From assembly GCA_947650365.1 (NCBI GenBank), contig OX393550.1, positions 114,492,032-114,556,031 of the forward strand: a stretch of 64,000 bases of DNA, given 5' to 3'. The stretch is from Chamaelirium japonicum (Eukaryota; Streptophyta; Magnoliopsida; Liliales; Melanthiaceae). A program made the position numbers and the translations under genes. Below the pieces are notes generated by a model that saw only the letters and a program-made list of their open reading frames with translations, did no database searches and was not told where the DNA came from. Each line of letters starts with the position of its first letter. Position 1 is the first letter of the stretch. Shown here piece by piece: positions 1-64,000 of this stretch.

Positions 1-3000
1 TTAAGAGATTACTCCATTCTGGAGCTCTAGGTCGTGGTCCTTTTTCACCTTTATCTACTTGTACTGGCTGCAAGCTCGCAAAAGCTGCTGCCCTTCTTTT
101 TTCATCCAGTACTTCTCAGAGCTCTGCTCCTTTTGATCTTGTTCACTCTGATATCTGGGGCCCCTCTCCTCTCCCTTCTATGACTGGGTATTTATATTAT
201 GTCTCGTTTGTGGATGATTATAGTCGCTACACGTGGGTCTACCTTCTTCGTCGTCGATCGGATATCCTCCAAGTCTATAAGGACTTCACCTCCATGATTC
301 ACACGCAGTTTAGTCGGTGCATCAAGATCTTTCGATCTGACTGTGCCCTTGAGTATCTATCTACTGCTATGCGCAGCCTTATTCAGTCCCATGGGACTAT
401 CTTTCAGCACTCGTGTCCTCACATCCATGAGCAGAATGGCGTTGCTGAACGCAAGCATCGCCATATTCTTGCGACTACTCGTGCTCTCATTCTTTCTGGT
501 TCTGTTCCTCGACGCTTCTGGGCTGAGGCTCTCCTCACCTCAGTCCAGCTCATTAACATCACTCCTTCGTCAGTTCTTCCGGACGACTTATCTCCTCATG
601 AGCGTCTCCTCTCTACCACTCCTGACTACAGCCCTCTTCGCACTTTTGGGTGCACCTGTTTTGTTCTTCTTCCTCTCCATGAGCGCACAAAGCTGTCTGC
701 TCAGGCAGCTAAGTGCATCCTTCTTGGAATCAGCACTGAGCACAAGGGATATCGCTGCTATGACCCTGTTGCTCGTCGCTTGCGTATCTCTCGACACGTC
801 TCCTTTGTCGAGGATACGCCTACTACTCTCCTGAAGCTCAGGATCTCACCTTTCTTGAGGTTTCTTCTCCTCCATCATCGACACCTATGCCTCCCTCGTC
901 GGCCTCACTAGTTCCCCCGGCTCCTTCTCCACCACCAGCTCCCTCGGCACCATTGGCTCCTTTGCCAGTTGTTTCCCCAGCATCTCCAGGGGACTCCTCC
1001 GAGGCTTCCTCCTCTATGCCCTTGCCTCTCTCTCCTCCCCGGGTTGTCTCTCCATTTCCTCAGGTCTACTCTCGCCGGCCTACCCCTGTGTCTCCGTGTC
1101 CTTCATTCTCAGCGGATGCCGGCTCTCCTGCTGTTGAGGTCACTCCTAGTCTTTCGCCTCCTGTGCCTGCTCCGTCGTTGCCAGTCGTGGATCCAGGCCC
1201 GCCTCGCTATCCTTCGCACCAGCGTCACCCGCCTGACCGTTTTAGCCACGACACTGGACCTCCTGATCGTTTTGGTTTTACCTCTGTATGCAGTTACTCG
1301 CCTCAGTTTACTGCCTTTCTTACTGCTGTGCACGCAGATCAGGAGCCCCGATCCTACTTTGAGGCCGTTCAGTTTCCTCAGTGGCGTCAGGCTATGGACG
1401 AGGAGTTTCAGGCCTTTCAGCAGACTCATACCTGGGATGTTGTCCCTCTGCCCTCTGGCGTTAAGCCTGTCAGCTGCAAGTGGATTTATAAGGTCAAGCA
1501 CCGCCCTGATGGATCCATTGAGCGTCACAAGGCTCGGGTCGTGGCTCGTGGCTTTACTCAAGAGTATGGCGTTGACTACGAGGAGACCTTTGCTCCGGTG
1601 GCTCAGATGACTACCGTTCGCACTCTTCTGGCAGTTGCAGCTGTTCATCGATGGGCCCTTCTTCAGATGGACGTGAAAAATGCCTTTATCCACGGTGACC
1701 TGTCTGAGACTGTCTACATGGATCCTCCTCCTGGTCTCCGTATTCCTTCTCAGCACGTGTGTCATCTTCGTCGGGCCATTTATGGGCTCAAGCAAGCTCC
1801 TCGTGCCTGGTTTGAGCGGTTCCGCCGTGCTGTCAGGGAACTTGGTTATTCAGAGAGCAGTCAGGACCACTCTCTGTTTGTCAGGTCGTCCCCGCAGGGT
1901 CGAGCGATTCTACTGTTATACGTGGACGACATGATCATCACTGGAGATGACTCTGCTGCGATTGCTAGTCTTCAGCAGCACTTGAGGAACCAATTTCAGA
2001 TGAAGGATTTGGGTACGCTTCGCTATTTTCTTGGTCTTGAGGTAGCATACAGTACAGATGGCATTCTGCTCTCTCAGCAGAAGTACCTTTCAGACATCCT
2101 TAGTCGTGCTGCCCTCACAGATAACCGCACAGTAGACACCCCTCTTGAGCATCACTCGAAGCTACGTTCTACAGATGGAGTTCCTCTTTCAGATCCCACT
2201 CGGTACAGGTAGATTGTGGGACAGCTCGTCTATCTCTGCATCACTCGGCCTGACATTGCACACGCTGTCAGCATTGTCAGTCAATTTGTTGCAGCTCCAC
2301 ACTCAGTTCACTACGGTGCTCTTCTTCGGATCCTCCGGTACCTCAGAGGGACAGTTACTCGCTCTTTGTTTCTGTCGTCGTCCTCCTCTCTCAGACTTCG
2401 AGCCTACTCAGATGCAGACTGGGCTGGAGATCCGACTACACGCCGCTCCACCACTGGTTACTGTTTGTTTCTCGGTGACTCTTTGATATCCTGGCGCAGC
2501 AAGAAGCAGAAAGTGGTGTCTCTCTCTAGCACTGAGGCTGTGTACAGGGCCATGGCCTCCACGACTAAGGAGATAGTTCACCTTCGACGTCTCCTCAGTG
2601 ATCTCGGTGTTGCTTTCTCCGAGCCTACTCCACTTCACTGTGATAACCGGAGTGCTATTCAGATTGCTAGCAACCCGGTTTTTCATGAAAGGGCAAAGCA
2701 CATCGAGATTGACTGTCACTTCGTCCGACAGGAGTATGAGGCCATGACAATCTCACTACCTTTCATTCCCTCAGCAGAGCAGATCGCAGACTTCTTCACG
2801 AAGTCACATCCTACACCACGTTTTCGGTCTTTGATTGCCAAACTCTTGGTGCATGATCCACCCTGAGTTTGAGGGGGGGTTTTAAGATGTATTAGTGTAT
2901 ATACATACTCTCAACGTATATATGACTTACATGTATTCACCTTATATTGGCAATGGGCCTAATGAGAGTTGTATTCCTTTTCTCTTCTCCTCTCTTCCTC

Positions 3001-3020
3001 TAGGGTTTGTCACAAATAGA
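1..3020 (+). mobile_element. Ty1/copia LTR retrotransposon, 5' part cut by window edge
   Basis: The window opens inside a copia element. The order GAG-pre-integrase, integrase, reverse transcriptase, RNase H places it in Ty1/copia. After the RNase H stop at 2864-2866 a polypurine tract (gagtttgaggggggg) runs into a 3' LTR whose first bases read TTTTAAGATG where TGTTAAGATG would be expected. The outer LTR end is not resolved; about 3014-3030 is a guess. It is a relative of the element at 13393-18716, clearly diverged. By position it probably lies in the last intron of the REM copy whose exons run from 9437 to 3939. That is inferred from layout. Confidence 0.85.
3..2866 (+). pseudogene. copia pol polyprotein relic (integrase, RT, RNase H)
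   Basis: The reading frame is open from base 3 with the zinc-binding CTGCKLAK motif of GAG-pre-integrase, then an integrase core with the ending EQNGVAERKHRHI. RT follows with KARVVARGFTQ, NAFIHGDL, YGLKQAPRAW and the catalytic YVDDM (about 1918-1932). RNase H carries YSDADWAGD and ends with EQIADFFTKSH. Two lesions kill it: a one-base loss near 820, in the Pro/Ser-rich spacer between integrase and RT, and an in-frame TAG at 2210-2212 where the second copia copy has Glu (RYRE-IVGQ). The integrase-RT spacer is very Pro/Ser-rich (about 890-1290). Otherwise the frame is well kept, so decay looks recent. Confidence 0.9.
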
Positions 3021-3938
3021 AGGGAAACAAATGTTACCAGTTCTACAAGGTTTGTATTAGTAACTGGAACCTTTTATGAAGGCTTGACCCCTTTACAGGA
3101 ATTCCATCATGTAAGTGATTGCCGGTAACCAAAATAGTGAGTGTTAGTCTTCTTTTATTTTTCTGAGTAAAATTATTTTTGTGAGTTACAAAAGTCAATA
3201 GACACTTCTATTTCTGAAGTCCAAAACTTTCTAATGTGTGTTCAACGAACAGGTTGGCTGCTTTAGGCTATGCTCGGTTTTAGGAAAGGTAAGGAAAAGA
3301 AAAGATAAGGAAAGAGAAACGGAAAAGAAGTTTGGTTTCCTTTCTCCCACTTTCAATGGGTTTGGAAGGAGAATTGTTAAAGAAAATTTTGGTAAACTTT
3401 CCTCTCAATTTATTCTGCCTTTCACCTTCCTTTTGTAGCCATGCAAAAGAAAGAAAGTCGAACTTGATTTTCTTTCCCTTTCCTTCACTTTATCCTGAAC
3501 GTAAAACAACTTTATTGTTCCTTCTTTTAATAAAAATCCACAAATATGCATACATACGAAAATTTTCACGATTATAACCCGGTCCCTTCAAATTGATCCA
3601 CCTGTCCTTAGCCTAAATTTGTTACACATGAATTTACTCTAAATTATTAGGCTAGGATTAAACATCCTTAACTATAAAACTATAGAAAGAAGTTCACCAT
3701 TTAGCATTCACAATCGAGACCAACAGCCATGCTGATCAGTTCTCTGAATCAGTACTCAGTAGTAACTCCAGAAGGCTACAAATACAATATACTACATGAT
3801 TTATACAAGATACTACTAATCAATGTTAAGAATACGGTAAAAAAAAAAGAAAAAAAAGTAAAAGTATTCTTTGCACTATCTATATGAGAACTAAATCATT
3901 TATGATGACTTGGGATAAGAGAGCAGCTCCAAACTTAC
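3021..3938. other. AT-rich intronic or intergenic DNA, no gene seen
   Basis: The stretch has AT-rich sequence with purine-rich (about 3285-3335) and pyrimidine-rich (about 3395-3530) blocks and an A-run at 3840-3860. Nothing codes. By position it should be the intron 3' of the third coding exon of the downstream REM copy. Confidence 0.4.
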
Positions 3939-4166
3939 AATGAAAAATCTCTGGCAAACATGGCTAGGCTTCATTATTGAGACGAAAAAAGGATTTTCAG
4001 TTTGAATTGCATGAGCCAACTCCTTTGCTTTCCTTCTTTCATCATCTGTTAGTACTCTCTCGTTTGATAGGATAAAGGTTGCATGATTAAGCTTTTCACC
4101 TTGCAATTCAAAAGATTCTTGGTTAATTTGATGCTTTACACCTTTTGATGTCTGAATACTTTTTTC
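3939..4166 (-). pseudogene. REM copy 1, coding exon 3 (linker), +1 shift
   Basis: Acceptor TTTAG precedes 4166 and donor GTAAGT follows 3939. One frame is open throughout (KHQINQES to CQRFFI) and aligns with the linker exons at 27137-26911 and 33657-33440. It is one base out of phase with exon 2 because of an extra base in the A-run at its start. Confidence 0.7.
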
Positions 4167-4584
4167 CTAAACCATTTCAAATCAAATGACATAAAAAGTG
4201 GTGTATATACAAAATTAATAAATGGAAGTCCATGCTTTCGATATGGTAGCCTGAAATATCTACTTAAATCCACCCAAAAGAACATTTGTAAATCTATGTG
4301 TAGAGCAACATATGCATACACATAAGAACTAGAGGAGTATATCCTCTTAAACTTTCAATGCACAAATAGTGATTAAATTTCAATCCAAAGATTTGAATAG
4401 TGAAAACATAAGCAAGTTGCAATATGTATCGATGAACTTCCAGTTTGGACCTGCAACAGTTGTTTGCGCAAGTGCATCAAGTTCTTTGAAGAAAAAAAAA
4501 GGGAACAAAAACAAGGTGGAAAGGAAATTCTTCATCTCATAGTTTCATCAACTAGTGTCAAACTAGAAGATCAAATGAACTTAC

Positions 4585-5065
4585 GGGTTACGCCAGAAGT
4601 GTTCTTTGCAGGAGAGAAGTGTTTATCACTTCTAGTTCTTTTGTCACACCTTGATCTAGTGTTGTGAATTCCACTCGCTGGTACTATTTGTGCAACATCG
4701 TCACTAGATCTGCTTGAATCACATTCAATTTTTTTGCTATGAGGATTCAAGATTTCAACAGAATGGCTCCTCTTTTCTCGATGCGTGGGATCATGATTCT
4801 TAACAGAATATGAAGATGCTTTCTCACAGCCTGTTTGATCAAACATCAAAACATCGAAGCGAGAATTCCCACTGTATTTGAAAACCAAAAGGTCATACTC
4901 CTCTATATGGTGATCTTTAATAAAATCGCTCCAACCAAATTGCAAAAATGTATTGTCTGGATCCTTTTCCAGCCCAACATGCCACATATTACCACTAGGA
5001 CCCTTCAGAATAACAACTGTTGAAAGGTCTTCTTTAAAATGATTGATGAACTTCTTCGGTACACT
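4585..5065 (-). pseudogene. REM copy 1, coding exon 2 (B3 domain 1)
   Basis: Acceptor GTAG precedes SVPKKFINHF and donor CCC-GTAAG follows. Length 481 (3n+1) fits the paralogues. It encodes the core of B3 domain 1 (WHVGLEKDP, GWSDFIKDHHIEE, DLLVFKYSGNS) and a basic Ser-rich linker. Confidence 0.85.
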
Positions 5066-5281
5066 CTACAAAACGACACAATTTACACACCAAAATGTTT
5101 AATAGGACAACTATATAAGTGAGAAAGAGCATCACCTCATCCAAGTCTCATCCCATCAACATGGGGTCAACTCTAAAGAAGATAAACAAGAATTTTCCGA
5201 ATTGTCAACCCGGTATCAACCCCCTAATATTGGTGCAAAAAACCCGACCAAGGCAATTTGGCAAAAGAGGGTCACGCCAAA

Positions 5282-5932
5282 CAATGTTTTAAAAAATGCG
5301 TCCCAGGACGTGCCCTGCGGTGGGATAGCCCAAAAAAGCTCGGGGCGGCTCAATTCCGGACGTTTTGCCTGTGGGGCGTACGCCTGAACAACTGGAGCAT
5401 ATGCCCCAAATGCCTGGGTGCACCTTTTACGCCCCAATGGTTTGGGTTTACGCCCCACTGGAGTCTGTTTACATATTTGAAAACAACTGATTTGATTGCC
5501 ACCGTGTGATCTCTTATATTCGTCTTACTTCCTTGGATGATAATTATGATATTTTTGTGATCTAAAGTTGTTTAAATTGGTTCTATATCATGTATGGAAT
5601 AATAGAATCTATGGAATATGGATATAGATAGTTTGAATTTTAGTTAGAAACTTAGAATTAGATCTTAAATGATATTGAAAGACAATGACAAATTTATTTT
5701 TATTATCATTTGTTTCTATATTTGTGATTTATCAACCATGTTTGTAGGCTTAATTTACTCATAGTATTTTTTATTCTTTTTTTTAATCTATTTTCACTAT
5801 TTTTATATAATAAATTATATCTATATATTTTAAATAAAAAAATCAAAAATTCATGGGGCTTGTCTCATGCCTTACACCCCGCCCCACGGAGGCAAAACAC
5901 CCCGCCTTACACCCCCTCCTCTGAAAACACTG
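5282..5932. mobile_element. hAT-type MITE in REM intron
   Basis: It starts CAATGTTTTAAAAAATGCG and ends with the complement of CAGTGTTTTCAGAGG. The 8-bp target duplications are ACGCCAAA (5274-5281) and ATACCAAA (5933-5940); their two differences equal decay of one CpG on both strands. The paralogous introns near 34727 and 28200 have the empty site (GTGCCAAGAAACC and ATCCCAAGAAATC). Both ends are rich in GCC/GGC (GGCGTACGCC, CACCCCGCC). There is no transposase. The same family recurs at 35942-36828 and 45353-45791. Confidence 0.75.
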
Positions 5933-6052
5933 ATACCAAAAAACCTGAAAGACCAGTTGGCAGGGCAGATAGATATAAGTCATAGGTTACACAATTTAGG
6001 GCCATGCAACCAGGGGCAAAAGTGAGAAAAAGCATATACTAGAAACTAGAGT

Positions 6053-6172
6053 GTGGACTATCCCACTGGAATAGTCCCACATCAGTAAGAGGAGCGGGGT
6101 GGCCTCTTTTAATATACCCGTTGTGATCTCCCTTCAAGAGGTCAGTCTTTTGGAGCACTCGAGTGTTGTCAC
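6053..6172 (+). mobile_element. TRIM-type solo LTR remnant
   Basis: The sequence AGTCCCACATCAGTAAGAGG, then TTTTAATATACCCGTTGTG, then CTTTTGGAGCACTC matches the LTR pattern of the TRIM copies at 22995-25336. No primer binding site or second LTR is next to it. Ends are approximate. Confidence 0.5.
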
Positions 6173-6889
6173 AGAGAGAAAAATGATCAATAACAAACGT
6201 TTCGAAGCCGAGTTAATAATCCAACTTGAATCATACACCAATCTTGGCTTACCATTTAATAGCAACCCTCGCCAATTAAATCTCAAGTGACTATTGTGCA
6301 ATATGGATTTTAACGCCAACACATGGCCAAACACCAACTCCATAATGGCACAATTTGTGGTTCTCATATGCTGCGTGGGAGACTTTGGAACGGAATCTTG
6401 TGGGATTCCTTTGGTCGTGTACGCATAGGAGTACATCATATTAGCTTGATATACATTGCTGGCCCACTCCCTAACAGCTTAATCTTTCGGGTGAGATGGC
6501 AACTTAACATGGCATTGGAGCTTTGGTTTTTGAGAGATATTTGATTCAAGCCTTGTTACCTCCATTTGTTTATTCCAGAATTAACCATCGCACATCAAGG
6601 GGGGATTAGCTTGATATAAAGGCTTGGGTGCAGAGAGCCGTTCTTCCTTGCGTTTGAAAGGGTAAGTGCTCTGTACGTTGGTTTTTCTTTAGTATTTTCT
6701 CAATTATTGTTGCTGCAGATGTTTTGGTGTTATTTTGTGTGACTGTTTGGTTCTAAATTTCTCTATATGGTGTGATCCGGTATGTTCCAATCTCGGGCGC
6801 TTGTTTTGCTTCCACTTTAGTTTTGTGTGATTTCTATGATCCGTATCAGAACATCAGTGTCCCAGCCTCTGTTGTTAGTATCGTACGAT

Positions 6890-7394
6890 TAGGGGTGGCA
6901 ATCGGGTCGGGTCGTGTCGTGTTCGTGTCGTGTATAGTCGTGTTCGTGTCCAAAAACCCCAGACCCGGACCCGACCCGTTTAACTAATCGTGTCTAGATC
7001 TTAAACCCGTACCCGACCCGCCAATAAACGGGTAGACCCGATAAGACCCGGTAAGACCCGTTTATCACCCGGACTATACAGTTGACCCGATCCAACCCAA
7101 TCCGACTCGACCCGACCTGACCCGAAAAACCCGCTAGTATTATATATTATAGTATCGGATTGCGGGTAGACCCGACCCGACCCGACCCGACTCGACACGA
7201 CCCGTTGAATACTAAACGGGTCTTCCCGGGTCTACCGTGTCCAGACCCTAAACCCGGACCCGACCCGTTTATTAAACGGGTCTATCGTGTCGACCCGTTT
7301 ACGACCCGAACCCGTTTAGCCCTGACCCAGACCCGCTAACTTCGTGTCGGGTCGTGTTGGGTCTGCCGTGTCGGGTCCGAAATTGCCAGCCCTA
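6890..7394. mobile_element. hAT-type MITE rich in GACCCG/CGGGTC
   Basis: Terminal inverted repeats are TAGGGGTGGCAAT and the complement of TAGGGCTGGCAATT. Perfect 8-bp target duplications CGTACGAT lie at 6882-6889 and 7395-7402. The body is almost wholly GGGTCGTG/GACCCGAC motifs in both orientations, so it can pair with itself many ways. It does not code; the short ORFs over it are by-products of the repeat. Confidence 0.85.
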
Positions 7395-7797
7395 CGTACG
7401 ATACACGATACCATACGATACATGAGAGAAACGATACGTATCGTGTTTACGTATCGTTTTTCTCCTGTATCGTACGATACACGATACGATATGATACACG
7501 ATACGGTGAAAACATGTTTTTTGTTTTTTTTTTTTTTGAATTTTAAAATGATTTTTTTTCTCTTAATTTCCCAAAGGACTATATAGGTCTCTTAGAGTTA
7601 AAAAAATACTTAAGGAATATTTTCTAACCTAGAGTGAAGAGATACTAATTTTTTTTTAGAAGTTTATAGGTGTTTTACAAATCTTTCTCTAGAGTTGTCG
7701 GATCCCAATGCCATTTGTTTTTAAAAAATTTCTAGAGCTTGAAACACCAAATATCTACAACTTCGCTAATTTCAATAATTATAGGATTCCATTTCTA

Positions 7798-8200
<403 letters not shown>

Positions 8201-8282
<82 letters not shown>
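8201..8282. repeat. (TA)n microsatellite between two foldback elements
   Basis: A pure TA run that ends one foldback element and starts the next. Confidence 0.97.
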
Positions 8283-8285
<3 letters not shown>

Positions 8286-8638
8286 ATACATTGCGGCCTG
8301 TAACGTGCGGCCTTAACGTGCGGCAACCCTTCGGGGGTATTTTCGGTATTTTTTTTTTTTTGGGATTGATCACTCACCCTTGGATTGGACACACAAAAAA
8401 TTTCAGCCGGATCCAAGACCTGTAGGCCGTCCAAATGTGTTGATCTTTTATCGATCGTTCATTTTTATCGCCATTTTGATCAACACATTTGGACGGCCTA
8501 CAGGTCTTGGATCGGGCTGAAATTTTTTGTGTGTCCAATCCAAGGGTGGGTGATCAATCCTCAAAAAAAAAATACCGAAAATACCCCCGAAGGGGGTGCC
8601 GCACGTTAAGGCCGCACGTTACTGGCCGCAATGTATCA

Positions 8639-8640
<2 letters not shown>
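8283..8640. mobile_element. (TA)n-flanked foldback element B
   Basis: Arms of about 160 bp pair almost perfectly. Both carry ATACATTGCGGCC, AACGTGCGGCCTTAACGTGC, GGATTGGACACACAAAAAA and GGCCGTCCAAATGTGTTGATC, with a short centre near 8440-8475. It is followed by (CT)n and (TA)n. It is a different sequence family from element A but sits in the same TA context. Confidence 0.85.

Positions 8641-8642
<2 letters not shown>

Positions 8643-8697
<55 letters not shown>
8643..8697. repeat. (CT)n-(TA)n compound microsatellite
   Basis: A CT run followed directly by a TA run at the right edge of foldback element B. Confidence 0.95.
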
Positions 8698-8700
<3 letters not shown>

Positions 8701-9320
8701 TAATTGATCTATGTTCATAAAGGAAGGCTTAAGGAAAGAAGTGGATGACTTTGAATAAGACAATAAGGATGATAATGAATATAAATAAGAGGTGCAAGAG
8801 ACATTAAAGGAAGATAAAGAATCAAGTGGTGATAAATTATCTATTGGTGATGATCAAATTGATGATGTAGATGCGGTGAAGATTGAAAAATAAGACCTTC
8901 ATACTTTTTGAGTTTTTGTCTTGTCTTCATTGACTATTCGAATATTTTGAGAACAATATATTGATAGATCATAGATAATACTTATATATGATTTCTTTTT
9001 TATAGAAATATATACATCATATTTTTTGTATAGGCCAATGTTATGTTTGATGTGAAATTATAGGGAATGTCTTACTCTTCTACTTGACTTTTCATATTTA
9101 ATATTCTAGTATGTACTTTCTATATTTTATAAATATATATATATATAATAAATTTAACCGTATCTTACGATACACGATACAATACGATACACGATACATA
9201 AAATAGAGAAAACGATACACGATACGATACACGATATGACAACCTTAGACTCCCAGCATTGACCACATTGTGTAGAATATAAATTAAAGAATGAAGGTTT
9301 TTATTTGTTGGTAACGTTAC

Positions 9321-9437
9321 CACACGTTGCGAGAAATCGCCAATCATGACCTTGAAAAAATGCATCCTCTCAACATCCAAATGATTCCAGTAGAAGTGCT
9401 CCTCCCACTTCATGCATCCCTCGCAACCCTTCTCCAT
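9321..9437 (-). pseudogene. REM copy 1, coding exon 1
   Basis: An ATG at 9437-9435 opens 39 codons (CEGCMKWEEHFYWNHLDVE, then FFKVMIGDF, the first strand of the B3 domain). Donor GTG-GTAACG sits at the same place as in the two paralogues. A TTTTCAG acceptor lies 9 bases before the ATG, so a 5'UTR intron precedes it. A matching UTR donor (CTC-GTAAGTTC) is at 9909. Confidence 0.85.
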
Positions 9438-9494
9438 TATCACACCCTGAAAAGCCGGGAAACAAATTATATATAAAAAAACTAGAAGTTTTAA

Positions 9495-9810
9495 AAATGC
9501 CCAAAAACCAGCTCCAACCATTTACTCAAAACTCATACCAGATTGAGTTTTACTCAGATTTTTCACCAAATGGAGTGAAACTAGAATCTCATACCAAATT
9601 CCCAACGGTCATCTCCGAGGCCTTCCCTATTTACAACATTGCCATCCAATGGTTGGGTTCTTACTCAAATCTGAGTAGAAGCTCCACGATCAGCTCCATC
9701 CCCTTACTCAAACTCATACCAAATTGAGTTTTACCCAAATCTGAGTAAAGGGTTGGAGTGCTCTGTATCAGATTGAGTTTTTACTCAAATTTGAGTAAAA
9801 TTTTGAGTAA
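9495..9810. mobile_element. insertion rich in TTTGAGTAAA/TTTACTCAAA (MITE-like)
   Basis: The block repeats ACTCATACCA-GATTGAGTTTTACTCA in both orientations. The paralogous 5'UTR introns near 41520 and 29420 lack it and run straight through (TAAAGCAGGCATTTC). It is therefore an insertion in the downstream REM copy. Ends are approximate; no clear target duplication was found. Confidence 0.55.
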
Positions 9811-9830
9811 AGGCAGTAATTTCTAAATTA

Positions 9831-10350
9831 ACAACGATAATTACGATAATAATAAGAAGAAGAACAACAAAGATCGTCAAAATCTGAACTTTGATGGGGA
9901 GAACTTACGAGCTGCGGCTCTGTCCTCCTCTGGTGGACAGGGCATCCACCTAGCGTTCATCCCATACCACCCCGAGAATGATGTCCACCGCTAGGATGCA
10001 AGGAAAATGAGATGGATGGTGGAGATTTCCGTGCGTGTGATCCAATTTCGGGAGCAGGAAATACTGACGTGGCACCTGATCACAGCCGAACTGGTGCATC
10101 TCATTCCGCCCCGACGAGAATCACTAGTGGGAAGTGGGAATGCCTTGTGATCAGGTACTAGGCTTTAAAATATCTAATTCCCCCCTACCGACAACACGTG
10201 GAGGTCAGGTGGTTGACACTCTCAGAGATACCGCACAGGTTCGAGAGAATGGAGACTAATAATCAATCAACTCCTTAGGTAGGAATGAAAGCCATCAAAA
10301 TATAATTCTTGTAGGATGTATGGACATACTACTAAAGATTGCCCAATCAC
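9831..10350. other. upstream region of REM copy 1
   Basis: The stretch holds the presumed 5'UTR exon (donor at 9909, minus strand) and a presumed promoter. No other gene is seen. Confidence 0.35.
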
Positions 10351-10351
10351 A

Positions 10352-10479
<128 letters not shown>

Positions 10480-10529
10480 CATATTTTTTGATTTTTAGTA
10501 CGATTTGGGGCTGGGGTCCCATGTTGTGT

Positions 10530-10715
10530 ATTCCTCTTGAGTTCGGATCTTCTCCAGTCGATCAGCCCTAGTCGATGGGCCCCGTGCACATCACAGTCGC
10601 ACGATGTCAAGAGACCCAAAGTGAATCGTACTCTAGCCCGATTGCATGCAGTTATGATATGCATCGGGCCACCGACTGAAACCAATCGACTGGAGGAGAT
10701 CCGAACTCATTCCTC
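10530..10715. repeat. long imperfect inverted repeat (hairpin)
   Basis: GAGTTCGGATCTTCTCCAGT near 10540 pairs with its complement near 10690-10709 with one mismatch. Homology continues inward over about 70 bases per arm (GTGCACATCACAG against GTGCATATCATAA). It could be a small foldback MITE or a young hairpin-RNA locus. Confidence 0.65.
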
Positions 10716-11835
10716 TCAAATTTTGACGAATCGGGTTAAGCGGGCTACGGTTTTTTTTCCCGAGTTGGTTGTGGATTGGGCTGGGCCTCCTGCTGAGTGG
10801 GCTGTTGGACTGTTTCGGGCTGGAGTTGGCTAGACATTACACGGGTTTTTCGAAAACTCGACCAGGCTATAGCTCGGCCGAGCCAACTCATGGATCCGCC
10901 CATGTTGCCCAGTCACCGCTTCGGCTCAAACATAGACACACTCAGCTAGGAATAAGTGGGTGCCTAAAGCCTCTGCCACATCTAGAACAAAGGATACAAG
11001 CACAAGTGGGGACTACACTGAGCGGGTCTAGATATACAACTCTTGCAGATGTGGCGGAGACATATGCGAGTCTTCCCAGCCTATGGATTTAAGAATCCTT
11101 GTGGATACGGGCGAAGCCCCTTCCAGAGTTTACATAGCGAAGAGGAGGAGGAGAGCACCCCACCCCCTTGTTCCAGAGTCTACAAGCCTCAACTAAAACT
11201 AGTCTGGAGGAGCGCAAGACAACTGATTCGTACATTTGGTAAATCGGATCCCTTCCTTCAGAAACTTTTGGGACAGATGCTAACTCTCGACGATGAAGAA
11301 ATGGTTCTTCCAATCTATGTTGGAGTACGACACCATCCTCAATATAGCATCTCCTCTCAGATTCAAGATGCTGAATGAGGTGGAGGGTACAAAGTCTTTT
11401 CTTTTCTCACTCCTATGTGGGCGTCAGAAAAGTTGAGAGCTTCTAAGTCTTGAGACTCATGGGCCTTTCTCTGTGTTGTTCTGTTTGAGCAATGTTATTT
11501 GGGGTTCCTTATGGTTGTGATGATGATTTTTAACAATTACTTGTAATTTTTTAGAATTTAATAGACAGGTCAGGGACTGCCTAACCCTCCCCCCCTCCAA
11601 TAAAAAGGAGGGGTTCAACAAAAAATAGTTGTAAAAATTAACAAATACATATTTTCAAAACTTCGTTTCAGTGGGGCAAGTTGTGTATGAGATTAAAAAA
11701 AGAGTAATGGATCCGCGTGACAAACATTGCATAAATGATTGCCATGGAACATAAATGGTGTGAGCGACGGGGCGTTGATAGAGGCATCGGAGTATGAGTA
11801 GTCGTCATTGGGGCCAGAGAAGATGTCGATCAATG
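10716..11835. other. no recognisable gene
   Basis: The sequence has mixed composition. Short ORFs around 11043-11378 show Glu-rich and LVDTG-like fragments that are too weak to call a retroelement protease. A short C-run/GGAGGGG inverted pair lies near 11590-11615. Confidence 0.35.
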
Positions 11836-11839
11836 TCAC

Positions 11840-12165
11840 CATTGAGGGTGCATTTGACATTGTTTTTGAAATTTTAGTTTTTGATTTTGGAATACCAAAA
11901 ACTAGTTTTGGGAAAAATTAGTTTTAGATTATTGAAAACTAGTTATAGAATTATCAACATTTGAGCATTTGATGGAGGCACCAGAGTTGAAGGAGTTGTT
12001 GTAGGGGCTGGAGATGATGTCGACCACTGTCATCATTTTGGGTGCGTTTGCCATTGGTTTTGAAATTTTAGGTTTTGATTTTGGAATATCAAAAACTAGT
12101 TTTGGGCAAAACCAATTTTAGCTTATCGAAAACAAGTTCTAGAGTTATCAACATTTGGCATTAAA
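11840..12165. repeat. tandem duplication, about 190-bp unit, two copies
   Basis: GTTTTTGAAATTTTAGTTTT through AAAAACTAGTTTTGGG to ATCAACATTTG occurs at about 11846-11965 and again at about 12039-12155, with point differences. Confidence 0.7.
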
Positions 12166-12376
12166 ACCATTTTTGAGCCCAAATATAGTTTTGCAATTAT
12201 TTCCTCCATCTAAAATATTTTTTTTTAAAAAAAACATTATCTCTATAACATATTTTTTATCACATTTCTTTTTATAATATTTTTTCTTTCTACAACATTC
12301 TCGCTATATCATTTTTTTTCTCCAATAATTTATCATTCTACATCATTATATACGTAATATTCTCTATATCTATCAC

Positions 12377-12602
12377 CATGGGCGGTGCTACATATGGGTG
12401 AGTGGGGTCTATTGACCACACTTACTTATTCAAATCCATTAAAAAATCTATTAATTTTTTTTTCCCATAGTTTATTTAGTTTTGATTGTTGGTTTGACCC
12501 CACTCCACCGATTCACCGAACCCTACTTTCATGCCATCATGTGAAAAATATTTTTAATGCAACTTTTGGCTCCATTGATACAAATTTCTGGAGCCGCCTC
12601 TA
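12377..12602. mobile_element. hAT-like MITE
   Basis: Ends CATGGGCGGTGCTAC and the complement of TAGAGGCGGCTCC form short inverted repeats. Flanks TCTATCAC (12369-12376) and CCTATCAC (12603-12610) match at 7 of 8. It is non-coding. Confidence 0.5.
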
Positions 12603-12788
12603 CCTATCACTCTATAATATTTCTCTTTAGAGTATTTTCTCTCTCCATAATATTTTCTCTTTCTCTACGATATTTTATCTCTACAATATATTCTCTCTAT
12701 AATATTGACTCTCTACGATCTATATAACATGCTACGGCTGTTCACAAGCTAAATAGAATAAAAAGGCACGGAATAGATCCATTCGTCG

Positions 12789-12829
<41 letters not shown>

Positions 12830-12994
12830 AAATGGAGCTAGCCCTCTTTCCCGTGTGTGAATACGACTCTCATAAATCCTATTAAAAACCTGCTGTAAAG
12901 ATATTTAAAATCTACTATAAAGGTGATAAATACTTATTCAATGATATTTAATGGTCATTTGATGTTAATTAGTATTTTTTTGGAAGGTTAATCA

Positions 12995-13032
<38 letters not shown>

Positions 13033-13387
13033 ACAAGTGAATCACACTGAACCCAAAAGCAACTCAAACACACCCTTAGGGTATGTGGCTGTCGAGGCGG
13101 CTATCGTCTGGGTCGAAGATGATGCTGAACAACGTCTGTTGTTCTGCTTGGCTGTGTGTGTGGTTGCAAATGCACCGTGTAAACCCTTTTTTTTTTCTTG
13201 AAATATGACGTCGTACTTATTTGAACACTTGACCAAGGCCATGGGTTGCACTTGTCTTGCCATCTGAGCTTCAGTTGGAGACGTGCAATTCCAACTTATA
13301 CACCATACACAATTAATGTGATGTTGGAGGGCATGAAGTCATAGTAGAACTCATATTGATCACAATCCCTCAGTAATTCCAAAGTTG
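12603..13387. other. AT-rich spacer with GA and CT microsatellites
   Basis: Repeated CTCTATAATATTTTCTCT-like sequence (12600-12730), (GA)n at 12791-12829 and (CT)n at about 12999-13031. No gene is seen. Confidence 0.6.
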
Positions 13388-13392
13388 ATAAC
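13388..13392. repeat. target site duplication ATAAC (left)
   Basis: Identical to 18717-18721 on the other side of the copia element. Confidence 0.9.
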
Positions 13393-13537
13393 TGTTACGA
13401 ACATAGTAGATTTGGAGGAAAAACTCCATATATTATCTCTACCATCTCTCTCATTACATAAGACTACCTCTCTATATATAGAGGGAGAATGCACATCATT
13501 GTGTTACCACAACCGAGGTGGGACTATAATACTAACA
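13393..13537 (-). repeat. 3' LTR of the 145-bp-LTR copia element
   Basis: On the minus strand it starts TGTTAGTATTATAGTCCC and ends GTTCGTAACA. A TATATATAG box lies about mid-LTR. The 5' LTR has TA in place of CA at its inner end. Confidence 0.93.
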
Positions 13538-13555
13538 CCCCCCCTCAAACTCACG
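13538..13555 (-). promoter_or_regulatory. polypurine tract of copia element
   Basis: Minus strand GTGAGTTTGAGGGGGGG lies directly before the 3' LTR, where plus-strand DNA synthesis is primed in LTR retrotransposons. Confidence 0.85.
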
Positions 13556-16500
13556 GTGGGTCAACCACTGTGAGTTTGCGGATAAGAAACCAGAAACGAG
13601 GAGATGGATGACACTTCGTGAATAAGTCAGCAATCTGCTCCGTCGAAGAGACATAAGGCAAAGAGATGGTCCCAGCCTCATACTGCTCTCTAGAGAAATA
13701 ACAATCTAGTTCAATGTGCTTGGTCCGCTCATGAAACACCAGATTACTGACAATCTGAATAGCACTTTTGTTGTCACAATGAAGAGCAGTGGGACCCGAG
13801 GTATCAACACCAAGATCTCAAAGAAGACGGCAGAGATGAACGATCTTCTTTGTAGCAGTGGCCATGGCACGAAACTCAGCCTCAGTACTAGAGAGAGAAA
13901 CCACCTTCTGCTTTTTGCTCTTCCAGGAGATAAAAGAGTCACCAAGAAAAAGGCAGTAACCAGTAGTCGAGCGCCGAGTAGTTGGGTCCCCTGCCTAGTC
14001 GGCATCAGAGTATGCACAAAGAGCTAGAGAGGAGGATGACGAGAAGAAGAGCGACCGAGTGATAGTGCCACGAAGGTACCTAAGAGTCCGAAGAAGAGCA
14101 GCATAGTGAACAGAGTGAGGGGCATCCACAAACTGGCTGAGAATACTGGCAGCATGGGCAATATCCGGTCTGGTGATGCAGAGATAGACGAGCTGACCAA
14201 CTATCTCGCGGTACCTGGTAGGATCTGAGAGGGGCTCACCGTCAGTAGGGCGGAGTTTCACATGAAGTTCAAGAGGAGTGTCGACTGTACGACAATCAGA
14301 TAGTGCAGCCCGAGCAAGAATGTCAGCTGTGTACTTCTGCTGAGAAAGCAGAATTCCCCTAGTGCTCCTAGCAACCTCCAGGCCAAGAAAATAACGCAGA
14401 GGACCCAGATCCTTCATCTGAAATTAGCTCCGAAGATGCTCCTGAAGGGAGGCTATGGCACGGGTATCATCACCAGTAAGAATCATGTCATCGACATAGA
14501 GAAGGATGATGGCTCGACCATGGGGGGAAGTCCACACAAACATAGAATGGTCTTGAAACTCTCTACAAAGTCAATTTCAGTAACTGCCCGACGGAAACGC
14601 TCAAACCAGGCACGAGGAGCCTGTTTGAGGCCATAGATAGCTCGACAAAGACGATATACATGCTGCGGAGGTGTGTTGAGGCCCGGAGGAGGCTGCATAT
14701 AGACAACCTCAGAGAGATCACCGTGAAGAAAAGCATTATTCACATCCATCTGTAATAGGGACCAACCCTTAGCCGCAGCAACAGCGAAAAGAGTCCGAAT
14801 TGTGGTCATCTGAGCTACTGGAGCAAAGTCTCATCATAATCAATCCCATACTCCTGAGTGAAACCGCGAGCAACAAGACGGGCTTTGTACCGGTCAATAG
14901 AACCATCTGGGCGATGCTTGATCTTGAAGACCCATTTGCAGCTGATAAGCGCGATACCAGAGGTAGAGGCACAATGTCCCATGTATGAGTCTGCGCAAAA
15001 GCCTGAAATTCCTTAGCCATAGCCTGCTGCCACACAGGGTACTGCAATGCCTCTCTATAAGACCTAGGCTCTCTGTCTGTGTGAAGGGCAGTAAGGTAGG
15101 TAACGAACTGAGGCGAGTAGAAAGTGACAGCTGCAAAACCAAAGCGATCAGGGGAGTAGCCAAAGCGGTCGGAAGGGCGATGCTCACACTGGGGGTAGTG
15201 AGGAGGACTGTGAGGATCTGTATCCGGTAGAGGTAGGCTGCTCGAAGTGGATGGAGTACCAGAGGAGTCACTGACAGACGAAGACGGGACCGGTGGAATA
15301 TCGGATGGAGGATAAGCAGACATAGGAGATGAGGGATCCGAAGGAGATGAAGAACTCAAGCGTGTAGCAGGGATGACGACGGGAGCAGGAGGTAAAGACT
15401 CAAGAGCAAGAGCAGGAGGAGGAGCGGAGAAAGGAGGAGAAGGTGAAAGAGAAGGAGGCATCTCAAGGAAGAAAAGATCCTGAGACGCAGGAGAGTAGTA
15501 AGGAACATGTTCAACAAAAGTGACATGTCGAGAGATGCGAAGACGAGGAGCTAGGGGGTTATAGCAACGATACCCCTTGTGCTCAGAACTGATGCCCAAG
15601 AGTACACACTTAGTGGACCTAGCTGACAGTTTTTTACGCTCATTAGAAGGAAGGAGGACAAAACATATGCACCCAAAAGTACGCAACATGCTGTAATCAG
15701 GAGTCGTGCTATAGAGACGCTCATGAGGCGAAACACCTGCGAGGACAGAGGAAGGGGTGATGTTAATAAGGTTGACAGAGGTCAAAATGGCCTCTGCCCA
15801 GAAGGTGCGAGGAACGCACGAGGAGATAAACTGAGCACGAGCTGTCTCAATAATATGACGATGCTTTCGTTCTGCAACACCGTTCTGCTCATGAGTATGA
15901 GGACATGATTGTTGGAAAAGAGTCCCATGAGACTGAAGGATAGATTGCATTATAGAAGAGAGATATTCACGGGCACAATCGGATCTAAAAGTTTTAATAC
16001 GGGCATAAAACTGAGTATGAACCATGTTGGTGAAGGTCTGATAGATGTCGGGAATGTCAGAACGCTGACGAAGGAGATATACCCATGTAAAACGAGAATA
16101 ATCATCAATAAAGCTAACATAGTAAAAATAGCCATTCATAGAAGAAAGAGATGCATGACCCCAAATATCTGAGTGCACTAGATCAAACGGATTACAGGAC
16201 TGCGACAAACTAGTAGAAAAGGGGCTAGCAGAATGCTTAGCCAACTGACATCCTGTGCAAAAAGAAAGACGAGAGAATGAACCACAACCTAAAGCACCAG
16301 ATTGGAAAAGATTTTTAAGTCGAGATTCAGACACATGATCTAGCCTCCGATGCCACAGGTCGGCATCAGAAGAAACAACACTACAGACGACCAAAGAAGA
16401 GACATGAGGTAAATGAAGATACTCCAGGTGATATAGGCCACCAACCCTACGAGCAGCACCAATCCTCTGTCCCGAGTGTGAATCCTGCACAACACAAAAA

Positions 16501-16625
16501 GAGGGAGAGAAAGCAACTGTCAGATCGGAATCACAAAGGCTGCTAATAGAAATCAGGTTCATGCGAAGCTGAGGAGCATGTAGAACAAATGGTAAAGAGA
16601 GAAAGCCCGAAGTGATGGACCCAGT
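13551..16625 (-). pseudogene. copia pol relic (integrase, RT, RNase H)
   Basis: The frame shows CTGCQLAKHS (zinc-binding motif), the integrase core (HSDIWGHA, FIDDYSRFTWVY, HEQNGVAERKHRH), a Pro/Ser-rich spacer, RT (QMDVNNAFLHGDL, YGLKQAPRAW), RNase H (YSDAD) and the tail EQIADLFTKCHPSP. Lesions in reading order are one-base losses near 14961, 14826 and 14556, then TAA 14424-14426 (Gln in the first copia copy), TAG 13995-13997 (Trp in that copy) and TGA 13818-13820. None of these is shared with the element at the left edge of the window, so the two died independently. The final stop is TGA at 13551-13553. Confidence 0.9.
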
Positions 16626-17840
16626 CTACGAGATGGCTAGAAGAGAGCCATCTGCAGTGTGGATCAGAGGAATACGGTGGGCGGGAGAACATGCAGTAAG
16701 AATAGAGTGGTCATGGGTCATGTGGTGAGAGGCCCCAGAGTCCATAATCCAAGGTGCAAAGGTACCCGAGGTGGCAGAGAAGGCAGAGAGACCGGAGGGG
16801 GGGCCGGAAAGACCAGCAGTAGGCTGTAGAAGGAGCTGCTCAAGACGCATCTTGAGACGCTGAAGGCGATCCGTCGTAGTAGTTGCGGTAGAAGAGAGGG
16901 CAGGAATAGTAGTGCTAGCAACGACAGCCGCAGGTCGATTACGGTGAGGTGGGCTTGAACACTTTTCTGGGTGGAGAAGCCAACATGAGTCAATCGTGTG
17001 CCTCGTCTTGCCACAGTGGGTGCATCGCCGAGTATCAGGTAGACCGGCGGGACGAGATCCACCCCGAAAAGGAGGAATTTTCGGGGGGTGAGTGGCCGCT
17101 AAAACCCCCTCAAAGCTAGAGGGTACAGGTGCCCTGCGTGCAGCCACAGTGCGCAGACGTGTCTCCTCGGCAAGAAGCTCAGCGATGACAGCATCGAGAT
17201 GAGGAAGCGGATCTCGATGAATCAGCTGACCCGCAAGAGGAGAGAACTCGGGGCGAAGAGGCATCAGAAATTGGTAAAGTTGTCGCCGTTCCCGAAAAAG
17301 CTGTAACTCACGCCAGGAGGCACTGACTTTGGATACCTCCAACAGAGGGGGCTCCAAGGCCTGGAGCTCACGCCAATAGCTGCGCATAAGGCTATGAAAC
17401 TGCTGAATGGTCTGCTCCCCTTGCTGAGCAGACTGGGCCTAAGATAAGAGCTGATACTCGCGGGCCCCACTTTGTTCCAGAAAGCGCTCAGTAAGGTGGG
17501 CCCAGAGCTCTGCCACAGTAGAGAAAGCGACAAGATCTGCACGAAGAGAGCGATCGACCGAGGCAACTAGAAAGGCACGAACGCGGCGGTCACGAACACT
17601 CCAAGAGTCAGAGGCCACGGGATAAGAGGTTGCAGTAGGAGCAGGAGTTGAGCCGTCGAGGTGACCGTATAATGCACGACCATCCAAAACACTCCGGACT
17701 GTAGCCGACCACACAGTCCAATCCACGACTGTCACAAGAGGAAAGTCCGTAGAGACTGGGAGAAAATCCCTTGTCTGCTCGATAGGTGTCGTCAAGAACT
17801 GGGCTGAGGACACTCCAGAGGCCTGATCAGAAAAGGCCAT
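16626..17840 (-). pseudogene. copia gag and protease region with one internal stop
   Basis: The ATG at 17840 opens a copia gag (TVVDWTVWSATVRSVLDG, then VRAFLVASVD). A TAG at 17439-17441 interrupts it. The same frame continues with HSLMRSYWRELQALEP, a CCHC knuckle (CTHCGKTRHTIDSC, 17015-16974) and the protease signature WIMDSGASHHMT (about 16760-16725). A second TAG at 16626-16628 separates it from the integrase part, which stays in the same frame. Intact plant copia elements encode gag-pol as one frame, so both stops count as mutations. Confidence 0.85.
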
Positions 17841-17876
17841 GAATTACAGGGCGCAGCGCAGGTAGGAAGAGCAGTA

Positions 17877-18043
17877 CGGGATAGGCACAGGTGCGGGATA
17901 GGCACTGGTGTGGGATAGGCACTGGTGCGGGATAGGCACAGATGTGTGATACTTGTCCGGTGCGGGATAGGCACTGGTGCAGGATACTTGTCCGGTGCAG
18001 GATATGTGTCCGGTGCGGGATATTTGTATGGTGCGGGATAGCA
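17877..18043. repeat. about 18-bp tandem repeat in copia leader
   Basis: GGGATAGGCACTGGTGCG and close variants repeat about nine times in the untranslated leader upstream of gag. Confidence 0.8.
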
Positions 18044-18466
18044 CCGTTCGGTTTGGACTCGACCGGGCGCGTGTTCGGCTCCGGTGCTGGGGGGCGGCGC
18101 GAGGCCGAAGGACGTGAGCGAGGCCGGTGCCGGAGACGGGCGCAGTGGACGGGCGCAGGGCCGGTGCCGGTGCCGGTGTCAGAACGCGTGTTCGGCTCCG
18201 GTGCCGAGGAACGCACGGCCGGGGACGTGTTCGGCTCTGGTGCAGGCGACGTGATCAGGGGCCGGGCGCAGGGGGGCTCGCTCTGGTGCAGGGGACATGA
18301 TCGGGGGATGGTCGTGGTCGGCTCCGGTGTTGACGGACGGCCCTCGGCCGGGCCGGATGGGAGCAGCGCCGGGGCGGGCGCAGGGCCGTGGTCAGCTCCG
18401 GTGCCGGGGAACGCCGCTCGGCCGGGCCGGAGGGGAGCAGAAGTTTGGCAGCGGACGGTGCTCGGA

Positions 18467-18469
<3 letters not shown>

Positions 18470-18538
<69 letters not shown>
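18470..18538. repeat. (GA)n microsatellite in copia leader
   Basis: A pure GA run between the PBS and gag of the copia element. Confidence 0.95.
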
Positions 18539-18541
<3 letters not shown>

Positions 18542-18558
18542 GCACGGGTTAAGAACCC

Positions 18559-18571
18559 GGCTCTGATACAA
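18559..18571 (-). promoter_or_regulatory. primer binding site (initiator Met-tRNA type)
   Basis: Minus strand TTGTATCAGAGCC directly follows the 5' LTR. The usual plant copia site is TGGTATCAGAGC; here the second base is T. Confidence 0.85.
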
Positions 18572-18716
18572 TATTACGAACACAGTAGATTTGGAGGAAA
18601 AACTCCATATATCATCCCTATCATCTCTCTCATTATATAAGACTACCTCTATATATATAGAGGGAGAACGCACATCATTGTGTTACCACAACCGAGGTGG
18701 GACTATAATACTAACA
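18572..18716 (-). repeat. 5' LTR of the 145-bp-LTR copia element
   Basis: 145 bp, about 94-95% identical to 13393-13537. The right-hand ATAAC (18717-18721) is the target duplication. Confidence 0.93.
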
Positions 18717-18890
18717 ATAACAATGACACTTGTTTTGAGTTAGGAGAGCCAATGTCCGATGACAGAACAGCAACCCACAAACCCTCTTTATCCGAACACA
18801 ACCATGTAACACACACTAATTTCTTAGAGATTTTTTGACTTACAACCCCAATACTATATGGTATTTGGATATACCCCCCCACCCCCAATT

Positions 18891-19192
18891 ATGGTATTTA
18901 GTAGGGTAAATTTGACTTACGCCCACCCACTGTTATTCTAATTAGTAAGTCACTCCCCTCTTAATTGTTAATAGACTTACCCTCCAAATTTCTATAGGAT
19001 AATTAGCCAGAATGGGGAATGGAGTGGTACGCCTTAATATTTATGGGGGTGCATGCCTAAATATCATTTAGTTATGAGGGTATAAGTCAAATTTTTAGGG
19101 GGGTAAATCTAATATCAATTCAAAGGGGGTGACTTACTAATCAGCATATAATTTTTGGGGGGTAATTCAAATTTGTCATCTTTAGTAATACC
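18891..19192. mobile_element. foldback MITE-like inverted repeat
   Basis: AAATTTGACTTAC and TAATTAGTAAGTCAC on the left pair with GTGACTTACTAATCAG and GGTAATTCAAATTTG on the right over about 100 bases per side with gaps. GGTATTTAGTA and its complement mark the outer ends. It is non-coding. Confidence 0.55.
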
Positions 19193-19268
19193 TCCGATAA
19201 ATTTTACTTATAGAGAAGGGTGGGGTAATCCCTTCTCTTAACTGTTTCTAGCACCCTCACGCGGATCA

Positions 19269-19383
19269 TGTTGCTAACCCGGAGTGCTCCAAAAGGAACC
19301 TCTTGGAGCGGGGAGAGCACATGAATATTAAGCAGCCTAATTGCGCCCCCCCCTACTGATGTGGGACTAAATCTGTCTCAACA
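19269..19383 (-). mobile_element. TRIM-type solo LTR
   Basis: On the minus strand it runs TGTTGAGACAGATTTAGTCC to GGGTTAGCAACA and contains CCTTTTGGAGCACTCC as in the TRIM copies at 23-25 kb. No matching target duplication was found. Confidence 0.6.
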
Positions 19384-19646
19384 TTAACCATGTTTTCACA
19401 TATCAAACTGGACCGAAATGGTTTCTCTGCTTAGTTTTATAAGCATTGAGGTTGAAAAAGAAGCGAGAGAATTACAAAAGCCCCTTCAAAAATGCAGAAA
19501 TTAACCTCCAAAAATCATCTTTTGTAATGTCCAGCACATAAGCATCATGAGCTCTCAAAATATGCAGGCCTTTTATACAGCTATCTGTAGTTGGAGTTGC
19601 AAAATACAAAGCTACAGACCCCCAAAAGCTCCTGCTCTTCAATAAT

Positions 19647-19946
19647 TTACTCTCTCGACCGATGGCGAAAGGATGATCCCTTCGATGGAACGGCTTCGTC
19701 CACCGCCCGAGAGATGTGAACTGTCATGGTGATATCGTTACCGATCCTGGCCAGCTCAAAAAGACAGACATCCCCTTCTTTCAGATTATTGTCGATGGCA
19801 AAGCTTTTCCATCCTCCAGCGAAAAATGCTAAACTCTCGTAAGCAAGATAAGTAGCAGGCCACTTCTCTTTCCGCAGTGGAGTTTGGAGCTGGACAGCCG
19901 CATACGTAGTTGGAAGATGTGTTCTTGCAAAGTCGATAGGGATGCT
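19647..19946 (-). CDS. REM copy 2, coding exon 4 (B3 domain 2)
   Basis: Acceptor TGTAG precedes SIPIDFARTHLP; the stop TAA is at 19647-19649. It gives 99 residues and aligns with the exon at 32799-32554. Confidence 0.88.
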   Translation of the reverse strand, partial: SIPIDFARTHLPTTYAAVQLQTPLRKEKWPATYLAYESLAFFAGGWKSFAIDNNLKEGDVCLFELARIGNDITMTVHISRAVDEAVPSKGSSFRHRSRE

Positions 19947-22900
19947 CTACAAATAGCGAAGGAGACAACATTTGGAGTCACTAGCGGAAAACAAACATGT
20001 TTTCAAGGGAAAAAAAAGAGGCTAACAAAAGGAAAACCTAAAAGTTAGTCATTAATAGAAATCAAACATATTATTTCTGCTAAAAAAAGGCTAACAGAAG
20101 GAAAACCTAAAATATTGGATCAAATACAAAATCACCTTAGATAATAAGGTAATGATACAACATGGTGTCGCCTTTATAATAAGAATCCCTTATCCGTTAA
20201 CATTCTTCGTTATCAGAATGAGCCTGATTCGCAAAGCATAGATTCCCTCGGATCACGGGTCTGCCAATTACTTGTTTTTTTTTCTCAAAAAAAAAAGAAA
20301 AAGAAAAACTATACGGTTCCATGGTTTTCTCAGTTTCTCCCTTCATCTTGAAGGGTTTTCATGTACATCTTGTGTGTGCTTAGGTTTGGATAGTCTTTAT
20401 TGTGTTATGATGGTATATGATGTCTTGTTCTCCATTAGCTTACACAAGAAGAAAAAAGATAGGAGGCTTTTCTCAACATTACTTGTTCTTTACAAAATTT
20501 TGAAAAACTATACAGGAGGAAATAATTATAACATATCAATATCAGAAGAGTTCAATGAGGAAGCAATTTTGGCTAAAATCGATAAAAAAAAAATACAAAA
20601 CATATATAATAGCTGCTGGAAATAAATCTTTAAGAAAACAATATGAAACAAAAACAACATCAACAAGGTAATGTTGAAGACTTAACCTCAAGAGCGAAGA
20701 TCATTTCACGATAATATAATGTTGATGCACAACAAAATGATCTCTTGTATCTATTAGTGAAGGAATAATAACCTTTTGTAGATGCATAAAAATGGACATG
20801 CACGTGACCTTGATTATCTCGTATAAGATGTAAGTTGATAAAGAAAAAGAGGTTTCAATGAGAAAGAGGAATCAGTGAGTTTGAAGAGGAATCAGAAGGA
20901 AAAGAGAAATCAACAATGGAATATTTACGAGTCTGCATCACACCGACTCCGACAACCGAAGAGGAATCGAAGTGACGTATTCACATGTTTGCCATCACAT
21001 TGATACCCAATGAACAGTAGAAGACTCAACAAAAGTGAAATTCCAAGGTTGCCTTCGAATAGGTTTCTTACTGATGGAGAACGATCAGTAGAGGAATAAA
21101 CATAGGTACTTGTAGAACTGTTTTTCAATGATACAAGAGGAAACATAGCACAAACAACTGTTAGGTGATGCAGCAGACCTCTCCAAGATAAAAGGTTTGG
21201 GAACAGGGACGGAGCCAGGATTTTCTTCAAGGGGGGGTGGGGGCAGTATACAAAATCAAAATTATCTACCAATGATTGATAAATAACGATACATCAATTA
21301 GGCAATTACTGATATTTTCACAAAAAGATACTTTTAAAAAATGGATCAATAAAAATTGAAATAAACCCTTAGTTGTGATATGGGAGCTGGGATTTGTGGT
21401 TTATGTTCTTCAACTCGGATTCGGCGGCCTCCTCAGATGTTCAGATCATCCTCTGGGTGTTACGAGGTGGATAGAAGATCAAATTATTTAGATCCCTACT
21501 GCAAGAAAGAGTTCAAAAAAATTAACAAAAATCTAATTTAGGGGAGATTTACAATTTTTAAATAAAAAAAATCAAAACACACAATGTCTTTCGCTAATTT
21601 GTTGTGCCCTCGTAGTCGTGTCCTCGTGGGGTTTTTCCTTTACGGTCCACGTGCTAGTGGAAACGGAGAAGAGAAGAGGGTGAGATGGTGAGACCACTAC
21701 CACGGCCCACTGGCACCACCAAGATGGGGGAGGAGAAAAGGATGAGAGACGGGGTAGGAGGGTGGTTTTGCGCTCCAGGCTAGCACGACAGCCCCGGCTC
21801 CTCTCCTCCTTTCTTGGGTTGTTCGCCTTTGTGCTCTCGAGAGAGAAAAGGAGAGGACCACTAGGATGATCGAGGCCTAAAACGGAAAGAAATCAGATTC
21901 TACTCTCGTGACCTAAAAGGGAATTGCAGAGTAATAGATGGCAAGAGGGAAAAAACTGATTCGCAACATTTGTTGATCATGAGCGTGACTACTATCTCGA
22001 TTTCCTCGGGCGTGACTTGATGCTTGGGAAACACTTGATCGCACGATTCACATCCCATCAGCGATCAGATGAAACAATTTTATTTGCATCATGTGGAGTA
22101 GAGGGGGCAAAGTATAGTGTTTGTTGTTTGGGTCCAGAAAAAAAAAAGGTGAAAGAAAATTTAGCGATTTCAGGGGGGGGCAAAGTATAGTGTTTGTTGT
22201 TTGGCTCTACCCTTGTTTAGGAAAAAGAAAGAGGATAATCAATAAAACTACTGAGAGTAACTGAAGAAGATGTCGAACTTCATCTTTGCATGCTCAACTA
22301 CAGCATATGAAGCTTCTCTCGCAAGCTTCTCCTACTTTCTTTAGCCCTTAAGCTTCGACAGCCTGGCAAGCAAGTGGGAGGAGACGGTTACAAGATGATG
22401 ACATGGACAATGGGAAAATCAACATAATGACAGTTGTATCGTCTTCTCCGGCTGTGAGCTGCTAGAGAAGACAACGACGTGAATAAGATGATGGACAGAG
22501 GGTGTGGGTACAACTGTATCATGATGATTGCCTTTGATCAAATCAGGAGATCTGATAATTGTCTTTACCAGAGAATCATATAAATAGGTGTCCAACGCTT
22601 CATTTGAGTGGGATGATGGATCTCGAACGAAAACTTGATTCTTCGTTGTAAGATAGAAGAGAGCAATTGACTTGGAGAGGAAGAAGAGTCTTTGTTGCTT
22701 CAGATCTATTGATATGCTAGCTTGTAATTTCAATTTGATAGTGCAGATTTTTCGATCGTCTTCCGTGGTTTTTCCCTCTCAATCTAAGAGGGTTTCCACG
22801 TAAAATTCATGTATTGTGTTGTACTTTTTGTATGATCCTTTTGGTTTCTCCACCGATTAGAAGATCGGTTGTCTGGTTGATTGATTTACTATTGATTTTT

Positions 22901-25900
22901 TTTAGTTCTTCTGTTACTTCTCTTTAAATGAAAACACACTTATTGTGCATTGTTATTGCCGCATGACGTAAACTGAAGAATTGAGATTTAAATGTTATTG
23001 TTCAGCGATTAGTCCCACATTAGTAATGGGAATGGAGATCATTGTCTTCATATACCTGTTTTACTCTCCTCCCTCAATAAGGTCGGCCTTTTGGAGAGAG
23101 GAGAGCACAGTGGGTATATAAAGACAATGATCTACACTCCCATTACCGATGTGGGACTAACCGCTCAACACCATACGACAACATGAAGTGCTCCAAAAGG
23201 CCGACCTTCTATAGAGAGGAGAGCACAACGGGTATATAAAGATAATGATCTCTGCCTCATTGTCGATGTGGGACTAACTGTTCAAGATAATGATCTCCGC
23301 TTCCATAACGATATCTGCTTTGATACCAAATGTTGATACCCTCACGCCCCAAAACCCGGGTCATATGGGGAGGTCCACAGAGGGTACATGAAGACGTTAT
23401 CGCCCAACCCCCTAGCTTATGTGGGAATAACCCAACAATCTCCCCCTCACATGAGGCTAGGTCTAGACAGGCTTTGAGGGCCCCCCTCTCGTGCGGAATG
23501 TGGGAAGAGGCCCAACAAGGCTCGACCAAAATTGGGCTGGGTGGCATCCAGCTCTGATACCAAGTGATAACACCCGGAGTGCTCCAAAAGGCCAACCTTA
23601 TTCAGGGAGGAGAGCACAACGGGTATATGAAGACAATGATCTCCACTCCCATAACCGACGTGGAACTAACCGCTCAACACCTGCCTGTACACAGAACACA
23701 TTTCAATGGTGACCTGCCCGCACATGGAGAGAGGCGTAAGCATGTGCAGCGGGGCCACTCGGGACACTCCCAGAGCGGGTCCATCTTTGATACCATGTGA
23801 CAACACCCGAAGAGCTCCAAAAGGTCGACCTTATTGAGGGAGGAGAGCACAGCAGGTATATGAAGGCAATGATCTCCACTCCCATTACCGATATGGGACT
23901 AACTACTCAACAGTTATTATGCTAAATATTACGTAATACTACTTCATTAAAGTTGGAAAGCACCAATTCCAGATATTAACAAGGTTATATATGCAAAAAT
24001 TAAGAAAAATAAGTAAAACGAGTTGAATTTCAGTAAGATAACATGATGAGACATGCAAAATGTAACTCTTACATAGAACTAGTAGATACTAACAAATATC
24101 AACAAATCTGTGGCCTGATTTCAGCAAAACGAAACCTTTATTGATTCAATAGACCACATTTGAGCGAAAATAGAGGATAATCCAGCAAGACAAAGAAGAT
24201 CAATAAAATATGGAATTAAAACAAACATTAAATAGAAGGATTAACTCATAAGAAAAGGGATGGAGAGAACTCATATGTAACAAAACCCCTGCAATTTCTA
24301 GTTATTTTCTCCTCAATGGCCTTTTTGATATGCCCGACCTTCATTTTGTAATGCGCAATCACCACACTTCTTGTCATACAATCAAAACATAAAAGAGAGA
24401 TTGCATGTCTCTTGTGCTGCTGCTTTTTGTCAGGGTACTGCTGCTTTTTGTTCTCTTGTTTTAGTGGTCCTTTGACTTGTGTGTTGATTGATTCCTCACG
24501 TCTAGGGGCTGCCATGTTGGCCTGCTACCCGTGTGGGATGAGTTAGGGTTTGGTGTTGAGATGGCCCTATTTGGTCGTGTGTCCTGCTTTCTCACTCAGA
24601 GAAAAACCGTGATCTGTAACTGCTTTTGTTTTATCTTAATAAATTTGTTTTTTACCTCTAAAAAAAAACATAAAAGAGAGATTGCATGTCTCTTTCTCAC
24701 ATATGTAAGATATCTGTGGGATCTCATTAGATCGGTGGCTCCTTGACTTACTTTTTAAGTGGTCAGCTCATCCTTTAGTTACGAATGACTTGGCCCTAGT
24801 GTAAAATACGGGTCTATGTGGTGATTAGTAGGTTATTCTTTATAGTCTCAACATCTGAACAATAGTTACTACTTAATCACAACTTTCACTATAATTAGAC
24901 CACATGGACCCAAAATAAAGGGGAAAAGTAAATAGAAGCTGAAAATATACAATTTAATGCCCGATTTGACTTCATTGCAAGTTAAACTTCGTTGGATCTC
25001 AATACAACTGTTGAAATAGTCCACTAGTTTAATCCCACATCAATAAGGGGGTTATTTGCTTAATATACCCGCAGGACCTCCCCTTATGAGCCGGGTTTTG
25101 GGGTGTGAGGGCATCTAGCATGGTATCAGAGCTGGCTCGTCTATTGCTCTTGCTTCGGGTGCACCCTTACCAAATGTGCCTTACCACGCATGCTCCTCGT
25201 GAGGGAGGGTGTTGAGATGTCCACTACTAGTCTGCTATAATCCCACATCGGTAAGGGGGCACCCATTAGCTGCTTAATATACTCGCTGTGGACCTCCCCT
25301 TACGACCCGAGTTTTGGGGTGTGAGGGTATCTAACAGCAACCTTCACCTTTGTTTCTTGATCTCCTTCTGGTTGGTCACGGTCATCAGTTATGATGATTG
25401 AACCACCTCAAATGCATTAGCTAGGATGGTTTTAAGTACGAATGTAAGCATAAAATGCCCCTCACAGCAAGAGCACTATGGACTTTTAGTCCTCTACAAC
25501 CTGAGTTGATGGTAAATGTATATCATGATGAATACTTCAATCAATAGACCAATTTGGTAATCCAGTGATCATAAGTTCTAGCAAAAACTTTTCTCTTTCT
25601 CTCAATTTACTTTTACAAGCCTTTTTCACATAGAGTCCTCTGGACTGCAATAAGCTTGTGTACATACTGAGTTTCCAACATACAAGTGTCATCACAATTT
25701 TGATGATTTTTTTAGCAAAAATACATAAATGGTAAATCCTATCTTTGGAAACATATGATTGTCCAAATTTAGACTTCATAAATATCATTGATCTAGAGGT
25801 TTCAATCCTTAACATCTACACAATCAGATACAATCACTACTAAATGGATAGCATGATTAGTGCATCAAATTAAGCCACACAATGGGTTCAATATAAATCA

Positions 25901-28900
25901 TATTGTTGTTCTAAAACATCCAATTGCTATACTAATGACTAGAAATCCATTGAGAATGAGAAATTATTAGAAAATGGTGAACAGGGGATGGCGGGGGGTA
26001 TTAACTTCAAGCTACTGATGAGCTATACAGTAACCCGGGATACGCCGATACTTCGAAACAGGTGCCGTACCCATATCAGATACTTCCTGATACTCTGATA
26101 TGACCCGATATGGTGGGATACGTATCCGATACGACTAGAAAGTATCAGGATTTTTTTAAAAAAAGATCCGATATGCTGTGGATACGAGACCGATACGTCG
26201 GGATATGTATGGATGGCTATGTACTCCAAAATCCGAAAACCTGACCTGAACTAGACCGAAACTTTGGATATGGGTTTAAATTTTATACATAACGATTTGC
26301 TTAATGATATCATTTATATGTTTTATTTTTTGGATGATGCATGTGACACTAACTTTGTATTTTGTAAAGGATGATTAATGTTAATGTTTTTTGCTAGCGT
26401 TTTGAAATGGACGATGAATGTGACACTTGCGTAATGTTGTTAGTGTTACTTTTTTGTAATTAATGAATGTGACACTAGCTTTATATTTTTTAGTTGTATT
26501 GGATGCAAGTTATGTAATGAATGATGAATATGGTCATATTTAATTTTCAAACTATTCACTATTAATATTCTAACACAAAAAAATATTATATTTAATTATA
26601 TATATATACATAAAATAATAATAATAATAAATTACATACCATATCCCTGTCGTACTGCGTATCCTAGTTTTTCAAAAACCTACGTATCGCCGTATCCGTA
26701 TCCCCATATCCATATCGGTGCTTCCTAGACAATAACTCTAGAAGAATATAGATATTTAATTCTACATGATTTACACAAAATTTTGCTTGTGAATGCAAGT
26801 AGCAAAAGGATCTAACAGCAGAAAGTAAAGAAATTACTCTTAGTAATATCTAGTTAAGAACTAAATGGATTTATGATGAATAGGGAAAATATAGCAGCTC
26901 TTGAACTTACTAATCTGAATGACTTGCATAAATAGGTAGGCTGCATAACTGATAGGAAAGAAGGATTTCCCCGTTGAACTGCATCATTCAACTTCATTGC
27001 TTCTTTTTTTTCTCCATCAGTTAAATGTAACTTGTGCGATTTGTAGAAGGTTTCATGAGTAAGGTTCCCGTCTTCCGATCCATCAGATTCTTGCTTAATG
27101 TGATGCTTTGCACCTTTTGAACTCCAAAGATTTTCTCCTAACCATTTCATATCAAATGACATAAAAAATAGGGTGTCTACAAAATGTACCATCCTACATT
27201 TTTAATACAAAAACAGCGATAAAATTATAATCCATATATTTGGACAGTGAAAAGTGCATAAAGCAAGTTGCACACTGTGCCAATGAGCCTCCAATATGGA
27301 CTTGCAAGCAGTTGTTTGCACCAAAGTGCATTAGGTTCCTTTGAGAACGAAAAAAAAAATGATAAGCAAAAAAGAAAAGAGCGAAAATGAGATCCTTGGA
27401 ACAAATGTCATTAACATCTCATCACCTAGTGCTACAATAGAAAAGACGACTAAACTTACGAGTTCCGCCACATCTTTTCTTTTGACGAAAGAAGTGTTCA
27501 TTGCTTCTAGTTCTCTTGTAACGCCTTGACCCGAGATAGTGAATTCCGCTTGATGTCGTTCGGTTAGCCCTCGAGGAATTACAAGTCCGTGCTCGTGGTG
27601 TTGGTTGTACAATATCTTCATGAGAGCTGCTTGAATAACTCAATTCAGCTACATTGCGGTGAGATGATGTATTCAAACTTTCCACAGAATGGTCCCTCTT
27701 TTCTCGATTCTTTGAATCATGATTCTTAACAAAATACGAAGATGCTTTCTCACACCCAGAGCTATCAAACATTAAAACTTTGAAGCAAGAATTCCCATGG
27801 TACTTGAAGACCAATAGATCATGCTCCTCTATATGGTGATCACTAACAAATTGGCTCCACCCAGATTCTAGAGAAGCATCAACTGGATCCTTTACCAGTC
27901 CTATGTGCCATATGCTACCGGCAGGATTCTTCAAATCAACGGTACTGGAAAGGTCTCCTCTAAAATGGTTCACAAACTTCTTCGGTACTATCTGAAAAAC
28001 AATTGACACAATTTACACAAACAAATTGTCACATAAGACAACAATAAAAGTGAGAGAGGATCATCATCCAAGTTCTATCCCATCAAGATGGGTTCGACGA
28101 TAGAGAAGATTGACAAGAATTTTCTGGCCGTTTGTCGACATGGCGTCAACCCTATAAGATTGGTACCGAAAACCTGATCAAGGTAACTTGACAAGATTGG
28201 TTCATCCCAAGAAATCTAAGAGGCCCCTAGTTGTCGGATTGCCAGACCTACCTCGTAGGTTACACAGTTTAAGATCACACATCCAAGGACAAAAGTGAGA
28301 AAGATCACATACTAGAAATTAGAGATGCGGAAGTTTTCCGGGTCCGGCTATTTACAACACACATATTATTAGGGGAAGCACAATTGCCAGGGGCAGCTGC
28401 AGATTACCAAGGGCAGCACCTGCAATTTTGCTGCCCCTGGTAATCTCTGGTGCAAACCACCGCTTGCTGCCATAGCTCGTCGCTGCTGCTGCCCATGCCG
28501 GTTGCCGTCGAACCACCGGTCTAACCTGTGCGTATTGCCATCGGTCCGCCACCGCCCATCCTTCATCGTCGGTCCCATCTAATCCATCACCACCACTGCA
28601 TCCTCCTCCCCCCTCTTCTTCTTGTTCCTCTCATATCTTCTTCCTCGTCCTTCCTCCTTCCTTCTTCATCCTCCCCCCTCCCTCTTCCTCATGCTACACT
28701 CCCCCCTCCTTCTTCCTCATGCCCTCATCCATGGTGCAGCGGTAGGATAGGTTTTTTAATTTTTGTAAATGTGCTGTCCCTAGTAAACTCTGATGCAAAT
28801 AGCCGGACCCAAGTTTTACCCACACCGTTTTCCTTCAAAAAGTTTTACCCACCCCCCACACTTCTCCCTTCCCACCCAACACATTTTGTTTTTCGTCAAA

Positions 28901-29316
28901 TGTCCTCCGGCTCCCACCTCCTCCCTCTTCTCGTACACCGTTCCCAACCGCCCTAGCAACCTGCCGTCGACGACCTCCTCCTCCTCCTCTCTTCCATCGC
29001 CGCTACAGGCCGCCCGACGCGGCCCCAACAGCTCCCAGCCACAGCCCTCCTCCTCCTTCCTCCACCTCCCCCTCCCCTTCCTCATCGCCTGCCGATCGTT
29101 TGATAGCAACACTCATTTGAGCAGACTATAAATCAAAACAGCGACCTTTCAAGAAAGAAAAAAAATCAAAACAGCTCGGGATGCTTTTTACAGCGATACC
29201 ATGCGCCGAGCGAAATCTCCCATCATGATCTTGAAGAAGCTAATCCTCTCAACATCCAAATGATCCCAGTAGTAGTGCTCCTCCCACTTCTTACACCCCT
29301 CGCATCCCACCTTCAT
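19647..29316 (-). CDS. REM-like protein with two B3 domains (intact middle paralogue)
   Basis: Joining 29316-29200, 27991-27460, 27137-26911 and 19946-19647 gives 392 codons including the stop, with GT-AG borders and consistent phases. B3 proteins of the REM group are plant nuclear DNA-binding factors; the targets of this one are unknown. B3 domain 1 covers about residues 24-123 (FFKIMMGDF, VPKKFVNHF, GWSQFVSDHHIEE, DLLVFKYHGNS). B3 domain 2 covers about 277-372 (IPIDFARTHLP, GGWKSFAIDNNLKEGDVCLF). Between them lies a Ser/Thr- and basic-rich linker. The N-terminus has a C-x2-C motif (CEGC). A CAG acceptor just before the ATG and a donor at 29707 indicate a 5'UTR intron. The last intron is about 7 kb and full of repeats. 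This is the only one of the three tandem copies without a coding lesion. Confidence 0.85.
19947..21194. other. intron of REM copy 2, no gene seen
   Basis: AT-rich, with A/T homopolymers near 20270-20310. A stretch near 20318-20370 resembles the polyadenylation part of a plant LTR but has no partner. Confidence 0.4.
21203..22214. mobile_element. hAT-like non-autonomous element
   Basis: The left end ACAGGGACGGAGCCAGG and the complement of the right end (AAGGGTAGAGCCAAAC) are imperfect inverted repeats. Flanks GTTTGGGA (21195-21202) and GTTTAGGA (22215-22222) match at 7 of 8. GGGCAAAGTATAGTGTTTGT occurs twice near 22107 and 22178. No transposase is seen. Confidence 0.5.
22223..22994. other. intronic DNA with a possible old LTR tail
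   Basis: GTGGTTTTTCCCTC, then GAGGGTTTCCACGTAAAA near 22766-22805, is the usual R-region pattern of plant copia LTRs. No PBS, coding region or second LTR could be tied to it. Confidence 0.35.
22995..23912 (-). mobile_element. TRIM array: multiple small LTRs, two internal domains, one palindrome
   Basis: Reading on the minus strand: LTR 23912-23796, PBS-like TGGTATCAAAG, internal part, LTR 23679-23565, PBS TGGTATCAGAGC (23562-23551), internal part ending in a CTCATGTGAGGGGGAGAT tract, LTR 23437-23331, another PBS-like TGGTATCAAAGCAG, and a further LTR piece 23287-23170. At 23008-23162 two LTR halves face each other and form a hairpin. The LTRs belong to two sequence classes (one with TTGGAGCACTCC, one with GACCCGGGTTTTGGGG). 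There is no coding capacity. It lies in the last intron of REM copy 2. Confidence 0.75.
23913..24383. other. AT-rich intron sequence, nothing recognised
   Basis: No ORF or repeat of note between the TRIM array and the LINE insertion. Confidence 0.4.
24414..24664 (+). mobile_element. 5'-truncated LINE-type 3' end with 30-bp target duplication
   Basis: The 30 bases at 24384-24413 recur exactly at 24665-24694 (they contain AAAAGAGAGATTGCATGTC). The insert ends in CTTAATAAATTTG and an A-run. Long target duplication, 5' truncation and a 3' A-tail are hallmarks of target-primed reverse transcription by L1-like elements. No coding sequence remains. Confidence 0.85.
25009..25336 (+). mobile_element. 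complete TRIM retrotransposon, 328 bp
   Basis: LTRs 25009-25120 and 25210-25336 start TGTTGA and end in TAGCA and TAACA. The PBS TGGTATCAGAGC is at 25121-25132, and a GTGAGGGAGGG tract precedes the second LTR. Flanks are ACAAC and GCAAC (4 of 5). The internal part is only 89 bp, so it needs proteins from other elements. Confidence 0.85.
25121..25132 (+). promoter_or_regulatory. TRIM primer binding site
   Basis: TGGTATCAGAGC, complementary to the 3' end of plant initiator Met-tRNA, directly after the first LTR. Confidence 0.9.
25342..26910. other. AT-rich intron with a GATACG-rich block
   Basis: TATCCGATACG/CGATACGTC motifs cluster at 26030-26220 and at 26640-26725, with AT-rich sequence between them. 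It may be another hAT-like element, but I could not find its ends. (AATA)n-like sequence lies near 26610. Confidence 0.4.
26911..27137 (-). CDS. REM copy 2, coding exon 3 (linker)
   Basis: It continues the split Arg codon from exon 2 and reads ENLWSSKGAKHHIKQES to YLCKSFRL before the donor GTAAGT. 227 bases; phases fit both neighbours. Confidence 0.85.
27460..27991 (-). CDS. REM copy 2, coding exon 2 (B3 domain 1)
   Basis: Acceptor TTTTTCAG precedes IVPKKFVNHFRGD; the donor follows GGAACTC. 532 bases (3n+1). It holds most of B3 domain 1 and the Ser-rich basic linker. Confidence 0.9.
28370..29110. other. intron of REM copy 2, C/T-rich
   Basis: A strongly pyrimidine-biased stretch (28580-29090) on the plus strand. 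The Pro/Ser-rich ORFs over it reflect base bias. GGTAATCTCTGGTGCAAA and its inverse near 28390-28450 form a short hairpin. Confidence 0.5.
29200..29316 (-). CDS. REM copy 2, coding exon 1
   Basis: 39 codons from ATG at 29316-29314: CEGCKKWEEHYYWDHLDVE, then FFKIMMGDF. Donor ATG-GTATCG. Same length as in both paralogues. Confidence 0.88.
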
Positions 29317-29326
29317 TGCGCCACCC

Positions 29327-30300
29327 CTGGCAAAAAAAAAAAAAAATCTGAAATAAATTTTACAAAAAATACCACAAATTCAGAACAAAGTCACAGATCA
29401 AAACCCAGAATTTCTAACATGGTAAAGCAGCCATTTTTCAATTAAAAAAAAAAAAAAACTCACCATCTGGTTCTTCCCTAATTTTCGTAACAGCTATATC
29501 TTAAGAAGAAAAAAAAATACAAAAAAATGAAGAAAATATGATAATTACAGTACTAAAATGATAAACAATGCGAAGAAAATATGACCCATTAAAAAAAAAA
29601 AATCCGATATTACCAGCTGGTTTCTTGCTTCCCCTGGTCCTGAAGAGAGAGAGAGAGAGACTAACCCTTTTTTTTTTTTTTTTTTTGCAAACTGAGAGAC
29701 TCTTACCTTGATCACGGTTTAGAGTGAGGTTTGTTTGTGGGGCCCCCTTGGCTTGATCTCCGTTCGTGGCATTCTAGATGAACCGTTCGATTAGAAATTA
29801 ATTGCTAGATGTGAGCCAGGTGTTTTAAGGGGAGGATTGTGGAACTCGAGTCTTCTCTCTATCTCCACTGATGGAGTTCGAATTGCACCCAGCCGGTCCA
29901 GCCCCGAGTGTTCTGCATCGGACGGTCCATGTCTGTACTGGACGTCCAGTTACTGTACAGAGATGTGCCGGGAATCCGGGATCATGATGGCGGGACCACG
30001 TCAGCACCAAGACCGGGATCTGTAAGTTCAGGTCACCAGCTCGAGTTTCAGAGCAATGCTGGATATCATTTCCAGTTCAAGTTTCAAGAGGCCAAAGTGA
30101 AGCGCAGTTAATACGGAAAATGCCATTTGTCCAAGCTGTTTTGCCAGATTTCGTTGTCCAGTGTGACGTGGCACGTTGGATCAAAACTAATATTGTAAAT
30201 AATAAATATTAAAAAAATGTAGTCTTTTCAATGATAATTTTTTTTTTATAAAAAATATTGGACCTACCAAGTGATCAAAGTACAGAACGTTAGAGCAAGA
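29327..30300. other. 5' region of REM copy 2
   Basis: It holds the 5'UTR intron (acceptor at 29327, likely donor at 29707 CAAG-GTAAGAG), a short GA run, a T-run near 29668-29687 and the presumed promoter beyond. No other gene is seen. Confidence 0.45.
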
Positions 30301-30308
30301 GCTCAAAC

Positions 30309-30756
30309 AAAGACGGAACTACACATAGACCATGGGGGGCCATGGCTCCCCTAGATTTTGGGCTGGATTTCGCTTTGCTCCACTAAAGTTTAGTTCAAAA
30401 ACACTTAACCCCTCTATAGTATAAAAACTAAAATTTGCCCCCTTCAATTAAGTTTTAATTAGATAAAAATTATCAAATGAGGAAATAAGTAGTTGACAAA
30501 AGGAGGGGCTTATTTTGCTAACATTTCAAATTTTAGGGTGCGATTTGGAACAAAATAAACTACAGACGGGTTAAGTGTTTTTAAGCTCTTCAGGGGACAA
30601 AGTGTAATTTATCCTTTTGGATTTATCTCTCTCTCATGCCCTTCCTCCCAAGATAAATTTTTTTCATTGAATTGGTGAAAAAAAAAATTTGATTCATGCT
30701 TTGCCCCCCCCCCCCCCCCCCCCCCCCCAAAGATGAAAACATGGTTCCGTGTCCAG
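30309..30756. mobile_element. hAT-like MITE with a poly(C) tract
   Basis: Ends AAAGACGGAACTACAC and the complement of CTGGACACGGAACCATG. Flanks GCTCAAAC (30301-30308) and GCTCAAAG (30757-30764) match at 7 of 8. A run of about 26 C lies at 30703-30728. The core at about 30410-30562 recurs inside the CACTA element (54409-54557, 55071-55207, 55705-55848). Confidence 0.6.
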
Positions 30757-30764
30757 GCTCAAAG

Positions 30765-32553
30765 AAGTCTAGAGATTGAAGTAAGGGAGGCTGCAGTTTC
30801 TATTTATTAATACCATAATCCTGTGAATATGACATCAACAGTCAAGATTCATGCATGCAAACAAGGTACAACGGTACTGAGACAAAGCTCGATCCAGGTG
30901 TTGAACATGGGGCCTCTCCGACAATTGCAACTTTTTTTTTGGGCACCCCCGACTTGGCTTCAACTCCTCTCCGCTAATGGACCCCTATATTACCTGGTAA
31001 TGGTGGTCAATTATGTTCCACATTAAACAAACTACATCACAGTCGTCCGATTGAGTACGATACTCTTAAGATGACATGAACGCCCAATAGGTGAATTGCA
31101 CTTAGCTTCGACTACATGCTTCACCGGACAGTCGTTACTTGTGACGCACTCATTGCCCATATTGGGCCCTCATTGCCCGTATTGGGCCACAGTATACTGT
31201 GGTGCAAAGACAAAGTGGCCTTATACCGCAAACCACAAAAATTAGCAATAATTGTAAATTGACACTTTAAATTATAACTAATTACGTATAAAATCTTCAA
31301 ATTATACTATTTGCATATCAACCCATGCAAAAATACTAAATTAAGTATGCTCAGCTTTCTTAACCCACGAAAGAATAATTGTTTTGCCCCTTAGTAACAT
31401 TGACCAAACTATCACTATCGTCATCCGACGCCACCATCGTGACCACCCACCATCTACCACCACCGCCGCTATCGTCGCTGCCTATCCATCACCAAGCCCC
31501 ACCATCTTCGTAATCGCCCACCAATACCCACCATTCATGACGAGTACAACGAGAAGATTGGAGAGGAAGATGATCGTTAGTGAGCTCAATGCTATTTATA
31601 AAATTTTTAATCCATAAGGGTTTTCTTCTTCCAAGAACCTAATATCTAAAGCAAACAATCAAACATGGGGCAATCTAGGTATATACCTCCAATATGGATG
31701 GGGCTAATCGAACTGGCCACCACACCGAGCAGAGGAGGGATCCACGTGACCCACAGGAAGCTGTGTGATGAGGCTGGGAGCTGCCAAACTGAGCGGAGGA
31801 GGGGTCCACACTTGGCCCCAGGAAATTGCCACGCTATCGAGCGGGAACACCACCATGACCGGAGAGCACGAGTATCGAACCCAAGTGAATGCGCACTAGG
31901 TGGGTTGCCACTTCCAATTGCCCAAAGCAGCGGTGGTCACGGAGCATACTTGAAGCTGCTCTCAAGTGCTTCTGCTGGAATCTGATTTTTTTTTTATACA
32001 AAACTGATTCTAGCTTCAGCGGGAAACAACTCCTGGCACTGCATCCAAACAAGCTTTTACGGGAAGCTGATTCCAGCTGAATCAGAAATCAGAAGCTGGG
32101 GGCTGAAAATCGAATCCAAACTGGTACTTATCAATTGGACAAAGAGGAAAATGGATTCCTCTTTAGTTTTCATTAGCCTTTGGTTGGAAGGAAGTGAGTT
32201 CCGGAAACCAATTTACAATGCAAAAAATCAAACAGATACTCAAATATTATTTCTGATAAAATGTCTGCACTACAAGAAAATTAATCATCTCCTCGACAAA
32301 AACACCACTGCACCATGAGCTCCCAAGATTACATCAACCACAATCGATACAAACGGCAATTTGGAAACTACTTTCTGTTTCATCTCGTGTAAAAAAAAGA
32401 AGAATGGCATCCAGAGTTTTACTTTCCAACTGAGCATAAAAAGACATTTTAAGTGACAAAATATTTTAAAAAGAAGTTTTGGAGCCCTCCAAACCCCTCC
32501 TCTCCAATAAGTTACTAATTTCCTGATGATATCTTTGAAGGAACGGCTTCGTC
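30765..32553. other. intergenic, no gene recognised
   Basis: Short ORFs lack family features. Sequence at about 31930-32110 has scattered GAAGCTG/CAGCTTC motifs and could be an old MITE. Confidence 0.35.
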
Positions 32554-32799
32554 TCAAACCCGATAGATGTGAACTGTGAAGATGATTCTTTTACGCCCCT
32601 TGGGTAGCTGGAAGAGGCAGACATCCCCTTCTTTCAGATTATTGTCGAGGGCAAATCTTTTCCATCCTCCCGAGAAATATGATACTGTGTCGTAAGAGAG
32701 ATAATTGACAGACCACTTCTCTTTCCGCCCTGGAGTTTGGAGAAGCATGGACTGAGATTTAGGTGGAAGATGTGTTTTTGCAAAGTCACGACAAACGGT
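32554..32799 (-). pseudogene. REM copy 3, coding exon 4 (B3 domain 2)
   Basis: Acceptor TTTGCAG, then TVCRDFAKTHLPPKSQS and the conserved NNLKEGDVCLFQL. The stop TGA is at 32554-32556. Confidence 0.85.
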
Positions 32800-33126
32800 C
32801 TGCAAATAAAGCAATCGACGACATATAATGCCATTAATGGAGAGCAAGAATGTTTTCTTTAAAGAAAGAGGCTAACGAAATAAATAAAACAAATAGGATC
32901 TATTAATCCAAATTTGAAATCAACCTAAATACTAAGGAAATAACATTCATATTCACATTGATAGAATGCGGTGTTGCAGTTATAATTCGGTAATAATCAT
33001 AAACGAGACTGAAGAATTATTGGGGATCATGGTATTAGAGTTAGAATCCCAGGATTCAACCTTGGATCAGAGGTCTATTGAAAGTTGTAGGCCGCATGTT
33101 TACGCATAGCGTAATGGCCCATTATT

Positions 33127-33211
33127 CGTTCCTATTAATATATTGAAAGCCTATACTGGAGGAACTAATTAATCAAAAAAAAAAAAGGCTTTCAATATAT
33201 TAATAGGAACG
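33127..33211. repeat. perfect 26-bp inverted repeat in REM copy 3 last intron
   Basis: CGTTCCTATTAATATATTGA at the start of the left arm (33127-33152) pairs without mismatch with 33186-33211; the loop is 33 bases ending in an A-run. Confidence 0.95.
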
Positions 33212-33439
33212 AGGTGCGCGCCTTACTGCACCTTGACAACACTGGTTCAACAGCCTTGTTGATAAGTTCATTAACCCTGGAACAATATAAATACTATATG
33301 CGACGTGAAGATTTTGCTTATGAACATTAGGAAACATGGTCAAAGAATCTGACAGCAGAGAGTAAAGAAAGTATTCTTAGTAATATCTATGTAAAAGTTA
33401 AAAAAAAAGAATAAATTGGGATGAAGTTTTTCAACTTAC

Positions 33440-33657
33440 AAATATGCTTTTCTTGCAGACAGAGCTATGCTGGATAACTGATACGAAAAATGGATTTCTT
33501 GGTTGAATTGCACGAGCCAATTTTATTGCCACCTTTTTTTCTTCGTTAGTCGGGCGATACCTATTTGATATGAGAAAGGTTGCATTCTCATCTTGCAATT
33601 CATCAGATTCTTGCTCAATGTGATGCTCTGCACCTTCTGAAGCCGCAAGGTATTTTC
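33440..33657 (-). pseudogene. REM copy 3, coding exon 3 (linker)
   Basis: 218 bases, KYLAASEGAEHHIEQES to SVCKKSIF, in phase with exon 4. Confidence 0.8.
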
Positions 33658-33956
33658 CTAAACCATTTCAGATCAAATGACATGAAAAATAGGGTGTCTA
33701 CAAAGTAAACAAAATGGAAACAGGAAAATTCTACGTGTATCCATTCATATAAATCACTAGTGTAGACTTCTGTACAATACGACGACGTATGCAAACATAA
33801 AGTATAAGAGAAGCATATCATCTGAAACTTTTGGTGCAAAGATAGTGAAAAAATGACAATAAATATATTTGGAACAGTGAAGAACATAAGCAAGTTGCAC
33901 TCTGCCAATCGACTTCCATGAATTATGACTAAGCTAGAAAAAACAAACAAACTTAC

Positions 33957-34499
33957 GGGTTCCACCGCATGTTTTCTTCGGATGAAAGAAGTCTTGTTGT
34001 CTTGTAGCTCTCTTGTCACACCTCGACTCGATGTCCTGAAAACCACTTGCTGTCTTTTGATTAGCCCTCAGCAAATTACGAGGACTCGATAGTGGTGGTT
34101 CGGCTTGTGCAATATCATCATGAGTGCTGCTTGAAGAACCAACTTCAGTTACTTTTTGATGAGGTAATATATGAATGTATTCAAAATTTCCAAAGAATGG
34201 CCCCACCTTTCTTGATTCCTGGTATCACGAATCTTGACAAAATACGAAGATGCTTTCTCACAACCAGTTTCGTCAAACAGTAAAACTTCGAAGCAAGAAT
34301 TTCCAGTGTACTTGAAGACTAGAAGGTCGTGCTCCTTTATACGGTGATCTTTAACAAAATCATTCCAACCAGATTGTAAAAATGCGTTATCCGGATCCTT
34401 TGCTAGCCCAACATGCCATGTATCACCACCAGGACCCTTCAGATCAATAATTGGTGAAAGGTCTCCTTTGAAATTATTCATGAACTTCTTAGGTACACT
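33957..34499 (-). pseudogene. REM copy 3, coding exon 2 with 8-bp insertion
   Basis: It reads SVPKKFMNNFKGD to SLEILNT, then shifts frame in ATTCATATATTACC-like sequence absent from copy 2, and resumes homology (HQKVTEVGSSSS to KKTCGGTR) in another frame. Confidence 0.85.
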
Positions 34500-35001
34500 C
34501 TACAAAATAATGAGACAATTTACACATGGATTTTTCATACAACTATATAAGTAAGAAAGAGTCTCATTGTCACCCAAGTCTTATCCCATCAAGATGGGGT
34601 TGACTGTAAGGTAAAACTGACAAGAATTTTCCAACATGTGGTCAACTTGCTGTCAAGCCTCTAAGATTGATGCCAAAAACCTGACCAAGGCAAATTGGCA
34701 AGATAGGGTTGTGCCAAGAAACCTAAAAGGCTAGTTGGCGGATATATAAACCTACCTTGTTGGTTACCCAGTTTAAGCTCATGCAACAGGGAGAAAAAAA
34801 GAGAAAGAAATTAGACATAGAAAGGATCAAGAACAAACATTTAAGAGCCAAGTTTACAATTAATTTGAATCATGCACCGAGCTTGGCCGATCCTTTATGA
34901 CAACTCTCACTAATTTGAAATCGGATACTAGAAATCGAAGATAAATAATCAAGAAGAAACATTTCAGGTTCAAGTTTACAGTTTAATTTGGATCATACAC
35001 C

Positions 35002-35427
35002 TGTTAAGTTATAAATTGAATTTCTAGAACGTTATTCAAGATTCATGTAATAGTTTTCTCTAGGATCTTCTTAGTTAGCAAGAAAATGTAAATGTAAAAA
35101 ATATACTTATCTAGAATGTTCCTTGTATCTAGATAGCGCTTAGGAGAGATGTATGTAGAAAGTTCTTGTGCCTAGATTTTTCCAGGAAGCTGATGTATTC
35201 TAGAATTTCCTACTAGGCCTATAAATAGCCATGTACAACTCATTCAAGTGAGATCAATTCAAGTCAAGTTCTTCCTTCCACTTGTCCTTAGGTTGTTTCG
35301 TCCTTTCCATTTCTCTAATTGTGTTATTGATCTTCTTCTACATTAGTTAAGGATCTTAGTCTAGTGACAACACTTGTTCCACTATTTGATAAGTGGATTG
35401 CCCGGTATTTGGATATTCATTTCTTCA
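35002..35427 (+). repeat. 5' LTR of intronic copia element
   Basis: It starts TGTTAAG and ends TTCTTCA. A CTATAAATA box at 35219-35227 is a plausible TATA element. Confidence 0.88.
35219..35227 (+). promoter_or_regulatory. TATA-like box of copia LTR
   Basis: CTATAAATA; the 3' LTR keeps CTATAAATA at the matching place (about 41015). Confidence 0.5.
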
Positions 35428-35429
35428 TA

Positions 35430-35441
35430 TGGTATCAGAGC
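35430..35441 (+). promoter_or_regulatory. primer binding site of intronic copia element
   Basis: TGGTATCAGAGC, two bases after the 5' LTR. Confidence 0.92.
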
Positions 35442-35507
35442 TACAAGGAAGGTAGCGGGTGCTTGTCATGATTCCTTGATGAAGAAGATTGGTCAGTGCT
35501 CCAAAGA

Positions 35508-37220
35508 TGGATTTGGGCGGTAGAGCAAGTGGGTTCGGAATTGAGTTAATGAATCATTCCAATTACAAGATGTGGAGGACATGGATGGAGTCTTAGCTTG
35601 TGGGTGAAGACGTGTGGGATGTTGTTTGTGGAGATAGCAAGGAGTCTCTTGCAAATACAGTGGAGAATGTTACCGAGTTGAACAAATGGAAGATGATGAA
35701 TGCAAAGGCGGATTTTGCCTTGAAGTCTATCTCGCACGAGTTGTTCGAGGCTTTGAGCACATTATGAGTTGCATGTCGCTTGAGAGATTTGGGCAACCCT
35801 TGATAGGTTATTCAATAAGAACGAGACAATTACATTTGCTGGAGACAAGCTTGCTATTATAACCCAAGGTGATCTTTCCATCTCTCAATTCTTTTGAAAG
35901 ATTAAAAGCTTATGTTCTGAAATTTCGACTCTAGACCCAACCAAGGTTTTATAAAGCACAAGGCGTACTTGAGGTGTTTTGGATTCATGAGGTGAGGCGG
36001 AAGCCTCAAAGCGTACCGAGGCGTAAACCTCGGTTTTTTCTGTAAAATTACTTTAAAAACAAATGTGGCAAGCTTCATTCTAAAAAAACCATGTCAGCAA
36101 AACAAGCAAAAAAAACTATAAAAACATTTACAAACAAGCTTCCTTCTTTGAAAATATAAGCAGAGCAATCCGCATTCTCATAAACATAAGTAAAAAACAT
36201 TTGGGTCGTTCAAGTTGTAAATGCAGTGCAACCGGAAAAGAAGGAATAGGAAGAGAATTTCAAATCCCTTGGATGAGGCTTCATAATTGAGACTAGAAAA
36301 CAAAAGAACAAATTTCTGGTCTTCCTCGATATGGTACGATTGAGATAATGCAACAATAGTGGAGGTTGACAATGACACTAATGTATATAGCTCCCCAAAC
36401 CGTGATGACCGACCAAAAAAAGAAGGAAAATAGAAAGAAAATGAAGTAAGAGAACCAACCTTGAGGTATGTTCTTTGGATCTCCTTACCTTCCTTTGCTT
36501 CTCGTCTAGACAATCTTCCTGTTTTCTCCTTCTCAAGAAGAAGTTTTTTTTCCTTTCCCCATTTCCGTGTTCTTCCTCAACTCTATCATTATACAGTCGC
36601 GTCCAGGATCCCCTCCTCTACCACTATGCATTGCATGGATTTTTTGTTTGGGTCCAGCAGCAGCCGCTGTGTGTAAGTGACCTCAACCTCTCAGCCCAAA
36701 GGCCTAAGTGTCCAGCAGTAGGCCCAATTGCATATAAATCGTGAGGCTTGAGCCTCGATGCATTTTCTGTGTGCCTCGCCTCAAGGCGCACAACTCGATT
36801 GTCTCGAGGTGTGTTTTTTTAAACAATGGACCCAACATAGCCTATTTCAAAAGTGTGAATGGGGATGCATATCATTTGTGGTTTAAGGAAGAAGTATTAT
36901 TCCATTTGTTATATCAATTCAAGGATGGGCAAATCAATCATACTTGGTTGAGTTATAAAATCTTCTTGCATCACAAGAGTCTTTAACTTGACAGATGTCC
37001 GGGTGCTCAATATCAGAAAGTGATGGAATGCCCTATTCTCTAGCAAGAAGAAAGATAAAGGGAAAGCTTCTAGCAACCAAAAGAATTTCATGATGCTTCT
37101 AGTAAGAACCATGAAGGGAATGGTTCATCCAATAAAAGCGATGGGAATCTGAAGAATGTTAAGTGCTACCGATGTGGTAGCCTTGGACACATAAAGCACG
37201 GTTATCATGTGAAATTGAAG
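35508..37220 (+). pseudogene. copia gag relic split by a MITE
   Basis: The start ATGGATTTGGGCGG reads into MNHSNYKMWRTWMES, typical of the copia gag N-terminus, then a stop. More gag (ETITFAGDKLAIITQG) follows before the MITE at 35942, and gag resumes at 36837. A zinc knuckle near 37167-37215 reads CYRCGSLGHIKHGY, where the last Cys of CX2CX4HX4C is Tyr. Several stops are present. Confidence 0.8.
35942..36828. mobile_element. hAT-type MITE nested in copia gag
   Basis: Ends CAAGGTTTTATAAAGCAC and the complement of CATTGTTTAAAAAAACAC. Perfect 8-bp duplications GACCCAAC lie at 35934-35941 and 36829-36836. Subterminal AGGCG/GCCTC motifs match the family at 5282-5932 and 45353-45791. It inserted after the copia element was in place. 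Confidence 0.88.
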
Positions 37221-37224
37221 GTTG

Positions 37225-37800
37225 GAAACATTACCGAGAATGAAGGTGGATCTAAAACTGAAGAAGACTGGGGGAGATACTTCGGGACGAAAACCTCTAC
37301 AGTAGATGCCTTGACCTCAATAAACTTTGAGGATGACTGGATAGTTGATTCCAGTTGTGATCATCTTATTGGTGATGAATCAAAGTTCTCAAGCTTCAGG
37401 CGATTTGAAGGTAATGATGCAATTGTTACAGCTGACAACATTGTTCATCTAGTAGAAATAGAGGGGGTCATCAAAATTAATAAAGGGAGGAGATGATAAA
37501 CCTACCCTTAAGAGCGTGTTTAAAGTGCCCGGTATGAAAAAGAACATCTTCTCAGTAGAAAATGAAGTAGAAGCAGGCAAATATGTCTTATTTGGGCCTA
37601 AGGATGTGAAGTTCCTTTAGAATATCAAATGCTTGGAGGCAGATGTTGTCTGTCCACACGGGTAAAAGGGTAAAGATTTACTTGTCTTATCCGCTTCTCA
37701 ATCCTATGTCAATAAAATGAGTACAAATGATAGTCGTTACATCTGGCATGCTAGATTGGGACATCTTAGCATGTATAAGCTATAGGTCATAATGGTAAAA
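37225..37800 (+). pseudogene. copia protease and GAG-pre-integrase relic
   Basis: DDWIVDSSCDHLIGDESKF is the protease active-site region with Ser in place of Gly in D-S-G. It is followed by FKVPGMKKNIFSV and WHARLGHLSMYKL, the pre-integrase region, with stops. Confidence 0.8.
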
Positions 37801-37865
37801 AAAAAAAATGGTAAACAGGTTGCCCAAATTAACCAATCTTGATGGTGGATGGGTGTACAAAGGTT

Positions 37866-38420
37866 TTTTTTTGGGGGCGGATAGCAATCATTCCTTTTTA
37901 ACTGTTTCATTTTAAGATAGGTCCCGATAACCTTTTCTTTTAAGCCCAAGTCCATGTTTCACTTTCACCATTTCAATTGCAACGACTTAATTAATTGCTA
38001 TAAGACTAAAATGTTAAGAATAACTTACTGAATTTACTAAATTACCACAACCTATAAACCGCATCTGATCCCCATGAAACGTCCAATTTCGAAAACGATG
38101 GATGGATTGCTATATTTGCTACAATGATTTCACTGTAGCAGCTATAGTAGCAGTTATAGTGATTTTCGTTATAACTATTAAAAACAACTTTGCTACAGTG
38201 AAATCACTATAGCAATGATACTTAATTTTATGCAAATAATACCCAATTTTCTATTTTGAAATCACTGAAGCGTTGAATATAATTTCATATAATTGACTAA
38301 TTTTACTGTAGTACAACAATGATTTCACTATAGCTGCTACATTTATTTAAAATGATACTCAATTATATGAAAATGATACCCAATTCCCTACAATGAAATC
38401 ATTGTAGCATTGACATCACA
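37866..38420. other. foreign segment replacing the integrase N-terminus
   Basis: Homology to copia stops near 37866 (T-run, G-run) and resumes near 38425 (YTWVYFVKEK-like). The segment has CTACAATGATTTCACTGTAG-like blocks in both orientations at 38128-38215 and 38310-38410, able to pair. The origin is unknown: a MITE, or filler DNA at a deletion. Confidence 0.6.
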
Positions 38421-38424
38421 AGTT

Positions 38425-39385
38425 ATACATGGGTCTACTTTGTAAAAGAGAAGTCATAAATATTATCAAAGTTTAAGAATTTAAGATGACAGAGGAAGGG
38501 TTTCTTAAGAGAAAAATTAAGTGCTTAAGGACTGATAATAAAGGAGAGTTTATCTCCGAGGAGTTCTTCTGCCAGATGAATGGTATTGATAAGGAAATTA
38601 CATGTGCCTACACACCTGAGCAAAATGGTGTCGTAGAAAGGAGGTTCAGATACATTGTGGAGACTTGCAAGCATAGGATATATGCCAAGAATTGACCTAA
38701 AGCCTTACAGGCAGAGGGTATGGCTTGTGCAGTCTAAGTGATTAATCGGGTGCCTCTTAGCATGATTGATATGAAGTCTCCTTATGAACTGATGTCTGAG
38801 AAGAAACCTAGTATGAAACACTTTAAAGTGTTTGGATCAATTTGCTATGTTCATGTGTCAGAAGCAAAAACAACCAAATTAGATGTTAAAGGTAAAAAAT
38901 GCATATTTATCGGTTATGATGAGAGAAAGAAGGGATGGAAGAGTATGGATCCTAAGACCCATAACTTCATGATTTCAAGATATGTTGTTTTCAACGAGGT
39001 CTCATCTTTCTATGGGAAGGAAGTAGCTTCCATTGGAGGTAGTGATGGTAGCACACATGTCAATATTCAGCCAAACGTACAAATAAGCTTACCTATGACT
39101 TCCAATGATCCTAATACATCTTCGGACTCTACTTCTAAAATAATAGGGGAGCAAAGCGACAAGGGGAGTGCAACTACCAGAAATCATCAACAAGTGGATG
39201 CTGACACAGAGGAGGCAGGTGAGAACAGAAGTCTTAGAAGATCAAAACATGAGAACCCAATCACATGTAAATGGGTTAACAAAGTGAAGCATAAGGTAGA
39301 TGGAAGTATAGACAGGTTCAAGGCACGGCTAATCGTCATGGGATTCTCTCAAAAATATAGAGAAGAATATGAAGAGTTAGTCTAG
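38425..39385 (+). pseudogene. copia integrase C-part and RT start, broken
   Basis: KCLRTDNKGEFISEEF, YTPEQNGVVERRF and FIGYDERKKGWKSMDP are integrase signatures. CKWVNKVKHKVDGSIDRFKA is the start of RT. Stops occur near 38694 and 38737. Confidence 0.85.
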
Positions 39386-40610
39386 TAGCAAAGATGACTT
39401 CAGTATGAGTTGTTATATCACTAGCAGCTAGCAAAGGAAGAAAATTATGACAACTAAACATAAAGAATGCCTTCTTGTATGGAGAAATCGAAGAAGACAT
39501 ATACATGGAGCATCCACCAGGGTATGTTTCACATGATAATCTGAATCTTGTTTGCAAAATCAAAAAAACACTTTACGGTCTTAAGCAAGTACCAAGGGCA
39601 TGGTATAGTAAGAATCGTAAGATCAGAGAGTATCTATCATTTTGTGGTTATCTTGCCTCTAATTTAGATCCTAGCCTGTTTGTGAAGAAATAAGGTTATT
39701 TACACGTGATCGTCCTATTATATGTGGATGACATGATAGTCACAAGTAACAATGATGGAAAGATTGCTAAACTTCGAGTCGAGCTCTCCATTCGGTTTGA
39801 AATGAAAGACTTTGGTGAGTTAAGTTACTTCCCAGGCTTGGAAGTGGAAAAAGTAAAGGATGGGATATTTTTATCCCAAAGAAGTTATGCGGAAAAGCTT
39901 GTACATAAGTTCGAGCTAAACAAATCCAAGAGATACTCCACTCCTCTAGATGCCAATATAAAGATTAGGCAAGAAGAGGTCAAGCTTCTTCCAAATCCTC
40001 GACCATATCGTGCTCTCGTGGAAAGTCTTATATATTTGACTATCACAAGATCATATATTGTTTTCTCAGTTGGACTTGTTAGTGGGTTTATGCAGGATCC
40101 ACAAAAATCACATTTAGATGCAGTAAAATGAATTTTGAAGTATGTATCTTCTACACTTAATATGGGGCTCATTTACAAGAAGAGAACTGAGTTCAAACTA
40201 AAGGGATATACTGATGTTGACTTTGGTGGAAACTTGGACGATCAAAGATCAACATCAGCTTATGCATTCTTATGCGAATCAATTGGTACTTCCTGGTGCA
40301 GCAGCGAGCAAGAAGTAAGATTCGGTCTCTTTTTCAACAACAGAGGCAGAGTACAAGGCTTCATCTCTTGCTGCACAGGAGTGTGTGGCTAAGGCGATTA
40401 ATCGAGGATATGCATTCACCAATTCACACTCCTACCACGATCGTTGGTGACAATCAAAGTGCAATAAAGCTTGACACTAATCTTGTATGCCATACAAGTA
40501 CAAAACATATAGAGATCGAGCATCATTTCATTCAAAAGAGGTGTTGGAAGGCATTATCGAAGTGCAAGAAGTTGTAAGTGATGCAAGCATGCTGACATTT
40601 TCACAAAATC
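39386..40610 (+). pseudogene. copia RT and RNase H relic
   Basis: NAFLYGEIEEDIYMEHPPG-like, YGLKQVPRAWY, LLYVDDMIVTSN (catalytic YVDD kept), GYTDVDFGGNLDDQRS (RNase H) and CHTSTKHIEIEHHF. Stops lie near 39691 and 40129 and frame changes near 39390 and 40270-40390. Confidence 0.88.
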
Positions 40611-40780
40611 ACTTTCAATAGGACTGTTCGAAGCTCTTTGCACACAACTTGGGATGGTTACTTTTTTTTCCTTTTTTAGACATCGGTGGGTGTCCCGAAA
40701 CCTTTCGGGCAATGAACCCACTTCACGCTCCAACTAATCCCTTTGAGAATGCGTACCGACCCACTCAAAAGTTTCCCTAC

Positions 40781-40796
40781 GCACTTTGAGGGGTAG
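40781..40796 (+). promoter_or_regulatory. polypurine tract of intronic copia element
   Basis: CACTTTGAGGGGTAG directly before the 3' LTR. Confidence 0.7.
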
Positions 40797-41229
40797 TGTT
40801 GAGTTTTAAATTGAATTTCTAAAACGTTCTTCAAGATTCATGTAATAATTTTCTCTAGAACCTTCTTATTTAGCAAGACACGGTAAATTTAGAAAAATGT
40901 CTTTATTGAGAATGTTCGTTGTATCTAGATAGCTCTTAGAAGAGATGTATGTAGAAAGTTCTTGTAACTAGATTTTCTAGGAAATTGACGTATTATAGAG
41001 TTTTCTTCTAGGCTATAAATAACCATGTAAACATGACATTTCATTCAAGTGAGATCAATTCAACTCAAGTCCTTCCTTCAACTTCTCCTTTGTTTATTTC
41101 GTCCTTTCCATTGCTCTAGTTAGGTTACTGATCTTCTTCTACATCGGTTAACGATATTGGGCTAGTGAGAACTCTTCGTCATCTAGTTGAGAAGTGGATT
41201 GTCCGGTAATTGGATATCCATTTCTCACA
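40797..41229 (+). repeat. 3' LTR of intronic copia element
   Basis: It starts TGTTGAG and ends TTCTCACA; about 433 bp against 426 for the 5' copy. Confidence 0.9.
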
Positions 41230-41339
41230 ACACCGATCTTCGCCGGTCATTTTATGACATCTCGCACTAATTCAATCTAAAGTAACCATGTTGTGCTGAA
41301 AATAAATTGAAGAAGGTTGGGATTGTTTCAGAGCGTTAC

Positions 41340-41456
41340 CACTTTCTCATAGAAATTGCCAATCATGATTTTGAAGAAATGCATCCCCTTCACATCCAAA
41401 TGATTCCAGTAGTAGTGCTCCTCCCACTTCTTGCAACTCTCGCAACCGTCCGCCAT
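41340..41456 (-). pseudogene. REM copy 3, coding exon 1
   Basis: 39 codons from ATG at 41456: CESCKKWEEHYYWNHLDV, then FFKIMIGNF. Donor GTG-GTAACG; TTTTCAG acceptor just before the ATG. Confidence 0.87.
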
Positions 41457-41746
41457 TATGTCACCCTGAAAATTTTTATAGAATAAGAGAGAAATCGAGA
41501 ACAAAGTCAGAGAGGAAAACCTAGAAATATGGTAAAGCAGGCATTTCTAAATTAACAAGCATATCTTCTCATTTGGGTCTTCGCCAAATTTTAATTTTTC
41601 ATATTGGTGTGCTTTACATAATTGATAAACATCAAGAATAAGGGAAGAAAATGGAGAAAAAAAAATCCTTTTTTTTTGGAATTATTAAATAAAGAAATCG
41701 TTCAGACCATCCTTATTACACAAATCACACCACCATCAACACTCAC

Positions 41747-41747
<1 letters not shown>

Positions 41748-41787
<40 letters not shown>
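41748..41787. repeat. (AAT)n microsatellite
   Basis: About 13 AAT units. Confidence 0.95.
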
Positions 41788-41957
41788 CGCCAACAAAAAA
41801 AAAGGTAGGAAATTACAAATTTCTTTCTGTCTCTAAGCTGGGTGATGATCTCAGCTTGGAGTGGGTTATGTGTGATGCCACCAGCTTGATTTGCGTGCAT
41901 GACGACTCCAAATTCTACTACATTTAAATTCGAATTCAACGGCTCACTGTAGCCCAG

Positions 41958-42380
41958 GGGTTTTGGTAGGGTTTGAGTCCTCTCCACTGATGATCGTCTC
42001 CCTATCGGTCACTGACGATTTGGGTTGCCACATGTGGCGATCCTAAAACCAACTGCAACAATCTATGGCCAAGGGGGTCCAGGGGGATGCCACCACCCTC
42101 GCCCGCCGCCCACCAGCTGCCGCCTCCACCGGCCGCCGCTGCTGGCGACCACCCCTGCCCACCACCGGCCACCCCCTGCTGCTGTCCACCACCATAGCCG
42201 GAAAGCGGTGCTGGTGGTGGCCGGCGGGCGGCTGCAGGTGGTGGGCGGCGGCCGGGTTGGTGGCATCCCCCTTTGGGTTCGCCGTTGGTTTTCGGATCGC
42301 TACTTGTCACTCCCCAAATCGTCAGCGATAGGGGAGACGATCATCAGTGGAGAGGAGTCGAACCCGTTTTGGTAGGGCGG
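41958..42380. mobile_element. inverted-repeat element with GC-rich core
   Basis: Arms of about 95 bp at 41958-42055 and 42284-42378 are inverted copies (both contain CTCCACTGATGATCGTCTCC and GACGATTTGGG). The core (42065-42280) is very GC-rich with CCGCC/CCACC runs and is unlike its surroundings. Long arms and a distinct core suggest a Mutator-like or foldback element. No target duplication was settled. Confidence 0.6.
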
Positions 42381-42822
42381 GGGGTCTTAAATTCAGAGCC
42401 CTGTTTGAACTTAGAAGTTGGAGCACCATGGAATGAAGCACACCGCCCCCGCCACCGCCCCCGCCGGTTGGGGCTGAATGAGTATGAGTTTCACCAGCCG
42501 GGAGCTGGAAGCAGCGGTGGTTCTTGGCTATTGGGCATACCCCACCTCTACGGTTCTATCACCTCTGTCAAAGCCCTTTCCCCTCTCCTTCGTTCCCTGC
42601 CTCCTTCCTCTTGGCCTTGCCAGTTCGCCGACGTCGGCGATAGAGGCCAGGGGGCGGTGGGAGAAGAGGACCTCCATGTGTTTGAAGTAACGAGGGTAGT
42701 GGGCATCGGCACGGATCCATACCCATACACCATCACCTCCGTCGAGGTCATTTCCTCCTCTTCCTCGTCCCCTGTGTCCGTCCTTCCCCCCGCTGATCAT
42801 CGCCGTACGGTCTGTACCCCAC

Positions 42823-45302
42823 CTCTCAATCATCACACCTACACGACGTACGTAGAACCACTCGTTATCAAGAAATACACAAATATTACCGAATGAGAAC
42901 CCCGAAGGAGAAATCAAGATAACCTCGCCGAAGAACTCGAAGAAGATCGGCACACCGTGTCCTCTGTGTTTCCTCTCTGATAGCCGTGCCTAAGAACTTG
43001 GAGAAGATTTCCACACTGTATCCTTCTCCTTTCCTTTTCTTCTTCTCTTCCGCTTCTCCTTCATTCTTCCTCTCTATTTTTCTTCTACTCTTCCCTCTCT
43101 ACACGGTAAATTCTAGACAGGTTTCCGTTCTCTCATCATCCATGACTCAATCATAATCCTCTATCTAGAAGAACCACTCACGTGTCACTACCGCCTTGAG
43201 ACTCCAAAAGCCATTAGGGAATGCCATGTCGGTGCCCCCCGGATCCTTCACTTCTCCCTGCGACTTTCTCTTCTCATAGACGATCTTAGATCACCATGTA
43301 ACCATCGTCGACGATTCCCACAAGTTTTTGACCTAACCGTAAAGTCACCATTGCTTTCCTTACATAGGGGAGCACGCGTATACCTAAGGGAGACCCAAAA
43401 CTGCCTCAGCTTTTGGCCAAAACAACTCGAACCCGTAGCACGTCCAACCTGAACCTGTCTCTACTAGACCCAGATCGTGCGCACAATGAACCCGGCCATC
43501 GTTTGCATGATCTCTCCATGAACTCTCTTGTTGATTTTCCTGTCGATTGTCTGTGCATACGACCTAGACAGGTCATCCACATGATCTATCTGGCAGATAG
43601 GTCCTCCTTTCTTTTGGGTACGTATGTGTGTGTTTCATTAAGCCAAACACAATAATCTCCACCTTGGCCCTATGAATCCCAACACCCTAAAAATTCCGCC
43701 ACGCCATCGTCATTGCTACCATTGTCACCATCATCTTCGTTGCTACTGAGAACCTGTAATCTCCATTGTCTTCTTTGTTACCACTTTGCATCATACGCTA
43801 GGTGCCCGATCACCGATACCGTTGACCAACCAAGTCCAATTTTCTTTGGAATTGCTTCGAACCCGGCCACTTCTTCATCTTCCTAGCACTCGAACACACT
43901 CCACCTATAGACTTGTTCTTCACTGAACTCTCTGCATTCGAAGCATTCCTCATAGCAACCATATACCAATCTCCACTGAAAGACTTCTTCCAAGATCGAA
44001 GAAGCGCGATCTGAAACCTCTAGTACTCCACCTAAACCGGTAGTCCTAATCTGAGAGAATCTAATCCGGAGATATGGATTTAGATTGCCACTTAAAACAT
44101 GGAGCATGGATACCGTCACAAAGAGTCCAAACAACCATCATCCCTCACGCGAATTTTTGGCTCCCCTATCAGCATCGAAGCCATCACCGATCACCATCTG
44201 CTACCATCACACCCTGTATAGCTACTGAACCACACCTTATGTGAACATACGTGACCCCGTTATCTAGTACTAGTCCTGGCGTGATTTTTCAGTGGCCGCC
44301 AAGACAATCCATCACGTCTGACCTCGATGATCCAACCAGATTAACGTTTTCCTCTGACCTAAGCATCTCCAATTGCTTTTGAATGATCTGGAGTCCTTTT
44401 CAGAACTTACTCCACCTCTCCTTATGCACTCATGGGCCTAGGATTCAAGCTCATAATAGTTTCTTCTCTTTGAGATACTTGAGATAAAAAAGAAACGAGT
44501 CAAACCCTTGTGCTATCAAGAACCATTGTCCTTCTCGGACATTGATCTTCTTTGGTTTGTCCGTCTTTCTGCCTAGATGGTAAATAGAAAATCTATCTAT
44601 CTGCATCTTCCATAATATGAAATTCATACCATTGAAACTTCTCGATTCTCAAACTACTTCTTCCCTGATCCACCCACCTCAGATACCATTCTTGGGGACC
44701 AAAGGCTCCAGTGGTCTTCAGACTACAAGTAAGGTCTTTCACGAAAGCATCGTGCTATGGATCGAGGAACAGAAGCCTACCGAAATCACGTCTAGCAATC
44801 GGTAACAGAGAATGCAAAACAATATACAATGGTACAAAATATAGAATTTCATCGGTAAGCATGGACTTGGATTATCACTAGCGAGATTACACACAGCCGT
44901 GGTCTTTGCTTGTCGGACACTGCTAATTAACCCAAACCTTGCTCCTCTCAATCATCACACATACACGAAGTAAAGAACCACCTGCTACCAAATGATACAC
45001 AGTGATTACCGAAGGATCACCAAGAGACAGAAGAATACCAAAAGAGAAACCAAGATAGCCGCGTGCCGAAGAACTCCGAGAAGATCCTCACACTGTATCC
45101 TCTGCACTTCCTCTCCAATAGGCACGTCGAAGAACTTGGAGAAGATTTGCAGACCGTATCCTTCTCCTTTCCTCTTCTTCTTCTCTAGGAATTCTCTCAT
45201 CGGTTTGCCTACTGATTGTTTGTGCACACGACCTGGACTGGACGTGCGCACAATCTGCCTGCTAGATTGGTCCTCGTGGGTTTCAATGGGCTAAACCCAA
45301 CA
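42823..45302 (-). mobile_element. Ty1/copia relic with two LTR pieces and a gag remnant
   Basis: Segments 42823-43648 and 44942-45302 are direct repeats (CCTCTCAATCATCACAC, AGAACTTGGAGAAGATTT, GTATCCTTCTCCTTTCC); the right one lacks about 300 bp. On the minus strand GGCCAAGGTGGAGATTAT at 43650-43667 is a polypurine tract in front of the left LTR, and the right LTR starts TGTTGGGTTTAGCCC. A copia gag start is readable on the minus strand near 44650-44560 (FNGMNFILWKMQI). The rest of gag-pol is gone. Confidence 0.65.
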
Positions 45303-45352
45303 TCCATTTGTTCCCAGATTGGTATGAAGTCTTCGTTCGACGCTCAATTCAG

Positions 45353-45612
45353 CAGTGTTCTAAAAAGCGGCCAAGCCGCCTAGGCGCTAGGCGGCCCCCC
45401 CACCGCCTCGCCTAGGTCCTAGGAGCTCCAAAAAAGCGGCCAAGCTCCTAGGCGGAGCTAGGTGGGGTAAGGCGGCCATCTAGGCGGGCCAGGCAGGCTG
45501 AGGCGGACCATGTTTGCTTTTGTTCTTATTAATCACTCAATCTTGAATTATGGTTATATACTTGTTCTTTAAAATAATAGTTTGGGATAATCTTGAACTT
45601 ATATTAAATTTT

Positions 45613-45694
<82 letters not shown>

Positions 45695-45791
45695 ATCAAA
45701 ATAATTAAAAAAGGCAAAATGCCTAGGCCCCGCCTAGGCGCTAGGTGGCCCCCCACCGCCCGACTAGCGCCTAGCGCTTTTTAGAACCTTG
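45353..45791. mobile_element. hAT-type MITE with internal (AT)n
   Basis: Ends CAGTGTTCTAAAAAGCG and the complement of CAAGGTTCTAAAAAGCG. Perfect 8-bp duplications CAATTCAG lie at 45345-45352 and 45792-45799. Both flanks of the core are rich in GCCTAGGCG. An (AT)n run fills 45619-45689. Confidence 0.9.
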
Positions 45792-45799
45792 CAATTCAG

Positions 45800-46886
45800 T
45801 AATTAAACTCCAAAAAGTAAAAAAATGGGGGGAACTTCTTGGGTCTGGAGAGCATACCTCTTTTTTGGGATGAGGGATCTATTTATATATAGAGAGATCT
45901 CCAGTTAGTTGTAACTAACTTTACAATTATCACCATTGACATGACATAAAGTGATGATTACTTTGTAACATATCGCGATTACTTAGATCCTAATTAAGTG
46001 TTAATCATAGGTGTCATTTACTGATCATATGGGATAATGTAATGATAATTATATAACAGAATGGAATCAACTTGGCAATGATGAAATTCTTATGATCTAT
46101 CCTGATGACAAGCTGCTCCATGCTTGTCGTGGTCATAAGAGATGAATCACTATGCTCAGAGGCCTCAATGGACTCTACTTTTAGATGAGACTTATGAAGA
46201 TGTCATGGAGCGTTACAGCCTTAAGGGGCCTCATCCTCAGATATTGAAGTTCTAGGGGTGCTACTGAGTGCAGATGCCTCAGTATCTCCAACTAATCATT
46301 AGTGCATGCAATATATATCTTGTAGATAGTATCTATCGCTACATAGATATCTTCTACCTTATAAATGGATACCATATGTAAAGAGATAAGATCTGCCCAA
46401 TGGTAAGATCTGGCATGAACTATTGGGTATACTGCCATACTTTAATGACTAGGATAATGCCATGTGTCCAAAATTTTTCAAGCATCTTCAATAATATATT
46501 GTGCATATTGAGCAATTGGGTTTCTGCTATGGATATTGAGGTATCCATACCTATACCTAAAAAATTATTGGGTAAACTTTTAATAACCATATACCCAATT
46601 GAATCATTTTCGGTACAAAATTTTATACCCGCACCTGAACTTTAGATTTGGGTCAGCTTTTGTAGACTCCATTGCCACCCGAGCTCAATAGACGTAAGGA
46701 CTCATCTTGGATTAATGCCTTGATTCAGATGAAGTTTTGCATTAGAACACTAAATTCTAAACCCAGAACCCTAAACCTTATACCTTTCACCTCTTTCAAA
46801 GTTTCCTTCCCCATCACCACCTCAAAGCGTCTGTTCCACTGCCTCCTCGTATTGGGCTTATGTTTAGTCCATTGAAGGGTCGCGAA
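45800..46886. other. AT-rich, no gene recognised
   Basis: No conserved ORF or repeat border is seen. Confidence 0.35.
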
Positions 46887-46920
46887 TCCAAAATATTGTC
46901 CGCTTTGCCCGTGCTCGCAC

Positions 46921-46990
46921 GAGAACTTTCTAGAGTGGTCACCCATCCTAGTACTACTCTCGTCCGATCACGCTTAACTACGGAGTTCTT
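46921..46990 (-). other. 5S rRNA-like segment in Cassandra LTR (left)
   Basis: Minus strand ACTCCGTAGTTAAGCGTGAT and GAGAGTAGTACTAGGATGGG match the internal control region (A-box to C-box) of plant 5S rRNA. The sequence on either side is not 5S, so this is not a 5S gene. Confidence 0.85.
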
Positions 46991-47330
46991 ACAAAATCTG
47001 TAGCGGCGCACGATTTTAAAATGTGTCTTTTATGTTTGGGAGAGAAAATTTTATAAGTAGCTCAGGATCTCCTTCTCTCCAGGTGATATGGGGCTAACTC
47101 GTGGCCTTGTACACCTCACCTCACCTCATCTATCTTGGCATCCCAGCCTTAGGAGTCTTGGCTCTTGGCTATTGGCCTATTTGATCTTGGTTGTCACAAT
47201 CCACCTCCCTTAGGGCTATATATCCTCATGTAGGGTTAGACCCCCCCTCCCGAGGAGAACCAACTCTGATACCATTTTGTAACATCTGCCCCAAACACAC
47301 AAGATATTATCCGCTTTGCCCATGCCCGCA

Positions 47331-47400
47331 CGAGAACTTTCCAAGGTGGTCATCCATCCTAGTACTGCTCTCGCTCGAGCACGCTTAACTACGGAGTTCT
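47331..47400 (-). other. 5S rRNA-like segment in Cassandra LTR (right)
   Basis: The same region as the left copy with its own changes (GCTCGAGCGAGAGCAGTACT). Confidence 0.85.
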
Positions 47401-47543
47401 TACGAAATCCGTAGGGACGCACGGTTTTAAAATGCGTCTTTTATGTTTGGGAGGAAAAATTATATAAGTAGCTCAGGATCTCCTTCTCTCCAGGCGATGT
47501 AGGGCTAACTCGTGGCCTTGTACACCTCACCTCATCCCATCTT

Positions 47544-49021
47544 GGCGAAAAGGGTTTGAATTGTTGATTAAAGTTACTAATGCGAGCATAAAGTAATTTA
47601 AAGTAAATTAATTAATTAGAGAGGAAAAACTATTGGACTAAGGACTTAGGCATGGATCAAGGTTTTACTCGGTAATTTTATGGAATTATTCTCTTGGTTA
47701 ACTTTTATTTTTATCTTAGTTAAATCCTAGAACTAATTAGATTTAACCAGTAGATTTAGATTTGATGATCGGTTGCTTAACAAAAAGATGAATTGAATAA
47801 GATCAAGAGACAACATTAAATATCCCATCACACCAAACATACCCATAGATCATGCACGATCAAAAGATTATACCCACGTACCTAAGTTAGGAGTTTAGTC
47901 TACCTGCATGCACTTCGAATACATCATCATAAAAATAGAAAGAGCCCGAATGAAGGTAGAAGGATGTGCTCGGCTTCCGCTACTCGCTCCCGACAAATTG
48001 TTGTGGTGTGATGGTCGATGATGATCGGCTCAAAGATGAAGGTGGCCGCTCGATGAATGATAGATGATAATGGTGGATGGATCGTGGAGCCCCCTAGGGT
48101 TTTCTAAAAGGTATATAGAGAACAGGAGGTGTACGGTTTGAGAGAGAGAGAGAGAGAGATCGGGTAAGTGCTGGAGATCGTGAGGAGATCCGGAGGGGAT
48201 ATCGGCTGAGTTTGGACGGCTGTGATGTTATCTAGGTATGGAATAGATAGAGAAAACGGGTAAAGATAGAGAGGGAAACGTGAGATGGTTTTTTGTTTTT
48301 GGAAAGAAACGTGTGATGGTCGAGAGAAGGAAAGAGATCGAGAGAGTGGGAGAGTCGCGAGGGGTTAGGGGCCGTCGTCTAAGAGAGAGAGAGGAGGTGT
48401 GGACCGTGTGGTCGTGTGAGGAGTCGGGTCGTGATGGAGTTGGGTCCAATCTTGGGTAGATTAGGAAAGAGAGAGGAGAGATTTTGGGAAATAGCAGAAG
48501 ATATGAGAGAGATTGTAGAGAGAGGTCGGTAACGTGGGATTATGCATGGGGAAAAGGGTTCTTGGATACAGACTGGGTTTTAGAGAGAGAAAGAGAGAAG
48601 ACCGAGGAGAAAAAGGAGTAGGGGTTGGTGAGGTATGGGTCTTCGTGTACTGCACGTGGATGGCTTTGCATGGGTCGATCCGTCGATGGGTTTGGTTTGG
48701 ATGCAATGGAAGGCTGTGATTTTGTTTTAGAGGGAGAAAGAGAACAAGAAAGAGAATAGAAAGAGATGAGGGAACGGCTAATACAGATCTGAAGATGGGT
48801 TTTAAGTGAGGATTTCGGTTGTCTTTTGGATGGCTGTAGAGAGTTTGGGCGAATTGGGGTGAGATGGGTACGCTTGAGAGATAAATAGGAGGTACAGATT
48901 TAGAAAGAGAATATTTTATTCCATGGGTTGGATTAATGTACTGATATTTGCTTGGGATTTGGAAATGGATGGCTGTATGTGTTTCCAAGTCCGATAATGG
49001 AAAAGAGATGGATGGAAAAAA

Positions 49022-49022
<1 letters not shown>
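47544..49022. other. purine-biased DNA without recognisable genes
   Basis: GAGAG/GGGTT-rich sequence on the plus strand. The 175-residue minus-strand ORF at 48988-48461 is Pro/Ser-biased with no motif and is judged chance. Confidence 0.4.

Positions 49023-49061
<39 letters not shown>
49023..49061. repeat. (TA)n microsatellite
   Basis: A pure TA run followed by CTAGTAATGCCCGTGC. Confidence 0.95.
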
Positions 49062-49905
49062 TAGTAATGCCCGTGCCGCTCGGCACGCAAAAGATTTCGA
49101 GGGCGAGTACAACATTTTGAGGAAAGTGACAATACTTAAAAGGTGTCAAAAATATTTTTGTGGGAGGTGACAATATTTAGAGGGTAGAAAGAAAATATTG
49201 AGTGCGGCAAAAGATTTCGAGGCAAAAAATTTTGAGTGCACGCAAAAATTTTTGATGGAATTGCAAAAAATTTATAAAGCAGTGACAACACTACAAAAAA
49301 AACAGTTTTTACCGACGGCAAATATCCGTCGGTAAAGTTAGTTTTCCGTCGGTAAAGCTTTATCGCGACGGAAGTCATTTCCGTCGCTAGTCTGTCGGAA
49401 AAAAAGGCGTCGGGAAAAATCGGCGACGGACACAAAATATCCGTCGGTATTAATTATTAATACCGACGGATATTTTGTGTCCGTCGGTAATATATGAATA
49501 TTTAATAATAAATATAAAAGACTTTTGCCGACGGAATATTATTATCCGTCGGCAATATATAAGCTTTTTGCCGACGAAATATTACCTTCCGTCGGTAATA
49601 TATAAGGTTATTACCGACGGACGTTATAAATTCCGTCGTGAATATATAAATTATTTAAAAAAATAAAATAGATTATTACCGACGGAAATAATAATTTCCG
49701 TCGGCAAAAATACATAATTTTTTTTTAAAAAAATTACTTAAATAATATGTTTTAATTCCTGTGATTTATAACAATACAACAATATATTCAAATATTACCA
49801 TAATTGATTAAATCAACTATTACCATAATTTATCAAATATTACCGCAATTTATCAAATAATACCACAATATATTCAAATATTACCATAATTGACAAAATC
49901 AACTA

Positions 49906-50420
49906 TTACCGCAATTTATCAAATATTACCGCAAATTATCAAATATTACCACGATACCAGACAATTATAGACAAGACCAAAAAATGACTACATATTTATT
50001 ACAAAATTATTTTTACATAATCCAAAACTGAGGGAAGTTGCGTGCCCTATCTCAACCACCCCACGCCGCCCGGCACCAATACTGGTGCTCTCATCCCCTG
50101 ATGCTGCACATCCTGCAATTAACATGTATTTGTTAAAAAAATAGTTTATATTTATAATTGATAATTACCGCAATTTATCAAATATTACCGCAAATTATCA
50201 AATATTACCACGATACCAGACAATTATAGACAAGACCAAAAAATGACCACATATTTATTACAAAATTATTTTTACATAATCCAAAACTGAGGGAAGTTGT
50301 GTGCCCTATCTCAACCACCCCACGCCGCCCGGCACCAACACTGGTGCTCTCATCCCCTGATGCTGCACATCCTGCAATTAACATGTATTTGTTAAAAAAA
50401 TAGTTTATATTTATAATTGA
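49906..50420. repeat. 258-bp tandem duplication in CACTA element
   Basis: 49906-50162 and 50164-50420 are nearly identical (both contain ACCCCACGCCGCCCGGCACC and GATGCTGCACATCCTGC). Confidence 0.9.
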
Positions 50421-50422
50421 GA

Positions 50423-53217
50423 GTCTAAGCGTTGAAAAATCATAAGTTAGCGTGTTTCGGATTTGAAATATATTTGGATTCGATCGGATCGTCATCCGAT
50501 AATTTATACTTATAATTATTTTGTATTTTGGACTTGCGAGCGAGTTCTAATTAGAAATTTTAACAATTTATGCTCCGATTGACCCATTTATAGTCTAAGT
50601 GTTGAAAAATCATAAGTTAGCGTATTTCAGATTTGAAATATATTTGGATTCGATCGGATCGTTATCGGATCGGCATCCGATAATTTGTGCTTAGAATTAT
50701 TTCGTATTTCGGACTTGCGAGTGAGTTCTAATTGGATATTTTGACAATTTACGCTCTGATTGACCCATTTATAGTCTAAGCGTTGAAAAATCATAAGTTA
50801 GCGTGTTTCGGATTTGAAATTGCTTTGGATTCGATCGGATCGTCATCGGATCGGCATCCGATAATTTGTACTCGGAATTATTTTATATTTTAGACTTGTG
50901 AGCGAGTTCTAATTGGAAATTTTAACAATTTACGCTCTGATTTACCGATTTAGACTCTAAGCGTTGAAAAATCATAAGTTAGTGTGTTTCGGATTTAAAA
51001 TAGGTTTGGATTCGATCGAATCGTCATCGGATCGGCATCCGATAATTCGTACTTGGAATTTTTCCACATTTCGGACTTGCGAGCGAGTTCTAATTGGATA
51101 TTTTAACAATTCACGCTCCGATTGACCCATTTAGAGTCTAAACATTGAAAAATCATATGTTAGTGTGTTTCAGATTTGAAATAGGTTTGGATTCGATCGG
51201 ATCGGCATCCGATAATTTGTACTTAGAATTTTTTCCATATTTCGGACTTGCGAGTGAGTTCTAATTTGATATTTTAACAATTTACGCTCCGATTGACCGA
51301 TTTAGAGTCTAAGCGTTGAAAAATCATAAGTTAGCGTGTTTCGAATTTGAAATAGGTTTGGATTTGATTGGCTCGGCATCCGACAATTCGTACTTGGAAT
51401 TTTTCTGTATTTCGGACTTGCGAGCGAGTTCTAATTGGATATTTTAATAATTTACGCTCCAATTGACCGATTTAGTGTATAAGCCTTGAAAAATCATAAG
51501 TTAGCTTGTTTCGGATTTGAAATATGTTTGGATTCGATCGGATCGTCATCGGATCGGTATCCGATAATTCATACTTGGAATTTTTCCGTATTACGGACTT
51601 GCAAGCGAGTTCTAATTGGATATTTTAACAATTTACGCTCCGATTGACCCATTTAGAGTCTAAGCGTTGAAAAATCATAAGTTAGCATGTTTCGGATTTG
51701 AAATAGGTTTGGATTCGATCGGATCATCATCGGATCGGCATCCGATAATTTGTACTTGGAATTTTTCCATATTTCGGACTTGCGAGCGAGTTCTAATTGG
51801 ATATTTTAATAATTTACGCTCCGATTGACCGATTTAGAGTCTAAGCGTTGAAAAATCATAAGTTAGCGTGTTTCAGATTTAAAATAGGTTTGGATTCGAT
51901 CGGATCGGCATCCGACAATTCGTACTTAGAATTTTTCCGTATTTCGGACTTGCGAGCGAGTTCTAATTGGATAATTTAATAATTTATGCTCCGATTGATC
52001 GATTTAAAGTCTAAGCGTTGAAAAATCATAAGTTAGCGTGTTTTAGATTTGAAATAGATTTGGATTCGATCGGATCGGCATCCGACAATTCGTACTTGGA
52101 ATTGTTTCATATTTTGGACTTGCGAGTGAGTTCTAATTGGAAATTTTAACAATTTACGCTCCGATTGACCGATTTAGAGTCTAAGCGTTAAAAAATCATA
52201 AGTTAGCGTGTTTCGGATTTGAAATAGGTTTGGATTCGATCGGATCGTTATCGGATCGGTATCTGATAAATCGTACTTAAAATTTTTCCGTATTTCGGAC
52301 TTGCGAGGAAGTTCTAATTGGATATTTTAACAATTTACACTCCGATTGACCCATTTAGAGTCTAAGCGTTGAAAAATCATAAGTTAACGTGTTTCAGATT
52401 TGAAATAGGTTTGGATTCGATCGGATCGTCATCGGATCGGCATCCGATAATTCGTACTTGGAATTTTTCCGTATTTCATACTTGCGAGCGAGTTCTAATT
52501 GGATATTTTAATAATTTACGCTCCGATTGACCGATTTAGAGTCTAAGCGTTGAAAAATCATAAGTTAGCGTGTTTCAGATTTGAAATAGGTTTGGATTCG
52601 ATCGGATCGGCATCCAACAATTCGTACTTGGAATTTGAAATACGTTTGGATTCGATCGGATCAGCATCCGACAATTCGTACTTGGAATTTTTCCGTATTT
52701 CGGACTTGCGAGCGAGTTATAATTGGAAATTTTAACAATTTACGCTCCGATTGATCGATTTAGAGTCTAAGCGTTGAAAAATCTTAAGTTAGCATATTTC
52801 GGATTTGAAATAGGTTTGGATTCGATCGGATCGTCATCGGATCGGTATCCGATAATTCGTACTTAGAATTTTTCCGTATTTTGGACTTGCGAGCGAGTTC
52901 TAATTGGATATTTTTACAATTTACGCTCCGATTGACCAATTTAGAGTCTAAGCGTTGAAAAATCATAAGTTAGTGTCTTTCGGATTTGAAATAGGTTTGG
53001 ATTCGATCGGATCGGCATCCGACAATTCGTACTTGGAATTTTTCCATATTTCGGACTTGCGAGCGAGTTCTAATTGGATATTTTAACAATTTACGCTCCG
53101 ATTGACCGATTTAGAGTATAAGCGTTGAAAAATTATAAGTTAGCGTGTTTCGGATTTGAAATAGGTTTGGATTCAATCGGATCGTCATCGGATCGGTATC
53201 CGATAATTCGTACTTGG
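50423..53217. repeat. satellite array of 181/170-bp units
   Basis: The anchor GTTGAAAAATCATAAGTTAG recurs 16 times, at 50431, 50601, 50782, 50963, 51144, 51315, 51485, 51666, 51847, 52017, 52187, 52368, 52549, 52773, 52954 and 53124. Spacings are 181 or 170/171, with one of 224. The long unit has two 11-mers in tandem (CGGATCGTCAT, CGGATCGGCAT); the short unit has one. Confidence 0.95.
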
Positions 53218-53779
53218 CATATATACCTAACTCTCTATGGCATTCTCCCTATAATAAATTCTCTACATAACATTGTCCCTACAACATTCTCTACAATATT
53301 CTGAATAATGTTTCCTCTCTACTATATTTTCTATAATATATTCTCTATATAATGCTCTCAACTATATTCTTACTACATATATACACTCTACACTCCCCAA
53401 TACATCTTTCTACTACATTCTCTTTGTATAATCGTAAGAAGTACCGATTGCATGAGTGAATTTTAAATAATTTGCACTTACAAAGCTTCAGTCAAAGTTT
53501 ACCTGTATGCCAGCATGACTGCAGAGATAGAAATCGAACTCCGTTGGGTGGCATAATGTTGTGTCCACGACGGTTCCTGATCGAGCACAACTAACAATCA
53601 AATTACCTGCTCTACTCTAAAGATATAAAATCCATCCATTCCATTGCAGTACAATACCTACCCGGCAATATATTTCCACTTTGATCAGTTGAATCACGGT
53701 TTCCAACGAGGCACACGCCTAGCATGATTAAAAAATAAAATTTAATCATTTAAAATAAAAACAGAGGCTACATCATTAC
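53218..53779. other. CACTA interior, AT-rich with CTCTACAATATTCT-like repeats
   Basis: Repeated short CTCTATAATA motifs resemble 12600-12730. No gene is seen. Confidence 0.4.
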
Positions 53780-55580
53780 CTAACTCTAAACCTAAACCCT
53801 AAACCTGAACAGTAAACCTAACCCTAACCCTAATCCTAAACCTAAACCCTAAACATAACCCTAACCTAAACCTAACCCTAACCCTAATCCTAAACCTAAA
53901 CCTAAACCTAAACTCTAAACCCTAAACCTAAACCTAAACCTAAACCTAAACCTAAACTCTAAACCTAAACCGTAAACCTAACTCTAAACCTAAACCCTAA
54001 ACCTGAACAGTAAACCTAACCCTAACCCTAATCCTAAACCTAAACCCTAAACATAACCCTAACCTAAACCTAACCCTAACCCTAATCCTAAACCTAAACC
54101 TAAACCTAAACTCTAAACCCTAACCTAAACCTAAACCATAAACCTAAACTTAATCCAAAACTTAAACCATAAACCTAACCCTAATCCAAAACTTAAACCC
54201 TAAACCTAACCTAAACCCCACCCTAAACCCTAACATAAACCCTAAACCTAACCTAAAACCCATGCTAAACCCTAAACCTTAAACCCTAACAAATATACAC
54301 TTTCTGAAAATGAATGTATACTCGTTCTAATATACACTTTCTGAAGATGAATATATACTCATTCTAAAGACGAATATATACTTGTAGAGACCTTAGTTAA
54401 TATAGCAAATTATGGTGTCTAAAAACTATATTTTGCCCCCATTCAATTCAGTTTTGATAAGATAAAAATTACCAAATGAGGGAATTAAGTAGATGACAAA
54501 AGGGGTATTGTGCTAACATTTCAAACTTTAGGATGCGATTTGGAACAAAATAAACTGAATCCTAATCTAAATCCTAAACCTAAACCCTAAACCTAATATA
54601 AACCCTTACCTAAACCTAAACCGTAAACCTAACTCTAAACCTAAACCCTAAACCTGAATAGTAAACCTAACCCTAACCCTAATCCTAAACCTAAACCCTA
54701 AACATAACCCTAACCCTAACCCTAATCCTAAACCTAAACCTAAACCTAAACTCTAAACCCTAACCTAAACCTAAACCATAAACCTAAACCATAAACCTAA
54801 ACTTAATCCAAAACTTAAACCCTAAACCTAACCCTAATCCAAAACTTAAACCCTAAACCTAACCTAAACCCCACCCTAAACCCTAACATAAGCCCTAAAC
54901 CTAACCTAAAACCCATGCTAAACCCTAAACCTTAAACCCTAACAAATATACACTTTTTGAAAATGAATGTATACTCTTTCTAATATACACTTTCTGAAGA
55001 TGAATATATACTCATTCTAAAGACGAATATATACTTGTAGGGACCTTAGTTAATATAGCAAATTATGGTGTCTAAAAACTATATTTTGCCCCCATTCAAT
55101 TCAGTTTTGATAAGATAAAAATTACCAAATGAGGGAATTAAGTAGATGACAAAAGGGGTATTGTGCTACATTTCAAACTTTAGGATGCGATTTGGAACAA
55201 AATAAACTGAATCCTAATCTAAATCCTAAACCTAAACCCTAAACCTAATATAAACCCTTACCTAAACCTAAACCGTAAACCTAACTCTAAACCTAAACCC
55301 TAAACCTGAACAGTAAACCTAACCCTAACCCTAATCCTAAACCTAAACCCTAAACATAACCCTAACCTAAACCTAACCCTAACCCTAATCCTAAACCTAA
55401 ACTCTAAACCCTAACCTAAACCTAAACCATAAACCTAAACTTAATCCAAAACTTAAACCCTAAACCTAACCCTAATCCAAAACTTAAACCCTAAACCTAA
55501 CCTAAACCCCACCCTAAACCCTAACATAAGCCCTAAACCTAACCTAAAACCCATGCTAAACCCTAAACCTTAAACCCTAA
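53780..55580. repeat. degenerate telomere-like repeats in 640-650-bp higher-order units
   Basis: Tracts of CCCTAAA/CCTAAA and variants at 53780-54295, 54555-54950 and 55210-55585 alternate with a unique segment (ATATACACTTTCTGAAGATG to GGAACAAAATAAACTGAATC). The landmark CATGCTAAACCC at 54261, 54914 and 55552 gives periods of 653 and 638. It is interstitial, lying within the CACTA element. Confidence 0.92.
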
Positions 55581-55845
55581 CAAATATACACTTTCTGAAA
55601 ATGAATGTATACTCTTTCTAATATACACTTTCTGAAGATGAATATATACTCATTCTAAAGACGAATATATACTTGTAGGGACCTTAGTTAATATAGCAAA
55701 TTATGGTGTCTAAAAACTATATTTTGCCCCCATTCAATTCAGTTTTGATAAGATAAAAATTACCAAATGAGGGAATTAAGTAGATGACAAAAGGGGTATT
55801 GTGCTAACATTTCAAACTTTAGGATGCGATTTGGAACAAAATAAA

Positions 55846-56260
55846 CTAAGGAGGAGAGGGAGGAGGAGGAGGAGCTCACCGGAGATGGAGAGGGAGGCCT
55901 CGAGGAGGAGGAGGAGGAGCAGTGGCGCCAGCGGAGAGGACGTCGAGCAGCGTCGCCGGTCGGTGGCGCCAGCGGAGAGGACGTCGAGCAGCGTCGCCGG
56001 TCGGTGGCACGCGGAAGGGGAGGGGAGGGGTGACTGGAGGCACGAGAGAGAGGAGGGGTGGTCGGAGGCGCAAGGGAGGGGAGGGGTGGCCGGCCGGAGG
56101 CACGCGAGGGAGGGAAGGAAGGCCGGGGAGGGGGGGGGGGGGAATTAGATCGAGAGAGATAGGGGAGGGAGGCCGGGGAGGGGGGGGGGGGGGGAATTAG
56201 ATCGAGAGAGATAGGGGAGGGAGGCCGGGGAGGGGGGGGGGATATCATATTTAGATCGAA
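55846..56260. repeat. G-rich block with short tandem duplications
   Basis: GGTGGCGCCAGCGGAGAGGA followed by CGTCGAGCAGCGTCGCC occurs twice (55921-56010). A unit with GAATTAGATCGAGAGAGATA and a run of G is repeated about three times (56120-56250). The Arg/Gly and Pro/Ser ORFs here are composition artefacts. Confidence 0.8.
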
Positions 56261-56819
56261 ACAGAAAGGGGGATCGGGGAAGCTTATAAAATCGCAGGGT
56301 TTTTACCGACGGACAGTATAAATTCCGTCGTTATAAAATCGCTGGGTTTTTACCGACGAACAGTATAAATTCCGTCGGTAAAAAGTAGTTTTATACCGAC
56401 GATTACTCTTTTTTCGTTGGTAATTAAAATGGCAAAAATAAATTAAAATTTATATATTAATATTACCGACAGAATTAACCTTAACCGTCGGTAATATAAG
56501 TTATACCGACGGATATATAGTTACCGTCGGTAAAAATAAACGAAAAAAAAATAGCAAAATAAAAAAAATATTATTACCGACGGACTTGTGTATTACCGTC
56601 GATAATAACATGTATTCCCGACGGAAGTAATATTTTCCGTCGATAAAGGTATATTACAGACGGCTAATATATAACTGTCGGTAATAAATATGAAAAAAAA
56701 ATTAAAAAAATCAAAGTATTATTACCGACGGAAATTATTATTACCGTCGGTAAAATATATATTATTACCGACGGTAATCGAAATTTCCGTCGGTAAAAAC
56801 GCTATTTCTTGTAGTGCAA

Positions 56820-56980
56820 TATATTGATGACGGTGACAATATTTAATTCTAATGATGTAAATTTTAATTAGTTTTAGTGATGTAAAATTACTTTATCATG
56901 GGATCACCTTGCACACTCTTCCCCTTCTCTGCTGAGTCTGTTCCCCTCCCTCCTTCGGTGATCAGCGACGGCACCTGCAT

Positions 56981-57047
<67 letters not shown>

Positions 57048-57370
57048 CCCCGAAAACACGATGACCCCAACCCCGACCCCATCGGTGACAATCTCCTATT
57101 AGTCAAACACTTTCGGTGCATGTGCCCAAATTCGGCGAGGTAGTCAAAATTCATTCTACAGCACCCACATTCGGTGGGAATGCCCACATTCGACATCAAA
57201 ACACTGACGGGGATGACAAATTTAGTTTGGCAGCGGCCACGTTCAGCGTGCACACCCACATTAGATCGCGAGGTCCATTTTCAACGTGGGCACCCACATT
57301 ATTCCAAGAGCCACTCACTATTGGACTTGATGAAGTTTGTGCTTTTCATTGAATAAGGATTGTATGTGGG

Positions 57371-57423
<53 letters not shown>

Positions 57424-58931
57424 TATCAGGATCAACTCAGCCCTTCAAAATGGCAAGCATCTCCATACCATCCATGATCAATTACAAACACATAAAAAAG
57501 AAAATTAGAAGCTATTACAAATGCAGATCCATGACTTTAATATATCAAAGAATAATGGAAACACATATTAATGGTTCTGTCAAATCCTGAGCTAATACAT
57601 ATTACCAAGGCTCTATGTTATTTAGTTCAGCAACGGCCGTATCGGGCCCAACATGCTGAAGGAGACAATCCGAGACCCCCAGAGCTGCCTCTCTGGGTGA
57701 CCCCCTCCAACTGTTGATCACTTCATCAAATATACAGTTTCCTTTCAAAAGTGTCTTTGATCTCCATTAACAGCAAATTATGCTTTGGAACAAAATAGAA
57801 CATTCTAATTATATCAACAGATTCAGTAATTAATTTTAAGCAAAAGAACAAAATACAACCGTAGTAATGGTCATGCTGTCGGCACGAACATTCGGAGGGG
57901 CGCCCACATTCAGCGAGAGCATTCACATTATGTGAAGATGCAAGACAATAATTAGTCACCTTTAAACTTAAAAAAATAGTATGAAAAATCAAATTGGTAT
58001 TTTTAAAATTTTGGCATCCAATTGTATTTTTAAATCTTGGTATTTTTGAAACGAATTGGCATTTTGAAATCTGATCTATTACCCGAGCATTTTGAATTAG
58101 ATTTTGTAATCTTGGTATTTTTGTAACGAATTGGTATTTTGAAATCTGATCCAATACCCGAGCATTTTGAATCGGATTTTTAAATATTGGCAATTTTGAA
58201 ATCAGATTTTCGATTTAAAATATCAAATTCAAAATCCGATTCAAAATGCCAATACCGGTGCCTAATCCAAATTAATTTTGCTAAATCTGATGTATCAAAT
58301 TATCCTACCCAGATACTTATCGAATTTTAAAAGCTTACCGGAATTAAAATCTGATGCAAATACCCGAGCTAATCCAACTCTATGTTGGATTTGGGCTCAT
58401 TCTTTAAAACAATGATGAGTTCTTTTTTAAAAGAAAGTCTGATTTTGTTGTTAATATACATCGAAGCCGGATATTGTTGCAGATATCAAGAACATTTCTA
58501 ATCCAGACTAAGAGAAGCAATTGATCATGAAGCACAAAGCGTAGATCAAGGTGCTCTATGGGAGCAATAAAGGAGTAATGGTGTTCCTTGTTCTGTCAAA
58601 TTTCAATCATCAAACTTAATTTTCATACCAAACTATCTTCATCCTAGTCGGCATAAATAATATTTAGAAAACATATTTAGCCATATTAAGAACGGCATTT
58701 TAGGATGTTGCTAAAAAAAAATTAAGGGACCAATGTGAAATTGGGGGCCGGGGGTACAGCTCAGGGGATGTTTTTATAATTTGTCTAAAAATTAAGGACC
58801 ATGCTTCAATGACCAACTAACCCAACCACATGTATCAACTCTGAATTGAAATCCAAACAAACTTCAACTGTGTAGTAGAAATATAAAACTTTATTTCAGA
58901 ACACATTACAGGTTACAGACTTCCATTCACA
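56820..58931. other. AT-rich region with GA/TC microsatellites
   Basis: (GA)n at 56981-57043 and (TC)n at 57374-57420. A 76-bp tandem duplication starts at 58036 and 58112 (TACCCGAGCATTTTGAAT in each). ATTTTGAAATC-type motifs continue to 58390. No gene is recognised. Confidence 0.5.
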
Positions 58932-59476
58932 TTATTTATGCAGCCTTGAGCCCTTCTGGGTAAACCTAGAGGAGCTGAAGGGGGCAAGGTTGGCGGTGGA
59001 GCGGCCGGTCAGGATGAGCTCGGCGAGGGACGCTCCAGTCGTAGGGCCGTTGAGGATGCCCCAACAGTTGTGCTCGGTTGCGACGAAGCACCCCTCGACC
59101 CCCGGGATCTCCCCGATGACCGGCAGGCTATCGTCGATGCAGGACATTAAGCAGGCATGTTCCGCCACCACCTCGGCCTCCCCGTCCCTCAGGTGGGTCG
59201 ATACCGCCTCGACGATCTTGTGCAGCATCCCGATCAACGCTCCGTCGCTCATGATCTCTTGGATCGTCCGGCGCCTCGGCCTCCTCCATCATCCCACATA
59301 TGTACACCTCTCCTGATCGGTTTTGCAAACAATTGGATTCGAGAAATCGAAGTGTTCGATGAAAAACTGAGTTCTTGTTTTGGGGGTTTTACCGGTGGGT
59401 CTACGGTAGACCACGGGATCGAGGGTCTTAGCCGACTGCGAGGGCTGGTAGCTGAGAAAGAGGGCGTGGTTGGTGA
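58932..59476 (-). pseudogene. FAD-dependent oxidoreductase (DAO/TDA3-like), last two exons, frameshifted
   Basis: Exon 59476-59393 reads NHALFLSYQPSQSAKTLDP to RRPT, with acceptor TTTCAG and donor G-GTAAAA. Exon 59312-58932 reads GEVYICGM, then CIDDSLPVIGEIPGVEGCF, CWGILNGPTTGASLAEL and a TAA stop. These match the C-terminal region of plant putative FAD-dependent oxidoreductases of the D-amino-acid oxidase fold, whose NGPTTGA/LAEL stretch belongs to the FAD-binding end. The split Gly codon joins the exons in phase. A one-base loss near 59260, after APDDP, breaks the frame. No upstream exons with the N-terminal GxGxxG dinucleotide fold were found before the window ends, so it is likely a fragment. 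Upstream exons beyond a very long intron cannot be excluded. Confidence 0.7.
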
Positions 59477-59516
59477 CTGAAATGTCTATTTGGATGAAAA
59501 AAAAAACCTAATAGCA

Positions 59517-59520
<4 letters not shown>

Positions 59521-59584
<64 letters not shown>
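59521..59584. repeat. (CT)n microsatellite
   Basis: A pure CT run just upstream of the oxidoreductase exons on the minus strand. Confidence 0.96.
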
Positions 59585-59588
<4 letters not shown>

Positions 59589-59589
59589 T

Positions 59590-60600
59590 CTCTCTCTCCA
59601 CAGTTCTGTGAGCCTCAGGGAAGAATTTTTATTAAAGGGAAAATGAGTGATTAGGGTTTTTACCTTGGCCGATCGGGGATTTGTCAGTGCCCGGAGCGAG
59701 GTCGATCATTGCCAAAAGCTAATTGCATCAAATCTTAAATAAGACACTAAAACATATAAAAATCTGTTCCAAAGCTACTCTAAATACACTCCATACTCCA
59801 TCAAAACATAAATGGGAATTGAGAATATGGGAATTGGTATTACATGAAAAAAATTTGAAAACGTTTTCCTTCATTCCAGAAAATGAAAAGATGGAATTCC
59901 CAGATGCAAAGGGGCCCCTGTGTGGTTCAATAGATAAAAACAGAAACATTCGTGAAGTTCCAGAATCTAATGGCTAGTGAAAACAACTATCAGCTCGTTG
60001 TACACCCATGGCGACACTAACATAAGCAAAGAGGCCCCTAATCTCGGCTGTACATAAAAAAATCCAAAAATGCTTGAAGAAAACTGAAAAAATAACATAG
60101 CAAATCCTGCTCCTCTCACTTTCTCTAAAACCCCAATGGATGATGATAACGATGAGAAGGGGCCACCGGACTGAGATCAGATCGAGAACAGAGATCAGAA
60201 TTTTCTTTTTTTTTTTTCAATTAGAATAGAGACCAGATCGGATCTCACCGGGAAGTCGGACTTAGAATGTGCTTAAAATGTTGTTCAGCCCTAGAAACAA
60301 AAAACTTAGATTCACAAACTTATAACTATAACCAAACAATGAAACCAAAAGCACAAAATAAGCTTCAATAAATTACTGCATTATTGCAGTTTTACTCCTA
60401 TTTCAATGGTCGATGACAGGTAATGCTTACTTTTTTTAGCCCGGGGAAAATCTCCGAGGGGTCCAATTGTCACAATACCGAAACTCCTGGCTTGCTGCAA
60501 AAGAGGAAAAAGATAAAAATTAGAGGAAGAAGGAGGAACACAATAGAATTGAACCCTAAAAGATAAGAACCAAAGGAATAACAGAACAATAAAAGATGCT
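59590..60600. other. no gene recognised
   Basis: AT-rich; weak splice-like sites only. Confidence 0.35.
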
Positions 60601-60965
60601 ACCGCCGGCGGCCACCCCGCTTTGGATGTCATGCTTCAGCTTGAAATCGCCACTGCCGCTGGAACTGGGTGCCGGGGACCTGGGGGAAGCTGCGAACCTT
60701 AAGGATCCCCAGATGCTCAGAGTAGGAGATCGGGGGAGGGGGATCTGGATGCAGCCCCTCCCCGACTTCTGGTGCAACCCTCGCCTGAGCAGGAGATCGG
60801 GGGAGGGGGATTTGGATCCAGTCCCTCCCCGGCAACGGCTCTGCCTGAGGAGATCGGGCAAGGGGTTATGGATCCATCCCCTCACCTACTGTTGGTGCGA
60901 GCCTCACTGGAGCTGCTGCTCCTCTTCTATGCTCCGCGCCGGCCACTCCTTGCATCGGCCAAAAC

Positions 60966-61003
<38 letters not shown>

Positions 61004-61004
61004 C

Positions 61005-61038
<34 letters not shown>

Positions 61039-61570
61039 CTTCCTGTGGAGATCGGGGAGGGGTCTGGATCCAGCCCATCACCGACTGCTGGTGCGACCCT
61101 CACTGCTGCTTCGACGGACGGTGAGCAGCGGCTTCGACGCACGGGCGGACGGTGGGCAACTTCTTCAACGGACGGACAGACGGCCGGCCTGCCGTAGCAC
61201 AGATCCCCAATCCGCCTTGCCCTGACTCGACAGGCTAGCGGCAGCCCTCTTGCTCCTCCTCGAGGTCGTCGGAGGTGCTCGAGGTTAACAGGAGAGCAGG
61301 AGGCTCGACCTCGAGGGCCGTGCGGGTTCGGATGCGAGATGGTCCCGGCCTGGCGCCCGACGGTGAGCACAGCCCTCGAGCTCCGCCGGCAACCGCGACC
61401 AGGCCCGACCTTGATTTTCATCGGCAACACCACCAGAGCTCCCCGGCGAGGACCAGATCTGGGAGATTCGGTCGGATCGGGCCTGCAAGCGACGCGGAGG
61501 CCACCGATGAGGGCGTCGAGGGATCCCCCGGCCTGCAGGAGGGGGTAGGGGCAGGGGTTCGAGGGCTATA
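60601..61570. repeat. GC-rich region with dispersed GGAGATCGGG modules
   Basis: A module of GGAGATCGGGGAGGGG then GGATCCAGCCC, often followed by CTGGTGCGA, occurs near 60727, 60790, 60858 and 61046. Interrupted (GA)n lies at 60968-61037. Several overlapping ORFs exist on both strands, but none shows a domain. Confidence 0.55.
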
Positions 61571-61786
61571 GAAGGAGAAGGAGAGAGAGAATCAGAGAGA
61601 GAGAGAGATCTTGTGTGTGGGGGGAGGGGGCTTCACTGATGGGGGGAGAAAGAGAGAGAGAGAGAATCAGGGAGGGAGGGTGAACTGACGGGGAGAGACA
61701 GATCGGTGGGTTGGCGTAACTGCGGGGAGAGAGTTCGTGGGATGTGGAGATGTGGGATCGTGGGGGCGGTAGAAAGAGAGTGGGGC

Positions 61787-61865
<79 letters not shown>

Positions 61866-62165
61866 TGGAGATCGGACTGCAGATGGAGAGAGAGAGAGAA
61901 AAGACAGCAATCCGAACTGTTATTTCTGAACCGTTGCGATTCATCCGGAACGTTGTAATCCAATGATAGAGAGCATCATGAATCGTTGCTATTCATCCGG
62001 AACTATTACAATGCTAGCGTATCTGGCCTGGCATATGATCACAGGACTCGTAGGCATGAACGAAAAATGATGGGTATAACTACCCAATGCATAGAGATCT
62101 TAGCCATCAAATTTTTTAACCGCCTCTTATGTTTGTATCGAACGGCTCTCTTTATCCATTCGTAG

Positions 62166-62173
<8 letters not shown>
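61571..62173. repeat. GA-rich tract with (GA)n at 61789-61862
   Basis: Purine-rich sequence with a pure GA run, then AATCGTTGC-CATCCGGAAC repeated near 61930 and 61980. Confidence 0.8.
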
Positions 62174-62213
<40 letters not shown>

Positions 62214-62217
<4 letters not shown>

Positions 62218-62599
62218 CAGGTTCAATGGACACTGTTTTTGCACTCAATTTTTTACACCGATTTTCAAACCATTAGATAAAGGTTTCAGATTTTTTTGAT
62301 TTTTTGTGAGCATAATCATCTTGTCTTAGATAACGTATCTACAAAAAATCAGCACATTCTAAAACCTCTAGACTTATTAAATGTGCTCTTCAAATTAACG
62401 ATTAAAATGAACGGTTGATAAAACCTTTTAGTTTTGATGTACTTGGAGGCTTTAGAATGTCCTGATTTTTTGTGGACGTGCTATCTAAGTCAAGGTGATT
62501 ATGCTCACAAAAAATCAAGAAATTCTAAAACCTCTATCTAGTTGATTTGAAAATCGGTGTAAAAATTTAAGTGCAAAAACAGTGTCCATTGAACCTGAC

Positions 62600-62601
<2 letters not shown>
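62214..62601. mobile_element. (TA)n-flanked foldback element C
   Basis: Left arm GGGTCAGGTTCAATGGACAC, then TGTTTTTGCACT and ACACCGATTTTCAAA, is repeated inverted at the right end. Arms are about 180 bp with a gap near 62400. TA runs lie at 62174-62213 and 62602-62661. Confidence 0.88.
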
Positions 62602-63540
<939 letters not shown>

Positions 63541-64000
63541 AGCATCCCCTTTTCGATCTACTGGCACGCAAATCGATGCTAAAGTCTCGGTTATTCGACA
63601 TTGCTGATGCGATAGTTCGCACTAAAGTCCAATTATACTAACATGACAAACGGTCGTTACCCGCGTCGGTTGTTGCCAATTTTGCTGAATTCTGACTTCG
63701 GACGGTGAAATGGTGACATAGACAATTCCGGTACTATGCACTATGTGTAGTTGTAGGGTTTGCCACTTAAAAATTGGGGGCCCACCAACATAAAAATGGG
63801 CCCACCCACCAAAGTGGGGTCCACACACTTAAGTGGGACCAACGGGGGCCTCCCTTCAAGATGGGGCCACACCTGTAGGTGGGGGTCACTATTTAAGATT
63901 TTTAATCATTTAAATTTTGATAAATTTTATAATATTACTTGAATGCCCCTAGAGGGGCATTCAAATTTACAAAGCCTACCCCTCCCCATCCTTATAGAGA
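63541..64000. other. window end, no gene recognised
   Basis: Repeated GGGCCCACC/GTGGGGTCCAC-type motifs at 63776-63890. No coding signal. Confidence 0.4.

Follow-up and report, generated by a model that had tools for sequence, protein, structure and literature searches.

A non-autonomous CACTA transposon carrying a satellite array, telomere-like units and an Argonaute gene fragment belongs to a recently amplified subfamily

The window, the whole 64-kb stretch of DNA that was analysed, contains at 49289–56816 a complete non-autonomous CACTA transposon (En/Spm, tnp2-type) that belongs to a subfamily amplified recently (Table 1); its gene content points to a plant genome. Its terminal inverted repeats open with CACTA, the element starting with CACTACAA and finishing with TTGTAGTG. 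Subterminal repeats, oriented in both directions, are restricted within the 64-kb window to the two ends of the element (ACCGACGG, n = 9; CCGTCGGT, n = 10). A first-pass annotation had described the CACTA ends, the CAA duplication and the subterminal zones, all of which were borne out. Judged by the direction of tnp2, the left terminus is the 3' end of the element. The duplicated 259-bp segment close to it probably represents, by eye, the last exon and 3' UTR of a lost gene; it is present in every one of the 21 satellite loci fetched first, as a single copy in L021–L028. Within the element, the longest open frames measure 180, 122 and 116 aa and all fall in the G-rich block, and a 113-aa open frame lies at 50208–50546. 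Elsewhere in the window, 30419–30562 was rejected as a second CACTA element, as a spacer-like stretch alone matches there and no paired CACTA ends surround it.

Table 1. Features of the CACTA element in window coordinates.
Feature	Position	Strand	Remark
Target site duplication CAA, left copy	49286..49288		3-bp match in 15/15 complete copies
Left terminus: TIR CACTACAA and ACCGACGG/CCGTCGGT subterminal repeats	49289..49760		
259-bp segment resembling a last exon and 3' UTR, present twice in direct orientation	49905..50420	-	
Satellite array	~50420..53217	+	15 full monomers of 170–224 bp, main period 181 bp
Captured host gene fragment (Argonaute)	53230..53778	-	Introns included, internally deleted
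Argonaute exon	53503..53576	-	24 residues; exon–intron borders preserved
Remnant of the Argonaute exon before it	53662..53719	-	..GNRDSTDQSGNILPG
Three higher-order units	53778..55848	+	Degenerate CCTAAA/CCCTAA(A) block and ~270-bp spacer
Leader region ahead of the lost tnp2 gene	55708..56284	-	Contains the G-rich block, which is C-rich in sense orientation
Right (5') terminus with subterminal repeats; TIR finishes in TTGTAGTG	56284..56816		
Target site duplication CAA, right copy	56817..56819		

The assembly was searched for copies, the check that the first-pass annotation had itself proposed. A query with the left end located at least 22 loci of the subfamily among the best 40 of 2927 candidates, 21 at 99–100% and one, on C8, at 96%, spread over 11 of the 12 contigs C1–C12 and four small contigs. 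The satellite and the telomere-like blocks are both present in all 17 of these loci that were read; of the remaining five of the 22, C7:47992 and C7:69288 have satellite matches, and C183, C257 and C1:136088 have Argonaute and spacer matches only. The first fetch comprised 20 stretches (L009–L028), L029–L035 were added for chosen reasons, and the short L001–L008 are excluded from all counts. Both ends are present in 15 of the 21 first loci read, and these 15 complete copies include L023 and L024, older relatives outside the 22. L009, L015, L025, L026, L027 and L028 do not have both ends within the stretch and are therefore outside the 15, with L025 completed via L029. One terminal letter is altered in each of L012 (right end) and L015 (left end).

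The joined locus L025+L029 is an 11.8-kb relative whose ends are 21% diverged from those of the window copy. Its tnp2 gene, read frame by frame, has PF13963, PF02992, PF13960 and PF13952 frames between the satellite and the leader, with an E-value of 3.9e-54 for PF02992 (Transposase_21). Blastn of this tnp2 region (E up to 1e-6) gave no match to the window copy beyond the leader part, in agreement with the reported absence of a recognisable transposase. Upstream of the first tnp2 frame, L025+L029 matches the window copy at 90.9% over 55708–55916 and 84.8% over 56039–56222. The G-rich block of the first-pass annotation (~55848–56284) is present, and its counterpart in this relative is the leader that precedes tnp2.

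The 2.8-kb satellite likewise lies inside the element as described. Its monomers in the window are 98.2–100% identical to those at the corresponding position in the arrays of L010, L016 and L019, and at most 95.6% to other monomers of their own array. The first-pass annotation had taken the satellite to stand in place of the transposase. In the enzyme-bearing relative it lies between the tnp2 gene and the 3' end, and since it adjoins tnp2 there, the satellite did not replace the enzyme; the replacement for tnp2 is the captured Argonaute-derived fragment together with the telomere-like units. Satellite loci number at least about 36 in our own grouping of the matches listed, and the 20 stretches of the first fetch come from these.

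It is possible, though rather unlikely, that the satellite first existed independently in the genome and was captured by the CACTA family in the manner of the Argonaute piece. A related 181-bp array (~82–86%) occurs at at least 37 places as short arrays (our own count, among the best 40 of 2117 candidates), and the one place read in context has tnp2 homology on either side and no CACTA ends within the 19 kb read. The position of the satellite in L025 argues against capture, as does its junction with the last-exon-like segment, which it adjoins in 21/21 satellite loci of the initial set and in L033–L035. In L026, the satellite runs on into the post-satellite sequence of L025 (90.7% over 540 bp), and the stretch ends before the tnp2 coding part. 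The odds of capture are raised slightly because L026 shows the post-satellite sequence only, and because no CACTA ends were seen at the host site of L013.

The gene fragment beside the satellite has a Piwi domain (PF02171, 4.1e-10), a best PDB match to AtAGO10 and conserved splice borders, and on sequence the captured gene is an AGO1/5/10-like Argonaute. The donor gene was located at L030, near C2:90735900, elsewhere in the genome; a non-autonomous element with a fragment of such a host gene corresponds to the Pack-CACTA elements reportedly described by Catoni et al. 2019. We tentatively take the donor to be AGO5/MEL1-like; its other exons were assigned by eye. Capture joints are visible in L024, L023 and L027, one older copy retains four Argonaute exons behind a tnp2 exon, and the piece reads in the same sense as tnp2. 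Twenty Argonaute matches of the L024 or L027 type were named by match pattern, L024 alone having been read.

Within the subfamily, the Argonaute fragment is found in 18 of the 22 loci and is lost in the other four (on C414, C11, C8 and C6). Copies L012, L021 and L022 have lost the piece and differ at the joint between satellite and telomere-like sequence, which also differs in the older L023 and L024. Greater age was rejected as the reason for its absence from L021 and L022. The more distant L023, L024 and L027 carry the piece, and the joint in L021 and L022 has a short repeat, which argues for loss and not for an older state; this order of events is likely, on a tree with unsettled bootstrap and open forks.

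Telomere-like blocks start at 53778, 54560 and 55213, with the spacer between them, about half of which is homologous to the tnp2 leader. The higher-order array of the first-pass annotation is thus present as three units, although a degenerate one. In none of the three window blocks does one perfect CCCTAAA unit directly follow another, so that the blocks lack the tandem perfect heptamers of a (TTTAGGG)n array and are telomere-like only in a loose sense; the longest perfect run across the 15 copies is 1–2 units. The number of telo-units per copy varies from 1 (L011, L020) to 4 (L017, L021, L022), and L033 has two blocks. L024 has a short block, and L025, with 0 and 2 occurrences of CCTAAA on the two strands, has none. 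The telo-box AAACCCTA occurs 29 times in the element, always on the plus strand, at 3.9 per kb versus 0.11 per kb outside.

Such a density raises the idea that the cargo is under selection, the element being a putative mobile, self-spreading chromatin cassette that would draw TRB and Polycomb proteins to each new site while Argonaute-derived small RNAs disturb host silencing by acting on the host's Argonaute gene. A single telo-box is bound by TRBs in vitro and telo-boxes recruit PRC2 (PMC10167121), and the one-strand arrangement of the boxes and the sense orientation of the Argonaute piece would also fit. Against this, the four loci without the Argonaute piece were amplified too, and the telo-unit number is not constant. 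We consider selection on the cargo, and with it the cassette, quite improbable; if true, the cargo would aid the element in escaping or redirecting silencing.

The copies at different sites have the marks of transposition. The target site duplications of the 15 complete copies are equal within each copy and comprise 14 different triplets. L035 likewise has a matching duplication (CCG), as does L025+L029 (AAT). An origin of the two ends from unrelated elements was tested and rejected. Two copies lie inside tandem arrays, where the neighbouring repeats display the uninterrupted site. Segmental duplication of one locus could be thought of because the ends are so alike (mean pairwise difference 0.9% among 13 copies), but a comparison of the flanking sequence (400 bp left, 800 bp right) across all 15 complete copies gives no inter-copy match at E 1e-10, which, with the duplications and the uninterrupted sites, makes it very improbable. 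That the satellite and the telomere-like arrays entered one CACTA copy later and independently, an event named in the first-pass annotation as a refutation, can be dismissed with near certainty: each module does have its own joint, yet nothing else speaks for such insertions, the units keep an identical order in 15/15 complete copies at different sites, the satellite/telomere-like joint varies in L012, L021, L022, L023 and L024, and the conserved monomer order means that the satellite arrays were not inserted separately.

The observation of the element in the first-pass annotation is thus confirmed, and its reading is supported with the corrections given above. The element is very probably a deleted derivative of an enzyme-bearing CACTA ancestor, in which tnp2 and the 3' end would already have been separated by the 181-bp satellite. 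One lineage would have exchanged the 3' portion of tnp2 for ~1 kb of the host Argonaute gene. This capture perhaps occurred through break repair with template switching, which draws weak support from the TGA that alone is common to tnp2 and the donor at the left joint. Multiplication of a telomere-like block close to the tnp2 leader would have produced the higher-order units, and tnp2 and the Argonaute exons would have been largely deleted, with both ends kept. The derivative was presumably moved in trans by the transposase of related elements, a process that would have brought the satellite, the Argonaute remnant and the telo-box array jointly to each new location.

Both satellites and gene fragments are already known as cargo of CACTA elements. 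Jozin of Chenopodium (PMC8978399) is a tnp2-type CACTA with a satellite of 171-bp monomers between the coding region and the 3' end, and elements of the genus capture host gene fragments. In contrast to the present element, satellite-bearing Jozin elements retain Transposase_21, the captured fragments are Neprosin and AP2, and 'telomer' is absent from the main text; here a single deleted derivative combines a 181-bp satellite with telomere-like repeats and a piece of Argonaute. CACTA elements are also connected with satellite DNA through Chenopodium CficCl-61-40 and, as cited in PMC7320549, through Arabidopsis Atenspm and Triticeae Afa/TM-2. The monomers described there derive from tnp2 or internal CACTA sequence, whereas the window satellite gave no blastn match to the L025 tnp2 and leader region. 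Like the Pack-CACTA or transduplicating CACTA elements of PMC13317346, the present element is non-autonomous with a host gene fragment, here with introns included; it differs in its satellite and telomere-like arrays, in the capture of an Argonaute gene and in the fusion behind a tnp2 exon in older copies. It shares CCCTAAA-type units away from chromosome ends and many telo-boxes with interstitial telomeric repeats, as described in PMC9498494 and PMC10167121, but here the units are degenerate, higher-order, inside a mobile element and without long perfect arrays. The open-access literature searched yielded no report of CACTA elements with telomere-like repeats or of Argonaute capture by CACTA. 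New in the present case are the telomere-like cargo, the capture of Argonaute and a series of copies that can be traced.

One genome thus holds a whole series, from an enzyme-bearing CACTA with a satellite, through Argonaute-capturing intermediates with tnp2 remnants, to a young burst that comprises at least 22 loci, and this series displays the stepwise gathering and spread of cargo DNA by a mobile element. A DNA transposon here disperses short satellite arrays and telo-box-rich telomere-like DNA as a block. The earlier suggestion that such an element could seed satellites at new places holds for the dispersal of short arrays by transposition; growth into a large free satellite would be a further, possible step and was not seen, the best 40 of 2117 candidates containing short dispersed arrays alone. 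Two questions find a natural test in the series, namely whether such cargo alters the chromatin where it lands, and whether a transposon that bears part of a silencing gene gives rise to small RNAs directed at the gene itself.

The window element spans 49289-56816 (7528 bp), with termini CACTACAA/TTGTAGTG and a 3-bp CAA duplication. ACCGACGG-type repeats in both directions are confined, within the 64-kb window, to its two terminal zones. All parts named in the first-pass annotation (ends, CAA, subterminal repeats, satellite, telomere-like array and G-rich block) are present, and the table lists the interior in left-to-right order. The two B3 ORFs elsewhere in the window are alike by eye and are perhaps local paralogues.

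Features of the window, interior parts of the window element, and frames of its enzyme-bearing relative
Feature	Location	Strand	Detail
Copia-type retrotransposon coding piece	window 764-2212	+	RVT_2
B3 DNA-binding-domain ORF	window 4571-5065	-	PF02362, 2.3e-16
Copia-type retrotransposon coding piece	window 14769-16625	-	rve, gag_pre-integrs, SH3
B3 DNA-binding-domain ORF	window 27422-28012	-	PF02362, 2.5e-16
Copia-type retrotransposon coding piece	window 38738-39385	+	SH3
Direct copies (n=2)	leftmost interior part of window element		259 bp each
Satellite	right of the two direct copies		2.7 kb, main period 181 bp
Short segment	between satellite and first telomere-like block
Telomere-like blocks (n=3)	right of short segment		spacers ~270 bp
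G-rich block	rightmost interior part, after telomere-like blocks
Transpos_assoc frame	L025+L029	-	4.5e-16
Transposase_21 frame	L025+L029	-	3.9e-54
DUF4218 frame	L025+L029	-	4.3e-30
DUF4216 frame	L025+L029	-	1.9e-12

The whole block occurs at many sites with the hallmarks of transposition; a tnp2-bearing relative, a donor gene and intermediates are also present in the assembly. The assembly comprises 1.52 Gb in 3253 contigs, C1-C12 being 70-137 Mb each. A 401-bp satellite query gave at least 251 matches (best 40 of 4990 candidates), which we grouped, among the matches listed, into at least about 36 loci; 20 were read as 10-kb stretches. Both ends were visible in 15 of 21 loci (these 20 plus the window). 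Equal 3-bp duplications flank all 15 complete copies, with 14 different triplets, and no flank matched that of another complete copy. Two elements (L013 and L017) are inserted in tandem arrays, where uninterrupted target forms adjoin (6 and 22, respectively, with at most 3 mismatches). Letters at the right end of L012 are altered; in the window-type copy L015 the first base is changed (AACTACAA) and the right half is missing or interrupted.

A left-end query matched at least 40 loci (best 40 of 2927): 21 at 99-100%, L022 on C8 at 96%, L023 at 96% and 17 at 91-93%. The window subfamily, delimited by distance of the ends, was taken as the first 22 (at least 22 members), leaving L023 outside. The first-pass annotation had proposed an assembly-wide search for copies carrying the arrays, and satellite and telomere-like blocks were found together in all 17 of the 22 subfamily loci read (the window, L009-L022, L034 and L035). 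Since the ends of 13 complete window-type copies (12 plus the window, first fetch) differ by 0.9% on average, with singletons in 29 of 45 variable columns, the sequences fit a young burst. In L011, ~230 bp beyond the right terminus of the window-type copy, another CACTA left end (84.7%) starts at 6912 and has a 181-bp array of its own.

The satellite moves as one block. Its 15 monomers in the window (170, 181, 181, 181, 171, 170 ... 224, 181, 170) form a length series that recurs, identically or with single-monomer differences, in most window-type copies. Array lengths deviate in a minority, the series being cut short in L012 (2124 bp) and extended in L014 (3452 bp) and L009 (4609 bp), with an array of ~1.1 kb in L034. 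Same-rank monomers are 98.2-100% identical between the window and L010, L016 and L019, and 95.6-99.4% between the window and L021, while within the window array a monomer is at most 95.6% identical to its best-matching other monomer. In each of the 21 satellite loci of the first fetch, the last-exon-like segment, which by eye reads like the 3' end of a lost gene, is found no more than 300 bp away from the array.

The array hosting the L013 insertion is 82-86% related to the element's satellite and stands between two L025-like blocks, the second including coding portions of tnp2 (88.8% over 1956 bp). The 19 kb read here showed no CACTA ends; the array may be part of a further CACTA. The host site (L031+L013+L032) holds L025-like tnp2 sequence, a forward and an inverted 181-bp block and, downstream, 119-bp and 43-bp arrays.

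The telomere-like blocks are degenerate: the window blocks contain no two adjoining perfect CCCTAAA units, and the longest perfect run across 15 copies is two units. Complete window-type copies carry one to four higher-order units (block plus spacer), and across 41 units spacer divergence is only ~0.35%, whether compared within a copy or between copies. Unequal exchange or slippage may have changed the unit number. The window element has 29 telo-boxes (3.9 per kb versus 0.11 per kb outside), and copies have 8 to 39, on a single strand throughout. Because one telo-box suffices for TRB protein binding (PMC10167121), binding of TRB proteins to the element is plausible. Window 30419-30562 matches the second half of the spacer at 85-86% with no paired CACTA ends around the match, and is probably a dispersed repeat, a piece of which sits in the CACTA leader.

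Extending L025 by L029 gives the enzyme-bearing relative, which is 11.84 kb long, is flanked by AAT duplications and has the satellite between the transposase frames and the left end; the satellite predates the loss of tnp2. No telomere-like block was found in L025. Upstream of its first frame lies sequence homologous to two parts of the window element, half of the spacer (90.0-90.9%) and the G-rich block (84.8%); the window element's right end accordingly reads as its 5' end, and its G-rich block as corresponding to the leader of the lost tnp2 gene. Beyond its satellite, L026 matches L025 at 90.7% over 540 bp, the stretch stopping before any tnp2 coding part. Two small tnp2 pieces are retained in L023, L024, L027 and L033; L024 and L027 have one telomere-like block of 0.26-0.34 kb, L023 and L033 two. 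The window element would be moved in trans by a related transposase; the ends of L025 are 21% diverged from the window copy.

Between satellite and telomere-like block, the minus strand of the window element carries two Piwi-domain exons with intact GT/AG borders (PF02171, E 4.1e-10; best solved structure AtAGO10). L024 has a tnp2 exon (STNRRKKNVSAKVLIYFPLRDRLQRLFMSSKTAD) and, behind it, four Argonaute exons together with their introns, which directly abut the satellite; a tandem duplication of some of the captured intron/exon lies at about 6430-6620 (oriented). The donor, a host gene near C2:90,735,900 (L030), has further exons on either side of the copied stretch that we take by eye to be Argonaute. 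The main captured pieces are 87-92% identical to that stretch (L030 about 2587-3603), with 95% identity over the part common to the window query, and the match of the concatenated donor exons to AtAGO10 extends over the full 113 residues (E 3.6e-55). At the left joint only TGA is common to L025 tnp2 and the donor, a few bases before the donor intron border. This 3-bp overlap hints that capture may have occurred when a break within tnp2 was repaired with a switch to the Argonaute locus. The window copy has lost most captured exons, with one joint at a short TGGAA repeat.

The Argonaute query matched at least 40 places (best 40 of 689 candidates); those listed include 18 window-type loci (~99-100%), L023 (97%), the donor, and 9 and 11 with the L024 and L027 match patterns, respectively. 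The piece is absent from 4 of 22 window-type loci (L012 on C414, L021 on C11, L022 on C8 and L035 on C6). A CTCTACAATATT-type microsatellite at window 12610-12716 resembles the intron tail of the captured piece.

In Jozin of Chenopodium quinoa, a satellite of 171 bp, compared with the main period of 181 bp here, separates the coding region from the 3' end, and Chenopodium CACTA elements bear gene fragments (PMC8978399). Satellites born from CACTA elements (PMC7320549) and Pack-CACTA capture (PMC13317346) are likewise established. Among the matches listed in the open-access literature searched, no paper dealt with telomere-like arrays or Argonaute fragments in CACTA elements. Since CACTA satellites and gene capture are already established, the carrier type is known; the telomere-like array and Argonaute fragment make this subfamily a new variation of it, with an unusually complete set of intermediates.
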